Below, piece by piece: positions 1-64,000 of a stretch of 64,000 bases of DNA. The position numbers and the translations under genes are program-made. Source of the DNA: Dryococelus australis (Eukaryota; Arthropoda; Insecta; Phasmatodea; Phasmatidae). Positions within the stretch are counted from its first letter, which is position 1. The number at the start of each line of letters is the position of its first letter. The notes under the pieces are model-generated. The model was not told the origin of the DNA. It worked only from the letters and a program-made list of their open reading frames with translations, and did no database searches. Location: positions 67,837,760 through 67,901,759 of the forward strand of contig CM057005.1 of assembly GCA_029891345.1 (NCBI GenBank). Reading direction: 5' to 3'.

Positions 1-332
1 GAGCGACATCTGCCGAGAAAAGTTCGTAACTATGGATGGGAAATAGTTCCATAGCTTGACGTCGAATAAAAAGTTTTAGGTAACCATTTGTGATAACTTA
101 AATTATTTCTTTCGCTTTCTATTTTTTTTAATGCATCGCAGTGCAAAAATGGCTAGATTTGTATAATATTTACTTTCCTAATAACTTCACAGTTTCACTT
201 GAATGACGTTTGAATAAAGTGATGAGGCTCATGGCAATGTTAATTTTACATAGGGCGGAATAATACACAACGTGTATACAAGTAGATCTTAAGCAGGGCT
301 CTCAAAGTGCTCATTTTACCGCGAACAGCTTA
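1..332 (+). mobile_element. MITE family A copy, cut by window edge
   Basis: This is the right-hand part of a family A MITE. It matches other copies through the segments reading AACCATTTGTGATAACTTAA, CATCG-CAGTGCAAAAATG and AGATCTTAAGCAGGGCT, and it ends in a slightly altered terminus (CATTTTACCGCGAACAGCT). The left terminus lies outside the window. Confidence 0.8.
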
Positions 333-660
333 TATCCAGGGCAAATTCATTCTCGCCCACGTGACTCGCCTAGCTCATAAATTTTACTCCAACAAAAAAA
401 AATCATCCGCCCGTTGTTACGGCTTTCAAGAGCGCGCGAGACATAAATTAATGCCAGGATGCCACAAGTATTTGGAGACTAATATAGATATACCTACAAA
501 AAGCATAGCTTGCAAAATATTTTTTTTTGCAAACTTCTTGACTAAATCTTTGCCAGAGTATTTTATTCATTTAGCACATTATCCTGCCCCGCAACTTAGC
601 GTACGGAATTTCGGCGTTAGAAGAAAATTCATTAGAAATGCATCGTCGTGGCATAATGAT
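333..660. other. Stretch without recognised feature
   Basis: AT-rich DNA between a MITE and a SINE remnant. An open frame crosses 307-663 on the plus strand, but it starts inside the MITE and has no recognisable domain, so I treat it as chance. Confidence 0.5.
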
Positions 661-796
661 TGAGTGAAGAGATTTGGGTGGCTCTTAACACCGAGGTACT
701 GAGAGTCGATGAGGGTGAAACGAGGTGAGTATGGAGCAGTGCCGTAATGAAGGGGTGGGGGTAACATGAGAACCCCGAGAAAACCCGTCAACCACA
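661..796 (-). mobile_element. SINE family S1, 3' part only
   Basis: This is the tail half of the S1 SINE read on the minus strand. Hallmarks are the GAGAGTCGATGAGGGTGA block, the pyrimidine-rich block corresponding to CGGGGATCTCCCGTTTCCCC (diverged here), and the start GTGAAGAGATTTGGG. The tRNA-like head is missing, which is typical of 5' truncation. Confidence 0.75.
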
Positions 797-1142
797 AAGA
801 AAAATTATAATTTTGCTGCAATAAAAATTACTATCGAGGCATTTATTTACTAAATCGTTTATGTTATAGTAACATTAATAATGTTGTGACAAAAGTTACT
901 TAATGTTAACCATTTACAAATCTTATTTTCCTTTAATGCCAACACCAGGGGTCGGGCCTGCTGAAATAGCGGGCTGAGCCACCTAAGATGAAGCAGGTAA
1001 CCGTACGAATTAGTATTTATGGTGCAATGTCGTCTGGGAACTTCGGCACGTGCTCGCTGGCGCATATCGGAGCTCGCTCGCACATCCCGACATGCAGTAG
1101 CAATTATGGTGAAAGTACGACTTATTACTTAACACTTAAGAC
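797..1142. other. Stretch without recognised feature
   Basis: Mixed-composition DNA. No domain, repeat partner or RNA gene was recognised on either strand. Confidence 0.5.
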
Positions 1143-1500
1143 TTATTTTTTAGGCTTATGAATAGCCTGACAATGGGGTAGGGGGTGCGGAAAGTCAGCC
1201 CTCCCCAAAATTTGAAGGAAATAATTGGAAAAAATGCTCCTTCCAAGCCGATTCGAAGGCGAAAAACACACCCCCAATCCTACAAAATGGAAAACATACC
1301 CCCCCCCCCCCCCACTTGTCCCACTAACTCCTCCCAGGGGGTTGGAGGGGCGGCATTTTAGGGGGGGGGGGGGGTCCAAGAGGAAGGATGGGGGATCAGT
1401 GAGGGGGAGTCGGCTTCCACTCCCTCCCTTCCGTTTGCCCACAGAGGCCCTCCAAAAACCGCGTTTTTTGTGCAAAAACTTCCATTCTTGAATAATTAGT
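1143..1500. repeat. G/C-homopolymer low-complexity tract
   Basis: The tract contains a run of about 16 C near 1,300 and a run of about 14 G near 1,364, plus many shorter G or C runs. Overlapping open frames on both strands (1,225-1,491 and 1,143-1,475) are products of the low complexity and are not supported as genes. Confidence 0.6.
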
Positions 1501-1552
1501 ATGATTCTGTTGAGGTGTTAGAGTGGGATGGACTCCCGCATTTTGTTGTGAG

Positions 1553-1965
1553 ATAGTTGTTTGCGCGAATACGCGTATGTCGGTTAATAAATGTTATGCA
1601 AATACGACATTTTGTTAGAAAAGATAAAAATCAATTATCTGGGACCCTATTTTTTTACTTTTGTCATATTATGTTTATTCTTGAAGGAAAAAATACAGTG
1701 GAAATGGTCAAATACCGCATTTTTACAGCTTGCCTATGCAGTTTCCTTAAGAGGCAAGAGAAAAGTACAAAAATATGGACGTAGTTTTATCTGTGGGCTT
1801 TCATCGCGTGTAATAAAACCCCACTGTTACAGATCTAGTTTGCACAGTACAGCGTTAGACGGAAATACTGCACACCTTGCGCGTAGGAGCGATGGGGAGC
1901 TAAAAGTGCATGTTAGTGTATGTTAGTGTCGGCCGTATCACTCCATCGCTTCTTGACCTTGGACG
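1553..1965 (+). repeat. Unclassified interspersed repeat H, copy 1
   Basis: This segment aligns by eye over its whole length with 12,853-13,231 and 14,364-14,715. Shared blocks include TTTGCGCGAATACGCGTAT at the start, GGTCAAATACCGCATTTTTA in the middle and TCTTGACCTTGGACG at the end. No open frame is conserved among the copies and no terminal inverted repeat was found, so the class is unknown. Confidence 0.75.
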
Positions 1966-2235
1966 TGGGTGGGGTTGAGTGGGTTGAAAAGGGGAGGTCC
2001 CATCCCACTCTTAATATGAACACACACGTCAAAGCCGAGATTTACTGCAGAAAGTACTATAAAAAACTGTATGGCAAGGGGCGCCAAACATTTCTCGTCT
2101 CCAAATAAAATAAATACCTTGTTATGCCATTTGGGAAAGAATACGTTTTACTTTGACATTCCCCTACGCATAAACTGTTACGAAATTATATTTTTATGCG
2201 TTAAAGTGGACTCAAATTGCGGATGCAATTCATTT

Positions 2236-2429
2236 ATAGGCTTTCTTTTAGCCATTTTTAACCTTTAACCACCTTATTAAATAAATATTGCCATATAAGT
2301 AATAAACGTAGTGTGTATATTCCAACGCATTCGGAAGTTTGCGCCCAAGGCTAAAATAAAATATATTTATTGACTATTATTCCAAATGATACGGCTTTCA
2401 AAAGTGCTCACTTTACCGTGACTAGCCTA
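2236..2429 (+). mobile_element. MITE family B copy, internally deleted near left end
   Basis: It contains the diagnostic B core (ATATTGCCATATAAGTAATA and AATAAAATATATTTATTGAC) and the right terminus CTCACTTTACCGTGACTAGCCTA. The left terminus is reduced to TATAGGC followed directly by internal sequence, which suggests a small deletion. Confidence 0.75.
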
Positions 2430-3280
2430 TACCACAATGTCTGGAACGTTTTCCAGTCGCTTGTATCCAGGTCTCTCCTTTCCAAACAGCGATATTAGTC
2501 TGCCTTGTTTACAACCTGTTGTTTATTTCAAACGCATTTCCTTTTATCTTTCACAACCGGCAACAACTTACTTCAAGACTGTAAATGCGATTGGATTTTG
2601 CACGGCGTTAAGACTACAAGCTCAAGAACGATTACGCTATAAACTTCAAAATCCCCAGGGCGCTATCCCGTCTCCCGATCACAACAGCGTGACACAACAC
2701 AGTAAACGAACTTTCCTTTCCAACACAAAACAACTTTCCTTTGCATTTTCATATGGAGGTTTCAAAGTGAACTTAAGCCGTCATATTTTCCACGTTCTAG
2801 ATTTTCTCCAGTTCATATCTCGTTTGTAGACATATAGTCAACGCGTATGTGTCTACTATACTGATTTCTATCTGCGCCGCACTGTACATTGAAAACAACG
2901 CGGACGCAATAAGGCAAAGGACACAACACTACCCCATCTGTAAAAGAAATAAAGAATACTAAACAAGTTGTGTGCGATAGCCACGTCCTTATTAACAAAA
3001 TTATTAAAGACGTAGCAAACGACATTTGTTATTAACTATTGCGCGAAATAAATAAGTGGAGGACTAAGTTCCAATTTTTCACACTTGTTTTCGATTTGTG
3101 ATTTGGTCGAGTCTTACACATTTCGTATTGTAGCCAAATATGTACGCATTAACAGAACAACGCAGGGAAAACATTATAACTTACCATACAGTAGCAGATA
3201 GAAAGAAATGCATGGAAAGAAAAATAAACGTTTATTTGGTAAGAGCCAGGCCACAGTACGTTAAGTAAGTAAATAAATAT
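2430..3280. other. Stretch without recognised gene
   Basis: Unique-looking DNA. A 130-codon open frame at 2,437-2,829 (plus) begins right after the MITE end and has no recognisable domain or splice context. I regard it as probably non-coding. Confidence 0.5.
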
Positions 3281-3371
3281 ATAATCTTCAACCCTCTTAG
3301 TCATATGGCCTTCCCCGGTCATGTATAAGCTTCAACCCTCTTAGTCATATGGCCTTCCCCGGTCATGTATA
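3281..3371. repeat. 45-bp tandem duplication
   Basis: Two adjacent, almost identical copies of a 45-bp unit beginning CTTCAACCCTCTTAGTCATA and ending GGTCATGTATAA. They look like a recent local duplication. Confidence 0.9.
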
Positions 3372-3720
3372 ATATTTTATATTTACCTTTTTTTTTCTCG
3401 TATTAATTTAATTAAAGTAAATTTTACTTTAAAACCTTGATTTATTTACCGCTCTCTCGCTCTTTCACAGCCAGAGAATTCCAGTAATAAAGTAGTTGTT
3501 TAGTTAAAATAAAATTAAGTTAACATGTATATTAAAGAGCTTAATACACAAGAAAATAAGGTGAAACCTGCGAACTTGGTGATAGGTTCTCAAGGGATTG
3601 CGGCTATTAGCCCATGGAATTTTCGTTCCTGAATTTTAAATATAAGATCCAGGCTACAGACGGATTAACGCAGCAGTCTCTTCATTGATCAGCGTACTAA
3701 ACAAAAAACAAGGTGATGAC
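3372..3720. other. Stretch without recognised feature
   Basis: AT-rich DNA leading up to a family A MITE. Nothing further was recognised. Confidence 0.5.
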
Positions 3721-4097
3721 GGCTGTTTACGATAATCAACCTTAGAAAAAAGTCACTGCCCCTGTCCGCATGTATTCTAACGGGCGCACTGAGTAACACG
3801 ATGTGCCCAGTAAAGTTGGTAACGATGGATGGAAAGTAGCTCCGCATCTTAACGTCAAATAAAAAGTGTCAGGTAACTATTTGCGATAACTCAAATCGTT
3901 TCTTTCGCTTTCTGTTTCTTTTTTAATGCTTTGAAGTGCAAAATAATTTCACAGTTTCACTTGGCCGACGCATGAATAAAGTGATGAGGCCCATGACATT
4001 GTTAAGTTTACATAAGTCAGAATAATACACAACGTGCATACGAGTAGATCTTAAGGAGGGCTTTCAAAAGTGCTCGTTCTTCTGTGAACGGCCTGTA
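3721..4097 (+). mobile_element. MITE family A copy
   Basis: Starts GGCTGTTTACGATAA and runs through AAAAGTCACTGCCCCTG, CCCAGTAAAGTTGGTAACGA and AGTAGATCTTAAG to an altered right terminus TCTGTGAACGGCCTGTA. Part of the centre is shorter than in other copies. Confidence 0.85.
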
Positions 4098-4560
4098 GCT
4101 GAAATGCTCACCGCCATAGCCATATTCGTGGTAAGAGCGGAAATGGTAAACAAATAGTTTCAGTGCTATTACGCTCTAATTTAAGAAAAACAAATGTCAG
4201 ATTTAATATCTTAATTTTCGTCTCTAAATTAAATTCAAAAAGCATTTACTGTTTGGCAGATTACTAGCGGAATTTCAGTGCACTGCACATTACGTAATAA
4301 TACTGGCCAGAAAGATGTCGACGAAATTCACATAAACTCGGCTCATTTCATCTATGGATACTTACTTCCTCTGGCGATCAGTAAGGCGTTAATTTCGAAC
4401 TACGAAGCTCTGAGTTAGAAAGCCCAAAAAAAAAAAAAAAAACATGGATGCGTGTAATCTCTTTATATAAAATGAAGCGTGTCGACCAACCGACCCATTC
4501 ACTCACTCACTCGTTAGTTCGTTCGCTCCACTCATCCACACATCAACGCACATCCCAAAA
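4098..4560. other. Stretch without recognised gene
   Basis: Contains an A-rich tract near 4,423-4,442, then a run of CACT/TCGTT-like short repeats at 4,490-4,530 that leads into the decayed tandem array below. Confidence 0.5.
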
Positions 4561-4679
4561 GCATGAAATTTAGAAATGGCTTCCCCTTAGGATGCACTAA
4601 GAAAGGATTTTACGAAATTCGACACATAAGAGAGTGAATAAGGAATGTATTTTAGAGGACTCCTCAATAGCTGATTAGC

Positions 4680-4693
4680 CCGATGAGATATCG
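4680..4693. repeat. Target-site duplication, left (SINE S2a)
   Basis: CCGATGAGATATCG occurs here and again, unchanged, at 4,935-4,948 on the other side of the SINE. This is the mark of LINE-type target-primed insertion. Confidence 0.9.
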
Positions 4694-4934
4694 GCACGTA
4701 GGTAGGTAGCGTCTCGTCGACAGAGAGGTCACTATAGACGGTGCAAGTTGCGCAGGGTAGAGGGATTGGGGAAGGATTCGGCCATGGTCTTTGTTTGGGA
4801 CTCATCCCAGCATTCGCCTGGAGTGATTTTGGAAAACCATGGGAAGCCGAAATCAGGATGGCCGGACCGGGAGTCGAACCCGGGTCCTCCCGAATGAGAG
4901 TCAAGTGTGTTACCACTGCGCAACCTCGCTCGGT
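4694..4934 (-). mobile_element. tRNA-derived SINE, family S2, copy a
   Basis: Read on the minus strand, it starts with a tRNA-like head. The A-box region is GTTGCGCAGTGGTAACAC and the B box is GGGTTCGACTCCCGG. A SINE body containing CATCCTGATTTCGG follows. It is flanked by exact 14-bp direct repeats (4,680-4,693 and 4,935-4,948). A second copy lies at 6,070-6,316. Open frames across it are shadows. Confidence 0.92.
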
Positions 4935-4948
4935 CCGATGAGATATCG
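4935..4948. repeat. Target-site duplication, right (SINE S2a)
   Basis: Second copy of CCGATGAGATATCG flanking the SINE. Confidence 0.9.
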
Positions 4949-5320
4949 TTCTACTCATAGCTTCGAAAGGTAGCCCATAGAAAACCCAAAAACAAATTTT
5001 AAGTAATTTTTGAAATTCAACTCCTTAGATGGTGGAAAAGGGTAAAGTGTGCTTTCAAAGACTCCTTGATAGCGCATTAACGGGGTAAGATGCGGCTACT
5101 CTCTTCGCTTCGAAGGGCTACCTATATAAAAGCCTACATATAAATAAAGGTCTGGTTTTATCGAAAATCAACTCTTTAGATGGCGAAAAGAGGCAACATA
5201 TGTTTTCGAAAACTCCTCAAATGTTCAGTAACTCGTTAAGATATCGTTATACTGTTTGATTTAAAAAATAAACCCCCAAAAACTAATAAAAAGTTTTTTT
5301 TTTTTTTTTTTATAAATTTG

Positions 5321-6058
5321 TATCCTTAATAAGGCGAAAAAATCTCAAATGTACCTACATCGTTTCAATGGATGTAACCTTCAAACCAACATATTTTGTA
5401 TAAACTTCTCAAACGTAAAATGAATACATATTTAACCTGTGTTATAACTCGAAATATTACGAGTGAACATCTGTGAAACTAGTGTAGGGTCTTGAACTGA
5501 ACTTTCCTACAAACTTTCCGCCAATAAAATTATAGGGTCAACGCTTGAAGTGCTATAGCATATTGTGTGAGACGGAATGCCTACAAGCCAGTTTGAAGCC
5601 TTGCGCGTAGCGACCAAGTGGCAGCTGATGTGCACGCCAATGTCGCCCTTATCGCCTGCTTGCCGCTGCGCCTCTACACTTGGAAATATCTCCCGAGTAG
5701 ACAGGCGCCTTAATGGCTCAGCGGGAACAGGAAAACATACGCAGAAGGCAGGTACTATCAAAATTCCAAGCTTGTACACAATACATTGAAAGCCAACCAT
5801 CAATCAGCTTTTACCGCGATAAATCGATGTTTATAAGTATTGCTTGCGCGTGCCAGCACTTTTTCTCTCGTGTGTGGCTGCTGTCTGGCACACGGTAGAG
5901 TTCAGTATCGCATGCACGTTCCAGCAGTTTCTCTTTCGTCGGGTCTGCACGGGAAGTTATCTCCGTGCCTGTCCGAGCAACTCTGATTCCAGTAAGTTCG
6001 ACACCGAACGTCAGTGTTCCGAGTGCATGAAGTTCACACACGCTAGAAATATTCAACA
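5321..6058. other. Stretch without recognised gene, with one short repeat core
   Basis: AT-rich at first, then of mixed composition. At about 5,577-5,625 it holds, on the minus strand, a short core (TACGCGCAAGGC followed by AACTGGC) shared with 25,190-25,265, 36,140-36,205 and 43,915-43,965. No gene was recognised. Confidence 0.45.
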
Positions 6059-6069
6059 GTTTACTAGAG
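6059..6069. repeat. Probable target-site duplication, left (SINE S2b)
   Basis: GTTTACTAGAG here matches GTTTATAAGAG at 6,317-6,327 with two mismatches, which fits an older insertion than S2a. Confidence 0.65.
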
Positions 6070-6316
6070 GTAGGTGGATGGGTAAGTGGGCTTTACGTCT
6101 CGTCTACAGCGAGGTCATTAGAGACGGTGCAAGTTGCACATGGAAGAGGGATTGGGGGAAGGAATCGCCCATGACCGTTGTTAGGGACCCATCCAAGCAT
6201 TCACCTGGAGTGATTTCGGAAAACCATGGAAAACCGAAATCAGGATGGCCGGACCGGGAATCGAACCCGGGTCCTCCCTAATGCGAGTCCTGTGAGTTAC
6301 CACTGCGCCACCTCGA
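6070..6316 (-). mobile_element. tRNA-derived SINE, family S2, copy b
   Basis: It has the same layout as the copy at 4,694-4,934: the minus-strand head has GGTGGCGCAGTGGTAACTC and the B box GGGTTCGATTCCCGG, followed by CATCCTGATTTCGG. Its flanking duplications are slightly diverged. The open frame 5,844-6,281 on the plus strand is a shadow. Confidence 0.9.
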
Positions 6317-6327
6317 GTTTATAAGAG

Positions 6328-6963
6328 CTGAACGACGCTATACTGAGAGAGAAACCAACAAAACATTAGTTTTTTATAAGGCCAAAAATGTATTTAGTTG
6401 TCCCAACAAAATATTTTGTCGAGTACACAAAACTTGACAAATAACTAACTAATTCTAATTAATTTTGTTCTTCTATCAAAATACAGGACTGAATTAACAA
6501 TGCCTCTGGGCTGTGCCGGAAGAAATTAACTGTCAAAAAACGATTTGGTTGAATTGCCTGTTTTTGGTTATTCATTTGATTGGCTTCGTTCGAAAATACA
6601 GCCCGAGTGTTTGTTAGTATTTTTTGTGACTATTATAATTGTAACAGTGTTTTTTTAGTGCATTTATTGATGCTTAATAACGCTACAAACATCCTAATTA
6701 AACAAGTACAACAGGGTACTAGAAAGGAAAGCTGTAAAACTTGAAACATTTATTTGCATACGGTGTGCAGTATTTGAAATGTATGTATTAAAAAAAAACA
6801 CCTATATCAGTAGTCAATTTAGCCGAGATTGCTAAGGCGCAGCGCTAGGTCGGTTCGAATTATGATTTCGCCACAAGTGTCTTTTTATATTAAAATGAAA
6901 CTGTTTAATGTACGTCGGGCAAGACATATCTTTAGTTGCTCCAACCAGATCTTTGTTTGTGGA
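6328..6963. other. Stretch without recognised feature
   Basis: AT-rich DNA between two SINEs. Nothing was recognised. Confidence 0.5.
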
Positions 6964-7217
6964 TGAGCGTGTGAAGAGATTTGGGCGGCTCTTAACAGCG
7001 AGGTCTTGAGAGCCGATGAGGGTGATTGAAGTGAATATGGAGCGGCGCCAGAATGAAGAGGCGGGGAAAACGGGAGATCCCCGAAAAAAAATCCACCAAC
7101 CAACGACATCGCCCGGCACGATTCCCACTTACGAAAATCCCGTGACCCGGCCGGGGATTGAACCCGGTTCGCCTTGATGGGAGGCGAGCAGTCTAACCGC
7201 TCGGCCACCGTGGCCCC
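6964..7217 (-). mobile_element. tRNA-derived SINE, family S1, nearly full length
   Basis: On the minus strand the head reads GGTGGCCGAGCGGTTAGAC (A box) with B box GGTTCAATCCCCGGCC. The diagnostic body follows: GGGGATCTCCCGTTTTCCCC, GGCGCCGCTCCATATTCACT, CACCCTCATCGGCTCTCAAG. It ends TTTGGGCGGCTC reversed. It is the best local reference for S1. The head looks like a tRNA-Ser or tRNA-Leu type, but it is not a functional tRNA gene. Confidence 0.92.
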
Positions 7218-7314
7218 TGCGAGGCTGGAGTCTGCGATTTAAGGGGCTCACCAACCTGGAGCTATATTCCGCGTCAGAGGCAAAGAAGCGCGGGATCGAT
7301 AAGGGGCTACATGA

Positions 7315-7718
7315 TACAGTCCGTTCACGGTTACTTCAAACTCTTCAGAAGTCCTGCTAAAGTTCTACTTCCAGAATATTCCTACGCCTCATGCAAACAA
7401 AACTCAGGAAATTACACCGCATTCGTGCGCATTCAGTGTAATAATATTTTGCGCAAGAATGTTTCTTACTAGGTATTACCAACATACCTATTTAGTCTGT
7501 CTTCATTCATATAAATTATGAATGAAATATTGTCATTTATAGATAAAACGTAAGTCAATATTCGATTTAACTAAAAAAATAAGGTAATTTAATTTTAATA
7601 CAAGTACAGCATGCTTGTGATACTCAACATGTTTAGGAAGCAACGAAACACGCCATGCATGGGGTATATTTTCAAAGGTTTGATTCAATGCGTGTGAAGA
7701 AACCCCTAACAGACTATA
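7315..7718 (+). mobile_element. MITE family C copy
   Basis: Left end CAGTCCGTTCACGGTTACTT, then GTCCTGCTAAAGTTCTACTT and CATTCAGTGTAATAATATTT. The right end reads GAAGAAACCCCTAACAGACT. It resembles family A in its end and in the CCTGCT-AAG-TCTACTT block, so C is a relative of A. Confidence 0.82.
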
Positions 7719-8448
7719 CAAGGAATTCGTAAGTTATACATCTCAGACAAATCCTCTTTTGCAACACCTGGAGAGAAAAATTAATGCGCAAGTCAAGGTG
7801 TTAAGCAGTAACTTAACCTCTGTATTGTAAGGTTTTGTTCGCGTGGTATGTTCTTTCTACAACTACTGCTCTTTTAGTGCCCTTACTCGCTATTTCCTAC
7901 CGGAAGAACTTTTTCGGTTTGTTGTTCGCGTGGCAAGAGCACTGCTCTTTCTGCTTACTAAGAGCAGCTCTTTCTGCTCTTGCCCTGCCGGGGTGGAGCA
8001 GAAAGAGTGGGAAGAGAAAAAACTTCCCTGCCCACAAAACCATAAATAAACTGTCACACAGCTGAATGTTTAGGTACTTGGAGAATTTGATAACGAGAAG
8101 TTTCTTGGAAGAATTATTTATTAGGCCTATCATAAAACGTAGAGGTCATCCTGTAAGTTGCGTAGGATAATCTGTTACCAATAAACGTGAAAGTTGTCAT
8201 CAGTGAAAGCCACTGACATTGTTAAACAACTTATCCATTGTCTTCATCAGACGACATATTTGCATCAAGTTATGTTCGTACAATGTCTCTAACATCTCGT
8301 CTTCGCGCTATTTGCCAAACTAAAAACAGACTTTTGCTCTTTGTCTTTTGCGTCGTTACGTAAAGAGCAGCTGCTCATTTTCCTTTTTTTTTTTTAATGA
8401 TCCTTGGAACATCTCACACGCTCTTGAGAGTGGAAGTAGCATACCTAG
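7719..8448. other. Stretch with repeated GCTCTT/AAGAGC motifs, no gene
   Basis: The motif GAGCA(G/C)(C/T)TGCTCTT or its halves recurs at about 7,865, 7,937, 7,962, 7,972 and 8,365. This may be a worn DNA transposon with short internal inverted repeats. Clear termini were not found. Confidence 0.35.
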
Positions 8449-9352
8449 AGATGCTGCGATACTACTGATGCGATACTGATATCCATTCTTTCCCTTCGAT
8501 ACCGGGTATTTTGGAATCGATACTTTTATTTCGATACTTTACCAGTATCATATCAGTAAATTATTCTATACCTATACTTTTTTTCTGAATTACTTCCAGC
8601 TGTTAATTTACAAACCTTTTAATCAAAGTGCCCCAAAAATATACAGATGTGTTTTGCTCCATAAAATAATAATTTGAAGAGCAGTACACATCAGTATTTT
8701 ACTTTTCCTCTAATTAGAACGATGCTCAAATATAACTAACAGGCTACTAATAAGGGCTGCGCTTTATTTTTTTATTTTTTGAGTAAACAACATATATGAA
8801 AAAAAATGCAAATTCTGTAGAGACCTCGAAATGAGAGAACGATCTAAGTATTGGATTATAAAAAAAATACAATTAAGTATGCATAAATATTAAAATATGC
8901 TATGAAAAATAGAAGACTGAGATATTAAATTTAAAAAAATACTGATACTGTCATGATACCACTGTCGATGCATTTCCTTTGATACCGATATCTAGGGGGA
9001 CACGAATTTCGCGAAAATATTTCACGACCAGTTGTATTTTATAACACTTTAGCTCAGAACCACTTTCGTGATTGGATGGTTGCCGTGTTGCGCGTCTTTA
9101 GGTGTCTGCCTGCGAATCAAATAGGCCGACACTCAGTATTGATGTTACCTAACTCTGATTGGCCAGTTAAGTAGGAGAAGATCCTCTCACAAAGAAAACA
9201 GTTGGCATGCCCGTAGGGTATTGAAATCTAGCAAGCGCGGAAATCTTTTCGCGAAATTCGGGTGTCCCTACCGATATCGAAATGAGTATCGATACCATTC
9301 TTTCGATTCCTCTCTCGATCCCTGTATCGATACATTCATGGTATCGCAACAT
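8449..9352. mobile_element. DNA transposon remnant rich in CGATAC motifs
   Basis: The ends form an imperfect inverted repeat (ATGCTGCGATAC at left; GGTATCGCAACAT at right). The two terminal regions carry many TATCGATAC/CGATACT motifs. The middle is AT-rich and has no long open frame. Subterminal repeats of this kind suggest a non-autonomous hAT-like element. A second MITE is inserted in it at 8,992-9,269. Confidence 0.6.
8992..9269. mobile_element. hAT-type MITE with exact 8-bp target duplication
   Basis: A 278-bp element. Its left end is CTAGGGGGACACGAATTTCG and its right end, read in reverse, is AGGGACACCCGAATTTCGCG; both continue into a GCGAAAA block. ACCGATAT stands on both sides (8,984-8,991 and 9,270-9,277), the 8-bp duplication expected of hAT elements. 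There is no coding sequence. Confidence 0.88.
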
Positions 9353-9828
9353 ACCACGCGGACAAACCTCCCGAGTGGCGTGTGGCGCCGCGGCGTGACA
9401 AGGAGGTCGGTCCCCGGAAGAGCAGTGCACCTGGGGTGTAGCCTTGGCTTACCAGGGGGGGGGGAGGAGGAAGCGATAAGAGCGCGCCTCGTATCGCGTA
9501 AACACGCTGTCTCAACGGCTGACGTAACGCCCCGCTGCTCGTTGCATCAGGCCGACCCGATGCGGAGTGGAAAGGAGGGAGCGGTGGACGGTCCAGAGCG
9601 GCTGACCTGTCCCCGTGCCATCTCGGCGGGAGAAGTAGAAAAGGAGGGGGGGGGGGGATCTCTTGCGCAACCCTGACGGTGTTCCCTTCGCTCGCGCGCA
9701 AACATACCCCCCCCCCCCTCCTACATCTGCCCTTCTAATCCTCCAAGTCTGATGTGACTCCGTCCTCGGCCGTGTTGCACTTACGCCCACTGCCGAGGAG
9801 CCAGGGGGTCTCGGGTTTAAGTCCCACG
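9353..9828. other. GC-rich stretch with homopolymer runs, no supported gene
   Basis: Runs of G at about 9,460 and 9,647 and of C at about 9,707. Overlapping open frames on both strands (9,221-9,676 plus; 9,336-9,701 and 9,512-9,790 minus) cross the homopolymers, have no recognisable domain and conflict with each other. Confidence 0.5.
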
Positions 9829-9852
9829 CGGCCGCGGTGATGAAGTGGTTTA
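9829..9852 (+). mobile_element. SINE family S1, head fragment (split copy)
   Basis: GCGGCCGCGGTGATGAAGTGGTTTA corresponds to the start of S1 through its A-box region. The SINE continues at 10,481 after the inserted element 9,853-10,477. Confidence 0.8.
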
Positions 9853-10477
9853 AGCCTAGTACACACGTGCATATTTCTTGTACAAGAAAGTGAAAATAAA
9901 GTTGAACAATAAATTGAACACTTCAGTGCCCACTAGCCAGCATGCACGGAATTGTGTGATCCATACACACGACACTAGCTGGTTAGCAAGAAAGTGGATG
10001 GTTGATGTCAACTATGTATGATTTGGAAGCCGTTCTTGGGGTTGTGGGGGTCACTTGCACATTATCAATAGCATCTGCCATAACGAGGAATAAAATCAGA
10101 CATATTTCAAGCACTAAATATATTTAAATGTATAAAATGTAAAATCACTCGCAGAAAAAAAAGACAAACCTCTCCATTTTTAAAAATTCATACACACAGT
10201 TATTTAACAGAGTGGGACTATTAAACACTTTATCGTATTAAAAAAATTAATATATCTGCTTATTGACAGCCTCAACAAAATATATGTTTTGTTTACATTC
10301 GATATGTTCAAGAAACATGGAGAAAAATAGGACCGTCCCTATATGGCACTAGCTAGTATACAAGCTCTTGTGTGCTAGTAACTAGCATACTCGGTGGCCG
10401 TTCACACGATGCAAGTCAGGGTGTACAAGAACGTGCTCACTTTCCTGTACAAGAAAGATGCCCGTGTGTGCCAGGCT
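9853..10477. mobile_element. PIF/Harbinger-type non-autonomous element in a SINE
   Basis: A 625-bp element with long inverted termini: left AGCCTAGTACACACGTGCAT, right in reverse AGCCTGGCACACACGGGCAT. The similarity runs about 40 bp inward to TTCTTGTACA(A/G)GAAAGTG. TTA stands on both sides (9,850-9,852 and 10,478-10,480), matching the 3-bp TWA target of Harbinger elements. Internal copies of ACTAGC-TAGT form further subterminal repeats. No transposase is encoded. Confidence 0.85.
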
Positions 10478-10480
10478 TTA

Positions 10481-10688
10481 GATTACTCGCCTGCTACCAC
10501 GACGAATCGGGTTCGATTCGGGGTGGGGTCAGTGTCGTGCCGGACGATGCCACTGGTCGGTGAGGTTTCTCGGGGATCTCCCGTTTCCCCCGCCCTTATA
10601 TTCTCGCGCTGCTCCATACTAATCTCGCATCACCCTCATTGCCTCTTAAGATGTTAAGAGCCGCCCAAATATCTTCACTCTCTTTTAG
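10481..10688 (+). mobile_element. SINE family S1, remainder of split copy
   Basis: Continues from the head at 9,829-9,852: GATTACTCGCCTGCTACC, B box GGGTTCGATTCGG, GTGCCGGACGATGCCACTGG, TCGGGGATCTCCCGTTTCCC and CACCCTCATTGCCTCTTAAG. The inserted element separates the A box from the B box. Confidence 0.88.
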
Positions 10689-11040
10689 TTCAACACAGGG
10701 TGGACTCCTCATTTCTGCATTCGAACTACAATTACTTTTTCATTAAATGCTGCTCCAGTTTAACACCGGGTCAGGTAGGAAGGGATTCAGTTCACGTTTT
10801 TTTTTTCCGCAGGTTAGTAATTGGTTAGAAGTCTTCGGGGCGTGTCTAGAAAAATCTGTGATCCAATAGGGACATATATATGTGGTTGAAGTTTAACTTG
10901 TTTTCAAATGAATTCGAAAAATCTCCGAGTCTCGCGTTTCACGCGAGGCACTGCCCATTTTGCTGCACGACTCAGGAAACACTGCCAACTTAGAAGAAAG
11001 AACAGCGTCAAATACAGAGCTCGGAATGAGGCGAGAAGTT
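10689..11040. other. Stretch without recognised feature
   Basis: Mixed DNA between two SINE copies. Nothing was recognised. Confidence 0.5.
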
Positions 11041-11280
11041 TTTTATCTGCTCTTAAGCACGGCGTCTTGATTGCCAGTGAAGGTGAAACGAGGAGGATAC
11101 CAACGGAGCAGCGGTGAAATGCAAAGGCGGGGGGAAACAGGAGCACCCAGAGAAATCCCGCCGATCACCAGCAACTTTCTCACGTTTCCCACATGCGAAC
11201 ATACAGGCGACCCTGTGAGCAATAGAACTTGATTTTCATTGGTGCGAGGCGAGTATCTGACTATTTAACGCTGTGGCCCC
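11041..11280 (-). mobile_element. SINE family S1, old diverged copy
   Basis: The order of blocks matches S1 on the minus strand (CTCTTAAG-CACGGCGTCTTGA, GGCGGGGGGAAACAGGAGCA, GAGAAATCCCGCCGATC, GTGCGAGGCGAGTATCTGAC, GCTGTGGCCCC). Identity is low, so this is an older copy than 6,964-7,217. Confidence 0.75.
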
Positions 11281-11875
11281 AGCTCGGTGGATAACATTTT
11301 TAACATATGTTAAAGGCTGTTATAAAATAACTTTATATATATATATATATATATATACACCTAATCTATATCGATAGTAACAAGTAAAATTGAAGTGCGT
11401 GTCTGTTATTTCAAAATCAATACCAATATCTAAGCGTAATTTGCTATTTAAACGATGTTGAAGCTTAAATAACTCTTTTTAAATTGTTTGTCTGTCTAGA
11501 TGTTTCTCCAGAATAGGCTCCGAAACGGCTAAATCTATTTTGATAAAACTTTCAGAGACCGTAAAATGTATTTCTATTTAATATCTGGTCTTTATTTCAT
11601 CTAGATATCTCAAATGGTTACGATGTAACTTAATCTTTCATACAATTGTGTTTATGTTTCATATATTTTTTTGCACAATGGTTATTGTCAAAAAGTATTG
11701 TTGAAACAACAATATTTTTTAAAATAATCATCGATATAATACGCATCATTGAAAAAGATACATTAGGTTTTGGAAAACATAGTAAAATAACATATTGTCA
11801 AACAACCAACACTAACACGACGAAAAACTATTTCCGATAATAAAGTAACATTCTTCCAAACCAATTATATAGGCA
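11281..11875. other. AT-rich stretch with a short (TA)n
   Basis: Very AT-rich. A (TA)11 run lies at about 11,334-11,356. No gene was recognised. Confidence 0.6.
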
Positions 11876-12420
11876 TGTATTTCAATAACTCCATGAAACC
11901 TAAACGAAGCGATATATGTATTTTAAACATAAAGCCTGAGCGAAGCGATCGTGGCCTGTATTTTAACAACTTTCCTTATAACGAGGGCCAGATACGATGC
12001 CAGCGTGACTGGGTCTTCCAGCCTGGTGAGCACCGCTCCTCTTATGGTTTCCTCGTACAAACACCGTGGGTTCTCCGCGTCCGCTTGTGCAGGCCAAGCC
12101 TGCACAGCAGCGTTTTTATTTTAACATTTCGGACGACATGATGGTTTCTAAATTTGCAAAGTTCCCGGTGGCACCTGAGATCAAAAGAGCCGATTTAGCT
12201 TTTTGTTTGTGGGGGCTAACGTAGTCTGATTAGAAAGCAGAGCTTCAAGTATGACCTTTCAATAGGTATCGGCCACCTGGAGAGGAGGTTTGGAGAAGCC
12301 AGCGCCGATTCCACCGGGAACTTTGTATTTTAATAACTCCATAACACCCAAGCTAAGCAAAATTTATATTCTAAACATATGTAAACAAATTATAAAGTCC
12401 GCCCGAACGAAGTTGCCGGC
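11876..12420. repeat. Segment flanked by related direct repeats
   Basis: Sequences at 11,876-11,965 and 12,308-12,420 are related (TATTT-AATAACTCCAT followed by A-ACC-AA-C-AAGC, then a CGAA-GAAG block). They enclose a GC-richer segment of about 340 bp with no recognised domain. It could be a transposon with direct terminal repeats or a duplicated repeat. The class is unknown. Confidence 0.4.
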
Positions 12421-12852
12421 ACAGCTCGATCATTAATAATTAGTAGTAGTAGTTATATTTACAAGTATAAACAGCTGGGTCACGTACAGATACATGAGTG
12501 AAGAGAAGTTTACTAAACACGCGTTATTGCCCAGGAGACGGAGAGGCCCAGGAAAACTGAAGAAGAGGTGTTCTTATACTGAGACTGGAAGAGGCGTAAT
12601 CGTCTGATTCAGGAAAGATTACGACGATGCTGATATTTCTGCTGGATGGCTAAATACGACGGAATCTTCTGATTTTAAAGGGTTCCGAACTACTTAAACA
12701 CTAGAGATCCATCCAGCCTGCTCGCAAAATTAGCTTAGTCCCGTGTACGGAATTATATATATATATAATTAAAAATCAACATGGCTTCTTACGTGACTAA
12801 ACAACACGCACACATTAAGAGTCCTATGTACCGAAACGTTTTCGGTGAAATC
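12421..12852. other. Stretch without recognised feature
   Basis: AT-rich with a short (TA) run near 12,757-12,769. Nothing was recognised. Confidence 0.5.
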
Positions 12853-13231
12853 GATGTTTGCGCGTAAGCGTGCATCTCGGTGAATAAAAGTTATGGAAAT
12901 ATGACTTATCTATGTCCCTATTTTTTTACTTTTGTAATATTAAATGTATTCTTGGAGAAAAACATTCGTGAATATGGTCAAATATCGCATTTTTAAAGCT
13001 TGCCTATGCAGTTTCCTTAAGCGGCAAGAGAAAAGTACAAAGATACGGGCGTAGTTTAATCTGTGGTCTTTCATCGCGTGAAATAAAACCCCACTGTTAC
13101 AGATCTGATTTGCACAGTACAGCCTCACGACAGAAACAATGCACGCTTTGCACGTAGAAGCGATGAGGCGCTAGGCGTGCGTGTAACTGTCGCCCGTATC
13201 GCTCTCTCGCTTCTTGACCTTGGACGCGCAG
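12853..13231 (+). repeat. Unclassified interspersed repeat H, copy 2
   Basis: Aligns with H copy 1 (1,553-1,965) from TTTGCGCGTAAGCG to TCTTGACCTTGGACGCGCAG, including GGTCAAATATCGCATTTTTA and CCCCACTGTTACAGATCTG. Confidence 0.78.
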
Positions 13232-13452
13232 TTACATTCTCCCCTTAATTTTGTAAGTGTTGTTGCAAGTATTTCTACGAACGAGAGAAGAAGTCTGGCT
13301 CGAGACGCAAATGTTTAAAATCAGGAACAAACGGCTGCCGGTTGGTCTTCAGCGTGACATGCTCGCCGTACAGTTGAAACAGTAAATACTGGTTCAAATC
13401 GAGGAAATTGCCCCAGTGACGTCGTTACAAATATTGCTCATTATTTCAGTTA

Positions 13453-13871
13453 TAGGCTGTTCACGATAAAATTAGCACTTCTGAAAGCCCTGCTTAAGAT
13501 CCGCTTGTATACACGCGTGTATTCCCCCGCCTTGCGTAAAACTAACTTTACCATGCGACTCCTCACTTTATTCACGCTTCGGTCAAATGAAACTCCGAAA
13601 TTTTTAAGAAAGCAAATGCTTTACAAATCTGCTAATTTTTACACTTCGATGCATAAACAAAACAGAAAGCGAAAGAAATGAGTTTCAGTTATCACAAATG
13701 GTTACCTAACACTTTTCATTCGAAGTTAAGTTATGGAACTCTTTCCATCCATAGTTACCAACTTTACTGGGCGAATGTCACTCAGTGCACCCATTAAAAT
13801 ATATGCATGCAGGAGCGGTGACTTTTTTCGAAGGTTCATTTCTAAAGTGCTCACGTTATCGTGAAGTCTTT
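13453..13871 (-). mobile_element. MITE family A copy, reverse orientation
   Basis: TAGGCTGTTCACGATAAAAT at the left, preceded by TA. It carries the reverse complement of the A body (ATCACAAATGGTTACCTAAC, GTTACCAACTTTACTGGGCG) and an altered right end GCTCACGTTATCGTGAAGTC. Confidence 0.87.
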
Positions 13872-14363
13872 GCTTTAATTCACACGGCCTCTCCATCCAG
13901 TAACATCTTACTGAGTACATTTTCAGCGAGTAAAGTTTCTTGATTGGGATCTATCTTCTGTTCTACGGCGTAGCTCCCTGAAACCGTGTATGTACGAGTC
14001 AACATTTTACACCAAATCATGAAATGAAAATTGCACGACTATGTGAACTACAACTACTAGTATAGCAGCAGCGGGAAATTCATACGTTCATTTACAAATA
14101 CAATTCGTCCTATTGTCTAGCACAACTTCTGCATTTGCAAATGAGCGCTACGGTAAGAACCAGCATTCATTTCGTCGCCTCAACTTTACAACGAACCAGC
14201 ACGTTGGCAGCTTCAATACGTAAAAGTACAATAAAACGAAGCCATTTAAGTTTTTTTTTTTTTTTTAATTAGCACATTGTTAGTTTTGAAGAATTTTAAC
14301 GTCGCTGCCTGATCCGGGACCGGCCGAGTGAAATTATAGGGTTTTACATTTTTTTTTCCCGAT
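13872..14363. other. Stretch without recognised feature
   Basis: AT-rich with poly-T tracts near 14,250 and 14,350. No gene was recognised. Confidence 0.5.
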
Positions 14364-14715
14364 ATAGTTGTTTGCGCAAATACGCGTATCTCGTAGATAA
14401 ATGTTCTGCAAATACGACTTTTCGTCTGAAAAAAAAAAAAAAAAAAAAAACAATTATCCATGAAAAATATTCGTGAATATGGTCAAATATCGCATTTTTA
14501 AAGCTTGTCTACGCGGTTTCCTTAAGATACGGGCATAGTTTAATCTGTGGGCTTTCACCGCGTGTAATAAATCCCCACTGTTGCAGATCTGAATTTCACA
14601 GTACAGCGTCACGATGGAAACACTGCACGTTTTGCGCGTAGGGGCGATGAGGCACTAGGCGTGCGTGTTAGTGTCGCCCGTATCGTTTACTCGCTTCTTG
14701 ACCTTGGACGCGCAG
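14364..14715 (+). repeat. Unclassified interspersed repeat H, copy 3
   Basis: Aligns with copies 1 and 2 from TTTGCGCAAATACGCGTATC to CTTGACCTTGGACGCGCAG. It is interrupted by a pure A tract (about 14,429-14,450) and lacks a short GCAAGAGAAAAG segment found in the others. Confidence 0.78.
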
Positions 14716-14892
14716 CTCCACTTCTCTTCAAAGGACAGAAATTGTCTTTTTAATTGAAAGCGATATCGTTAGAATGTGGCCTCAACATATCAAAAAATAT
14801 TTAGCATGAAGAATCTTATCATCCTGCACTAGGCATCGACCTTAAGCACTCAGCAACCAACGTCTCGTTTCTACATAATTAGTGATCATTTG

Positions 14893-15321
14893 TATAGCCT
14901 ATTCGCGGTTTCTTCGCAATTTTTAAATCAAACCTTCAAAAAATCACCCCATGTATAACATGTTCAGTTATTTCCTAAATATGCCATGTATCCCAAACGT
15001 TTTATACTTCTGATAACATAAAATTATCTTATTTTTCGTTAAATTGAAATTCTATCTATAGTTTGTTTATAAATTATAATATTTCATTTATGATTAGTAT
15101 GAATAAAAACAGTGGGAAATGGTGTGTGTTGGTAGCGCCTAGTAAGAAATAGTTTTCATGGAAAATATTATTAGAACCGAGTGCGCACGAATTCGGTGCG
15201 TTGTCCTTTGGTGTAATTTTCTAGACTTAGTTAAGCTTTGTTTACACGAGGCGGAGAAATATCCTAGAAGTAGTAATTTAGCAAGGCTTCAGAAAAGTGT
15301 GAAGTAACCGTGAATGGATTA
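14893..15321 (-). mobile_element. MITE family C copy, reverse orientation
   Basis: Left end TAGCCTATTCGCGGTTTCTT and right end GAAGTAACCGTGAATGG bracket the reverse complement of the C body (CTAGTAAGAAATAG-TT, GAATTCGGTGCGTTGTCC, CTTCAGAAAAGTGTGAAG). Confidence 0.82.
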
Positions 15322-16619
15322 CATATATTAACTTCGTTTCGCAAAGAGATCGGCGATTAAAAATTGTATCGTAATTGAAATAATTATTGTGAGAGTGTTG
15401 ACAGGAGAGTAAATGTTCCAGCTTTCCGTAGTAGTGCCTCTCTTACAGGCGTGACAGTAAAAATCTAAGTTGAACTGATTTGTTATCTTAAGAAATGGCA
15501 CAAAATTTACAGTAAACACGGAACTCCAGTATAGGTATGATGTGGAGGTCCATAGGGGGCCATTGCAATTCTAATAGAGTCCCTAGAACCCAAGGGGGGG
15601 AGGAGGTCCTGATACCCACAATCCCGGAGGCTTCTGTGGCCGGTATCTCAAACATTGCCTACATAGTACATACAGGCACCGTTTGCAAACGCTAGTTTGG
15701 TGCTCTGGGCCCCTTAATTTAGGCAATGTTACAAGACTTTTGACAGCAGCGGGTTGCCAGCTTGCAGGCATCACACATTGATCTGACGGTTCACAACCAG
15801 GAAAAAAAAACGTTTTAGTAATACATTTTAGAATGAGATAAACTCCAAACAAGAGCGCACTTACGCCAAGCTTGTATCGGATCACATCTTATAGGATACG
15901 CCCTGAAGGGCACTGATAAAATAGCAAACTCACGAAAAAAAACGCCGAATGGCACTGTGCTAGTTGTGAGGTAGAACTAGCCAATCAGTGGCGCAGGCGC
16001 TCGGGACTGAGTAAGTCCAAGGAATTCACTGAATCCACGAAGTTTTCTTCTATAACAAAATTAAATCTTTAACCGGCGTGGCAATATTTTTTTACTGTAC
16101 TGCTTTCGTACCGACACCCACGAACCCGTTGGAAGTTCACAAAATATTCAACATACTGTGTATGATTAATTTCAAGTGGACAGTGCACTAGATGTTTTTA
16201 CAATATGATTGCGGTAGTTACCTATATCTGGAAAATTTTCCACGCCTCAAAAATCTTCAAGCCCGGGACTTCTGGACTCCCGGACAGCCGCTCACAAGAA
16301 AGGGGGAAATGGTTAAACGAATAATAACTGAATAATTGGTGACGAAATTTCTAAACGCGAACATTTTCCTGCTATGATGGGATAGTTTTGCACAAAACCC
16401 CTGAGATCAATTCAAAAGCAAATACATTTCAGCTTTGAAAAATTTGTCGCAGTACGAGTCTCGACACAGAAAACCTTTTATTCTATGATTTGTCAGAAAC
16501 TGTTTACAGCTAAATGGAGTTTTTACCTTCGTACACGCATTCACATTTTACGAGAACACTAAAACTCAAAAGTGCGGCACATTCAACCGCTTAATGTATA
16601 TGTATATGAACCATTCCAA
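15322..16619. other. Stretch without supported gene
   Basis: Mixed DNA. A 100-codon minus-strand frame at 15,583-15,885 has no recognisable domain. Nothing else was recognised up to the virus-like fossil. Confidence 0.5.
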
Positions 16620-18409
16620 GCAGGTCTGTATACATTTCCATCGAAAATGAGGATTGCTATACAAAATCACAATATGTACATTTTGCCATCGAAATCAAGT
16701 TTAAGGTTTTGAGGAACAATAAAAATGACAGCCATGCAACTAATCCAGTAACTACAGGAATAGTGAGAAACATAATACATCATTTAATCGACAGAATTGC
16801 CTGTCTGCTCAATGGTGTTGAAATCGACCAATCACAGGATGTTGGAATTACTTCCATGATAAAGCAATATCTCTCAGAAACTGTAAACAATCTTTATATG
16901 GGGCTAATGGCTGGGTGGAGCAATGCTAATAATTTTACACAACAAATAAAACCCAGATGGAAAATATAAAGTTGTTATACTGTTAAGTATGATACTTTGA
17001 TTTGCTGAGGACTATACACATGTAATATTAAATGCTAAACAAGAATTAGTTATTCTATTTGGTAACATGCATTTGAATGCTTTATACAACACAGCTAATA
17101 AAAAGGAAGTTGTAATATTTGAATTAGAGAGTGTCGAATGGCTAATGCCACATACTGAAACTAACACTCGTGAACATGTAAAGTTTATAAATATATCGAA
17201 AAAGGGAATAATCTGGATATTGTATTCAGGTCGTGGGCTTTGGAGTCATTTCCAACTCTACTGACATCACAAAAAGTTATTTGAAATGTGAAATCAAGTT
17301 TTTCATCTGAGAAACCACAATTTGTCATTATTTGCTTTCAAACAAATAGCAAAATATTAAACTGAATCTAAACAGTCGAGCATATCCCAATACCAATTTA
17401 ATTGCGAACTTTCGAAATGGGGAATTCCTTATTTCCTACAATATGTACTCAAAGTATCAGGAAATGTACTATAACAATATCAGTTCACCGATTCTAGAAC
17501 CTATATAATTTAAAATGAGAGGAACATTATATGTATTTGACGTAAGCGAACAAGACGACACAATTATCAAAGGTGTAATTGATTCATAAATATAAATTAT
17601 TGCAAATATACCCATTCTGGAAAAAATGCAAGCTTATGCATTGATAATTCATGGTAGATTAGCACATTATAATATAAGAGATAAACTGATGAAGATAATG
17701 ACTTGAGTCAGTAGATAACAAGAGACAGTGTTAACAAAGGTTTTGCAATTTGCAAAAAGTTCAATACCCAGAAAAATTTATCATTAAAAAATTAGCTATT
17801 ACTGATATGGAGGAACACACAATGGTATTTAGCTTGAAACCACCATGCCACTGGAAATATCTGAGTCCTAAATATAATAAAAGAAATATATGGGTAATCA
17901 AACACCACCAGGGTCTAAAATGGGAAAGTGGATGTATGGAGTATGAGAATATTGAAGATATTTGCAAACAATGCTTAAATAATTGTTAAATATATGTATA
18001 ATACAATTGTCCTACATTGAAACAATTGCATAAAACATCTGGTTATAAATAGAACATCTTCTCTGCAGAGGAAAACTCTTGATTAATGCTAAATTGACTA
18101 TTGATGACTGACTGGGGTGAAACAGATAACGATTCTCCCCCTGAGCCACCAGTGAATATTATAGAAGTAATGTGGCATTATCTGGGATGAGAGAACTATC
18201 TAGTGGAATTTAGTATATAAATGTACTTGGTTTGTGCAAGTCAATACTTTGTAAAGATGGCTCAAGACAATAACAAGGTCATGTGCTTGTGCATACAAAA
18301 ATCGAAGTGTAAATTGAAGATTATCGAGTTACTCACACACTGGAGTAAACCTTTTACAAAATGTTTTGGGGTGAAAAATTGTAATGATTTAATATCTTGT
18401 CCAGATTAA
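16620..18409 (+). pseudogene. Virus-like DNA element fossil with capsid-type region
   Basis: Plus-strand fragments resemble a protein set seen in insect genomes and attributed to DNA-virus-derived or Polinton/adintovirus-like elements. About 16,620-17,690 holds capsid-like pieces, with short matches such as IACLLNGVEIDQ and EKPQFVIICFQTN. About 17,740-17,990 holds a second protein with the recognisable pattern KPPCHWKYLSPKYNKRNIW and GLKWESG. A small frame lies at 18,221-18,409. It is clearly broken, with roughly ten or more breaks, and no large intact frame remains, so it looks old. Its composition is more AT-rich than its surroundings. The family assignment rests on recalled similarity only. 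Confidence 0.5.
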
Positions 18410-20460
18410 CAAAATGCCCTATGTTCGAATACAACTCTATCATCTAAGAAATGTATTCGCACTTTTTCTGCTTTTACCAGAATGTATAATACTACTGCAA
18501 GACAATCAAACAGATGGAAATACTTCAAATATTGTCAGGGTGAAGACATAATCTATTATGTAAACATCTATTGTTCTCAATATGTACTTTATAATACAAA
18601 TGTAGCTAAATAAATGGTTTAAATTTTTTTTTGTTTTACTGACCTTATGAATACACTAATTGTAATATCCACATATAAACTATTTCTGCCTATGTAACCT
18701 TTGACTATGTGCATTTAACAATAAAGGTTTGTGGGCGGGATATTGATTAAATAATAGTAAATTTGAAAGCGATATAATACTTAAATGGTCATTTCAAACA
18801 AATAATGTACTCGAATTGCTTCCTAGAATTGTCTAAAGCTGCCTATAAAATGTATGTGTCTTTCAGTTCCATTTTAGACTTGGAAAAGTAGGGAAGCAAT
18901 GATGGCTTTGCTGTATTGCTTTTGTGGTAATGAATGTACAGTTCTGCAGAACTTATGACGACACAAAAGAATACCTCATGGAATGATAAATTCAAGCAAA
19001 CAGTTTCAGTGTGATTTCTGTCAGACAGTTTTCTCAAGCTGATATTTTTAAGAGACATTGTAAAGTTTGCATAATTGGTTCTCCACATCCGCAATCGCCT
19101 ATGCGATATATGGAATTTGCGTGACTTGTTATTTAATAGTTTGAATTCCTTTTGTCGCATTTTTAATATATATTTTTTAGAATTACTGGAGATTAAGTAA
19201 TTGTGGGTGAGATGTAATAATTACATTTTTTTACATGATTTGAACACCAACAAGTATGAAAATGGAAGTGGTCGAGAAATGGATGTACTCTGAAAGTAAA
19301 GGAGATGGGAGTGTTTAAGAAATTCTTGCGAATGAACTCTGAAAGTAATAGAATGAGGGAGAATCTTGAGAAAGTCTAGCTGAACTTGAAAAACTCAGAA
19401 TGGCGGGACAGGACAAGGTTGTCAGAAGGGAACGAGGTTTGGGACAACTTCAAGTAAACTGACTCTTGCCCTGCAGAGCAAGACTAAGGAATGTCTTGTG
19501 GCGAGCTTCACTAGCTGACATCGACAAAATATTTTAAAACAGTTTCCAAGGAAATACAAACTTATAAATAACTTGATTAAAAAATCTAGTATTACTTAAA
19601 AAAAATTACTGCAACTGTGAATCAACACATTAATGTCTGTTGAAAAGAGATGTTATTCTTCAACTATATGTTGAAATTGATGGTATACACGAAGTCTGTG
19701 TATTGCAGTGAACTGCTGTAACATACCTTTTACGCACAATTAAAAACAATTTTTTTATGAAACTGTTTCTGGACAAAATTTTGAGAGCATTCTCTGAAGC
19801 AGTTTTATGGTGTAAACTAACATCAATGTTATAACATGAAACTGAAAGGGCTGTGGAAATGGGAGAATCTTGAGAAATCCTGTGAAAAATATGTTGATTA
19901 TCCAGTAAGGGAACAAACCTGTTTACTAGGTCGATACACCTTGGTGAGCACGTTTACCACAAAATCGAACACTCAGGCTGTTGGAAAACATATTTTAAAT
20001 AGCATAATATTTGTTACACATATCTATGTTTTACAAAATGGAATCCATTTTGAAGTATTTGTCCTGTGTATAACTAATATTCTTTACTGTACTTCTCAAA
20101 GTGAAATTTTAGATTGTAGTTTTTACACATACAAGTTGGAATTGTTTGTCTTGGTTTTAAATGTACGTGATTCCAAGTAGTTTTTTAGTAAAGAATACAG
20201 ATTTATTGGATTATGTACACTTTACATTATAATGTTTGAAACAATATTTTAATAATATTTTTAAGATACTGTTATAAGAATGTCAATTAAATTTGCAGCA
20301 TTTTAAATAACTTGTAGGTTACACTTCATTAAGTTGTTTACTGAGGGATGAGACTTATTTGTTATTCCACAAAAAAATATATAAAATGATTTTGGTCTCA
20401 ATTGTTGTATTAACATTTAATGTTTTGGAAAATATTATAAAAATGAATTCCCTTTATATT
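18410..20460. other. AT-rich stretch without supported gene
   Basis: Very AT-rich with poly-T tracts. Frames at 18,843-19,160 (minus) and 19,836-20,180 (plus, 114 codons) have no recognisable domain. The left part may belong to the element at 16,620-18,409, but nothing shows this. Confidence 0.45.
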
Positions 20461-20730
20461 CCACTTGGGTGTAGCATTTGAAAGCTACTCGGTGAGCCAG
20501 GCTTGTCTCGACAGGTGAGTTTTCCTCCTCACCAATGCAGTTCCCCGACCTGTAATGATGTGAGATATTGGAGAAGCTTCTTTGTCCCTAGCAGGAGCGC
20601 ATCGGAGGGGAGGACTCGTGTATTCTGCTTGGTTATCGGAGAGGTTAGTTCCAAGCGAATAGACGAGCTGGCTGCAAGGCCTGAAGCAGTGATCACGTCC
20701 CATACACTTACAGTTTTCTGTTGTTATTAG
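20461..20730 (+). other. CpG-richer segment with splice-like signals
   Basis: A local rise in GC and CpG in an AT-rich region. It contains a good 5' splice match (GACAG/GTGAGTTTTCC, cut at about 20,513), a 3' splice-like TTTGTCCCTAG (about 20,591) and a weaker GAGAG/GTTAGTTCC. It could be a non-coding first exon or promoter-proximal region of a host gene, or chance. Overlapping open frames on both strands are not supported. Confidence 0.25.
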
Positions 20731-21504
20731 GTTTGATTAATTGAAACATTTTAATTATTAATTTACGTTCGATAGGCTTTTCACAACAGGTTTTCGCATT
20801 AGACGAGTGATAGAGATGCCGGCATACACTTTTGTATCAGCTGCGGTACTACGTTTTCACGTGTGTTATAACAAAGTACATGTGTATGGTTTAATTATAT
20901 AGTGAGTTTGACTACAAATCATGTGTTTTTATAAGTTTGTGAAATGTGAATTTATTACATCTGGGTTCGTGGGCGATAAGAGAGTAATTTAGAGTGCGAT
21001 GGTTATTTAATTCCTGGATGGGTTTAAAATCTCTTTTTCCTGTGTTAATACTTAAATAATTTGTTGTAGGATTTTGTGTGTTCATTCTGATCATTAAATT
21101 TTTTTTTTCATATTTTGAACATGTGAAATTCTTTCAGTGTGATTTAATATGCATGTGGTTACCCCTTGTTTTGTGTCACTCATTTGGGTGTTTGAAATAT
21201 TGTTAAAGAAATTCGTTCATATTTCGTTACAATATTAATATAAATTTTGTGTTCCGTTCTGTTGTGTGCAGTGTAATCTGCTTAAGTTGTTTTAATGAAT
21301 TTGTCTCTTGCAATGCATTTTTCATTTACTACTTACTATCATTTCATATTTGTTTTGTGTGACATGCATTTTCTCTTGTGGAAATCATATGATTAAAGTA
21401 AATTTTAATGTTTCGTATTTATTTCATTTGATTCAACACCAAAATAGTATTTATTTCAGTAGTTTCGCATATCTAATCAATCGCGAGTCGTCATTGTGCA
21501 TTCA
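20731..21504. other. Stretch without recognised feature
   Basis: AT-rich. Nothing was recognised. Confidence 0.5.
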
Positions 21505-21582
21505 GAGAGCGAGCTGAATGGAGCTCCAACACCTCAGTATCCCTCTAGACGTGCTATGGCGATCATCGATGAGCTTTTATGT
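21505..21582 (+). CDS. Candidate internal exon of an unknown host gene
   Basis: A 78-bp segment bounded by TGTGCATTCAG (3' splice-like) and T/GTATGTACG (5' splice-like). Exactly one frame is open, reading ESELNGAPTPQYPSRRAMA followed by IIDELL. Its composition is far more balanced than the AT-rich flanks. I do not recognise the protein. It may equally be a transposon remnant, because the frame stays open a little beyond both splice sites. Confidence 0.3.
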
Positions 21583-22310
21583 ATGTACGTATTTTTATCG
21601 TGTGTTTGATTAATGAAAAGTCTATTAGTTAGCACTTGTTTAATTTATTCTGGTATTTGAAATATAATATATTTATGTTGCAATATTAATATAATTTTTG
21701 TGTTCCATTTGGTAATAGCACAATTAAAGTCGGTTTAATTAATATGTGTTTGGTTCTGTCGATTACGTGATTAAAGTGGAGATCAGTTACTTTGCAAAGG
21801 AAAATTGTTTCATTCCATAATCACATGATTAAAGCAATTCGTTCGGTAACCTATCTGATCGTAGTGAGCCAGATCATACCCACATGCATGTGTTCCACTC
21901 ACAAACAAAAATGTATGTTATACCACTCTTACACCAACATTAACACATATAAGCAATTACAACCCACTCCTCTTGTCAGTCGAATATAGTAAGTCACAGA
22001 GGACACATCGATGATGCTCCATCATCCTTTTAACACCAAAAAAATAACTTTAAAAAATTAACATGAAACTATAAAGAATAGGCAAAAGAGATTTGATATC
22101 AAACAAATACACTAATTCATTTTATTTATTAATCAACAACTAATCGACTATTATTTTATCGATATGTATGAACATAGCTATTAATCGTATAATCGATTAT
22201 CTGCTCCATCCTCATGTCATTTCTAATGAAGTGAAACAGAACAACCTGGCCCCCTCTACTCATTCATGTACAGACAGCCTCTGCATAAATTAATTATCTT
22301 CATAACTTAC
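21583..22310. other. AT-rich stretch without recognised feature
   Basis: AT-rich, with a few ATCGAT-like short palindromes near 22,130-22,200. Nothing was recognised. Confidence 0.5.
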
Positions 22311-22357
22311 TTGGTATCCATCAATTGTACGTTATTTTTAAGTTTCTTGACGTCCAT
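22311..22357 (-). CDS. Candidate first coding exon of an unknown host gene
   Basis: On the minus strand an ATG at 22,355-22,357 (context ACAAATATGG) opens a frame reading MDVKKLKNNVQLMDT, which runs straight into a strong 5' splice match CCAA/GTAAGTTATG at 22,310/22,311. A CCAAT box (22,378-22,382) lies about 20 bp upstream of the ATG. No downstream exon was identified. I cannot name the protein, and chance is quite possible at this length. Confidence 0.3.
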
Positions 22358-22377
22358 ATTTGTCATGCACGATTCTG

Positions 22378-22382
22378 ATTGG
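22378..22382 (-). promoter_or_regulatory. CCAAT box upstream of candidate first exon
   Basis: CCAAT on the minus strand within CAGCCAATCAGAATC, 21 bp upstream of the candidate start codon. This is weak evidence alone. Confidence 0.25.
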
Positions 22383-22569
22383 CTGAGACTGCCAAGTATC
22401 TAATGAAATTTAGAAACAGTTCAATCATCAAATGTTTGATGGAAACTGAAACCGTTCAACTTTTTACACAAATATAGCGGTGTTTATGACGTTTCGATTG
22501 TATCACAAGTGTATAATTTTATTTTACCAAACGTATTGCAAGTAATTTGACGGAAAAATTTGGCAGTGT

Positions 22570-22663
22570 GACAGGGGCTTAAGTTAGGCTTTGTTGGCAT
22601 GAGAAGGTATATCCTGAAAGTACAGGGCTTCAGAAAAGTTGGCAGTAACCGGAAATGGACTTG
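22570..22663 (-). mobile_element. MITE family C, right-end fragment
   Basis: GGCATGAGAAGGTATATCC, GGGCTTCAGAAAAGTTGGCA and AGTAACCGGAAATGGACTT match the right end of reverse-oriented C copies (compare 47,930-47,992). The rest is missing. Confidence 0.7.
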
Positions 22664-23067
22664 TTGTAACAAAAGTGCTTTGGTAAAAGTAGTTTAGACA
22701 AGGGAATTCTGGTTTGAACAGATTTCAGGTTTCCATGGGGACATCCACACTGAAATGGTAAATTTGCGAATAATTCCGCGGAGTGGTGTGGAGGGGGCCC
22801 CGCGTGGCCGGAACTCGGTCCCCAGACTGCAAGAGGTGACTGCAGGAGGCCCGGGAGTTTCGCCCCTCCCCGTTTCATGAATTATTCAAGTGGCAGCCCT
22901 GGAGTGGCGCAGTTGGGTTGGGGGGAGAGAGTAGAGGGCGCCCTTCAGTTTAAGCGAGGACCGCGAGAATAGTCGATGCTTTTCCCGGAAACAAGAGAGT
23001 TGCAGGAGTGGAGGTGGAGAATATAGCAGCAATCCCCTCGATAGGCTCGAGTAGAACACCGATACTA
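22664..23067. other. GC-richer stretch without recognised gene
   Basis: GC-rich from about 22,780 to 23,050. Short minus-strand frames here have no recognisable domain. Confidence 0.45.
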
Positions 23068-23301
23068 TAGGCTGTTCATGGTAAAGCGAGCACCTTTGAA
23101 AGCTCTTCATTGGAATAATAGTCAATAAATATAGTTTACTTTAGACTTATAGGTTATTTTCAAGTGCGGTGGAATATACACTATGTGTTTGTTAATTACA
23201 TGGCAATATTTGTGTTTAAAAGTTGTTTAAAGGATAAAAAATGGCTGAAAGGAAAAAGTAATTAGGGCCTCAAATGTGCTCACTTTACCGTGAACAGCCT
23301 A
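23068..23301 (-). mobile_element. MITE family B copy, reverse orientation
   Basis: TAGGCTGTTCATGGTAAAGC at the left and GCTCACTTTACCGTGAACAG at the right enclose the reverse complement of the B core (AATAGTCAATAAATATA, ATGGCAATATTTGTG). A TA stands before the left end. Confidence 0.88.
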
Positions 23302-23398
23302 CATCAGTAGAGGGGTCATACAGTAAAGTGCGCTTACAAGCTGCACTTTATACCAACTTAGTGTCCGAACACTTTTAATAGTGAATTAGTAAACAATA

Positions 23399-23650
23399 CC
23401 GCGGTAGCTGAGCGGTTAGACCGCCCGCCTCCCACCGAATGGGAATACCGGGTTCAATCCCCGGCCGGGCCATTCCCGGGTTTTCGCATGTGGGAGTCGT
23501 GCCGGGCGACGCCGTTGGTATGTGGGTTTTCTCGGGGATCTCCCTTTTCCCCCGCCTTCTCATTACGGCGCTGTTTCATACTTATCTCAATCACCCTCAT
23601 CGGCTCTCAAGACCTTGCTGTTAATAGCCTCATATCGTTACTCACTCTAA
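23399..23650 (+). mobile_element. tRNA-derived SINE, family S1, full head present
   Basis: Head GCGGTAGCTGAGCGGTTAGA, B box GGGTTCAATCCCCGGCC, body TCGGGGATCTCCCTTTTCCC, CACCCTCATCGGCTCTCAAG, ending CGTTACTCACTCT. The head is well kept and could in principle still bind Pol III factors. Confidence 0.92.
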
Positions 23651-23767
23651 GTTGAACACTGTTTATTTAAATATGCAGTTTTGAAATGTTGCTATACTAC
23701 CTCCGAGTTTTAATTGGAGAAGAACAAATTCAAGTTTTGACTGGATGTTTATTTTAGGAGCGCCGCA

Positions 23768-24138
23768 ATTTTGAGTTCGTTTCGCCGCGTCTCATAATTT
23801 CCGCGTAGTATAACTTTTGACTAGGAGAAGCTACGACGCTCGTTTAAGTTTCAATCGACAGCTCTCGTCAAGATCAATCGAGTTCGTGTATAAAAGCATT
23901 TGTGTGGCGTGTTTATGGTGAAACTGTACGAGTTTAATGCAATGAATTAAGAAAACTTTACACAATTTCGGCCTATACTAGGTAAAAAGCCAATTCGAAA
24001 TATTAACATCATATACGGTTAGAAAGAGAAAGAGAAAAAAAAAAACACCAAGGGGTCAGAGTGCGTCAACGAAGGCGTATTCACGCAAAACAAACGACCG
24101 TGTCCCCAACACAGCGAAACCCCATTTTTTCTGCATGA
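23768..24138 (+). repeat. Unclassified interspersed repeat G, copy 1
   Basis: Matches 42,673-42,985 closely in several blocks: GAGTTCGTTTCGCCGCGTCT, CTACGACGCTCGTTTA, CGACAGCTCTCGTCAAGATC and CCGTGTCCCCAACACAGC. It looks like the 5' leader of a transposon or a duplicated host leader. No domain was recognised. Confidence 0.75.
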
Positions 24139-25090
24139 AATAATTCCCTCCATAATGAGTTGTGATTACAGCGGCCTACATAACCACATTAATTTCCATA
24201 TAAGGGAAAGGCCGCATGTAGGTACGAATTTATAACAAGATTACCTAATACCTCACCTTTACACGTACAGTTTTAAACCGCGAAAACAGATCCAGCTGAG
24301 TGAAATTTGACTGCAAACTAGTGAAAATCGTTTAACTGACCGTAATCAGGTAACACCAAAAATTACAGTGGCCTTAATTGATTCTGCAGTGATTTTTTTT
24401 TAGTAAAATACTTTTCATCAAGCCATTCGTTCCCAGTTATCTCACTTATTCACCAGTCTGTATCATTTGATTTATTTAATTTTTATCTAGAGTAGCCTAT
24501 TTGCATTCGGTTTACTGAAATTTCTAATTAGGATTTAGAGTGTAGCGGCATGCATCAATAGACATAATGTATACAAAATACTCAAAACCTACAACCTAAA
24601 TTCTGCGAATAAGCTGTCACATGTTATAACGGTAATTCCATTTGCCAACATTTTTGTAGCACAAAATGACATTAGAAACAAGGACCCCCCCCCTCCCCCA
24701 TTCACTCTCTCTTTCTCTCGCTCTTTATCTATCTGCCTTCCGTCTATTTCCCTAGTAGAACACGCGGGTATGTTCTGACCCACTTTGGTCACCGGCAGTC
24801 GTAGTGCCAAACAGATGCTCATCCTTTTTTGAAGTGATCAATTGGGATTAATTCCAATTAATCACTTCCTGTTTCAGAAAAAGAGTGAGCACCAGCAGTT
24901 TGTGTGTTCTCCTGTCCGAGACACCTTCCCAGGTTAATCATTTTGCACTACGCCTGCCGGTACCAAAATGCGCCAGGACATATCCGCGTGTTCTGCTTTC
25001 CCTCCTCTCGTTTTATCCATAATTTAAGTACAGCTTAAAACAGGTAACTAACATATAAATTATTTTAGATGCAAATTCGAAATAATGTAA
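24139..25090. other. Stretch without recognised gene
   Basis: AT-rich with a CTCTCTTTCTCTCGCTC microsatellite-like run at about 24,704-24,730. Nothing else was recognised. Confidence 0.5.
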
Positions 25091-25690
25091 AACCAAGATG
25101 GCAGGGATGTCTCCCCTAAGGGTTTCGCCTGCCTGCGGCTATTTTGCGCGTTCTGAGGCCTCGAAACGCGTGAGATCGAAGGCCGACTCTTGCTCGCTCA
25201 AGAAATGCCGCATCGCCTCTACGCGCAAGGCGCTTAACTGGCATGCAGCTTTTCCGTCGGCGAATCGCTTTCAACTGACGGACGAAAACAACAGACGGAC
25301 AACTACCGTACGGACGGACGACTGGCGGGGTACGACGGACGGTTGTGAGAGTCCAGCCTACCTGGTCCGCCCAGACGAGGGCAGGGTCCCGTGCATCTAG
25401 TTCTCGAAGTTCTCCTGTTACCAGGTCAACTCGTAGAGTTCTTTTTCCCTCGTGTGGGCGCGAGGGAGGAGCCGCGGCACGGACGACGGCGGAGAGGGGT
25501 TGCAGGCCGACACCAGACACGCCGGGGCAGGGCAGCACGTGACCTGGCCCAGTCTAGTCCCAGACGGGCGGGCGTTGTGTCGTCGACCTCGGGGCCACGT
25601 CGTCTGCCCTCTGCGTCGTCCTTCCTTCACCCCAGACAGTCGCCCGCCAGTCAAGCCACGCGACCACATCTCACACTCACCGACACACAC
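25091..25690. other. CpG-rich island, about 600 bp
   Basis: Strikingly GC- and CpG-rich compared with its flanks. It includes a short R repeat core at 25,190-25,265 and GGACGGACGAC-type runs. Several overlapping open frames on both strands (largest 140 codons, minus) arise from the composition and show no known domain. It could be an unmethylated promoter or 5' leader of a host gene, or part of an unknown element. A family C MITE abuts its right edge. Confidence 0.4.
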
Positions 25691-26055
25691 GTTATACATT
25701 CACTGTTACTTCACACTTTCCTGAAGCCCTGCTGATGTTATCCTTCCCGGATATTACTCCGCCTCGAGCTAACTAAGCTGACCCAAGTCTACCAAATCAC
25801 ACCAAAGGACAACGCACCGAATTCGTGCGCACTCAGTTGTGATATTATTTTGCATGAGAACTATTTCTTACTAGGCACTACCAACACCCATGTTTTCTCA
25901 TTGTTTTTATTCACATTTTTTATAAATCAAATATCATTATTTATAAATAAAATATAGACAATTCTTTAATTCAAAGAAAAATAAGATTATGTAACAAGAG
26001 GTATGAAACTGTTTAGATACATAGCATATTAGGAAATAACTAACAAAGACTAAAG
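25691..26055 (+). mobile_element. MITE family C copy, right end lost
   Basis: Starts CATTCACTGTTACTTCACAC and carries CCTGAAGCCCTGCTGATG, GAATTCGTGCGCACTCAG and TTCTTACTAGGCACTACCAA. Similarity stops near GGAAATAACTAAC, so the right end is missing. Confidence 0.78.
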
Positions 26056-27337
26056 ATGAGGTAGACCACTTATTCGTCTTCTGCACATGTGCCCAACATT
26101 GACCTACCCCAATCCTACACAACTGTCAAATTCACATGGTCAACAGTGATGAACGTGTTTGTTTAAATCTTAATTTTTAAATAACCAGCACTATTATATT
26201 AATAAACTACCTTTACCATTATGAATTTAATCTTAAAGCATTGCAAACTGGTTAGAGGAAAACATCTCTGAACACTTGTTTACAAATCAGTTTTATAACC
26301 TTTTGAGTACCTTTTAACAGTGTTACAAATTCACCGTGTTCGATATTTTCGGAACACTGATTGAACATAAGAAAAAAAAATATTTTTTCTTCCGTCAGTG
26401 CTGCGAGAATAATGACGGCAGTAAATATCTAACAACGTAGAAATATGTTGAAAATTATTATTTGTGTCTTGTCGAGCCAAATATTTCGACAAACCCTTTG
26501 GAAAACGACATATCGAAAATCGGGTAAATATACTGGTTTCATGCACCATTCCTCTAAGTCTGGTTTCCTGACGGATAAGCGTTCACCCCGCAGCTTCGGC
26601 TCCTGCCTATCTAGTGCTTCCCCACCTCCCACTCCTCCCCCCCCCCCCCCGCGCGTTTGTGGCCAAGAAGCGCCGGGGTGATACGGGCGACACGAGTAAA
26701 GAAATAAATACGGGATTTTCTGCGAAAGTCATAAAAGTTAATTGCCGTAAAATATTTTACGTCACCGCAAATATTGAGAGCAAGATAAGTGTTTTGATTG
26801 AAGTAAAAGCATGTAAGATGCAGAAAATTAATGACATAATGTATCAGTTTTGTGAGACGCGGATATAAACCATGTTGATTTAAAGAATGTTTTTACCTGT
26901 CCAGTCAGTTATAAATATTTTAAGAAATGCATGGGAATTTGCGTTTTAGAGTCAAGACCATGAGAATAATGACAGTTGTTGAGATTTTAAGATAACCCAA
27001 AGGAATGTTGTTTCCAGAAAATACACAGATTTAAAAATTAATGAATAAATGTCAGATTACGATTATGTTTTGTGAATACAAGTGATAAAAATTAGAATTT
27101 TTAAAGATGGTAAATCAAATTAACCATTAGATATTAACAGATTAGATATTAAACTAAATGTGGCAAAATACTTTTAAATAAAATTTGCAATACCAAATGC
27201 ATGGCGCCACATTTGTTTTATGCGCATAGTAAATTTTCTTATTCAATATTGTATTTTGATAATGAAACATCAAAGCTTTGAGAGTTAGAGCTGACATGAT
27301 TGTTTCTATGAGTGTTTTTATGATATCAATTTCGTTG
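26056..27337. other. AT-rich stretch without supported gene
   Basis: Contains a C-run near 26,636-26,650. Short open frames (26,445-26,681; 26,614-26,868) have no recognisable domain. Confidence 0.5.
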
Positions 27338-27568
27338 GGCTCGCCTTTTACCAAGGCGAACCGGGTTCAATACCCGGCCGAGTCACCGCATTTTCGCAGG
27401 TGGGAATCGTGCCGGACGATGCAGCTGGTAGGCGGGTTTTTCCTCGGGTATCTCCCGTTTCCCCCGCCCCTTCATTCCGGCGCCGCTCCACATTCCCTTC
27501 GATCACCCTCATCGGCTCTCAAGACCTCGCTATTAAGAGCTGCCCAAATATCTTCACTCACTCTGTAG
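27338..27568 (+). mobile_element. SINE family S1, 5'-truncated
   Basis: Begins inside the tRNA-like head, just before the B box GGGTTCAATACCCGGCC, and runs through GTGCCGGACGATGCAGC, TATCTCCCGTTTCCCCCGCC and CACCCTCATCGGCTCTCAAG to CTTCACTCACTCT. The A box is missing. Confidence 0.9.
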
Positions 27569-27728
27569 GCGGAAGCCTTGACTTGTACACTCGGCATGCT
27601 ATGCACTCTCCGTGAGAATACGGAAGAGACCAAGGTGGGCGTGTTCGTCGTCCCGGGACAAGGAAAGAAAGTCTGTCGGGAAGAGGGCCATTTAAAAGCT
27701 GCGAACGTTCCGAAAGTTCTATGACTTA

Positions 27729-28145
27729 TAGGCTGTTCACGGTAAAATGAGCACTTTTAAAAGCCCTGCTTAAGGTCTACTTGCATGCACGTTGTGTATT
27801 CTTCCGCCTTATGTAAAATTAACAATGCCATGGACCTCATCACTTTATTCATGCGTTCAAGTAAAATCCTGAAATTTTTAGAAAAGAAAATATTATACAA
27901 ATCGGCTAATTTTCACACTTCGAAGCATTAAAAAATCAGAAAGAGAAAGAAATAATTTAATATCACAAATGGTTGCCTAATATTTTCTATTCGACGTTAA
28001 GATATGGAACTATTTTCCATCTATCGTTACCAACTTTGCAGGGCGAATGTCACTCAGTGCGCCCATTAAAATGTATGCGTTCAGGGGCAGTGACTTTTGT
28101 CTATGGTTCAACTGAAAAGAGCTCAGTTGATCGCGAACAGCCTGT
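27729..28145 (-). mobile_element. MITE family A copy, reverse orientation
   Basis: TAGGCTGTTCACGGTAAAAT at the left and AGTTGATCGCGAACAGCCT at the right bracket the reverse A body (ATCACAAATGGTTGCCTAA, GTTACCAACTTTGCAGGGCG). TA stands at the left flank. Confidence 0.9.
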
Positions 28146-28458
28146 AACAAGAGTAATTGTCGGGTGCTGGCGGCGCGGAGTAGTTACATGCGCTGGGAGA
28201 ACAGGTAGGACGGCACCGCCTTCCTTTCATTGCAGCCAGTGGTTAGTGTTTCACGGGTGCGAAGGAAACAGCTGACACCTCATTATGTTCACTTGTAGTT
28301 GTGAGACGCCGCCCAATGTTCGTGCACTTCCTTCAGTTATCTCCAGCGACTAAGTGCACGATGGTCCTTTTTTTTTTTTTCCCCCTGGCGAGCCACCAAA
28401 TCCCGCTACGTCAACGTGAGCACCTTCACAGTTCTGTCTGCCCTCCGGCATGCATGTT
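28146..28458. other. Stretch between two family A copies
   Basis: GC-richer with a poly-T tract near 28,369. No feature was recognised. Confidence 0.5.
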
Positions 28459-28860
28459 AAAGACTGTTCACGATTAAGTGAGCACTTTTGAAGACAACCT
28501 TGGTAAAAAGTCACTGTTCCTACCTGCACTGAGTGACTTTCGTTCAATAAAGTTGGTAACGATGGAGGGGAAGTAGTTTCATATCTTAACGTCGAATAGG
28601 AAATATTAGGCAACCATTTGTGATATTAAATTATTTCTTTCACTTTATGTTTTTTTTAATCCATCGGAATGTAAAAATGACCATATTTTAAAAACATTTA
28701 CTTTTCCAATAATTCAACAGTTTCAACTGATCGACGCATGCATAAAGTGATGAGGCCCATGACAATGTTAATCTACATTAGGCGGAAGAATACACAACAT
28801 GCAAACAAGCAGATCTTAAGCAGGGCTTTCAGAAGTGCTAATTTTACCGTGAATAGCCTA
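28459..28860 (+). mobile_element. MITE family A copy
   Basis: AGACTGTTCACGATTAAGTG at the left, AATAAAGTTGGTAACGATGG and GCGGAAGAATACACAAC internally, CATTTTACCGTGAATAGCC at the right, followed by TA. Confidence 0.9.
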
Positions 28861-29683
28861 TAGTAGCTAAGATGGTTGGAGAATGGGATGTGTCTCAGGG
28901 CAAGCCCTTTACGTCTTAGGTCGGGTTTATTATGGTAAAATGGACGCATGCATCGCGGCTATAGCAGGGTTGTCTGGTGCCATGGCCGCAATTGTAGCCA
29001 TGGACACATCTCCGAAAGAAGAAGGGTCTATATGGAAGAGCATAGCCAACCAGGCAAAGCGGAGAGAGCTGTGGAAAATCTATGCGACAGTTGCGGAGGA
29101 TTAAATTAATTTCCTTTGACTGGATTGGGGCTGGAGAAAGTAGGGCGAGTAGTTAGTTAGCGAAGATATAGACTTCTGGATGTCTCCCGTGCGTGGATTT
29201 ATATAAACACTGTTAAAACCCAGGTGCACAGGCACACACACGTTGAGGTAGGTGGGGGGGGGGGGGAGCATGCTTTGGGGGCTAAAAAAAACTCCCACAA
29301 AAAGTATCAAACGTGAAATTAAATCCAAGAGCATTCAGCTATGTAACACATTTTCACCAATCCCATGCCAATATTGTTCAAGAGGAGCAAGAAATTTTAT
29401 ACTTCGGCGGATGAGTACTGCAAGTGCGTCGATGGCTAATGCCTTTTACACGATACCGTGAAACTTCTAGCTAGTCTGAACACTCATTGCAAAATATTTG
29501 CAAATAGCAATGGGATTATTTAAGTTCTGCCTTAAACCTCCCCTGCCGCCGAAAGAATTCGCGAACTACTCGGTGTTCTCCGCACAAACTCCGAATCAAA
29601 TGCAGATGTGACTTAGAAGTACTCTTGTTTGAAATTTTACCTGCGCTCAAAAAAATTCCCTAATTATGCCTTACTATAATCCA
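28861..29683. other. Stretch with one small open frame of unknown status
   Basis: A 74-codon plus-strand frame at 28,883-29,104 has balanced composition. From an internal Met it reads MDACIAAIAGLSGAMAAIVA, then a Lys/Glu-rich part with WKSIANQAKRRELW. It could be the N-terminal end of a transposase, but there is no diagnostic motif. A run of G lies near 29,254-29,266. Confidence 0.35.
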
Positions 29684-30097
29684 TTCACGGTTACTTCACA
29701 CTTTTCTGAAGCCCTGCTAAAGTTCTACTTCCATGATATTCCTCCGCCTCGTATGCAAACTAAGTTATGCAAAATTGCACTTGTGGACGACAGGCTGAAT
29801 TCGTGTGCACTCAGTGGTAATGGCCGTTTGCATGAGAACTATTTATAACTACGTGCTACCAACACACATGCTTTATCACTGTTTTCCTTCGTTTTTACTA
29901 TAAATAAATTATTAGAATTTATAAATAAATTAAAGGTAAAACTTCAATTGAAGGGAAAATAAGATACCTTTTTGTTAACAGAGGTATGAAACGCTTGCGA
30001 TACATGGCACATGTAGGGAATAACTAAACACGTCATACATGGAGTGATTTTTCAAGGGGTTGATTAAAAAATTGTGACTAAACCGCGAATAGACTAT
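29684..30097 (+). mobile_element. MITE family C copy, complete
   Basis: ATAATCCATTCACGGTTACT at the left and ACTAAACCGCGAATAGACTA at the right. Body blocks are CTGAAGCCCTGCTAAAGTTC, GAATTCGTGTGCACTCAG and ACACGTCATACATGGAGTGA. This is a good reference for family C. Confidence 0.88.
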
Positions 30098-30789
30098 ATA
30101 GTATCTGTGATCAAATTGATGACTCCCTGAGGAAAGGGGGAGGTAGCAGTTAGCACCTAACCACCAAGTTAAACTACGGTGAATAGGTTGAAGTTTTCAA
30201 GGTTGGCCAATTTACAAATTCAGGTCTCAATAGGGTCGAAATTTTATCTCGTGATAGCATTCTAACATTGTTGCCAAAAATATATCTTGCAGGCTCTTAG
30301 TGATACAGTGGTATTGCTATGCTGTTTAATTTCTGTGCAGATTCGCTGTCTCACACGAATTAGTAACGAACTGATGGAGACGATTTCAATTGTGTACGAT
30401 AGTTACAAATGGCATTGCACATGTAATTTTCCTTAGAATCTTCTTCACTCGATAATCTATACATAGAGTCGTGATGAAAAACAATATTTTAAATACATAA
30501 ACATATTATTTTAGTAAAATAACGTCGTTACGGCAATTAAGTTTTTTTTTTATATTTACACCTCGACGCTAATAATTTCTTTTTTTTTTTTATTTCTAAA
30601 AAGCTATACTCCTAATAATTTGGACATCTGATTCCTAGTCTTTGTACCGGAATATGTATCCGTGAAGCATGAAGGGCATTGTGGAACGAAGTGGCTTCAA
30701 GGACAGTAAACTAAACAAACAGCACTTTTTTTTGTGCATCTACCGTACCAAATGCACAGATGGAACATTCATAATCCGGCTTCCTGTAG
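30098..30789. other. AT-rich stretch without recognised feature
   Basis: Poly-T tracts near 30,541 and 30,580. Nothing else was recognised. Confidence 0.5.
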
Positions 30790-31095
30790 ATACAAAGTTT
30801 TATATATTTTTTTGGTGAATTCGCAAATTCGAAAGTCCCGCGATTCTCACACTGCGGAAAAGAGAGAAGTAAGTCGGTCCTGACTACATTATAAGGAAAA
30901 CTTGAGAACGCTGGAAGTATTTTGGAAGTACTGCATTTTGTTTTATATTCATAAATTTCCCAGAGTTAATAAGCCTATAGGTTGGCAGTACCGTACAGTA
31001 TTAGAAGAGCGTACCGTACAAAGTGTGAGTCTTTTTAATTTTGCTTTATGGTTAATACTAAATATGTAAAAATAATTATTTATTTAACGTCATGG

Positions 31096-31164
<69 letters not shown>

Positions 31165-31397
31165 TTTGTACGGTATATATACGGTACGCTCTTCTAATAC
31201 CGTACCTATAGGCTTATTACCTCTGGGAAATTTATGAATATAAAACAAAAATGCAGTACTTCCGAAATACTTTCAGCGTTCTCGAGTTTTCCTGATAGTG
31301 TAGTCAGGACCGACTTACTTCTCTCTTTTCCGCAGTGTGAGAATCGCGGGACTTTTGTATTTGCGAATTCTCCAAAAAAAATTTAAAACTTTGTGTA
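30790..31397. repeat. Large inverted repeat (foldback) around a (TA)n tract
   Basis: The left arm (about 30,790-31,020) and right arm (about 31,166-31,397) are reverse complements with high identity. Examples are TCCCGCGATTCTCACACTGC against GCAGTGTGAGAATCGCGGGA, and AGAGCGTACCGT against ACGGTACGCTCT. The spacer of about 145 bp contains the (TA)n. The arms hold no recognisable gene. It could be a foldback transposon or a hairpin-forming inverted duplication. Confidence 0.88.
31098..31161. repeat. (TA)n microsatellite in foldback loop
   Basis: About 31 uninterrupted TA units at the centre of the inverted repeat. Its length may be unreliable in assemblies. Confidence 0.95.
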
Positions 31398-32618
31398 TAT
31401 TATATATATATAATAAAATATATAATATATAATAAAATACACCATACAAAATTGTAGGTCATTATACACCTGTATACCGGTTCCCGTAAATATTAAATAA
31501 TTAGAAACCTGAAGAATTCGCGCATTCGTTTTGGGTCAAACTAGAATTCAAAAACTCGTTTGTTCACGTCACTACTGAAATTGGTTCACGCGTTATTTGT
31601 CACCTACTGAAGAAGCCTGAACGAATAAGAAACACGCACACAACGAAACACAGGCCCAACCATCGCCTTCCGCTGTGACAGCAAGCAACCAATGATTAAT
31701 TATATTTGCGTTATTGTACGCAGGACTGTGCAGTCTAGCCTGCAGGTTATTCAACTCGCGAATTTTTCCGGTCTCTAGAAATAAACTTTCCCTACCAGGA
31801 AAATGTTTTTCTCGTTCTATTTCGCGGGTTTTGCACTTTGATATAAACATATTAAATGCTAGTAAACGTCCATATTAACAGCTGTATTACGCAGGGCCTC
31901 TATCCATACGCATATCTATGGCATGTTTTCTCCAAGCATAATCCTAATTCAGATGTAAATGCCTCTAAATGCAGAATCCGCAGTCTTTACCACGAGACAC
32001 CTGCAAATTGTGACTAACAAATGTATTAACTTACAATGACGGTACTGATATTATTACTTAGAACCAAGAAAATATGAATTTATGTTTTACCTGCTCATCA
32101 CGCGAGGTATAGCTCACGGCACTGCACAAAGGTGTGTTCATTGCAGAGCAGCGCAGCTGCCATCTACCGTTTCCAGAGTACAAGACGAGAAATAAGACTG
32201 GGAGGAAAAAAAATGCGAGCAGCAGCTGTGATAAATGATACTAGAAAGGTATCAACAGTGACACAGTTTCTCTGATACAAGGCGAGTGTCGTAGCAACAC
32301 TGTTTATGCTCACAAACACAATTACATTGTCAGTTACTCTGCGAACTGCGACGCGGCATTTAGGTTGCCAACACAACGTACTGTAGAGTAAGTTGGAGAA
32401 GGCAAACTAATAAACAATCAGTGTCTACACTGCAAAAAAAAAATCTAGTGAAGCTAACACCAGACGAGTTTTACTTTCGCTCATACACTGCTCCGCATTA
32501 CCACAGTCGATATGAAAAAAAAAAGAAGGAAAAGAAATCTAGAGCAACATGCAGAGAAAGATGAAACAAAGCGAAAAAATTGAGCGTGGTTAAGTTGAGG
32601 AACGGTGTAATTACTTAC
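31398..32618. other. Stretch without recognised gene
   Basis: AT-rich near the foldback, then of mixed composition. The 85-codon minus frame at 31,593-31,850 and the 70-codon minus frame at 32,164-32,376 lack recognisable domains. A weak exon-like segment at 32,091-32,121 (minus) is discussed among the rejected items. Confidence 0.45.
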
Positions 32619-32648
32619 CTGTTCATTGAAGGTCCCTAAAGGCGGCAG
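32619..32648 (-). CDS. Candidate 30-nt microexon of an unknown host gene
   Basis: On the minus strand a pyrimidine-rich tract ending TTCTTTCTTTTACAG is followed by 30 nt and then GTAAGTAATTAC. Both splice sites are close to consensus. The 30 nt are divisible by three, and only one frame is open, reading LPPLGTFNEQ. Such microexons occur in long, alternatively spliced insect genes, so this part of the window may be an intron of a large minus-strand gene. No flanking exon was identified and the gene cannot be named. Confidence 0.5.
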
Positions 32649-32736
32649 CTGTAAAAGAAAGAAAAATAGAGATGTAAAATACCATTAGTCAACTGTCAAC
32701 ACGGAATACAAAGACCTACCAGCACACGCAAAAGGC

Positions 32737-32781
32737 CAGACACACACACCCACACACACACACACGCACGCACGCACGCAC
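32737..32781. repeat. CA/CACG microsatellite
   Basis: A run of CA dinucleotides followed by CGCA tetranucleotides, next to the microexon candidate. Confidence 0.9.
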
Positions 32782-33169
32782 AGGACACAACATCTGATAA
32801 ACATACCCATTGTTCAGAGCCAGCTCTAAGAAATAAACAAACCGGATACAACATTCTGTACCGACATGACAAAAAGCTCTTGTCTCTGTCTTATCGTTAT
32901 ATTGCAGGTAAACTAGCTGCACATAAAAGTTCTTTCGGAACATGGACCTTGCTTTCAAACGTACGAGGAAAACGAAGTCGAGTAATCAGATCGTTACGCA
33001 CTAAACTAAGGGAAATGAATCTTTTTCAAATGCTCGGGAAAAGTACACACCAAGCGAACGTTGACCTGTTCGGGCCCCGAATTAATTTATGGGCTCAAGT
33101 CGTGAAATATTTCGACGTGTACTGTACTTATGTCCGGAGTGCTTCTTAGAACCAGTAAGCACTCTGTGT
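32782..33169. other. Stretch without supported gene
   Basis: An 89-codon plus frame at 32,880-33,149 has fairly balanced composition but no domain I recognise and no splice context. It is left unassigned. Confidence 0.4.
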
Positions 33170-34020
33170 TAAAACCTTTCACTGTAAACTGAGCATTTTT
33201 TTTTTTTAATCATCCTGTGAAGAGAATTACCACCCCTATGAGCTGTTCAAAGAAAAATGAGTACTTTTGAAAGGGCTGCTTAAGATATACTTGAATGCAC
33301 ATTGTGTATTATTCCGCCTTATGCAAAATTAACATTGCCATGGGCCTCGTCACTTTATTCATGCGTCTGTCAAGTGCAACTGTGAAATTATCACAAAAGA
33401 AAATGTTCTGCAAATCTGCTAATTTCTACAATTCGATGCATTAAAAAAAAAAAAAAACAGAAAGTGAAAGAAATAATATAAGTTATCACAGATGGTTACC
33501 TGGCACTTTTTATTCGACGTTAAGATATGGAACTACTTTCCCTCCATCGTTACCAAATTTACTGGGCGCATGTCACTCAGTTTGCCCGTTAAAATATATA
33601 CAGGTAGAGATAGTGATTTTTTTCTAAGGTTGATTTCAAAGGTGCTCACTTTATAGTGAACAGCCTTTAACAGTATGTATTTTAACGGATACACTGAGTG
33701 GCATGTTCCCAGTTAATGTTGTCACCGAAATACGAAAAGTAGTCCCATCTATTTTCGTCGTATTCCAAGTGTAAATTTCACATTTGTGGACACTGAATTT
33801 TTTAAACATAATTTTCTATTTTTTTTTTACGCTGATCAGACTAAGAACTAGCGTATTGTTAACGTAGTTGCATTCCTAACAGTTTCATAAATGGCGATTG
33901 AGCAAAGTGAGAGGGTCAGTAGCAAAGGTAATTTTACATCTGACGGAAGGATACAAAATGGGCATAGCAATAGATCTAGGGCAGGGCTTCCAAAAGTGCT
34001 CCCATAACCATGAGCATACT
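33170..34020 (+). mobile_element. Old MITE family A copy, interrupted by another A copy
   Basis: The left piece (33,170-33,238) is a worn A head (CACTGTAAACTGAGCATT ending near ACCACCCCTATG). The right piece (33,668-34,020) continues with ATTTTAACGGATACACTGAG and runs to GCTTCCAAAAGTGCTCCCAT. The reverse-oriented copy 33,239-33,667 sits between them. Confidence 0.7.
33239..33667 (-). mobile_element. MITE family A copy nested in another A copy
   Basis: AGCTGTTCAAAGAAAAATGA at the left and TTATAGTGAACAGCCTTT at the right. The internal blocks ATGCAAAATTAACATTGCC, CATGCGTCTGTCAAGTG and GTTACCAAATTTACTGGGCG are the reverse A body. Confidence 0.85.
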
Positions 34021-34129
34021 ACCAGTACTAATCATTCATCAACGAGAGGTGCAGAAACCTTTGGCAAATCAGATTACTTACAAGGCAGACCCCCAAAACA
34101 CGGAGCATCGATTCCTTGATGTGTATATT

Positions 34130-34520
34130 AACGGCTGTTCACGATAAAGTGAGCTGAAATCAACCTTACAAAAATGTCACTGCCCCTGCCAGCATATATT
34201 TTAACGGCGCACTGAGTGACACGCGCCCAGTAAAGGTTGGTAATGACGGAGAGAAGGTACCGTATCTTAACGTAGAATAAAAGGGAAGGTAACCATTTGT
34301 GATAAACTAAATTATTTATTTCACTTTCTGTTGTTTTTTTTTTTAATCATCGAAAAGAAAAAATTAGTAGATCTGTAAAATATTTACTTCCCTAATAATT
34401 CCACAGAGATGAGGCCCATGACAATGTTAATCTTACATAAGGCGGAAGAATACACAACGTACATGCAAGTAGATCTTAAGCAGGGCTTTCAAATGTTTTC
34501 ATTTTTCCGTGAATAGCCTA
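34130..34520 (+). mobile_element. MITE family A copy with small internal deletions
   Basis: CGGCTGTTCACGATAAAGTG at the left, GTAGATCTTAAGCAGGGC internally, TTTTCCGTGAATAGCCTA at the right. It lacks the segment around CACTTGACCGACGCATG. Confidence 0.87.
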
Positions 34521-34800
34521 TAAGATCATTGGTCGCTAAGCTTTGCAGTGTGCAGTGCAGACAAAAATTACTCCCACGAGCATAATGTATACAGCTGTGT
34601 ACTCTTGGTCGGAATGGATTGATACAATAAACTCGCGGAAATTAATGCCTCTAAAATATTGCTAAGCTATTTTACTGCAATTTATTTTTGAAGCAGTCTA
34701 TAACATACAATTGCTTCGTTGTTCAAATGTGCACACCGGCTAAAAATAGTGGCTCCTCTTAGGGAAAATACAGGGCATTAACCAAATACTGTTTATTTGC

Positions 34801-35307
34801 AACTAGCCACCCGTCCCGCCCTTGCTCGGGTGCGACTTACAAATATGGCGTTTTTTTTAGGTTTACAGCAAGTATATACACTGAATGCTTAAGGTAACTA
34901 ACATAGGTTTAATACTGTGTTGTTCAAACAGTATTCGTAAGTGAACTTCAAAAGACAAAAATGGTTACTGTGGGTCATCCTTAATAGATAAACTTATGCT
35001 GTCACGGATTTTTTGTAGGCCTTTTTGAGATCTACAATTCTGCAGTACATTAATTTGGTGTATCTCTTGTGGTTTAGTCTGCGTAAGCCATGTAAGCGCC
35101 CGAAAAGTGGCTTTCTCCGACTGGATTAGAAAACGTTGATATTTCTCTAGTATCCTTACGTTATAAAAAAATATATTGTATACCTAAATCTTGCTCAAGA
35201 AATGCTATAAATGATGGTGAAAACCGCATCAAAATCCATCAAGTAGTTCACAAGCCTTAGTCGAATTCACAGACACACGCGGCCGGGCGACTTTGTTTTA
35301 TACGTAC
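34801..35307 (+). repeat. Interspersed repeat, possible LINE/Penelope-type tail
   Basis: Begins CTAGCCACCCGTCCCGCCCT and ends with AACCGCATCAAAATCCATC, AAGTAGTTCACAAGCC and CGACTTTGTTTTATACGTAC. I recall elements of this style as common in arthropods and suspect the 3' part of a retroelement; the class is inferred only. No reverse transcriptase is present. Confidence 0.45.
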
Positions 35308-35443
35308 AGAAGTTGTTGTTGAATGTCATCAGTCCATCACTGAAAAGCGCGAATATTACATTACGACAAAGAAAGCATATGTTCGTACTAAAAACTGGAC
35401 GATAATCACATTATGTTAACACTTGTCACGAAAACGTGTATTA

Positions 35444-36015
35444 TATGTTGTTCACGATAAATCGAGCACTTTTGAAATCAACTTTTGAAATGTCGCTGTC
35501 CTTTACCTTCTTGCATTTTAACAGGTATAGGCTGTTCACGGTAAAACGAGCACTTTTGAAATCCTTGCTCAAGATCTACTTGTATACACATTGTGTATTC
35601 CTCCGCCTTATATAAAATTATCATTGCTACGGGCCGCATCACTTTATTCATGCGTCAGTCAAATTAAACTGTAAATATATTAAGACTGTAAAACTTGACA
35701 AATCTGCTCATTTTTACACTTAAATACATGGAAAAAAACAGAAAGCGAAAGAAATAATCTTAAGTTAGAAAAGGTTACCTAACATTCTTTATTCTACGTT
35801 AATATATAGAACTACTTTCCATCTATCGTTACCAACTTCACTGGGCGAATATCACTCAGTGCGCCCATTAAAATATATGCAAGCAGGGGGCAGTGACTCT
35901 TTTCTGAGGTTCATTTCTAAAGTGCTCACTTTGTCGCGAACAGCCTTTAAACCGACTGGCATACGCCCAGTACATGCAAAGTTAATAACGAAAGAGGGAA
36001 AGTAGTTCCATGTCT
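35444..36015 (+). mobile_element. MITE family A copy split by a second A copy
   Basis: The left piece 35,444-35,527 (TTGTTCACGATAAATCGAGC, CTTGCATTTTAACAGG) and the right piece 35,950-36,015 (TACGCCCAGTACATGCAAAG, GAAAGTAGTTCCATGTCTT) belong together. The copy 35,528-35,947 interrupts it. The far end is replaced by a SINE starting at 36,018. Confidence 0.82.
35528..35947 (-). mobile_element. MITE family A copy nested in another A copy
   Basis: TAGGCTGTTCACGGTAAAAC at the left and CTTTGTCGCGAACAGCCTT at the right. TA stands on both sides (35,526-35,527 and 35,948-35,949), showing the 2-bp target duplication. Confidence 0.92.
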
Positions 36016-36017
36016 TC

Positions 36018-36046
36018 GTGAGTGAAGAGATTAGGGCGTCTCTTAA
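36018..36046 (-). mobile_element. SINE family S1, tail piece (split copy)
   Basis: GTGAGTGAAGAGATTAGGGC followed by GTCTCTTAA is the S1 tail on the minus strand. The copy resumes at 36,532 after an insertion. Confidence 0.78.
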
Positions 36047-36531
36047 ATTGGCCGCCTAGTTGAAGACAGTTTACACATCTGAGGCCTAACAGCGTGGGAG
36101 CGCTAGGGGCGAACGAGACATGCGCATCAACTCACTCATCGCCTCTATACGAGCAAACCACTGAATTGGCGTACAGTCTTGCCGTCGATAACGCACCTCT
36201 ATGAGACTTTCAGCGGATACCCTAATATTTTATGACGTAATAATAAAGATAAAGGTTTGATGCACATCCCTATTCCTTTTCTAATGTTTTGTACCGGAAT
36301 GTTCATACCTAAAAATGACCGTTAAAACACCCGTTTGAGCCACTTTCACTATTACAAAAACATGCGTTAGAGAGAAATGGAGGAACTGGAAAACGTATAC
36401 CCTACAGACGCGTAACGTTTCTTAAATGCTATTCGTAAGCAGATCTCACTCAGACTCGTTAGACGGTTTTTAAATAAAACGTTTTCTGCTGGGGCTCTGC
36501 GCGCCGCTCGGTAGCCTACACAGCGGTCACC
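36047..36531. mobile_element. 485-bp insertion with TTAA on both sides
   Basis: TTAA at 36,043-36,046 and at 36,532-36,535 brackets this segment exactly where S1 should read through CTCTTAACA-CGAGG. TTAA duplication is typical of piggyBac. Termini are only weakly inverted (GGCCGCCTAG against GACCGCTGTGTAG in reverse), so the class is uncertain. It contains an R repeat core at 36,140-36,205 and no coding sequence. Confidence 0.6.
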
Positions 36532-36742
36532 TTAACATCGAGGTCTTGAGAGCCGATGAGGGTGAAGTGAGGCGAGTATGGAGAAGCGCCGGATGCAAGG
36601 GCGGGGAAGAAACCCACCGGAAACAGCGGCAGCGTCCGTCACGACTGCCACATGCGGAAATCCGAGAACAACCACGTCGGGAATCGAACCCGGTTCATCT
36701 AGGTGTGAGGCAAACAGTCTGACCACTGCACCACATATGGTG
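36532..36742 (-). mobile_element. SINE family S1, main piece (split copy)
   Basis: Continues the S1 copy on the minus strand: ATCGAGGTCTTGAGAGCCGA, GCGCCGGATGCAAGGGCGGG, B-box complement GGGAATCGAACCCGGTTC, and TGAGGCAAACAGTCTGACCA at the tRNA-like head. Confidence 0.88.
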
Positions 36743-36744
36743 GA

Positions 36745-37055
36745 AGGATATACAACGTGCATATAGCCTATTCACGGTAAAATTATCTTTTTTTAAGGCC
36801 CCCCCCAAAAGGCAATAACCCCTAATAAACATATTTTATTGCTGTCTCAGACGTTAACTTTTGAGAGTGATGAAAAGTATACACAGTGTTTATTGGTCAT
36901 ATTGCAATGTTTACATTAAGAAGTGGCAGAAAGGTCGAAATTAATTGAAAGAAAAAATTTAGCAGGGCCTTAAAAAGTGCTCATTTTACCGTGAACAGAA
37001 TACACAAATTACTCTTAAGCAGGGCATTCAAAAGTGCTCAGTTTACCGTGAACAA
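36745..37055 (+). mobile_element. MITE family A right-end piece split by a B copy
   Basis: GGAAGGATATACAACGTGCA (up to 36,763) and CTCTTAAGCAGGGCATTCAA to GTTTACCGTGAACA (37,009-37,051) are the A right end. The B copy 36,764-37,002 lies between them. It may be the far end of the A copy that starts at 35,444, separated by the SINE. Confidence 0.7.
36764..37002 (-). mobile_element. MITE family B copy nested in an A right end
   Basis: TAGCCTATTCACGGTAAAAT at the left, reverse B core (CACAGTGTTTATTGGTCATA, GCAATGTTTACATTAAG), and AGTGCTCATTTTACCGTGAA at the right. Confidence 0.82.
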
Positions 37056-37319
37056 TACATATATAAGATTTGTGAACGCTGCTGAAGGAAATTATGATTT
37101 TGGAAGCCACCTAAAACCAGGTGGCTCTTTCTGGTGGCACAAAACTAACGTAGTTTCAAATCACAGAAGTCTCACTGACGATTCTTTGATATCGATTATT
37201 TAAATGTATTTTACTTTGAAGCTATTAAACTCCTTTAACACAGTATTAAAAACGCGCAGTACAACATAAATTTAAAAAAGCGAGGTCACGAGGCACAGGC
37301 TGGAGTAATAACAGAAGAT

Positions 37320-37668
37320 GTGTGCAATAAATTGAGCACTTTTGAAATCCCTTTGTAGGATTTATTTTATCTTTATTTTGTATTCTTCAGCCACGCGTAA
37401 TACTAACATCGTCGTTGACCCAATATCTTTACTCATGAATTTTTCAGGATCGTATTAAAGTTACTAGTGTTCCAGTTCTTACTATTAAGTGCGTAAAACA
37501 ACAAGAAACTAAATTAAATGGATAGACTGATCACAAATATTAATATATATATTTTTTAACGACGTTAACATTCGAAATACTTTCCTAATCGCCGTTAAAA
37601 TATATAAAGTTAAAAGTACGGAAGATTGATTGAAAAAGGGCTTAGTTTATGGTTTACTCTGAACAATG
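37320..37668 (-). mobile_element. Old, diverged MITE family A copy
   Basis: AATAAATTGAGCACTTTTGA followed by the reverse A layout (TTGTATTCTTCAGCC, ATCACAAATATTAA, CGTTAAAATATATAAAG) and an end near GTTTACTCTGAACA. The identity is clearly lower than in the other copies. Confidence 0.6.
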
Positions 37669-38469
37669 TGTATTATGTATTATTTGACTTTTTTATTTCT
37701 AATAAAGCACTCGTCCTAATGGGCAAAAGGGCGCAGAGGTTTTTTATGTAGATAATAAAACCACGTGGTGTTAATGGGAGAGAGGGTACAGACTTCATTT
37801 TTTTAACATCAATAATAAAACCACCCTTCCGTAACCTGTAGGTGCTGGACCCGCGTATTTCCACGTAGCTAAATCCTCAATGTGAGAAATACAATTACAT
37901 TACTTAAATGAAATGCATTGACTTTAGAGTACTCAAAACTCCGTACTTTTTTGTTATTTCTTCCGAATTAATATACCAATCTGAGTCACTTTTTTCTTCT
38001 TAATAAAACTACACAACAGCTTGCTAGGAAAGGCAATATCTCTCCTATAAAATCTGTCTCAGGAACGGTGAAACAACTTACCACAAAGTTAAGTAGGCAT
38101 TTATGGTATGGAATTAAATTTCTAATAGAACGGAGTTAGCCGTATTAAGGTTTGAACAAGCGTAGTCAATTTTCATGACTAAACATAAGTTTAAATGTAA
38201 TCGGGTTTTTTAAACTATTGAAAACAGATTTCAGATTGAAGGGTGACAGCCGCGTATCCGCATATAAATACGTAAAACTATGTTGAATCTATAAAAAATA
38301 ATAATTCAGTTAATTAAAACAATTGTTTTCGTGTTTAACATTTATTACTTTATGATATTTCCAAAATGTGGAGCATAAGTATGCCACAAGTTTTCCACAA
38401 CTTCAACGTTCCATGTAAAAAATAATTTAATATTTTCCCTATTAGAAAAAAGATTCTCGTATTGGCAAA
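37669..38469. other. AT-rich stretch without recognised gene
   Basis: A segment near 37,735-37,830 contains two related pieces (AATAAAACCACG, AATAAAACCACC). Nothing else was recognised. Confidence 0.5.
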
Positions 38470-39064
38470 ATTATATGTTGCCTTAGATAGAGGTACATCT
38501 ATCAATATACAATACTGAGATAGCTTCAAAGTGTAAAGTACAGAACATTTTGTTTGATTCAAATTGTATATACATTTTACCAGTATACACATATAGACCC
38601 AAATCAATAACTTGGATTACACGTGATACTGGAAGTGTTGTCGAACTGCCGTATTCAAAAGCAGCCATTATATGTTGCCTTAGATAGAGGTACATCTATC
38701 AATATACAATACTGAGATAGCTTCAAAGTGTAAAGTACAGAACATTTTGTTTGATTCAAATTGTATATACATTTTACCAGTATACACATATACACCCAAA
38801 TCAATAACTTGGATTACACGTGATACTGGAAGTGTTGTCGAACTGCCGTATTCAAAAGCAGCCATTATATGTTGCCTTAGATAGAGGTACATCTATCAAT
38901 ATACAATACTGAGATAGCTTCAAAGTGTAAAGTACAGAATATTTTGTTTGATTCAAATTGTATATACATTTTACCAGTATACACATATACACCCAAATCA
39001 ATAACTTGGATTATACGTGATTCTGGAAGAGTTGTCGAACTGCCGTATTCAAAAGCAGCAATTA
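38470..39064. repeat. 197-bp tandem triplication
   Basis: Three head-to-tail units at about 38,470-38,666, 38,667-38,863 and 38,864-39,060. The first two are almost identical and the third has a few changes. Each unit carries on the minus strand an open frame reading AAFEYGSSTTLP followed by IQVIDLGVYVYTGKMYIQF. Because 197 is not a multiple of three, the units do not join in frame. The unit could include a duplicated exon, since CTG/GTAAAATG lies inside it, or be non-coding. Confidence 0.9.
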
Positions 39065-40141
39065 TTTTATACGACATTTTCTTGCAAAGGGCGTCTGCTG
39101 ACTGCGTTCCATCAGAGTGATCTGTTTGTTAACTTTGGTATCGAATTTTTTTTTTTTTTTTTCCTTCCTTCCTAGTTGTGTGGTTTCACGACTGTCGTAA
39201 CTTTTTCAGCACCCGAATATATTTATGAATAAAAAATTTAATACGTGCAAATGAAGTTCCGCTTGCTATTGTTTTAGAATTGTGGAAATTGAACCCATTT
39301 CTCAGCCATACATTCCTAGGGAGTTTACCTCCTCCATGTATCGAGCCACATATTTTCCCGTAAGGAATTGCCTAACATAGCTTGTCGTTAAAATTCATGT
39401 TTACTGTACAAATAAAAAGCTAGTGATTATTAGTAAGTACTCGATCCACAGATTCTTGTGGTTGTTTTAATCTAACATCGATTTTCTGCGCAATTTATTA
39501 CACCTATGTGTAACAGTTTCATGGTTTGGTTGTGGTTTCGATCCCTGATGATAAAGTTAGTCTAAATATGCTACGTCGATGACTTTTGTACTTTGATGAT
39601 TTACCACCGACATAGAATGTAGTATTTTTTTTAGTAATTACTAATTTGAGAAAGGCACGAAGTCCGAAGTCGCTAATTTTCAGGAGCGCATAAAAAGCGA
39701 TTAAATTCTACATGCTTGAACCAACAATTTTTACAATTTACCTAATGTTTAATTTAGGTCACTCTTTGACGTTTGTAAGAACAATGAGTGCGATAAAGCC
39801 ATTACATTAACGTGTATAAAGTTGAAAACATTTTGGACTTAGTGCCTGTCTCCACTAAAGGTATTGAAATAAATATGCTACTAGGAAAATATGCTACGTT
39901 AGCTGTTTAGAACTACTGCAAGTAAAAATAAAAGTAAAAATCAAACATATTGTTTTATTTATTTTTCATGAAACACAGAAATATTTTATTTGAATTACAC
40001 AGTTATATACAATTTTATCTAAATTCAAAGTTAAAAAAAAAAAAAAAAATAGAACTTGTTCAGATTTTTGTTTGCAGCAGCATTTTTACTTGCAAACAAT
40101 ATTGATACTCCATAACACAGATAGTTGCAACATACAAAACA
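39065..40141. other. AT-rich stretch without recognised gene
   Basis: Poly-T near 39,148-39,163 and poly-A near 40,033. Nothing else was recognised. Confidence 0.5.
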
Positions 40142-41180
40142 TCATATTTTATTCAAGATCATCACTGGGATACAAGAATGTTTCCTGCGATATAATATCA
40201 TAAAAGCTCTTGGCATTTTCGTCGTCAATTTTCTTGAGATTAATGGGAATTCTGTCTTCTGGATACACTTATCAGGATTCATGGAAAATGCGTCTAAATT
40301 AATCTCTAAGAAATTATTTGTAAATTTACCGTATAAGTGTATATTTACAGTAACAGAGCACGTATGATAAATTATTTTCCCATACATGTATGGCAACGTT
40401 ACTACAGTTGCTCAGGAAAGAGTCAAATTCATAGGGAGGTTCCCAACTTTGTGTAGAAGCAATGCTAAACATTTCAATATATGATTGTAGTATATCGAGA
40501 TGTAGTATTATTTCCATACACTGCACTGAAAAAAAAAAAATTTTGAGACCGCCACAAAATATTTTTTTCAGTGTGTATAGGTTAAAAACTTCCATTGCAG
40601 TTTAGAAGTTTACCAGAAATTCTTTTTACAGCGTACCTTTCCCAAGACTGAACGTGTGTTTCACCAGAGAGTCAATGAAAGGCAAAGCTTCAAGAACACC
40701 AAATGTAGTATCAGCGTTATACCTGAATTCCTTGAATGTAGAAGGTGCAAGCGAACCTTTCTAGAACAAGGTGTATCCTTTGATGAGGTTTCATCTGATG
40801 ACACATTTTTTAAAATGTAGGCCACCATTTATCATAATTACGTACCGCATTACAGTCCACCATCTTCACAAAACAACATTTCGCTTGCTGTTTACGATAA
40901 ATCACATGTCTTCAATGTAGTAATGCTACATGTGGTGGAGAAAGGAACTAAGTATTAAACTGGATTTGGTGGAGAAACGCACTACATCGCTGACTTTGCG
41001 CGGTTCTTTGGAACATGACCACGTTCCATCAATAGTTTCTTCTTGACGTACTGTTGCAGACTTAGTTTCTTTCTATGCCACAAGTTTCGGCTTGGCCATA
41101 TTGGTTTGTCGCCATTAAAATCACAAAATGGGAACCTTCTGACTTAGTGCCATTCTAGAAAACACGATTAGAAAATGTTC
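40142..41180 (-). pseudogene. Decayed coding region of unknown family
   Basis: Several minus-strand pieces look protein-like but lie in different frames. They are GDKPIWPSRNLWHRKKLS (about 41,110-41,050), STFKEFRYNADTTFGVLEA (about 40,745-40,690), TQSWEPPYEFDSFLSN (about 40,450-40,400), NLDAFSMNPDKCI (about 40,300-40,260) and DDENAKSFYDIISQETF (about 40,225-40,175). An exon-like piece at 40,632-40,761 is bounded by TTGTTCTAG and GAAAG/GTACGC. After it, a T-tract ending CAG at about 40,529 would resume a compatible frame. It could be exons of a host gene, partly pseudogenised, or a decayed transposon. I do not recognise the protein. Confidence 0.35.
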
Positions 41181-41284
41181 GTGTCTCACTTCTGTTAGAA
41201 CACAACGCAATGCGTGGTTTACAGTTTTACCCGTGGCCTCCACTTGCAGTATTAATTGATTCTCTGTAAATACATCTTTTGTTG
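41181..41284. other. Short stretch without recognised feature
   Basis: Nothing was recognised between the decayed coding region and the next MITE stack. Confidence 0.4.
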
Positions 41285-41792
41285 AAAACAAACTTTTAAA
41301 AAGTCATTGTTCGTAACTGCATATATTTCAACGTAAATCGACTGGTAAAGGTTATTCACGATAAAGTGAGTACTTCTGAAATCAACCTTAGAAAAAAGTC
41401 ACTGCCCCCGCCTATTTTAACGGGCACAGTGAGTGACATGCGCCCAGTAAAATTGGTAACGCGATGGATGGAATGTAGTATATCTTAACGTCGAATAAAA
41501 AGTATTAGGTAAACCATTTGTGATAATTTACATTATCTGTTTCGCTTTATGTTTCTAGTAATGCATCGGGGTGTAAGAATGAGCAGATTTGTGGAGTATT
41601 AATTTTTCTAACATTATCATAGTTTCACTTTACCGACGCATGAATAAAGTGGAGAAGCCAATGGCAATGCTAATTCTATATAAGGTGGAAGAATACACAA
41701 CGTGCATACAAGTAGATCTTAAGCAGGGTTTTCGAAAGTGCTCATTTTACCGTGAACAGCCTATATAGTATATCTGCAATAAAGTTGGCAGC
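41285..41792 (+). mobile_element. MITE family A remnant split by a second A copy
   Basis: The left piece (41,285-41,347) carries AAAAAGTCATTGTTCGTAAC and CATATATTTCAACG. The right piece (41,764-41,792) carries CAATAAAGTTGGCAGCGA. The younger copy 41,348-41,763 sits between them. Both ends of the older copy are lost. Confidence 0.65.
41348..41763 (+). mobile_element. MITE family A copy nested in another A copy
   Basis: AAGGTTATTCACGATAAAGT at the left and TCATTTTACCGTGAACAGCC at the right, with TA on both sides (41,346-41,347 and 41,764-41,765). The body is typical A. Confidence 0.9.
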
Positions 41793-41814
41793 GAGTTATA
41801 AATATATACACGAT

Positions 41815-42245
41815 ACTCGCTTTTAAGCGAGCACTTACGGAAAACCTACTTAGGAGATATTTTCGTACCTAATTCGGATCCGTCCATCAAATGCGAACTT
41901 AACATTTTCGTAGACTGATTCACTTTATTCACACGGCAATCAAGAGTAATAATGAAATTTATACGAACGTAAATACATTGCTGGTATGCGATTCTCACTC
42001 ACATCTGCACAAGGCAGAGGAGAAACGATATAAAATAAACTCACTGTTCACAAATTCGAACGTAATACTTCTAATGCGACTTTCAGGTAAGAAACTACTT
42101 TTCCTACATTGTTACCAACTTTGCGGTAAGAAACTACTTTTCCTACATTGTTACCAACTTGGTGGTAAGAAACTACTTTTCCTACATTTTTACCAACTTT
42201 GTGGTAAGAAACTACTTTTCCTACATTGTTACCAACTTTGTGGAA
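41815..42245 (-). mobile_element. Diverged MITE family A copy containing a minisatellite
   Basis: AGCGAGCACTTACGG at the left, then a worn reverse A body (TTCACTTTATTCACACGGCA, AATAATGAAATTTATACG). The segment that reads GAACTACTTTCC-ATCGTTACCAAC in other copies is expanded here into a tandem array (42,086-42,242). Confidence 0.65.
42086..42242. repeat. Minisatellite, unit about 39 bp, four units
   Basis: Four copies of a unit starting GGTAAGAAACTACTTTTCCT and ending GTTACCAACTTTG(T/C). Units differ at only a few positions. The frame is kept over the array (repeat of about 13 residues, KKLLFLHCYQL), but this is a property of the 39-bp period and not evidence of a protein. Confidence 0.92.
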
Positions 42246-42672
42246 GCAGGTCAGTCACTGATGTATGTTCATTTAAATTAGTGGCAACGTTATTCACACG
42301 TTGATTCCAAAAAAAAAAAGGTCAGTTTTATATGTCAAAGTCATAATAAAAGTGTAACAGTCTACTCAAAATTGGTGGTAACTGGTAATCTTTTTTATTT
42401 ATTATATAAATGTGAGAGCAATAACTGGCGTAGTAGAAACAATTTATGTACGCAACAACTGTACGTTGTCACTTGACTTCATTACATTTGCAACCATTGT
42501 GGGCGGCAATCCAAAAAACGCGATGATAAAATCGGGGGATAGATTTTGGCATAGCAGCTCCGAACCTATCGTCTACGTTCAAAATCCCATTACACCTTGT
42601 AAAGGATCAAAGAATATGTTACGTTGAGTGAGGACTGCGAAGCAACGCACGCGACCGGGAGGGGAAGGGGGG
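42246..42672. other. Stretch without supported gene
   Basis: A 71-codon plus frame at 42,412-42,627 has no recognisable domain. Nothing else was recognised. Confidence 0.5.
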
Positions 42673-42985
42673 CACAATTTCGAGTTCGTTTCGCCGCGTC
42701 TCATAAATTCCGTATATCATAGCTTTTTTTTTTACTAGGAGAAGTTACGACGCTCGTTTAGGTTTTAATCGACAGCTCTCGTCAAGATCAATCGATTGCG
42801 TGCATAAAAACATTTGTGTGGTGTGGTTATGGTGAAATTGTATGCGTTTAGTGTAGTGATCGAGTGAAGCTGTGCCGGGAACGTAAAATAAACGTAAAGG
42901 CGTCCGAGGGCGTCAACGTATACGTACTCGCGCAAAACAAACGGCCGTGTCCCCAACACAGCCACACCCAATTTTTCACACGAGG
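42673..42985 (+). repeat. Unclassified interspersed repeat G, copy 2
   Basis: Matches 23,768-24,138 in GAGTTCGTTTCGCCGCGTCT, TTACGACGCTCGTTTAGG, CGACAGCTCTCGTCAAGATC and GCAAAACAAACGGCCGTGTC. The right-hand flank (42,986-43,110) has a protein-like reading (KDFRKWSANCAMETFGD) that copy 1 lacks. Confidence 0.75.
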
Positions 42986-43369
42986 CGGATGGATACACAG
43001 AAAAAGACTTTCGAAAGTGGTCCGCCAACTGCGCAATGGAGACGTTCGGTGACAATATTTACTCCGCCGTGACTTCATTGTTCTGGCTCAGTCATCGGGC
43101 GACAAACCGAACGTAACGTTGGCTGAAATTAATTAACTGTGGCAAATGTTCCCGTCTCGCTCTTCGAGCGTGGAATCAGCTTTGTTCTAAATCGACCGTG
43201 TACGGACGTCGATTCCAGTTCAAATCGACCGTGACGATTATTCCTCGTCGAGTTTCGATGTAGGCCTACGTCTTCTGACTCGCCGACAGTGGCCAACTTG
43301 AGTTGTGTCAGAAAACTTCATCGCCGCATCTGGGTTGAGGCTCTTTGGAATTTCTCTTATAGTCCATTT
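42986..43369. other. Stretch without recognised gene
   Basis: CpG-richer DNA with the possibly coding piece noted for repeat G. It contains two ATCGACCGTG motifs about 40 bp apart. No gene was recognised. Confidence 0.4.
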
Positions 43370-43796
43370 ACGGTTACTTCCAGTTTCTCTGAAGTCCTGC
43401 CAAAGTGCTACTCGCTAGATATTCATCCGCCTCATGAAAACGAAGTTTTAAAAAAGTCTTGGAAAATACACCAGAGAGACAACGCACAGCATTCTTGCGC
43501 ACTCAGTTGAACAACATTTTGTGTGAGAACTATTTCTTACTAGACATTGCCAACACACCTATTTTTTTCCTGTTTGTATTCTATTAATTATCAAATAAAT
43601 ATTATCATCTGTGAGTAAAAATGAGTAAAATTTCAATTTTACGAAGGAAAAAAACGATAATTTTTTTTTTCTTAATATATCTATAAAACACTTGATATAT
43701 ATATCACATATTTAGGAAATAAACAAACGCGTCATATATGGAGCGATTTTTCAAAGGTTTGATTCAGAAAGTGCGAAGAAACCGCGAACATGCTAT
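43370..43796 (+). mobile_element. MITE family C copy
   Basis: TAGTCCATTTACGGTTACTT at the left, preceded by TA. Internal blocks are GAAGTCCTGCCAAAGTGCTA, TTCTTGCGCACTCAGTTG and CGCGTCATATATGGAGCGAT. The right end is GAAACCGCGAACATGC. Confidence 0.87.
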
Positions 43797-44172
43797 GGTT
43801 GAAATAGCGTTCCGCGACCAATCAGCGCACGCCTTACTCAGGGAAAGGTTTGTGCGAGTGAAGTACATTCTCATAGGTGCTCGAGGAGACGTTAGCTACA
43901 ACATCTAACGATGTATCGCCTCTGCGAGCAAGGCACTTAACACTGAGCGTATTTTCTAGTCGTTCACGACAAGCTAGAAGTGATGGTCTATATACGTCAC
44001 CGTAAGAGCACCAGACTTACTCGTTTGCGCATTTCCATTTGCTAGCGTCCTATTGGTCCGTGTTACAGAGCTGATTGTGTCCCAATTACAGTAACTTCAC
44101 CTTCTGGCTTCCTATTTGCACGAATTCCCTTACACTGATATTAAATTATTTGCACTCCTCTCAGAACTGATA
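43797..44172. other. Stretch with a repeat R core, no gene
   Basis: ATCGCCTCTGCGAGCAAGGC at about 43,915-43,934, followed by ACTTAACACTGAGCGTA, is related to the R cores at 25,190, 36,140 and 5,577 (reverse). Nothing else was recognised. Confidence 0.45.
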
Positions 44173-44834
44173 TAGGCTATTTACGGTCAAATGAGCACTT
44201 TTGAAAGGCCTGCCTAAGATCTACTTGTATGCATATTGTGTATTCTTCCGCCTTATGTAAAATTTACACTGACATGGGCCTCATCAATTTAGCCGTGTAC
44301 CAGTCAAGTGAAACTGTGAAATTATTAGGAAAGTAAATATTTTACAAATCTGCTCATTTTGACACTTCGCTGCATTAAAAAAAAAGCAGAAAGCGAAATA
44401 AACTATTGATGTTATCAGAAAGGATTACATAACTCTTATTGAAAGTTAAGATATGGAACTACATTCCATCCATCGTTATAGGCTGTGCACGGTAAAGTGA
44501 GCACTTTTTAAGGCCCTTCCAAATTTTTCCTTTTATCAAATTCCCATCTTCCAGCTTCTTTTTAATATAAACATTGCAATGTGACCAATAAACACAGTAT
44601 ATACGTTTCACCACCCTCAAAATTTAATGCCCGAAGCTGCAATAAGATATATTTATTAGTGGTTAATGCCGGTTGGGAGGGCCTTAAAAAGTGCTAATTT
44701 TACCGTGAACAGCCTATACCAACTTTACTGGGCGAATGTCGCTCGGTGGGCCAGTTAAAATATATGCAGGTAGGCGCGGTGACTTTTTTTCTAAGGTTCA
44801 TTTCAAAAGTGCTCACTTTATTGTGGACAGACTT
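44173..44834 (-). mobile_element. MITE family A copy split by a B copy
   Basis: The left piece 44,173-44,478 (TAGGCTATTTACGGTCAAAT, ending CATCCATCGTTA) and the right piece 44,717-44,834 (CCAACTTTACTGGGCGAATG, CTTTATTGTGGACAGACTT) join exactly when the B copy and one TA are removed. Confidence 0.9.
44479..44716 (-). mobile_element. MITE family B copy nested in an A copy
   Basis: TAGGCTGTGCACGGTAAAGT at the left and TGCTAATTTTACCGTGAACA at the right, 238 bp. TA is duplicated (44,477-44,478 and 44,717-44,718). The uninterrupted A sequence GTTACCAAC has a single TA there, so this insertion defines the 2-bp target duplication and the terminal TAGGCTG. Confidence 0.93.
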
Positions 44835-45849
44835 TAGAAAAATTAAACTGTATTTGCCCCCCTCCCCCCTCCCCCCCCCCCCTACGCAGCAAGCGGGGAA
44901 CAGATGGGCAGATGGTGGTCCCGGCTGCTTGTCGCGGCATATGGGACACGCCTGCATTCATCATCATTCGTCATTCATCATTTAATAGTTGGGCCTTTTT
45001 AGCTACCTGCAACCTAAAGGTTTAATTTGCGATAAAATGTACTACTAATTCTATCATCGTATCGTTGCAACTTCAAACTAAATACGGCACGCATCTATCG
45101 TGTTAGGATGTTATTTCTCCAGTACGCACGTTTAGGTCGTTACATACGTTCCGGTTACATTGTACATGCACGTATTACAAAAAAAAAAAAAAAAAAAAAA
45201 AAAGGATTATCTTGGTCACTCCGAGGCTGACTGCACTGAGGCGTTACTTTATGGACAGGAGACTCCGGGTTTGAGTCCCGGATAAGCTATGGACGTGTTA
45301 TGTTTTTAGAAGTAAGTTTACGTTCGTTTATTGTGTAAAGTGACATAAAAACTGGGACAGTATCAACCGCCGTACAATAAGAATAGGTAGATAAATGGAA
45401 AATTCGTGTTTTCGAACACATGCAAGTTTGTTTTGAGCCTGGCATTGGACTACAGTTTGTTTGACACATCGCGGGCGAATTTGAACCAATCAGAAACAAC
45501 TAGCAACAGGATAGACTAGTCATAAGGAAAACGGGATCCTAGTTTTTGCAGAAGCCAGTAAACAATTGGCACAGTCGTTAACATTAATAAGGAGGGTGAA
45601 GTCTAACGTGTAGGTAGATAATAAAACGAATTATGCTGGTCTTTCTGGTGTATGTTGCTGTAGTATACAGATTATGTCTAAATAATTCAAGCAAATGAAT
45701 TTCTCTGACACAACATGCAAGCAGACCGTTTGTGTACGTTTAACTGAAAGGTTGAGGGATCTGTCTCTGAATGATGGGGTTGATGTGTATTTATAAATAC
45801 ACGAAGGCGGCTAGTTTAAAATATTTTTTTTAAAAATCCTATACATCAG
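44835..45849. other. Stretch with C-run, A-run and a B-box-like motif
   Basis: C-rich tract at about 44,856-44,882 and a pure A tract at about 45,179-45,203. A Pol III B-box-like GGGTTTGAGTCCCGG lies at about 45,268-45,282, possibly from another worn tRNA-derived SINE. No gene was recognised. Confidence 0.45.
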
Positions 45850-46227
45850 TTTTGGGGAGGAAAAGGCAACAACGCTTTCAATATGCTGAAGGGGAACCGT
45901 TTACTAGCCACTGTTGTGGCCCGTGAGATCGATGCGAGGAACATACGCCAGCAACAGACGGCATTGCAGCAAAGAAGCAACCAGCCGGAAGTGGATTCCA
46001 ACCCTTATTTAACATTCACCTCTTCTTCTCTTCCCTGGGACTCACGAAGTTTTTTACATTTTCCATCTCGGCAGATCATTTTTTATCTTGGTGGAGTTTT
46101 CTACAACACTTGTGGTTGCATTCATGCTGTACATATCGTGAGGTTGATAATGTATCAATTTAGTTATACCAGTTTATTTTCGAAAACATGTGCCACACAA
46201 CCTCAAAAGCTACAAGCTAAACGTTAG
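45850..46227 (+). CDS. Candidate exon of an unknown gene
   Basis: After ATACATCAG (45,841-45,849, 3' splice-like) a frame opens that reads FWGGKGNNAFNMLKGNRLLA, then TVVAREIDARNIRQQQTALQ and QRSNQPEVDSNP. It stays open to 46,227. The first 160 bp have a protein-like composition (Gln- and Arg-rich, likely helical); the remainder looks like read-through. I do not recognise a family. It could be a host exon or a pseudogene piece, and a convincing 5' splice site was not found. Confidence 0.3.
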   Translation, partial: FWGGKGNNAFNMLKGNRLLATVVAREIDARNIRQQQTALQQRSNQPEVDSNPYLTFTSSSLPWDSRSFLHFPSRQIIFYLGGVFYNTCGCIHAVHIVRLIMYQFSYTSLFSKTCATQPQKLQAKR

Positions 46228-46802
46228 ACCCAAAAACATGAGTTGAAGTTAGGTTTCATTTGCTTTGAAATGTTATTAAATTTTAATAAAGGTACTGTAT
46301 CTCAAAGTAATATAAAGCTACTTCTATAGCTTGACCTTCTTAGCAACATTTAACAAATTAAAAGAATACAGAAAATTTACATTTTCAGGTTTTGACAATA
46401 GTGAGTTAAAATACGAATTATTTGAGGCTGCGGTGTTAAGGATTATCTAACGCACTTATCTTCTTTCCTGTCTTTACCAAATACATATGTGGACCCTCTA
46501 GTGCGACAGCTTATATATGCGTCAGTCAGAGTTAATAAAATACAACAGCCTTCATCGACGTATGTCCTGCGCCAAGTATAGCATTACAAAATAATGCCTT
46601 TACAGTTCGAAAATGGGAATCTTTCATTCGACGTCCAATGAGATGTAATTTTACATACGAAGCAAGTGGCCTGCTTACATTTCACGTCAGTAATTATCAA
46701 CGCACGCAGGAATAAAAAGAGGCAAAATATTACTAACTTGGTGAATGTCGTGATGCTTACGAGTAATCAAAGGCCTCCACGTAAGCACTGTATCTCAAAG
46801 TA
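46228..46802. other. Stretch without recognised feature
   Basis: AT-rich. Nothing was recognised. Confidence 0.5.
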
Positions 46803-47039
46803 TAGGCTATTCATGGTAAAGTGAGCATTTTTGAGGCCCTAGTTACTTTCTTTCTTTCAGTAATATTTTATCGTTTAACCGCCTTTTTAAATACATATCG
46901 CATGTAAGTAATACACAAAGTGTGCATATTCCACGGAACTCGGAAGTTAACGTCTAAGGCTACAATAAAATATATTTATTGACTGTTGTTTTTAATGAGG
47001 GGGACTTCAAAAAGTTCTCACTTTACCGTGAATAGCCTA
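46803..47039 (+). mobile_element. MITE family B copy, complete
   Basis: TAGGCTATTCATGGTAAAGT at the left, GAGGCCCTAGTTACTTTC, GGCTACAATAAAATATAT, and TCTCACTTTACCGTGAATAG at the right. TA stands on both sides. This is a good reference for family B. Confidence 0.9.
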
Positions 47040-47562
47040 TACTTGCTCATTACAGGCCAACTCAAAAGTGCAATTTCTCTAAAGGTACAGAAGTTTTATT
47101 TTCTTCAACGTGTATTTGGTTCGTTCTTTGCTCATCACTCGAGACTCGTAAAATCTATGTTCTTTCAGCAATCAAAATAAGGCTTTTAGTCCATAAAACG
47201 TAATCATAACTTGCACGATCATCGAATTAAGCACGGGACATAAACGGGCTCCCAACACCGCAACTTTAATTGCCGAGAATGGATGGTAAGTTGACAGAAA
47301 AACATCCTGAGCGTCGCAGAAACACATTAATATCTATATATTGCAGAACTTTTTTTGTTCCATGCTGTCACACATCCTTTCACATTCCCGCTTGTATCAC
47401 GTTGATATACTGAATAAATGGAGTAGTTGAATCACTGACTTTTCATCTGTAACTCCGATAATACGATGCACGATGTCATTAAATTATAATTTAAAGCTCT
47501 CGGATTAATTATTAACTTACCTCAAAGGAAGAATCGTAAAATTATAACAGAGCCGGCAAAGT
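47040..47562. other. Stretch without supported gene
   Basis: A lone 5' splice-like signal on the minus strand (CCTTTGAG/GTAAGTTAAT, about 47,516-47,525) has no matching 3' splice site before the adjacent MITE. Nothing else was recognised. Confidence 0.4.
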
Positions 47563-47992
47563 ATAGTCTATTCGCAGTTTCTTCACACTTTTTGAATTTA
47601 ACCTTTGAAAAATCGCCCTATGTATGATGTGTTACGTTCTTTCTTAAATATGTCATGTGTCGCAATCGTTTTATACTTGTGGTGACATAATCATACCTGA
47701 TTTTTCTTTCAATTTAACTTTTACTTATCTTTTTATCTATATAAAGTTTAGTATTTCATTAAAAATCAATACGAATAAAAGCAGGGAGAAAAAAGGTGTG
47801 TTGGTAATGCCTAGTAGGAAATAGTTCTTATGCTCAATATTGTTACACTGAGTGCGCTGAATGCGGTGCGTTGTCCCTTTGATGTATTTTTCTAGACTTG
47901 GTTAAGCTTATTCTGCATGAGGCGGAGGAATATCGTGAAAGTAGAAATTTAGCAGGGCTTCAGAAAAGTTGGAAGTAACAGCGAATGGACTG
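47563..47992 (-). mobile_element. MITE family C copy, reverse orientation
   Basis: TAGTCTATTCGCAGTTTCTT at the left and GGAAGTAACAGCGAATGGAC at the right, with the reverse C body (CCCTATGTATGATGTGTTAC, GCCTAGTAGGAAATAGTTC, AATGCGGTGCGTTGTCCC). Confidence 0.87.
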
Positions 47993-49994
47993 GAAAAAAT
48001 ATTGCGCGTCATTCGTAGTCGAACGCTTTTGTAAAAAGCTATCTTCCATTGGTGTGACTTGGACTAGCTGAAACGATGTTTTCCTCAACTTACCTACATT
48101 TCATGACCAATAGACATCTCTTCTTTGGAAGCAAACTAAAGTAAAAAAAAAAAAAAAATACGTAAGCAGCCTCACGTATGACATACGCTACGATGTACGT
48201 GTAGGTTAGTCCTCACGCGCATGACTTAAGCTGGTTCCACAATACAGCGATGCATCGCATTGCGATGTGTTGTGTTGCGGTGAGCTGTAGCCAACCCTGA
48301 CCTTTCCCTGTCCCACGAAATTCTCTAACTTTCCCATGTTTTCCCTGATGGTGGACGCCCTGATAAATGAACGTGCGATACTATAAAGTTCAGAAGTGGC
48401 TCGCAGTTATTAATAAAAGTCCAATGTGTTGTTTTGTTTGGTAAAAAAAAAAGAGCTCGATAGGAGAATTCAGATAAAAGAATGTTGATTGAAACCATTC
48501 ACAATGAAAATTACATGTCAGATGACATTTATCGCATGATTATGAAAAAAAAGTTGTTAGGAAAAAATTGGAAATACTTTTTTTAGGAATAAATCTAACC
48601 CATGAACAGAGTTTATTGACTACGTAGGAGACTTTCAAAGAATACCTTATAACATTAGACAAATGCTTTTTTTACAATAAAATTAATTATTTTCAGAGAT
48701 TGGTTTTAGTAACTTATTTACGGGTAATGCATTCAGCCCACAGTGGTTGCGCTCTATGTTACTATTTTGCAATAAGATTTATAAAAATGATAAATAAAAA
48801 TGGCTTGAAATTGGAAATTAGTTTAAGTAATCATCAGTAATAGAGGATGTAGGTTATTTAAGAAGGGAGAAACGCACGTATTTTGATATTAGTGAAAGAA
48901 AAATGTTAACTTTAAATGGCAATGTTCCAGAGTTCAGTTACGGCAGAAGATGGAGATAGCTGCTGCTGCTGCTGCTGCTGCGTGGATTAAAAAGGTGATT
49001 ATACTATACCTGCAGAATGGATTGGGGTTTCAGGAGATACTGTTCCCCCCTTATCTACTGAGTAACATATTTCATGTTCATAATTTTATCAAGAACGTAT
49101 AGTAGTGCAGTTAGGATAAAATCAATGTGCTTTTCATGGCACCCGCAATCGAAATATCTGACAAACGGAAAACTGTAAGCGTTCAGATTTTCGACATGTA
49201 AGATTACATTATATGTAGGTACAAAGTTCGTTATGATTATTCAGTAAATTCTATCTGAGCTCTTTTATCACTTTGTGTTTCTCTGAGATTATTCAGTGAA
49301 AGGTGACATTTTAAGTGGAAGTACATAATAAAAGTTATAATAAACGTTTTATTAGAACATAATTAATTTAAAAAAGTACATTTTAGACATATAAAAAGAA
49401 AAGCTATCTTTAATTACAGACAGTTTTGTCAAACATGGCATATTACTGAAATGTCCTACTTAAATTTTTAACCTGCAGTTGCCTCTAAAACTTTTTAATT
49501 GATTTTTTTTTGTGATTCGAGTAAAAACTCAAACCAAAACGAAGCTCTAGATACGCGACTGCGCAACATAACTCGTAAATTCAGGATCTTATTTTTCTCT
49601 AGTTCTATCCAACATAACGCATTTATTTCGCTCTCTCAAGATTTTTGAAAGTTCGTATTATTAATCTTGGATGGTACATTTATATCCAAAATGTGAAAGT
49701 TTGTAGGCCACGGCAGTGAACTTATTTCGAGTTACCGGCTGTCTGTCTAGCAAGTCTTCTCGTCCGCGGCAAGAAGGCCAAACCACCCTCATTCGCTTGA
49801 TTGTTCCAAACTGATTGTTTTTATTGTTTTGTCCATGTCATAGCGACGTGCCGTTTCCGGCGTCCTGTGTGCTTCTGATGCTTTTTTTTCTATATTATTA
49901 CTCTCGGTAGCACTCTTAATTCCCACTTTTACTCTATCTCGTTGCAACTTCTGTACTTCTAACTTAATAGCTGACTTAAAACTGTGGTTGCACC
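47993..49994. other. AT-rich stretch without recognised gene
   Basis: A palindrome-rich segment at about 48,240-48,285 (GCGATGCATCGCATTGCGAT) may be the terminus of another transposon. A (CTG)n run lies at 48,960-48,982. No gene was recognised in 2 kb. Confidence 0.5.
48959..48982. repeat. (CTG)n microsatellite
   Basis: Seven to eight perfect GCT/CTG units. Confidence 0.95.
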
Positions 49995-50363
49995 ACTCAA
50001 AATACTTCCAACTTTTCTGAAGCCCTTCTAAGTTCTACTTACAGGATATCCCTCCGCCTCATGTAATCAAAGCGAGAAAATTACACCACAAGTCGTGTTC
50101 GAAACGGCTACGAGACGATTATTTAAATTACTAAATCGTCCACGTGACTAAGTTTAGGCCCTAAATATTTGGGGATTTAGGGTTTAAATTTACTGAAGTG
50201 AAGTAGCACACTAAATCCCCAAATAGATCCGTAAAATCGTCTGCTGTTGTTTATTTACGTTTTATTTCCCTCGATGTAGCGGAAACGTCGGTATTTACTG
50301 TTCTTGAAACGATGCAAAATACATGCACGTGAAAAATGGAGAATTAGGGATCTACATGAAGTC

Positions 50364-50417
50364 ATTTTGAAATAAAAGTTCGTATGTTGTTCAAAAAAAA
50401 AAAAAAAAAAAAAAAAA
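50364..50417 (+). other. Poly(A) signal and A-tail, retroposition mark
   Basis: AATAAA at about 50,371 is followed about 20 bp later by an uninterrupted run of about 25 A (50,393-50,417). This arrangement suggests the 3' end of a reverse-transcribed mRNA or LINE copy. The source transcript was not recognised. Confidence 0.45.
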
Positions 50418-50695
50418 GCGATTGGTTGTTTGAAATGGAATGTTAATTGCAGGGAGCTAAGAAATAATGAGAAGATTGATATTGGCTAGAAATAAATATA
50501 ATCAGTTATTTACAAGACGAAAAATGCTTGGGAGTAAGTTATTTATTGATAGTGTGACAAACAAAATAACGTCGAAATCCCACCAGCCCGTAGTTTCCAA
50601 TTTTGTCACATGTAGCGCTTTTAAAAGCCGTTCGAAACCATCCACCCTAAATTCCTAAACCCAAATTCTCCAATTTATCAATTTAAAGAATTTTT

Positions 50696-50766
50696 TCTCT
50701 CTCGCTGGCTCTCTCGCGCTCTCGCTCTCGCTCTCGCTCTCGCGCTCTCGCTCTCGCTCTCTCTCA
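50696..50766. repeat. CTCTCG/CTCGCT microsatellite
   Basis: About 70 bp of CTCTCG, CTCGCG and CTCGCT units. The reverse motif (GAGAGCGAGA) recurs at about 51,270-51,292, so the two may form an inverted pair. Confidence 0.9.
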
Positions 50767-51118
50767 CGACAGACAAACAGTTGATGCCAAAAGGCGGAGA
50801 ATAATGTTAAGTTAAAATCGCGGTCATAGCTATTGTAATAAATTTATGTGCGTTGAAAATAATTCAGAAATAATTTATAATAGCACTACCTGAATAATCA
50901 TTAGCGCAGGAAATACTATTATTTTTTGTTTTACATTTTTCCTTCATGTTACAGCAAAGTGACGAAAAAACGAGACTTAGTCAGAAATCCGTATTTATAT
51001 TCCTATAAATACAAGTTGTGTATGTCATTTCGCTGTTTAAAACAGTTAAAATGTAACGTGGTTTTGTCCCAGAAAGCTACTATAACGTTATTCAAACACA
51101 GAAATAATGTAAACAAAT

Positions 51119-51300
51119 ATGGCGCCTGCGAGAGAGCGCCAGCGAGTATATAACTTCGTGCTCTCTCTGTGCTTCGGCAATGATAGAAAAGGCTCTCGCT
51201 CTTTCGCGCTCTCCGACGAATTGAGACGACCATAGTGTGTTCTCTCTGACGTCATAATGACGTCGCGAGAGCGAGAACACGAGAGAGCGCTCTGTGGGCC
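51119..51300. promoter_or_regulatory. CpG- and GAGA-rich segment with two CRE-like sites
   Basis: Contains TGACGTCATAATGACGTC (about 51,248-51,265), two overlapping CRE/ATF-like sites, along with GAGAG motifs like those bound by GAGA factor and a TATATAA at 51,148-51,154. Promoter activity is inferred only. It lies within a mobile insertion. Confidence 0.3.
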
Positions 51301-51385
51301 AATTGAGACACGGCATGAATTCGTGAGCACTCGTGGTGTAGTAATATTTTGCATTAGAACTTTTTCTCACTGGGCATTACAGATA

Positions 51386-51631
51386 AAAAATTTTTAAAAG
51401 TCGTTATTTCATAATTTATTTTCTTATTTACTAACGTATTCGCAGCATTCCAGTGATGACTAGAAATATTACGTCCGTTTTAAGCATTAAATTTAGATAA
51501 AAATATTTTTCACTGTTAATGTAAAAATGCGTTGCAGCGAGTGCTAAACAAGTGACTGTCGACAACGTCCGAATTGAAACTTACGAAATGACAAATTACA
51601 AAATAACGAATTTGTCAATTCGTATACGGCC
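51386..51631 (+). mobile_element. MITE family D, right half
   Basis: Matches the right half of 56,425-56,918: GAAATATTACGTCCGTTTTA, GCGAGTGCTAAACAAGTGAC, AACGTCCGAATTGA, ending TTTGTCAATTCG-TACGGCC. Confidence 0.75.
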
Positions 51632-51714
51632 TTAGTTTCTTAGACTATAACCAAACTTAACAAAAAAAAAAAAAAAAAACTCAAATCGCAAAGAACGTTG
51701 AACACATCACTATT

Positions 51715-51777
51715 GGCTGCGTCCGAATTGAACGCTACTAAATACTAAAATACTAAATGGTCAATTCGAACGCAGCC
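51715..51777. mobile_element. 63-bp foldback mini-element
   Basis: GGCTGCGTCCGAATTGAACG at the left and its near-perfect reverse complement at the right (TCAATTCGAACGCAGCC), separated by about 25 bp of TACTAAA repeats. The termini resemble family D. Confidence 0.8.
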
Positions 51778-52059
51778 AGTAATTTGTTATTGCACTCTAC
51801 CATTCCCACTACGGACGAAACACGTGTATTTTTGTCAAATTACAGAAGAACTTATTAACACTCAAGATTCTCCGAGCACTACTCATCTCCTACCTAGCGT
51901 CGGTATTTAGAACTTTTAATGGTTTGTTGGAATCTCTAGATCCCGCCGTTTCCGTACAGAAGGGAACCGGCCAGGATCTAGTCGCGTGCCTCACGTTATT
52001 AGTGCTGCTCTCTACTGCCACTACTGCTAAACTCCCTATATCTACAAGATACGTTTGTA
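51778..52059. other. Stretch without recognised feature
   Basis: Mixed DNA. Nothing was recognised. Confidence 0.5.
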
Positions 52060-52486
52060 CAGGCTGTTCACGATAAAATGAGCACTTTTGAAATCAACCC
52101 TTGAGGAATGTCACTTTCCTTAACTGCGCGAATTTTTAACGTGCACACGTGGTAGAATGCGCACAACAAGCTGGTAACGACGTTAGGGAAACTAGTTCCA
52201 TATCTCAACGTCTTATTTTAAAGTGTTAGGCAAATATTTGTCAATACTAAGATGATATAATATCTCTCTTTTTGATTTTTTTAATGCATATAAGTGCAAG
52301 GATAAAAACATTTCTAAAATGTTTTCTTTTACAATTATTTTACAGTTTAACTGGACTGGCACGTGGTTAGAGTGAGCAGGAGCACGGCAATGTTGATTTT
52401 ACATATGACTGAAGAATGCACAATTTTCTTACAAGTAGATCTTGAGCAGGGCTTTCAAAAGTGCTCATTTTACCGTGAACAACCTA
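52060..52486 (+). mobile_element. MITE family A copy, diverged
   Basis: AGGCTGTTCACGATAAAATG at the left and GTGCTCATTTTACCGTGAAC at the right, with a diverged A body (CACAACAAGCTGGTAACGAC, GTAGATCTTGAGCAGGGC). Confidence 0.88.
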
Positions 52487-52508
52487 TAGGCGCGCCGCCG
52501 CCTGAAAC

Positions 52509-52745
52509 TATTGGATAATGACGGTAATATGAGCACTTTTGAGGCCATAGTTACTTTTTTTTCATCAGCCATTTTTATTCCTTTTACTAATTTTTAAACT
52601 AAATATTGCCATATAAGTAAAAAAACACTGTACATAATCACCGGACTCGAAAGTTAACGTTTCGGATTACAATAAAATATATTTATTGACTATTATCCGA
52701 AATGAGAGGCCTTCAAAAAGTGCTCACTTTACCGTGAATAACCTA
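52509..52745 (+). mobile_element. MITE family B copy
   Basis: GACGGTAATATGAGCACTTT at the left, ATATTGCCATATAAGTAAAA and ACAATAAAATATATTTATTG internally, TGCTCACTTTACCGTGAATA at the right. Confidence 0.87.
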
Positions 52746-53111
52746 TAAAAGAAAGCATTATTAACACTTATTACCAACAGCCGATGGATTTATTTAACCG
52801 TTCATTTAAAAAGTATATAACTTAGTCAACAATGACTTAACAATAATCACTGGACTCGAAATTCGCTCTTCCTCTACTGACGTTTCCGAGAATCGAAGTG
52901 CGGTAGGCGGGCCTACACGCATGGGAACATGGTTCGCCGAGCCAGGTTCGGCGATCCATGTTCGAGGGCCACGCGCTCTACACACAGTGGAGAGAAATGC
53001 CAACAATGGTTCGCCATTGACACAGTTTCACGCTGAAAACGGCAGGATGAGATGTTCAAAAGTGGCTGCTACTGTGATTGTTTTGGATAAGTTGAGTTTT
53101 TAAAAGAAAAC

Positions 53112-53480
53112 CGAGAAAGGGGAGATCAGAGAGGACCAAGGAGTGGTTGCGTGAAAGAGAAAAGTGGTCGCACGCTAATCTATTGAAATATCTGAGAGAG
53201 AACAATGCAACGGACTACCGAAATTACTAAAGAATGAGTGAGGATAAGTTTGACGTTTTATTGGAACATGTGAGTCCCCATATAGCAAAGCAATATACTC
53301 ACACGAGAACATCAATATCGGCCGAACAGTGTCTGATTGCTACACTTAGGTACTTGGCTATAGGACGAAACATGAAAGACTTGAAATTTACATATGCCGT
53401 ATCTCCACAAGCATTGGGCAAACTGATACCAGAGACGTGCAGAGCGATTTACAACAGTCTCAAGGATCATTGTGATTAAC
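53112..53480 (+). pseudogene. PIF/Harbinger transposase, first exon (damaged)
   Basis: The plus-strand reading from about 53,112 gives KPRKGRSERTKEWLRERKKW, then LLKYLRENNATDYRNY. A stop (TAA at 53,229-53,231) stands where Leu is expected before RMSEDKFDVLLEHVSP. It continues with SISAEQCLIATLRYLAIGRN and KLIPETCRAIYNSLKD. This is the N-terminal helical region of the HARBI1-like family (usual pattern RNYLRM-...-LLITLRYLATG). A further frame change upstream near 53,100 separates a possible start at 53,047. The exon ends near 53,480 before GTAAAG; a TAA just before this GT is a further defect. Confidence in the family is high. Confidence 0.85.
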
Positions 53481-53669
53481 GTAAAGTATTAGCTGCTAAT
53501 AACAGTAATGTACAAACCATTGAAATGTCGTAATAAGCAAGGATAATACAGGCGGAACAATATATATGTGCAATGTATTACTGATAACTAAATACACAAA
53601 TGTACAGCAATTTACATAGCACACAAAGCATACACCCCAACACTGAGGTGTAGTGATTTGCCGACACAT

Positions 53670-54118
53670 CTATGTAGATGTATCGTGTGGTGTAGCGCTG
53701 CGAGAGCTACCAGTGGTATTGGCGGGGAAACTATGTAAATATATGTATGAGGGTGACAACTGGTCAGTCTGTCCCTGGTAATGTTGACACGGGGGTGGTT
53801 GTGGGTATGTGTAAGCATAAACATTGTCCTGAAAAGTGGTATTAGCAGATAATTGTTTCTGTAGGCCTTTGTAGAGTACGTCGTGGATGAGTTTATAGGC
53901 ATGTAGGAACTGATGTTCCTCCAGTTTCCGAAATTTTTACAGCTATCACCTTCCTGATATGGTCGAATTCATCTTCGGGTGTTTTCCAATACACACATAG
54001 CTTTTGCTAGCAGTTGTTGGTGCTGATAATTGTCTGAATCTGCCTTCTGACGTTCAGTTCCTTGACCCGCCTTTCGATTGACACTTGGTTCCCTCGGTTG
54101 AGGTGCTGGTTGAGTATC
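53670..54118 (-). pseudogene. MADF/BESS-like protein, last exon (damaged)
   Basis: Minus strand. A clean 3' splice site (CTACTTTCAG, ending at 54,119) opens DTQPAPQPREPSVNRKAGQG and QHQQLLAKAMCVLEN. EDEFDHIRKVIAVKIS and KLEEHQFLHAYKLIHDVLYK follow; their pattern resembles a BESS motif, a protein-interaction helix pair. Then comes a Pro/Gln/Tyr-rich tail with a stop at 53,670-53,672. Two frame changes occur before the tail. The exon is phase-compatible with the 5' exon ending at 55,730. In this family the protein is thought to bind DNA and assist the transposase; this role is known for Harbinger second genes and not shown here. Confidence 0.75.
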
Positions 54119-54219
54119 CTGAAAGTAGAGGTGTGCGCTTCAGGTTAAGGTGAAGAATATGTGGAGTGTCACGAATACTATAAACAAAACATGCACAAAT
54201 ACGGTACAATTCAGTGTTA

Positions 54220-54496
54220 TAGTACATTCGCGTTAAAGTGAGCACTTTTGATAGCCGTGCTTAGTTTCTCCTTCACCCAACTGTGTATCATTCCGCCCAA
54301 TATACATATTAACATTGTCGTGAGCATATTGACTACATTGACTAGTGTTCATACGCCGACCTACATTCCCTAATTCATTGCCAACTTAACCGGGGGTAAC
54401 CATGAATATTTATGTTACATTATTTGCAGCTAACAGGCAGTGATATATTTCAAAGGTTAGAGTCAAAAGTGTTCACGTAAATCTGAATACACTATA
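54220..54496 (-). mobile_element. Diverged MITE related to family A, inside the Harbinger element
   Basis: The left end ATAGTACATTCGCGTTAAAG and right end in reverse ATAGTGTATTCAGATTTACG both lead into (T/G)GAGCACTTTT- or GAACACTTTT-type inner ends. The body has A-like blocks (CATTGTCGTGAGCATATTGA, ATTGCCAACTTAACCGG). It lies in the introns of both element genes. Confidence 0.65.
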
Positions 54497-54576
54497 GCAT
54501 AGTTATTGCTTAAAGTGCGATATTGCTATTGGTATGTGTGTGTGTATATATAACATATTGCTTTACTTTGTTTCAG

Positions 54577-55359
54577 TTTCCTTCCAACAAAGAAGACTGG
54601 CTTGTGGTAGTCCATGATTTTCACCAACAATGGAATTTCCCCGGTTGTAGTGGAGCTATGGACGGCAAACATGTCGCAATTGCGCAGCCTATAGGCAGTT
54701 GTTCGTATTATTATAAGTATAAAGGATACTACAGTATTGTGCTTCTTGATGTGGTAAATGCCAACTTGGAATTTATCATGGCCGATGTCGGTTGCAATGG
54801 CCGGGTGTCTGATGGTGGTGACGTTGAGGAAACTGTATCTTACTGTGTGCCGCAAGACGACAAGGTCCATTTACCAACAACACAACGTACAGCGGAAAAC
54901 TTGAATTTCGTTTTTGTTGCCGATGATGCTTTCGCTTTGGGGGACCATCTCCTAAAGCTGTTTCCAATGAAAAATCTTACATATGAACAAAGAGTGTTTT
55001 ATTACAGATTATCACGTTGTAGACGTGTCGTTAAAAACGCGTTTGGGATTTTGGCCACGCGTTTCCGGATTTTCCATACAACTATTAATTTCCAGCCTAG
55101 GAACGTAGTGGATATTGTTTTGGCCTATGTTGCACTACAAAATTTTCTGCTACGGAAATGCCGTAAACATTACACACCTACTTCTGCATTGGATAGGGAA
55201 GAGATTGACTCGGGAAATGTAGTGGTAGGAGAATGGATGCAAGACCCGTTGCCTGACAAGCAATATCAGGACTTGCATGGTTGGTACATCTCGCAACTCT
55301 TCGGCATCCGCGAAAAGGAACAGAACGCAGTACATGGAATACTTCGTGGGAAAAGGTAG
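54577..55359 (+). pseudogene. PIF/Harbinger transposase, catalytic exon
   Basis: The exon starts after TTTGTTTCAG (ending 54,576) with FPSNKEDWLVVVHDFHQQWN. It contains GAMDGKHVAI (first catalytic Asp), NGRVSDGG, FVADDAFAL (second Asp) and RRVVKNAFGILATRFRIF. In HARBI1-like transposases this last block normally reads VVENAFGIL, and the Glu is the third catalytic residue; here codon 55,033-55,035 is AAA (Lys). The frame is otherwise open for 260 codons to 55,359. It lies within the intron of the minus-strand MADF gene. The family call is firm; the protein would be expected to lack catalytic activity. Confidence 0.92.
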
Positions 55360-55729
55360 AGTCCCATGGCAAGATAACATGGTACAGCATCGTGCCAGAG
55401 AGTGAGCATTGTTTTATACGATATGTCAGGTATTGTTAAGGTATGAAGTGCAAACATACTTTATCGTGTAGCATATAACGTATTTCTTTTCATTGTCTGC
55501 TTATTCGCATCGGTTAATTACATTTAACACGGAAACCATTGATAAGTTCGTGATTAGCTTACTGTACGTAGGCCGATTTCATACATTACAAACAATTCTT
55601 CGTAATAACATTGTATGTTACGTGTTCGTTGTATCCGTATTACTAATTTTGTAAACCACAACCATACTTGTACAATGTTGATGAACTGTAAGTAAAAACT
55701 AAAAGACAAATAAACCTCACTGTACTTAC

Positions 55730-56152
55730 CTGACCTTCATTTTGACTTCCCCCATCCTCTTTTCCCGCTTCGTCTTGTAGGATCATTGTTGACGTTGGAG
55801 GGTTGTGTTCCTCGCGATCGGTGACGCACGAGAGCATGTCATAGTACCACAATCGAGGTTTAATCTATACACGCTATACTCAGACGCACCCGATTTCATA
55901 GAGTCTTTCACCTTTCTATATTGTCTTCGAAACCTCTGCTTCAGTGATTATTTTATGGATTTCAGAAAGGTTAATTATGCACTGGCTGTATTCTCTCGCG
56001 TAATTAGCAAAAGTGTATGCACTGCTTCATCGCGCATGTTCCTATCCTGGTACTCATCACTCTTCACTTTCCACAAACATGGATAATTACGATAGGCCTC
56101 GATGAAGTCCGTCAGAAAATACGGGGTTCATAAAATGAGCACTATTCGACAT
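55730..56152 (-). pseudogene. MADF-domain protein, first exon (damaged)
   Basis: Minus strand. A possible start ATG lies at 56,150-56,152. MADF-domain pieces read FIEAYRNYPCLWKVKSDEY, QDRNMRDEAV, RFRRQYRKVKDSMKSGAS and LWYYDMLSCVTDREE, in order but in different frames, with at least two frame changes and two stops. The exon ends GSQNEGQ followed by a consensus 5' splice site GTAAGTAC at 55,729 downward. MADF is a Myb/SANT-like DNA-binding domain. The last exon lies at 53,670-54,118, giving an intron of 1,611 bp that contains the transposase catalytic exon. Confidence 0.82.
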
Positions 56153-56424
56153 TGTAGCACAGCGTCTAAACACACCTCACGACTGCTCTAGACTACTGAA
56201 CAACGGTCCGTCCTCTCTACACACAGGCGAACGTGGTTCGCCGTAGTGGCGAACCGAACAAATGTTTTCCAACTCGATGAAAGACCAAGTTCGTCCGCGA
56301 ACTTGGTACATTAGTACCCACACACAGGCGAACCACGGGGAACTTGGTTCATACGAACTAAGTTCGGTAAACCATGTTCCCATGTGTGTAGGCCGCTTTA
56401 GGTTTATTCTACTCTGGAAGCTCA

Positions 56425-56918
56425 GGCCGTGTTTGAATTGACAGATTTTGTTGACAAAATTATCACGTGACACAATTTTGTATACAAAAAAGTTGACGTA
56501 TTTGGTAATTTCATATTTTGTACCTAGCGGATGTTATAAAAAATACAAAATGACAAAATCAGCGCCATGTTTGTTTTTATTTTAAAAACACATGCGCGAA
56601 TGCGTAAGTAAAATGACTTTTTAAACAAATAAGTGCACTTAAAATAAACTAGGCATGTTTTAAAAAAAATTTAAGTCGTTTTTGCATAATATATTATTTT
56701 CTTATTTATCGTATTTGTAGTATTACAGTGATGATTGCAGAAATATTACGTCTGTTTTAAGCATTCAATTTAGATAACAATATTTTGCACTGATAATGTA
56801 ATAATGTGTTGCCGCGAGTGCTACACAAGTGACGGTCGACAACGTCCGAATTGACACCGACCAAATCACGAGTTCACAAAATAACGAAATAACGAAATTT
56901 GTCAATTCGGACACGGCC
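56425..56918 (+). mobile_element. MITE family D, complete, TCA target duplication
   Basis: GGCCGTGTTTGAATTGACAG at the left; the right end in reverse is GGCCGTGTCCGAATTGACAA. TCA stands on both sides (56,422-56,424 and 56,919-56,921). It has no coding sequence. A right half of the same family lies at 51,386-51,631. Confidence 0.87.
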
Positions 56919-56921
56919 TCA

Positions 56922-57289
56922 GTGCTTTTAAAATAGACGAATACTAATTGGCAACTAAAATTTTTCACTACTGGGTAGGCGCTAGTGTCGCACGTGTACC
57001 AGAGATAAGTGTACCGTATGCTCTCTATTTTCTACGTTAAAAAACAAAATAATTGCAACAATCATAAATCACATATAAACTATGTTACTAAGAAAAATAT
57101 TTCGCTTTTACTATTCACACAGCTTAAAATTTTAATTAAAAGATACCTCCTTGAAACACTGCGCACCTAGAAGCAGAAATTTTCCTTATGACAAACTCCC
57201 CCTTAAGAAATGTAATAATTTTTCCTAACCTAAACATTTATTAACTTTAGGTAGGCTAACAATAATTTCCGTATCGTAACTTATTCTTA
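56922..57289. other. Stretch without recognised feature
   Basis: AT-rich. Nothing was recognised. Confidence 0.5.
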
Positions 57290-57710
57290 AAGGCTGTTAA
57301 CGATAAAGTGAGCACTTTAGAAATGAACCATAGAAAAAATTCACTGTTCCTGCATGCATATATTTTAATGGGCGCACTGAGTGACATTCACCCAGTAAAA
57401 TTGATAAAGATGGATGGAAAGTAGTTCCATATCTTAGCGTCGAAAAAAAGTGTTAGGTAACCATTTGTGATAACTTGAAATTATTAATTTCACTTTCTGA
57501 TATTGTATTGCATCGAAGTGTAAAAATAAGCAGATTTGTAAAGTATTTACGGTCATAAAAATTTCCCAGTTTAATTTGACCGACGCATGAATAAAGTGAC
57601 GAGGCCCACGGCAACGTTAATTTTACATAAGGCGAAAGAATACACATCGTGTGTAAAAGTAGATCTCAAGCAGGACTTTCAAAAGTGCTCAGTTTACTGT
57701 GAACAGCCTA
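57290..57710 (+). mobile_element. MITE family A copy, complete
   Basis: AAGGCTGTTAACGATAAAGT at the left and TCAGTTTACTGTGAACAGCC at the right, with body blocks GGGCGCACTGAGTGACATTC, GTGTTAGGTAACCATTTGTG and CTTTCAAAAGTGCTC. Confidence 0.9.
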
Positions 57711-58552
57711 AACTCATTTTTAGGCAGGTTATGACTAAAAAAAAAAAAAAAATCTGCGACTTTCGTGATGATAGTATGAGACCAATCATTGACATGGCTA
57801 CGTAATTTGTGAACATATTCGGTACAAGCTGATCGGAAACTATAACAGAGATCATGCTCCAAACATTTTTTCTCTTAACCGAATACAAGCTTCAAAGGAC
57901 ATGGACGCAAATTTTAGTTATTAACTGCGTGCAGAAATACATTAACTGTTCGTAATAGTAATTATCCAAAACAAATGCGTTAAAATTCAAAATTGTAAAG
58001 CGCTGGTATGACAAGCACACAGGCGCCCACGTGGCCATGTATGTAACAAAATGGACCCAGGGTGGCGGTTACCGCAGCGTAAAATTTTATTTTCTGGCTA
58101 CTTCACGACATGTACTGGATTTATCTACGAGAAATAATTGAACTTTTCTAAAGTGTTGAAATTAATGGAATACTGATCGCAGTTTGTATATATGAAAACG
58201 CCACCTAATTAGGTTTTCCAGTTTCGGAAGGTAATTTTTTTTGTTCACAATTGTCTCAGTTTATTTAATAGTTTAAGTTGGTCCTACTCTGGCAATTAAT
58301 TAAGTGTACGGCATGAACATGATGTAAACTTGTTAACATTGTTACAAGTGTTTCATGCACAAAGATATCCTGAACTCCAGGTACACTCCATGTGAGATAT
58401 AATACGTTATGACAACTGGGGATAAACATCCATGGGTAATACACTTTTGTTCGTTAATAACACGACATCTCTAATTTCTTAACTACAAGCGATGTTATTA
58501 CCAGCAAAATGTCCCCAGATGGCATGCATAAAATCAGGCTAACACTATTAAC
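57711..58552. other. Stretch without recognised gene
   Basis: A-run near 57,738-57,752, otherwise AT-rich DNA. Nothing was recognised. Confidence 0.5.
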
Positions 58553-58706
58553 GATCGTGCCGGACGATGTCGTTGGTCGGCGGGTTTTCTGGGGGATCTC
58601 CCGTTTCCCCCGCCCTTTCATTCCGGTACTTCTCCATACGCACCTCAATCACCCTCTTCGTCTTTCAAGACCTTGTTGTTAAGAGTCGCCCAGATCTCTC
58701 AACTCT
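58553..58706 (+). mobile_element. SINE family S1, 5'-truncated
   Basis: Starts at CGTGCCGGACGATGTCGTTG and carries GGGGATCTCCCGTTTCCCCC, CAATCACCCTCTTCGTCTTT and GTTAAGAGTCGCCCAGATCT. The tRNA-like head is missing. Confidence 0.88.
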
Positions 58707-58709
58707 TAT

Positions 58710-59263
58710 ATTTTTCAAACTTTTCAGCAGTTGCAGCTCGCCATACTTTCATATTATATATTATGTGCTGTAGATTTAAGTAAAGCAAAACAGGCAACCT
58801 TATTGCATTGGCCTGTGATGGTTTATGTTGTACCTAAAATTTAGAACATTAGCTGTGTTTGTCGTGCATTTTCACTTGACGACTATGTCTGCTATGGGAG
58901 CTAGTAATGTGATAAAGAAAACTGTTAATAACATTATGCTGTGCTTCTCCAGCAAGTTCACAAGTAAATTAGAGCATACATTCATCTTTAAAATGTATGG
59001 CCATGACTGTTTGTTACTAGCATATAGTCCTGATATGAAGCTCATACAAGTAAATATATTGGGGCTCTTGTACTAGGGAAATAATAATACGAATCTACTG
59101 AACACGAACCTTATTGAAGTGTGTTGTGTTGGGAAGATCCTTATTAGAAGAACAGTAAAGCTGCACGTATTATGGTACGCACTGAATAGAACCGCAGAGG
59201 ATTGGCAAGATAACATCTCTGTTATCAGTTTCGCAGTAGCAGCAACCCGAACTTCTGTAATAT
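58710..59263. other. Stretch with an unassigned open frame
   Basis: An 83-codon plus frame at 58,825-59,076 (SAMGASNVIKKTVNNIML in its middle) has no recognisable domain. Nothing else was recognised. Confidence 0.4.
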
Positions 59264-59613
59264 GTACCAGCGTGTTCCGTTGATCATTACAGTTCTGTTT
59301 GTTGCGGGAACATTAGAAATATTGCTGAAGTTTGCTCTATCTGAAGGAACAATCTGTTTGGTAGCAAGAACAGACTACTCTGTTATAGGAACTACACGTA
59401 TATTTGTGCCACAACAGAAAGTTCTGTTGCTCTTAGTACCAGCGTGTTCCGTTGATCATTACAGTTCTGTTTGTTGCGGGAACATTAGAAATATTGCTGA
59501 AGTTTGTTCTATCTGAAGGAACAATCTGTTTGGTAGCAAGAACAGACTACTCTGTTATAGGAACTACACGTATATTTGTGCCACAACAGAAAGTTCTGTT
59601 GCTCTTACTATCT
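59264..59613. repeat. 175-bp tandem duplication
   Basis: Two adjacent units (about 59,264-59,438 and 59,439-59,613), both starting TACCAGCGTGTTCCGTTGAT and ending AAAGTTCTGTTGCTCTTA, differ at about one or two bases. This implies a recent event. Confidence 0.93.
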
Positions 59614-60689
59614 CCGAAAACAGTATTTCGACGGTATCAACAACCAACCTGATTGCTGTTCCTATAGTAACAGTCTTGATGGGCAGTGGTTACTGAAATT
59701 GGCTTCCTACAACCATATTATTTTCTCAGTGTAACTTCGTCGACTATGGAGTTAGATCTACAAATGGTACAGTGCTTACATGGGCTGTATAAAGAAAAGT
59801 TACTCGCAGTAAATGTCTTGTCTTTAACGCCTGACAACGCGTGTTTCAGTACATAATATAAAAGATCAAACAAGAAAACGAACTGCAAGAATGCCGCTAA
59901 GGCTATTTTGACATTCGATACTTTGATATGAAATTAGTTCTAATTGTGATTTTAGAGTATGTTTAAACTCTGAACCATTTTTACCTGTAGCCAGCTGCCT
60001 AACTTGAAGCGCATAATCTGTGTTAATATTTCCAAGTCCTGTTTTAGTAGTTCGCAAATATGTAAAACCCTAGCAAGCAATGCAGTCAACTCTGCAGCCA
60101 GTGTAGAGAAATTTCCTTCATGACCGCTATAGCAGTATCTAATTATCTCAACAGGCTCGAAACACGTAGTTCGTTTTACACTTGGTTTTATACTGCATAA
60201 AAATGTATTCTTTAAAAAAGCATACTGTTAACTGTACAGTATTTGTACATATATTTAGTAGAGTAATAGGGAATTTTTGGAGTATTTAGACATACTATCC
60301 ACTTAGTATAGAAGTTAATATGCAATATTAAAACTTGCGGCTCCGCTTCGACATTCCAGCAAAAATTCTTAGTTTTAGCGTCATAACTTCGGATTCATAG
60401 TAATTACTGAAAATGTACGAATATATAAAATTCACATTTTACGTGTTTAATATTGTTGTGCGTAATTTTAATTGTGTGTGATATGCTTGTTGTACAAAGT
60501 CGAGAACATATTATTTTTTATCAATACGTTCCTGCCTTCCTGCAAGCAGGAAATCACAAACAGTGGAAATTGTATACAAAAGTATTAAACAACTAGTAAA
60601 TTGTAAATTTTCTAGAACCAAACATTTCTAATAATAATACCTCTGAAAATGAAATTATGACACTCCTCAAGTAGCTCCCGCCTTAATGA
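59614..60689. other. AT-rich stretch without recognised gene
   Basis: No domain, repeat partner or RNA gene was recognised. Confidence 0.5.
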
Positions 60690-61745
60690 CGTTCTATATC
60701 CGCCATTACATGAGGCGAGCACAAAATAACACACACTATAATGTTGATGATTGGAAAATGGTCGCCTGGTTCGATGAATCCCGATTCCTGGTTCATCACA
60801 TCGACGGCCAGGCGTAAGCATACCGATTACCATCGAAGGGAGTGATGGTAAAGGCTGTTCACGATAAAGTGAGCACTTTTGAAATCAACCTTAAACAAAA
60901 GTCACTTCCCCTGCCTGCGTATATTATAAGGGCGCACTGAGTGACATGCGTCCAGTAAAGTTGGTAACAATGGATGGAAAATAGGCCCATAAGTTAATGT
61001 CAAATAAAAAGTGTTAGGTAACCATTTGTAACAATTTAAATTATTTCTTTTGGTTTTTAATTTTTTTTAATGTATCGAAGTGTAAAAAAGGTCGATTTGT
61101 GAAATATTTACTTTTTTAATAAATTCAAAGTTTCACTTGACCGACGCTTGAATGAAGTGATGAGGCCCATGGCAGTGTTAATTTTACATAAGGCGGAAGA
61201 ACACACAACGTGCGTACAAGTAGATCTTAAGCAGGGCTTTCAAAAGTGCTCATTTTACAGTGAACAGCCTATACCCAGGTGCACTGTTGGGTGGAGACAG
61301 GCCGGAGGTATAATGGTCCGCGATGTTTTCATGGGAAGCATTGTGGCCCATTATTCCGGTACACCAATCCCTTTACAGCTGTCCTGTATATGGACGTTAT
61401 TGGAAAAGAGGGGGGGGGGGGGGAAAGTTCGTCCCTGCATGCCGACAGAGATCCCTGGTGGCAACCGCCGCTACCAACAGGATAACGCGCCACGGCATGT
61501 CGTTACGATTGCGAATGACTGGTTCGAGGAACCTGACAGAGAATGTAGCTCGGATACGAACCCAACTGTTGAAGATTTGTGGTTCAACTTTGAGAAGCGG
61601 AGTCGCGCTACGTCACCACTGTACAGTGTACGGCAACTGGAGGACCTGATGTCGCGCTTGTGGTATCAGATACCCCAGGTTAACATCCGCCGCCGCGCCA
61701 AGCCGTGTCGAACCAATGCCTCGCTGAGTGGCCAAGGTTCTGCGG
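60690..61745 (+). pseudogene. Tc1-like transposase remnant, split by a MITE
   Basis: The left part (60,690-60,850) reads NVDDWKMVAWFDESRFLVHH and IDG, with the first catalytic Asp in WFDESRF and a stop soon after. The right part (61,274-61,745) reads CTVGWRQAGGIMV, then after a G-run and frame change RYQQDNAPRHVVTIANDWF (second Asp in QDNAP) and NPTVEDLWFNFEKRSR (third catalytic residue, Glu, in the VEDLW block). This is the usual order of Tc1/mariner DD34E transposases. A family A MITE interrupts it at 60,851-61,271. The N-terminal DNA-binding part was not found, and terminal repeats of the Tc1 element were not identified. Confidence 0.85.
60851..61271 (+). mobile_element. MITE family A copy inside the Tc1-like transposase
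   Basis: AAGGCTGTTCACGATAAAGT at the left and CATTTTACAGTGAACAGCCT at the right, with TA on both sides (60,849-60,850 and 61,272-61,273). Removing it and one TA brings the two halves of the transposase next to each other. Confidence 0.93.
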
Positions 61746-61750
61746 ACTAC

Positions 61751-62716
61751 GCTCTAAATCTGAATCAGTGAGAATTTCTCTGTTTCAATCAGTCAAATGT
61801 ATCTGACTGATTCAACAGTCACTTCAGTGAATTTAACTGATGAATCAGTGAAAAAAATGCTAAATTTCCTTCACTCATTGATTCAGTGACATTTTCCACT
61901 GCTGCATCAGTCATTTTTTTCACTGTTTGCTCAGTGATATATTTTTAACTGACGAATCAGTTAAACATGTAAGAATGGCAGTCGAACAACGTTTAAAAAT
62001 GGCCGCTAAACAAAGTCTATCAAGAAAATAACTACGAATAAACTAATAAAACCAATACAAACTACTCTCGAAAATGAGTTTCGTCTTTCAAAACACCATT
62101 TATGAGGTAATAGTAACACACAGCCTTTCATTCCGTTTTTATGTCTTTCATTTAGTTTTCATGTAATCGTCACAGCGCTCCGTGTAATGAAGAGAGGGCA
62201 CTCATATGTTCAATTCGTTTTAAGAATCTTAACGGTACCAATTAAACCAAAAACGAATAGTAAGAGCATATAATTTAAATCTTCAAGATCTCGCGGCAAA
62301 ACTGTAAGTCATGTTATTTTTCCCTCATTATTTCAACTTGACGTGGTAACGCAGATGGTAAGGTAACGGCCAGAGTCGAAAGATGTGCGAGTTCAATCCC
62401 GGCTACCTCCGGAATTTTTTTTTTAAATTACGGTAAATTGAGCAATATAAATAGTAACTAATTGTAAAAATGTTTATTTCTCGTAATTATTTGGCTACAT
62501 TCAATAAAAACAACATTTAATTCGCCCCTGTAGTCGGCCGTCACTTATTCAATCAGTGAAATAATTTCACGTTACCAATACAATCTGTGAATTTTTCTTT
62601 TCACTGAAACAATCAGTGGTTTATCTACTAATTCTAAGTGGAGCCATTTTCACTGATTCAAGTAGTTAAATTTCACTGCGAATCAGTGGTTTCCCACTGA
62701 TTCGAATTTAGAGTGT
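61751..62716. mobile_element. DNA element with dense ATCAGT subterminal repeats
   Basis: Ends are inverted: left CGCTCTAAATCTGAATCAGT, right in reverse CACTCTAAATTCGAATCAGT. Each terminal 200 bp carries many ATCAGTGA or TCACTGATT motifs in both orientations. It has no transposase. The terminal CRCT and the subterminal repeats recall CACTA/EnSpm-like elements, but this is inference. A 2-bp TA may be duplicated at its borders. It cut into the end of the Tc1-like remnant. Confidence 0.7.
62341..62411 (+). other. tRNA-like Pol III promoter boxes inside the ATCAGT element
   Basis: TGGTAACGCAGATGGTAAGG resembles an A box, and GAGTTCAATCCCGG is a good B box 45 bp later. A convincing cloverleaf could not be drawn by eye, so this is called tRNA-derived and not a tRNA gene. 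Confidence 0.4.
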
Positions 62717-62732
62717 AAAGGTGGTCATAGAG

Positions 62733-62812
62733 CGTATTAGGCTGTCCACGGTAAAGTGGCAATTTTAAGGCCCTAGATACTTTTTTTCTTATCAATAATG
62801 TTTTATCCTCCA
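62733..62812 (+). mobile_element. MITE family B, left-end fragment
   Basis: TTAGGCTGTCCACGGTAAAG, AAGGCCCTAGATACTTTT and TCAATAATGTTTTATC match the B left end. Similarity stops where the retroelement fossil begins. Confidence 0.78.
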
Positions 62813-62814
62813 CA

Positions 62815-64000
62815 CTTTCCGCGGAAGAAAGCGGTACTCTGCCAGGACGAGGCGTAGAACACACGGAGGTCACAATGATTCCTGAGAGAGGCAGGGACCA
62901 ATCAGTGAAACAAGACCTGACGTGAACAGAGGCTCCGGATCACCTGCGAAGCACGGGAGACCTGAGTCGCCGACATTGGAGCAAAATAACGTGCAGGTGT
63001 ATCCGCAGGTTTTTCAGACCACCTGGAGTAAACGTGGAACTGGACCAGCCCGGCGGAGCAGCACAAGGAGGCCTGACCCAGCAAACAGCTGGCACGAGTT
63101 ACGCTCCTCGAACCAATAATTATCCAATGCCGCAGTCAGGAGGGATCCCTTGGATCCGAGGATGCCACCTTTTGTTCCGGCGCCGCCCACTTTTAACTGG
63201 GCAGGGGCGAGTTCGCAAAACGCGAGCGCCTCAAATAATGTAAAGGTTAAACTAAATAGAGTCAGCAAAATAGGGTCCCGTTCGCTGGCTCGCACTAGTG
63301 ATTTTAGTACCAAGGGGTCCGATTGTGTGGTAAATGTTGCGCATCAAGGAGAAATAGGAGTGAAAAACGTAAATGAAACTTTCGTAAATACAGTGTTATT
63401 GGGTGAAACTGACAGAGAATTTTTACTGTATGATACTGCAGAAGCTGAATTTATTATGCAGGAAACTATGTGTCCCGAACTGAAGTTGACTGTTTGTGGT
63501 TTGGTCGAACCCTGTTTATTAGACAGCGGGGTCGAAGTAAGCTGTGTAGCAGAGAGTTTTGTCAGCAATGTTTGCGATACGGGATACAAGATACCCGTTG
63601 TACACGTTCCTAGGTTAACGCATAGTTGGAGCTACCTCTAAATCAAGCCCGATAATTAGCAGGCAGGTACTGTTAACAATTGAAGGCCTGGGCAGTACAA
63701 AGATAATTTCTGCGCTAGTAATTAAAGGTTTGACAAAAAACAGTCATATTGGGAATTGACTTTTTAACTCGCTACCGCTTCAGTTTAGACTTTGGCGGTT
63801 GGCTAGTGCGCACAGCAGATAAGGAGGCAAGCACAGTAACCACTCCAGATTGTTGGATATGTTCGGATAGTTTTATTTTGTCAGCTGCAAGTAGCGTAAT
63901 GCCAGTTACAGAAGACTATGTCTATGAATGCTATTTCTTCGACTGAAGAGATTCTTCGAGCTGTAAGTGGAATCGACGAGATAAACAGGCAGCAAAAATA
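62815..64000 (+). pseudogene. LTR-retrotransposon fossil, protease region, runs off window
   Basis: The plus-strand pieces include a short aspartic-protease signature (CLLDSGVEVSCV, about 63,508-63,543) and, further on, GIDFLTRYRFSLDFG (about 63,752-63,796), a pairing typical of gag-pol polyproteins of the Ty3/Gypsy kind. The region before 63,400 is Gly/Pro/Ser-rich and may be the end of a Gag-like part. It is broken at least a few times. The bulk of Pol and any LTR lie outside or are absent. Family assignment is by motif style only. Confidence 0.6.

Follow-up and report, generated by a model that had tools for sequence, protein, structure and literature searches.

A decayed two-gene PIF/Harbinger-type transposon of the stick insect Dryococelus australis whose convergent genes probably interlock

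Can the two genes of a small DNA transposon be threaded through one another, each keeping its last exon inside an intron of its partner? The question is raised by a locus of the stick insect Dryococelus australis for which a preliminary description had proposed such mutual nesting of opposite-strand genes. We analysed the locus within a 64,000-nucleotide stretch of DNA, hereafter the window (assembly GCA_029891345.1, contig CM057005.1, positions 67,837,760 to 67,901,759 of the forward strand). From left to right the coding blocks run P1, M2, P2, M1, where P denotes an exon of the plus-strand transposase gene and M an exon of the minus-strand MADF gene (Table 1); the coding exons of one gene do not overlap those of the other. 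We conclude that P1, P2, M1 and the transposase intron are real, that M2 and the MADF intron are probable, and that the convergent genes likely interpenetrate, the last exon of each lying within the other's intron on the opposite strand.

Table 1. Features of the element, in window coordinates.
Feature	Position	Strand	Remarks
Left terminal inverted repeat	52910..52950	+	41 nt, 83% complementary to 56354-56394
Transposase exon 1 (P1)	53112..53480	+	Limits of the preliminary description; homology to L025 from 53123 to 53467
Polyadenylation signal AATAAA	53257..53262	-	3' of the proposed stop codon of the MADF gene, within P1
Transposase intron	53481..54576	+	1096 nt, later repeat insertion included; L025 protein continuous here
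Proposed MADF gene exon 2 (M2)	53670..54118	-	Three frames in turn; splice signals, phase
Proposed MADF gene intron	54119..55729	-	1611 nt, holds the transposase catalytic exon
Short member of MITE-like family	54215..54502		About 288 nt, inside both introns; arms 54215-54251 and 54463-54499
Transposase exon 2 (P2), catalytic domain	54577..55405	+	Frame open to 55359; frame of C-terminal motif ends at 55405
Polyadenylation signal AATAAA/ATTAAA	55709..55714	+	Only plus-strand one in 52,901-56,400; between P2 and M1
MADF gene exon 1 (M1)	55730..56152	-	PF10545 MADF domain
Right terminal inverted repeat	56354..56394	-	Pairs with left repeat at 52910-52950

The element is about 3.5 kb long and bounded by inverted repeats whose best-matching section is 31 nt at 90%; part of the repeat motif occurs once more at 56217-56243. 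Together with a DDE_Tnp_4-type transposase and a MADF second gene, these terminal repeats support its identification as a decayed two-gene PIF/Harbinger-type DNA transposon with the MADF gene on the opposite strand, and in this the two-gene Harbinger element of the preliminary description is upheld. PIF/Harbinger elements of animals duplicate a 3-bp target site, TWA. In the flanks, inspected by eye, the nearest candidates for such a duplication, left GTA and right TTA, are equal at two of three positions, and the exact ends differ by an indel.

The transposase gene is identified by its second exon, which matches DDE_Tnp_4 (PF13359, E 7.6e-20, 71.6 bits against a cut-off of 24.8) and, weakly, Plant_tran (Pfam, 9.4e-5); the match lies where a catalytic exon had been proposed, at 54,577-55,359. 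P1 alone (53,234-53,476) has no Pfam match at E<=1, and its connection to P2 comes from a relative, L025, which a pattern scan detected among contigs of bacterial and archaeal genomes. This 3,505-base contig (CALINO010000055.1), filed under an Arenicella MAG, was the sole relative among 21 pattern matches (next best E 0.18, tblastn with exon 2). Its transposase is 35-38% identical to P2 in three alignments (E 1e-42, the alignment start extending slightly into the intron), and its residues 62-183 match P1 (tblastn, E 6e-16), both E-values referring to a 3.7 kb database of the element. In L025 the transposase frame stays open, without a break, past the site of the window's intron. Because this continuous protein matches P1 and P2 apart, the two exons encode adjoining portions of a single protein, and in the window the intervening 1,096 nt behave as an intron, as the preliminary description had it. 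The plus half of the interlock is thus supported by homology. Members of the wider family do not all have this intron: L025 has none at this site, and an apparent intron of its own lies closer to the C-terminus. A Harbinger-type, apparently intron-bearing transposase gene in a bacterial MAG indicates that L025 is probably eukaryotic contamination. A MADF search of the L025 genome gave no match, with controls equally silent; among 398 genomes of the same phylum, drawn from a larger group, the transposase alignment matched only the seed genome, and the MADF search gave no match, its controls silent as well.

Searches of other collections yielded no further relative. Pattern scans of IMG/VR matched 4, 101, 17 and 51 stretches, none confirmed, and two patterns matched none. 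The IMG/VR stretches L001 and L003-L008 encode variants of one non-relative protein, presumably a phage nuclease; in L002 the matched stretch lacks an open frame. Twelve further IMG/VR stretches, checked by tblastn with exon 2 only, contained no relative; nor did tblastn of phage and plasmid collections find one, and another pattern, applied to genome contigs, matched 16 stretches, none confirmed.

The splice signals of the plus gene are uneven. We ranked candidate sites on each strand by a simple score whose site frequencies are generic values, not those of a trained model. The acceptor at 54,577 ranks third of 189 on its strand, in keeping with the view that the plus splice signals are directly visible, but the donor at 53,481 is weak (52nd of 260) and the phases misfit: the donor is in phase 1 and the acceptor in phase 0, judged from coordinates, so that the junction is out of frame in the present copy. 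P1 as delimited holds in-frame TAA codons at 53,228-53,230 and at 53,477-53,479, the latter immediately before the donor, and no in-frame ATG occurs between 53,051 and 53,233. At the other end of the gene, YMEYFVGKGRVPWQ, which resembles the L025 C-terminus, lies at 55,331-55,372 in a frame other than that of the domain (a match weak when taken alone, E 0.07), and the final codons of the 54,577-55,359 frame are, from this comparison, probably out of frame. A lysine codon at 55033-55035 gives VVKNAFG in the window against VIENAFG in L025, whose glutamate we take to be the catalytic E of the DDE triad; the residue replaced was thus probably catalytic. The catalytic DDE residues are probably not intact in this copy, which matters for activity and not for descent.

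This damage bears on whether the host kept the catalytic exon as a domesticated, transposase-derived gene. Such retention would suit the 260 codons that stay open from 54,577 beside a badly broken MADF gene, and transposase-only cases have been reported in cockroaches, according to the available part of that study (PMC9710019). The stops in P1, the plus junction out of phase, a C-terminus seemingly out of frame and terminal repeats that are still present make it extremely improbable.

The minus-strand gene is damaged as well. M1 matches the MADF domain (PF10545) with E 7.6e-7 for 55978-56127 alone and 3.1e-10 once pieces are joined by hand, with X inserted at each break. At E<=5 MADF is the sole Pfam family matched by the joined pieces, and the C-terminal M2 piece matches none; BESS is without Pfam support, and we therefore keep the label to MADF protein, retaining one half of the earlier name, MADF/BESS-like. 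M1 carries two in-frame stops within 55930-55992 and shifts frame near 55858-55875; taking the ATG at 56152 as the start adds a second shift near 56112-56126. With two in-frame stops and several frame changes in the MADF gene, and with a TAA within P1, no in-frame ATG, a broken junction, lysine for glutamate and a shifted C-terminal motif in the transposase gene, the copy is a fossil. No claim on present-day splicing is possible for that reason.

The minus half of the interlock is probable, given its splice signals, its phase and a presumed resemblance of M2 to other MADF proteins. The minus signals and phases agree with the preliminary description: the donor at 55,729 (CAG followed by GTAAGTAC) is the top-ranked of 243 candidates for its strand, seven of 171 acceptors score above the one at 54,118, which ranks eighth, and the junction joins phase 0 to phase 0 from coordinates. 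M2, described earlier as one exon, is not a single open frame: the frame opened by the acceptor stops at 53,969, and three frames are needed in turn, 54118-53972, about 53994-53935 (the analyst's reading) and 53936-53670, the final part being open in another frame than the first. We take the M2 pieces to resemble the C-terminal part of insect MADF proteins, with a helical motif and, after it, a tail rich in P/S/Y, and M2 is probably the last exon of the MADF gene. Searches of solved structures with exon 2, the M2 tail and the MADF piece returned nothing usable (one match, E 0.4, to a designed protein), and the last M2 piece had no match there.

A test of amino-acid composition, based on generic amino-acid frequencies, placed two of eight pieces below 5% of the null, one from MADF exon 1 (M1c, 3.1%) and the first of M2 (M2a, 2.75%). 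The transposase exons fell at 49% and 32%, two MADF exon 1 pieces at 28% and 40%, and two versions of the M2 tail at 61% and 34%. Because the transposase exons and two of the three MADF exon 1 pieces score like the null, this test cannot separate coding from non-coding sequence.

If M2 were non-coding, the two genes would lie tail to tail with no interlock, the MADF gene using a nearer acceptor or ending soon after the MADF domain. An acceptor with first exon base 55,685 ranks second of 171; after an intron of about 45 nt, 43 codons stay open from it in phase 0. Another, 14th in rank at 55,341, opens a frame of 63 aa; 53,670-54,118 has no database match, and the composition test gives the M2 tail no support. 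Yet an intron of 45 nt would be very short, the 43-aa frame has no recognisable feature, the M2 pieces seem to resemble the C-terminal part of insect MADF proteins, and the first of them scores within the highest 2.75% of the composition null, though eight pieces were tested. We regard a tail-to-tail arrangement as rather unlikely. A further alternative acceptor, at 53,828 (rank 7), still leaves the last exon inside the plus intron.

A different doubt is whether only this copy has the order P1-M2-P2-M1, M2 having been carried between the transposase exons by a rearrangement or an insertion while live relatives carry their genes side by side. The preliminary description had proposed comparing exon order among other copies. 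The 64-kb window holds no second copy of the element. The one relative, L025, has no intron at the site, which would accord with a copy-specific order. So would the age of the copy, which is old and disturbed and contains a nested repeat in the same stretch (Table 1). This repeat shares its ends with a MITE-like family that is frequent in the window, as judged from an alignment of ten hand-picked window copies; typical members are about 430 bp long with inverted ends containing GAGCACTTT, and relatives lie at 27727-28149, 33242-33672, 57287-57710, 60846-61273 and elsewhere. Against a displaced M2 stand the candidate splice signals found at the block edges on both strands. A single inversion of adjacent exons in convergent genes would, moreover, be expected to flip the strand as well, so that a transposition-like move would be needed. 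We consider a copy-specific order very unlikely.

The window contains several other features. Two sets of tandem copies are present, a 197-bp unit in three copies at 38470-39065 (98% matches) and a 172-bp unit in two copies at 59264-59607 (99%), and 30792-31394 matches its own reverse complement at 77% around a central (TA)31. An open frame on the plus strand at 16610-16966, in or beside a stretch of low G+C (0.333 for 16001-20000), partially matches PF21738 (double jelly roll-like; 5.4e-8, profile positions 5-57 of 316) and is perhaps a fragment of a capsid protein from a Polinton-like or viral insertion. A long plus-strand frame at 61103-61768 has no Pfam match at E 0.01, and its pieces look to us like a decayed Tc1-like transposase. 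The peptide SPSSALKTSLLRAAQIS occurs in two, and SFRRRSTFPSITLIGSQDLAIKSCPN in the third, of the frames 6888-7238 (minus), 27266-27565 (plus) and 27295-27612 (plus); such strings are presumably common in predicted stick insect proteins. ARAGORN, run with the bacterial code, predicts a tRNA-Val (cac) at 36670-36741 on the minus strand, which may be a tRNA-like repeat or chance because Rfam lists no tRNA in the window; at gathering scores, Rfam has no match in the window at all.

Returning to the interlocked arrangement, the mutual nesting first proposed holds for the plus intron, through homology to L025, whereas M2 is without database support and has a rival acceptor at 55,685. Against the interlock as a whole stand the two changes of frame in M2, the weak plus donor, the single copy in hand and the intronless site of L025; we nonetheless judge it the probable layout. 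The polyadenylation signals (Table 1) suggest where the transcripts ended. The plus-strand signal suggests a plus mRNA ending immediately short of M1. On the minus strand, the 3' untranslated end would overlap P1 by about 220 nt because its AATAAA at 53,262 lies within that exon; other minus-strand signals are an AATAAA at 55,003, in the minus intron, and an ATTAAA at 55,864, in M1.

We suggest the following picture of the ancestral element. The transposase gene would have started near the left end and encoded a DDE transposase; the other gene would have started near the right end and encoded a MADF protein that may have helped the transposase to gain access to the nucleus and to the ends of the transposon. 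These would be convergent genes, with one intron each holding the partner's last exon, which yields the order P1-M2-P2-M1. By analogy with MuDR of maize, as described in the available part of the source (PMC3440606), promoters near the ends may, in a live copy, have driven convergent transcripts. The antisense of the partner's last exon would then lie, in each primary transcript, only within the intron, and splicing would remove most of the complementary sequence; both introns would have been spliced in the ancestor. One could go further and see the interlock as a selected device of an animal PIF/Harbinger family that ties together the dosage of both proteins, which we think quite improbable. 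It is just as doubtful that, under such selection, either mRNA would escape dsRNA formation and silencing only if both precursors were spliced efficiently.

How does this arrangement compare with known systems? Insect PIF/Harbinger elements and domesticated pairs combine a transposase with a MADF gene, as in the window; in the accessible sections of that report the pairs adjoin, 97 and 179 bp apart in Anopheles, with no interlock, in contrast to the window genes (PMC9710019). PIF/Harbinger elements of Medicago (MtPH) likewise have terminal inverted repeats, a transposase with one or two introns in the table rows, and a second gene; these are plant elements, the relative order of their second gene varies, and the part of the paper at hand does not mention an interlock (PMC2213677). 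MuDR resembles our element as a DNA transposon with two convergent genes and spliced transcripts, and the portion of its account at our disposal also places start sites within the terminal repeats and attributes antisense RNA to failure of termination; unlike our element, MuDR belongs to another superfamily and a region separates its two genes (PMC3440606). The Drosophila genes Dync2h1 and CG5674 lie on opposite strands and are described, in the available text, as strongly mutually nested, with an exon in the other's large intron, but these are host genes and the window pair are transposon genes (PMC10556659). We recognised no interlocked PIF/Harbinger element among the titles and abstract starts listed, a mostly open-access literature that leaves absence from print unproven, and the parts available of two further papers describe no such layout (PMC11893794, PMC9179366).

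Since convergent two-gene transposons such as MuDR and mutually nested genes in Drosophila are known, an interlocked element would be of modest interest as a variant. Should the layout recur in intact copies, it would be a case of two convergent genes, both spliced, packed compactly into about 3.5 kb, and would allow a test of whether a DNA transposon is limited by antisense overlap, which is also a question for MuDR in the available part of its account (PMC3440606). The interlock might also explain the long introns of domesticated transposase/MADF pairs: the transposase-derived genes BPLG1 and BPLG2 of cockroaches each consist of two exons, and the intron of BPLG2 measures about 900-1500 bp in all species but one, as far as the accessible text reports (PMC9710019).
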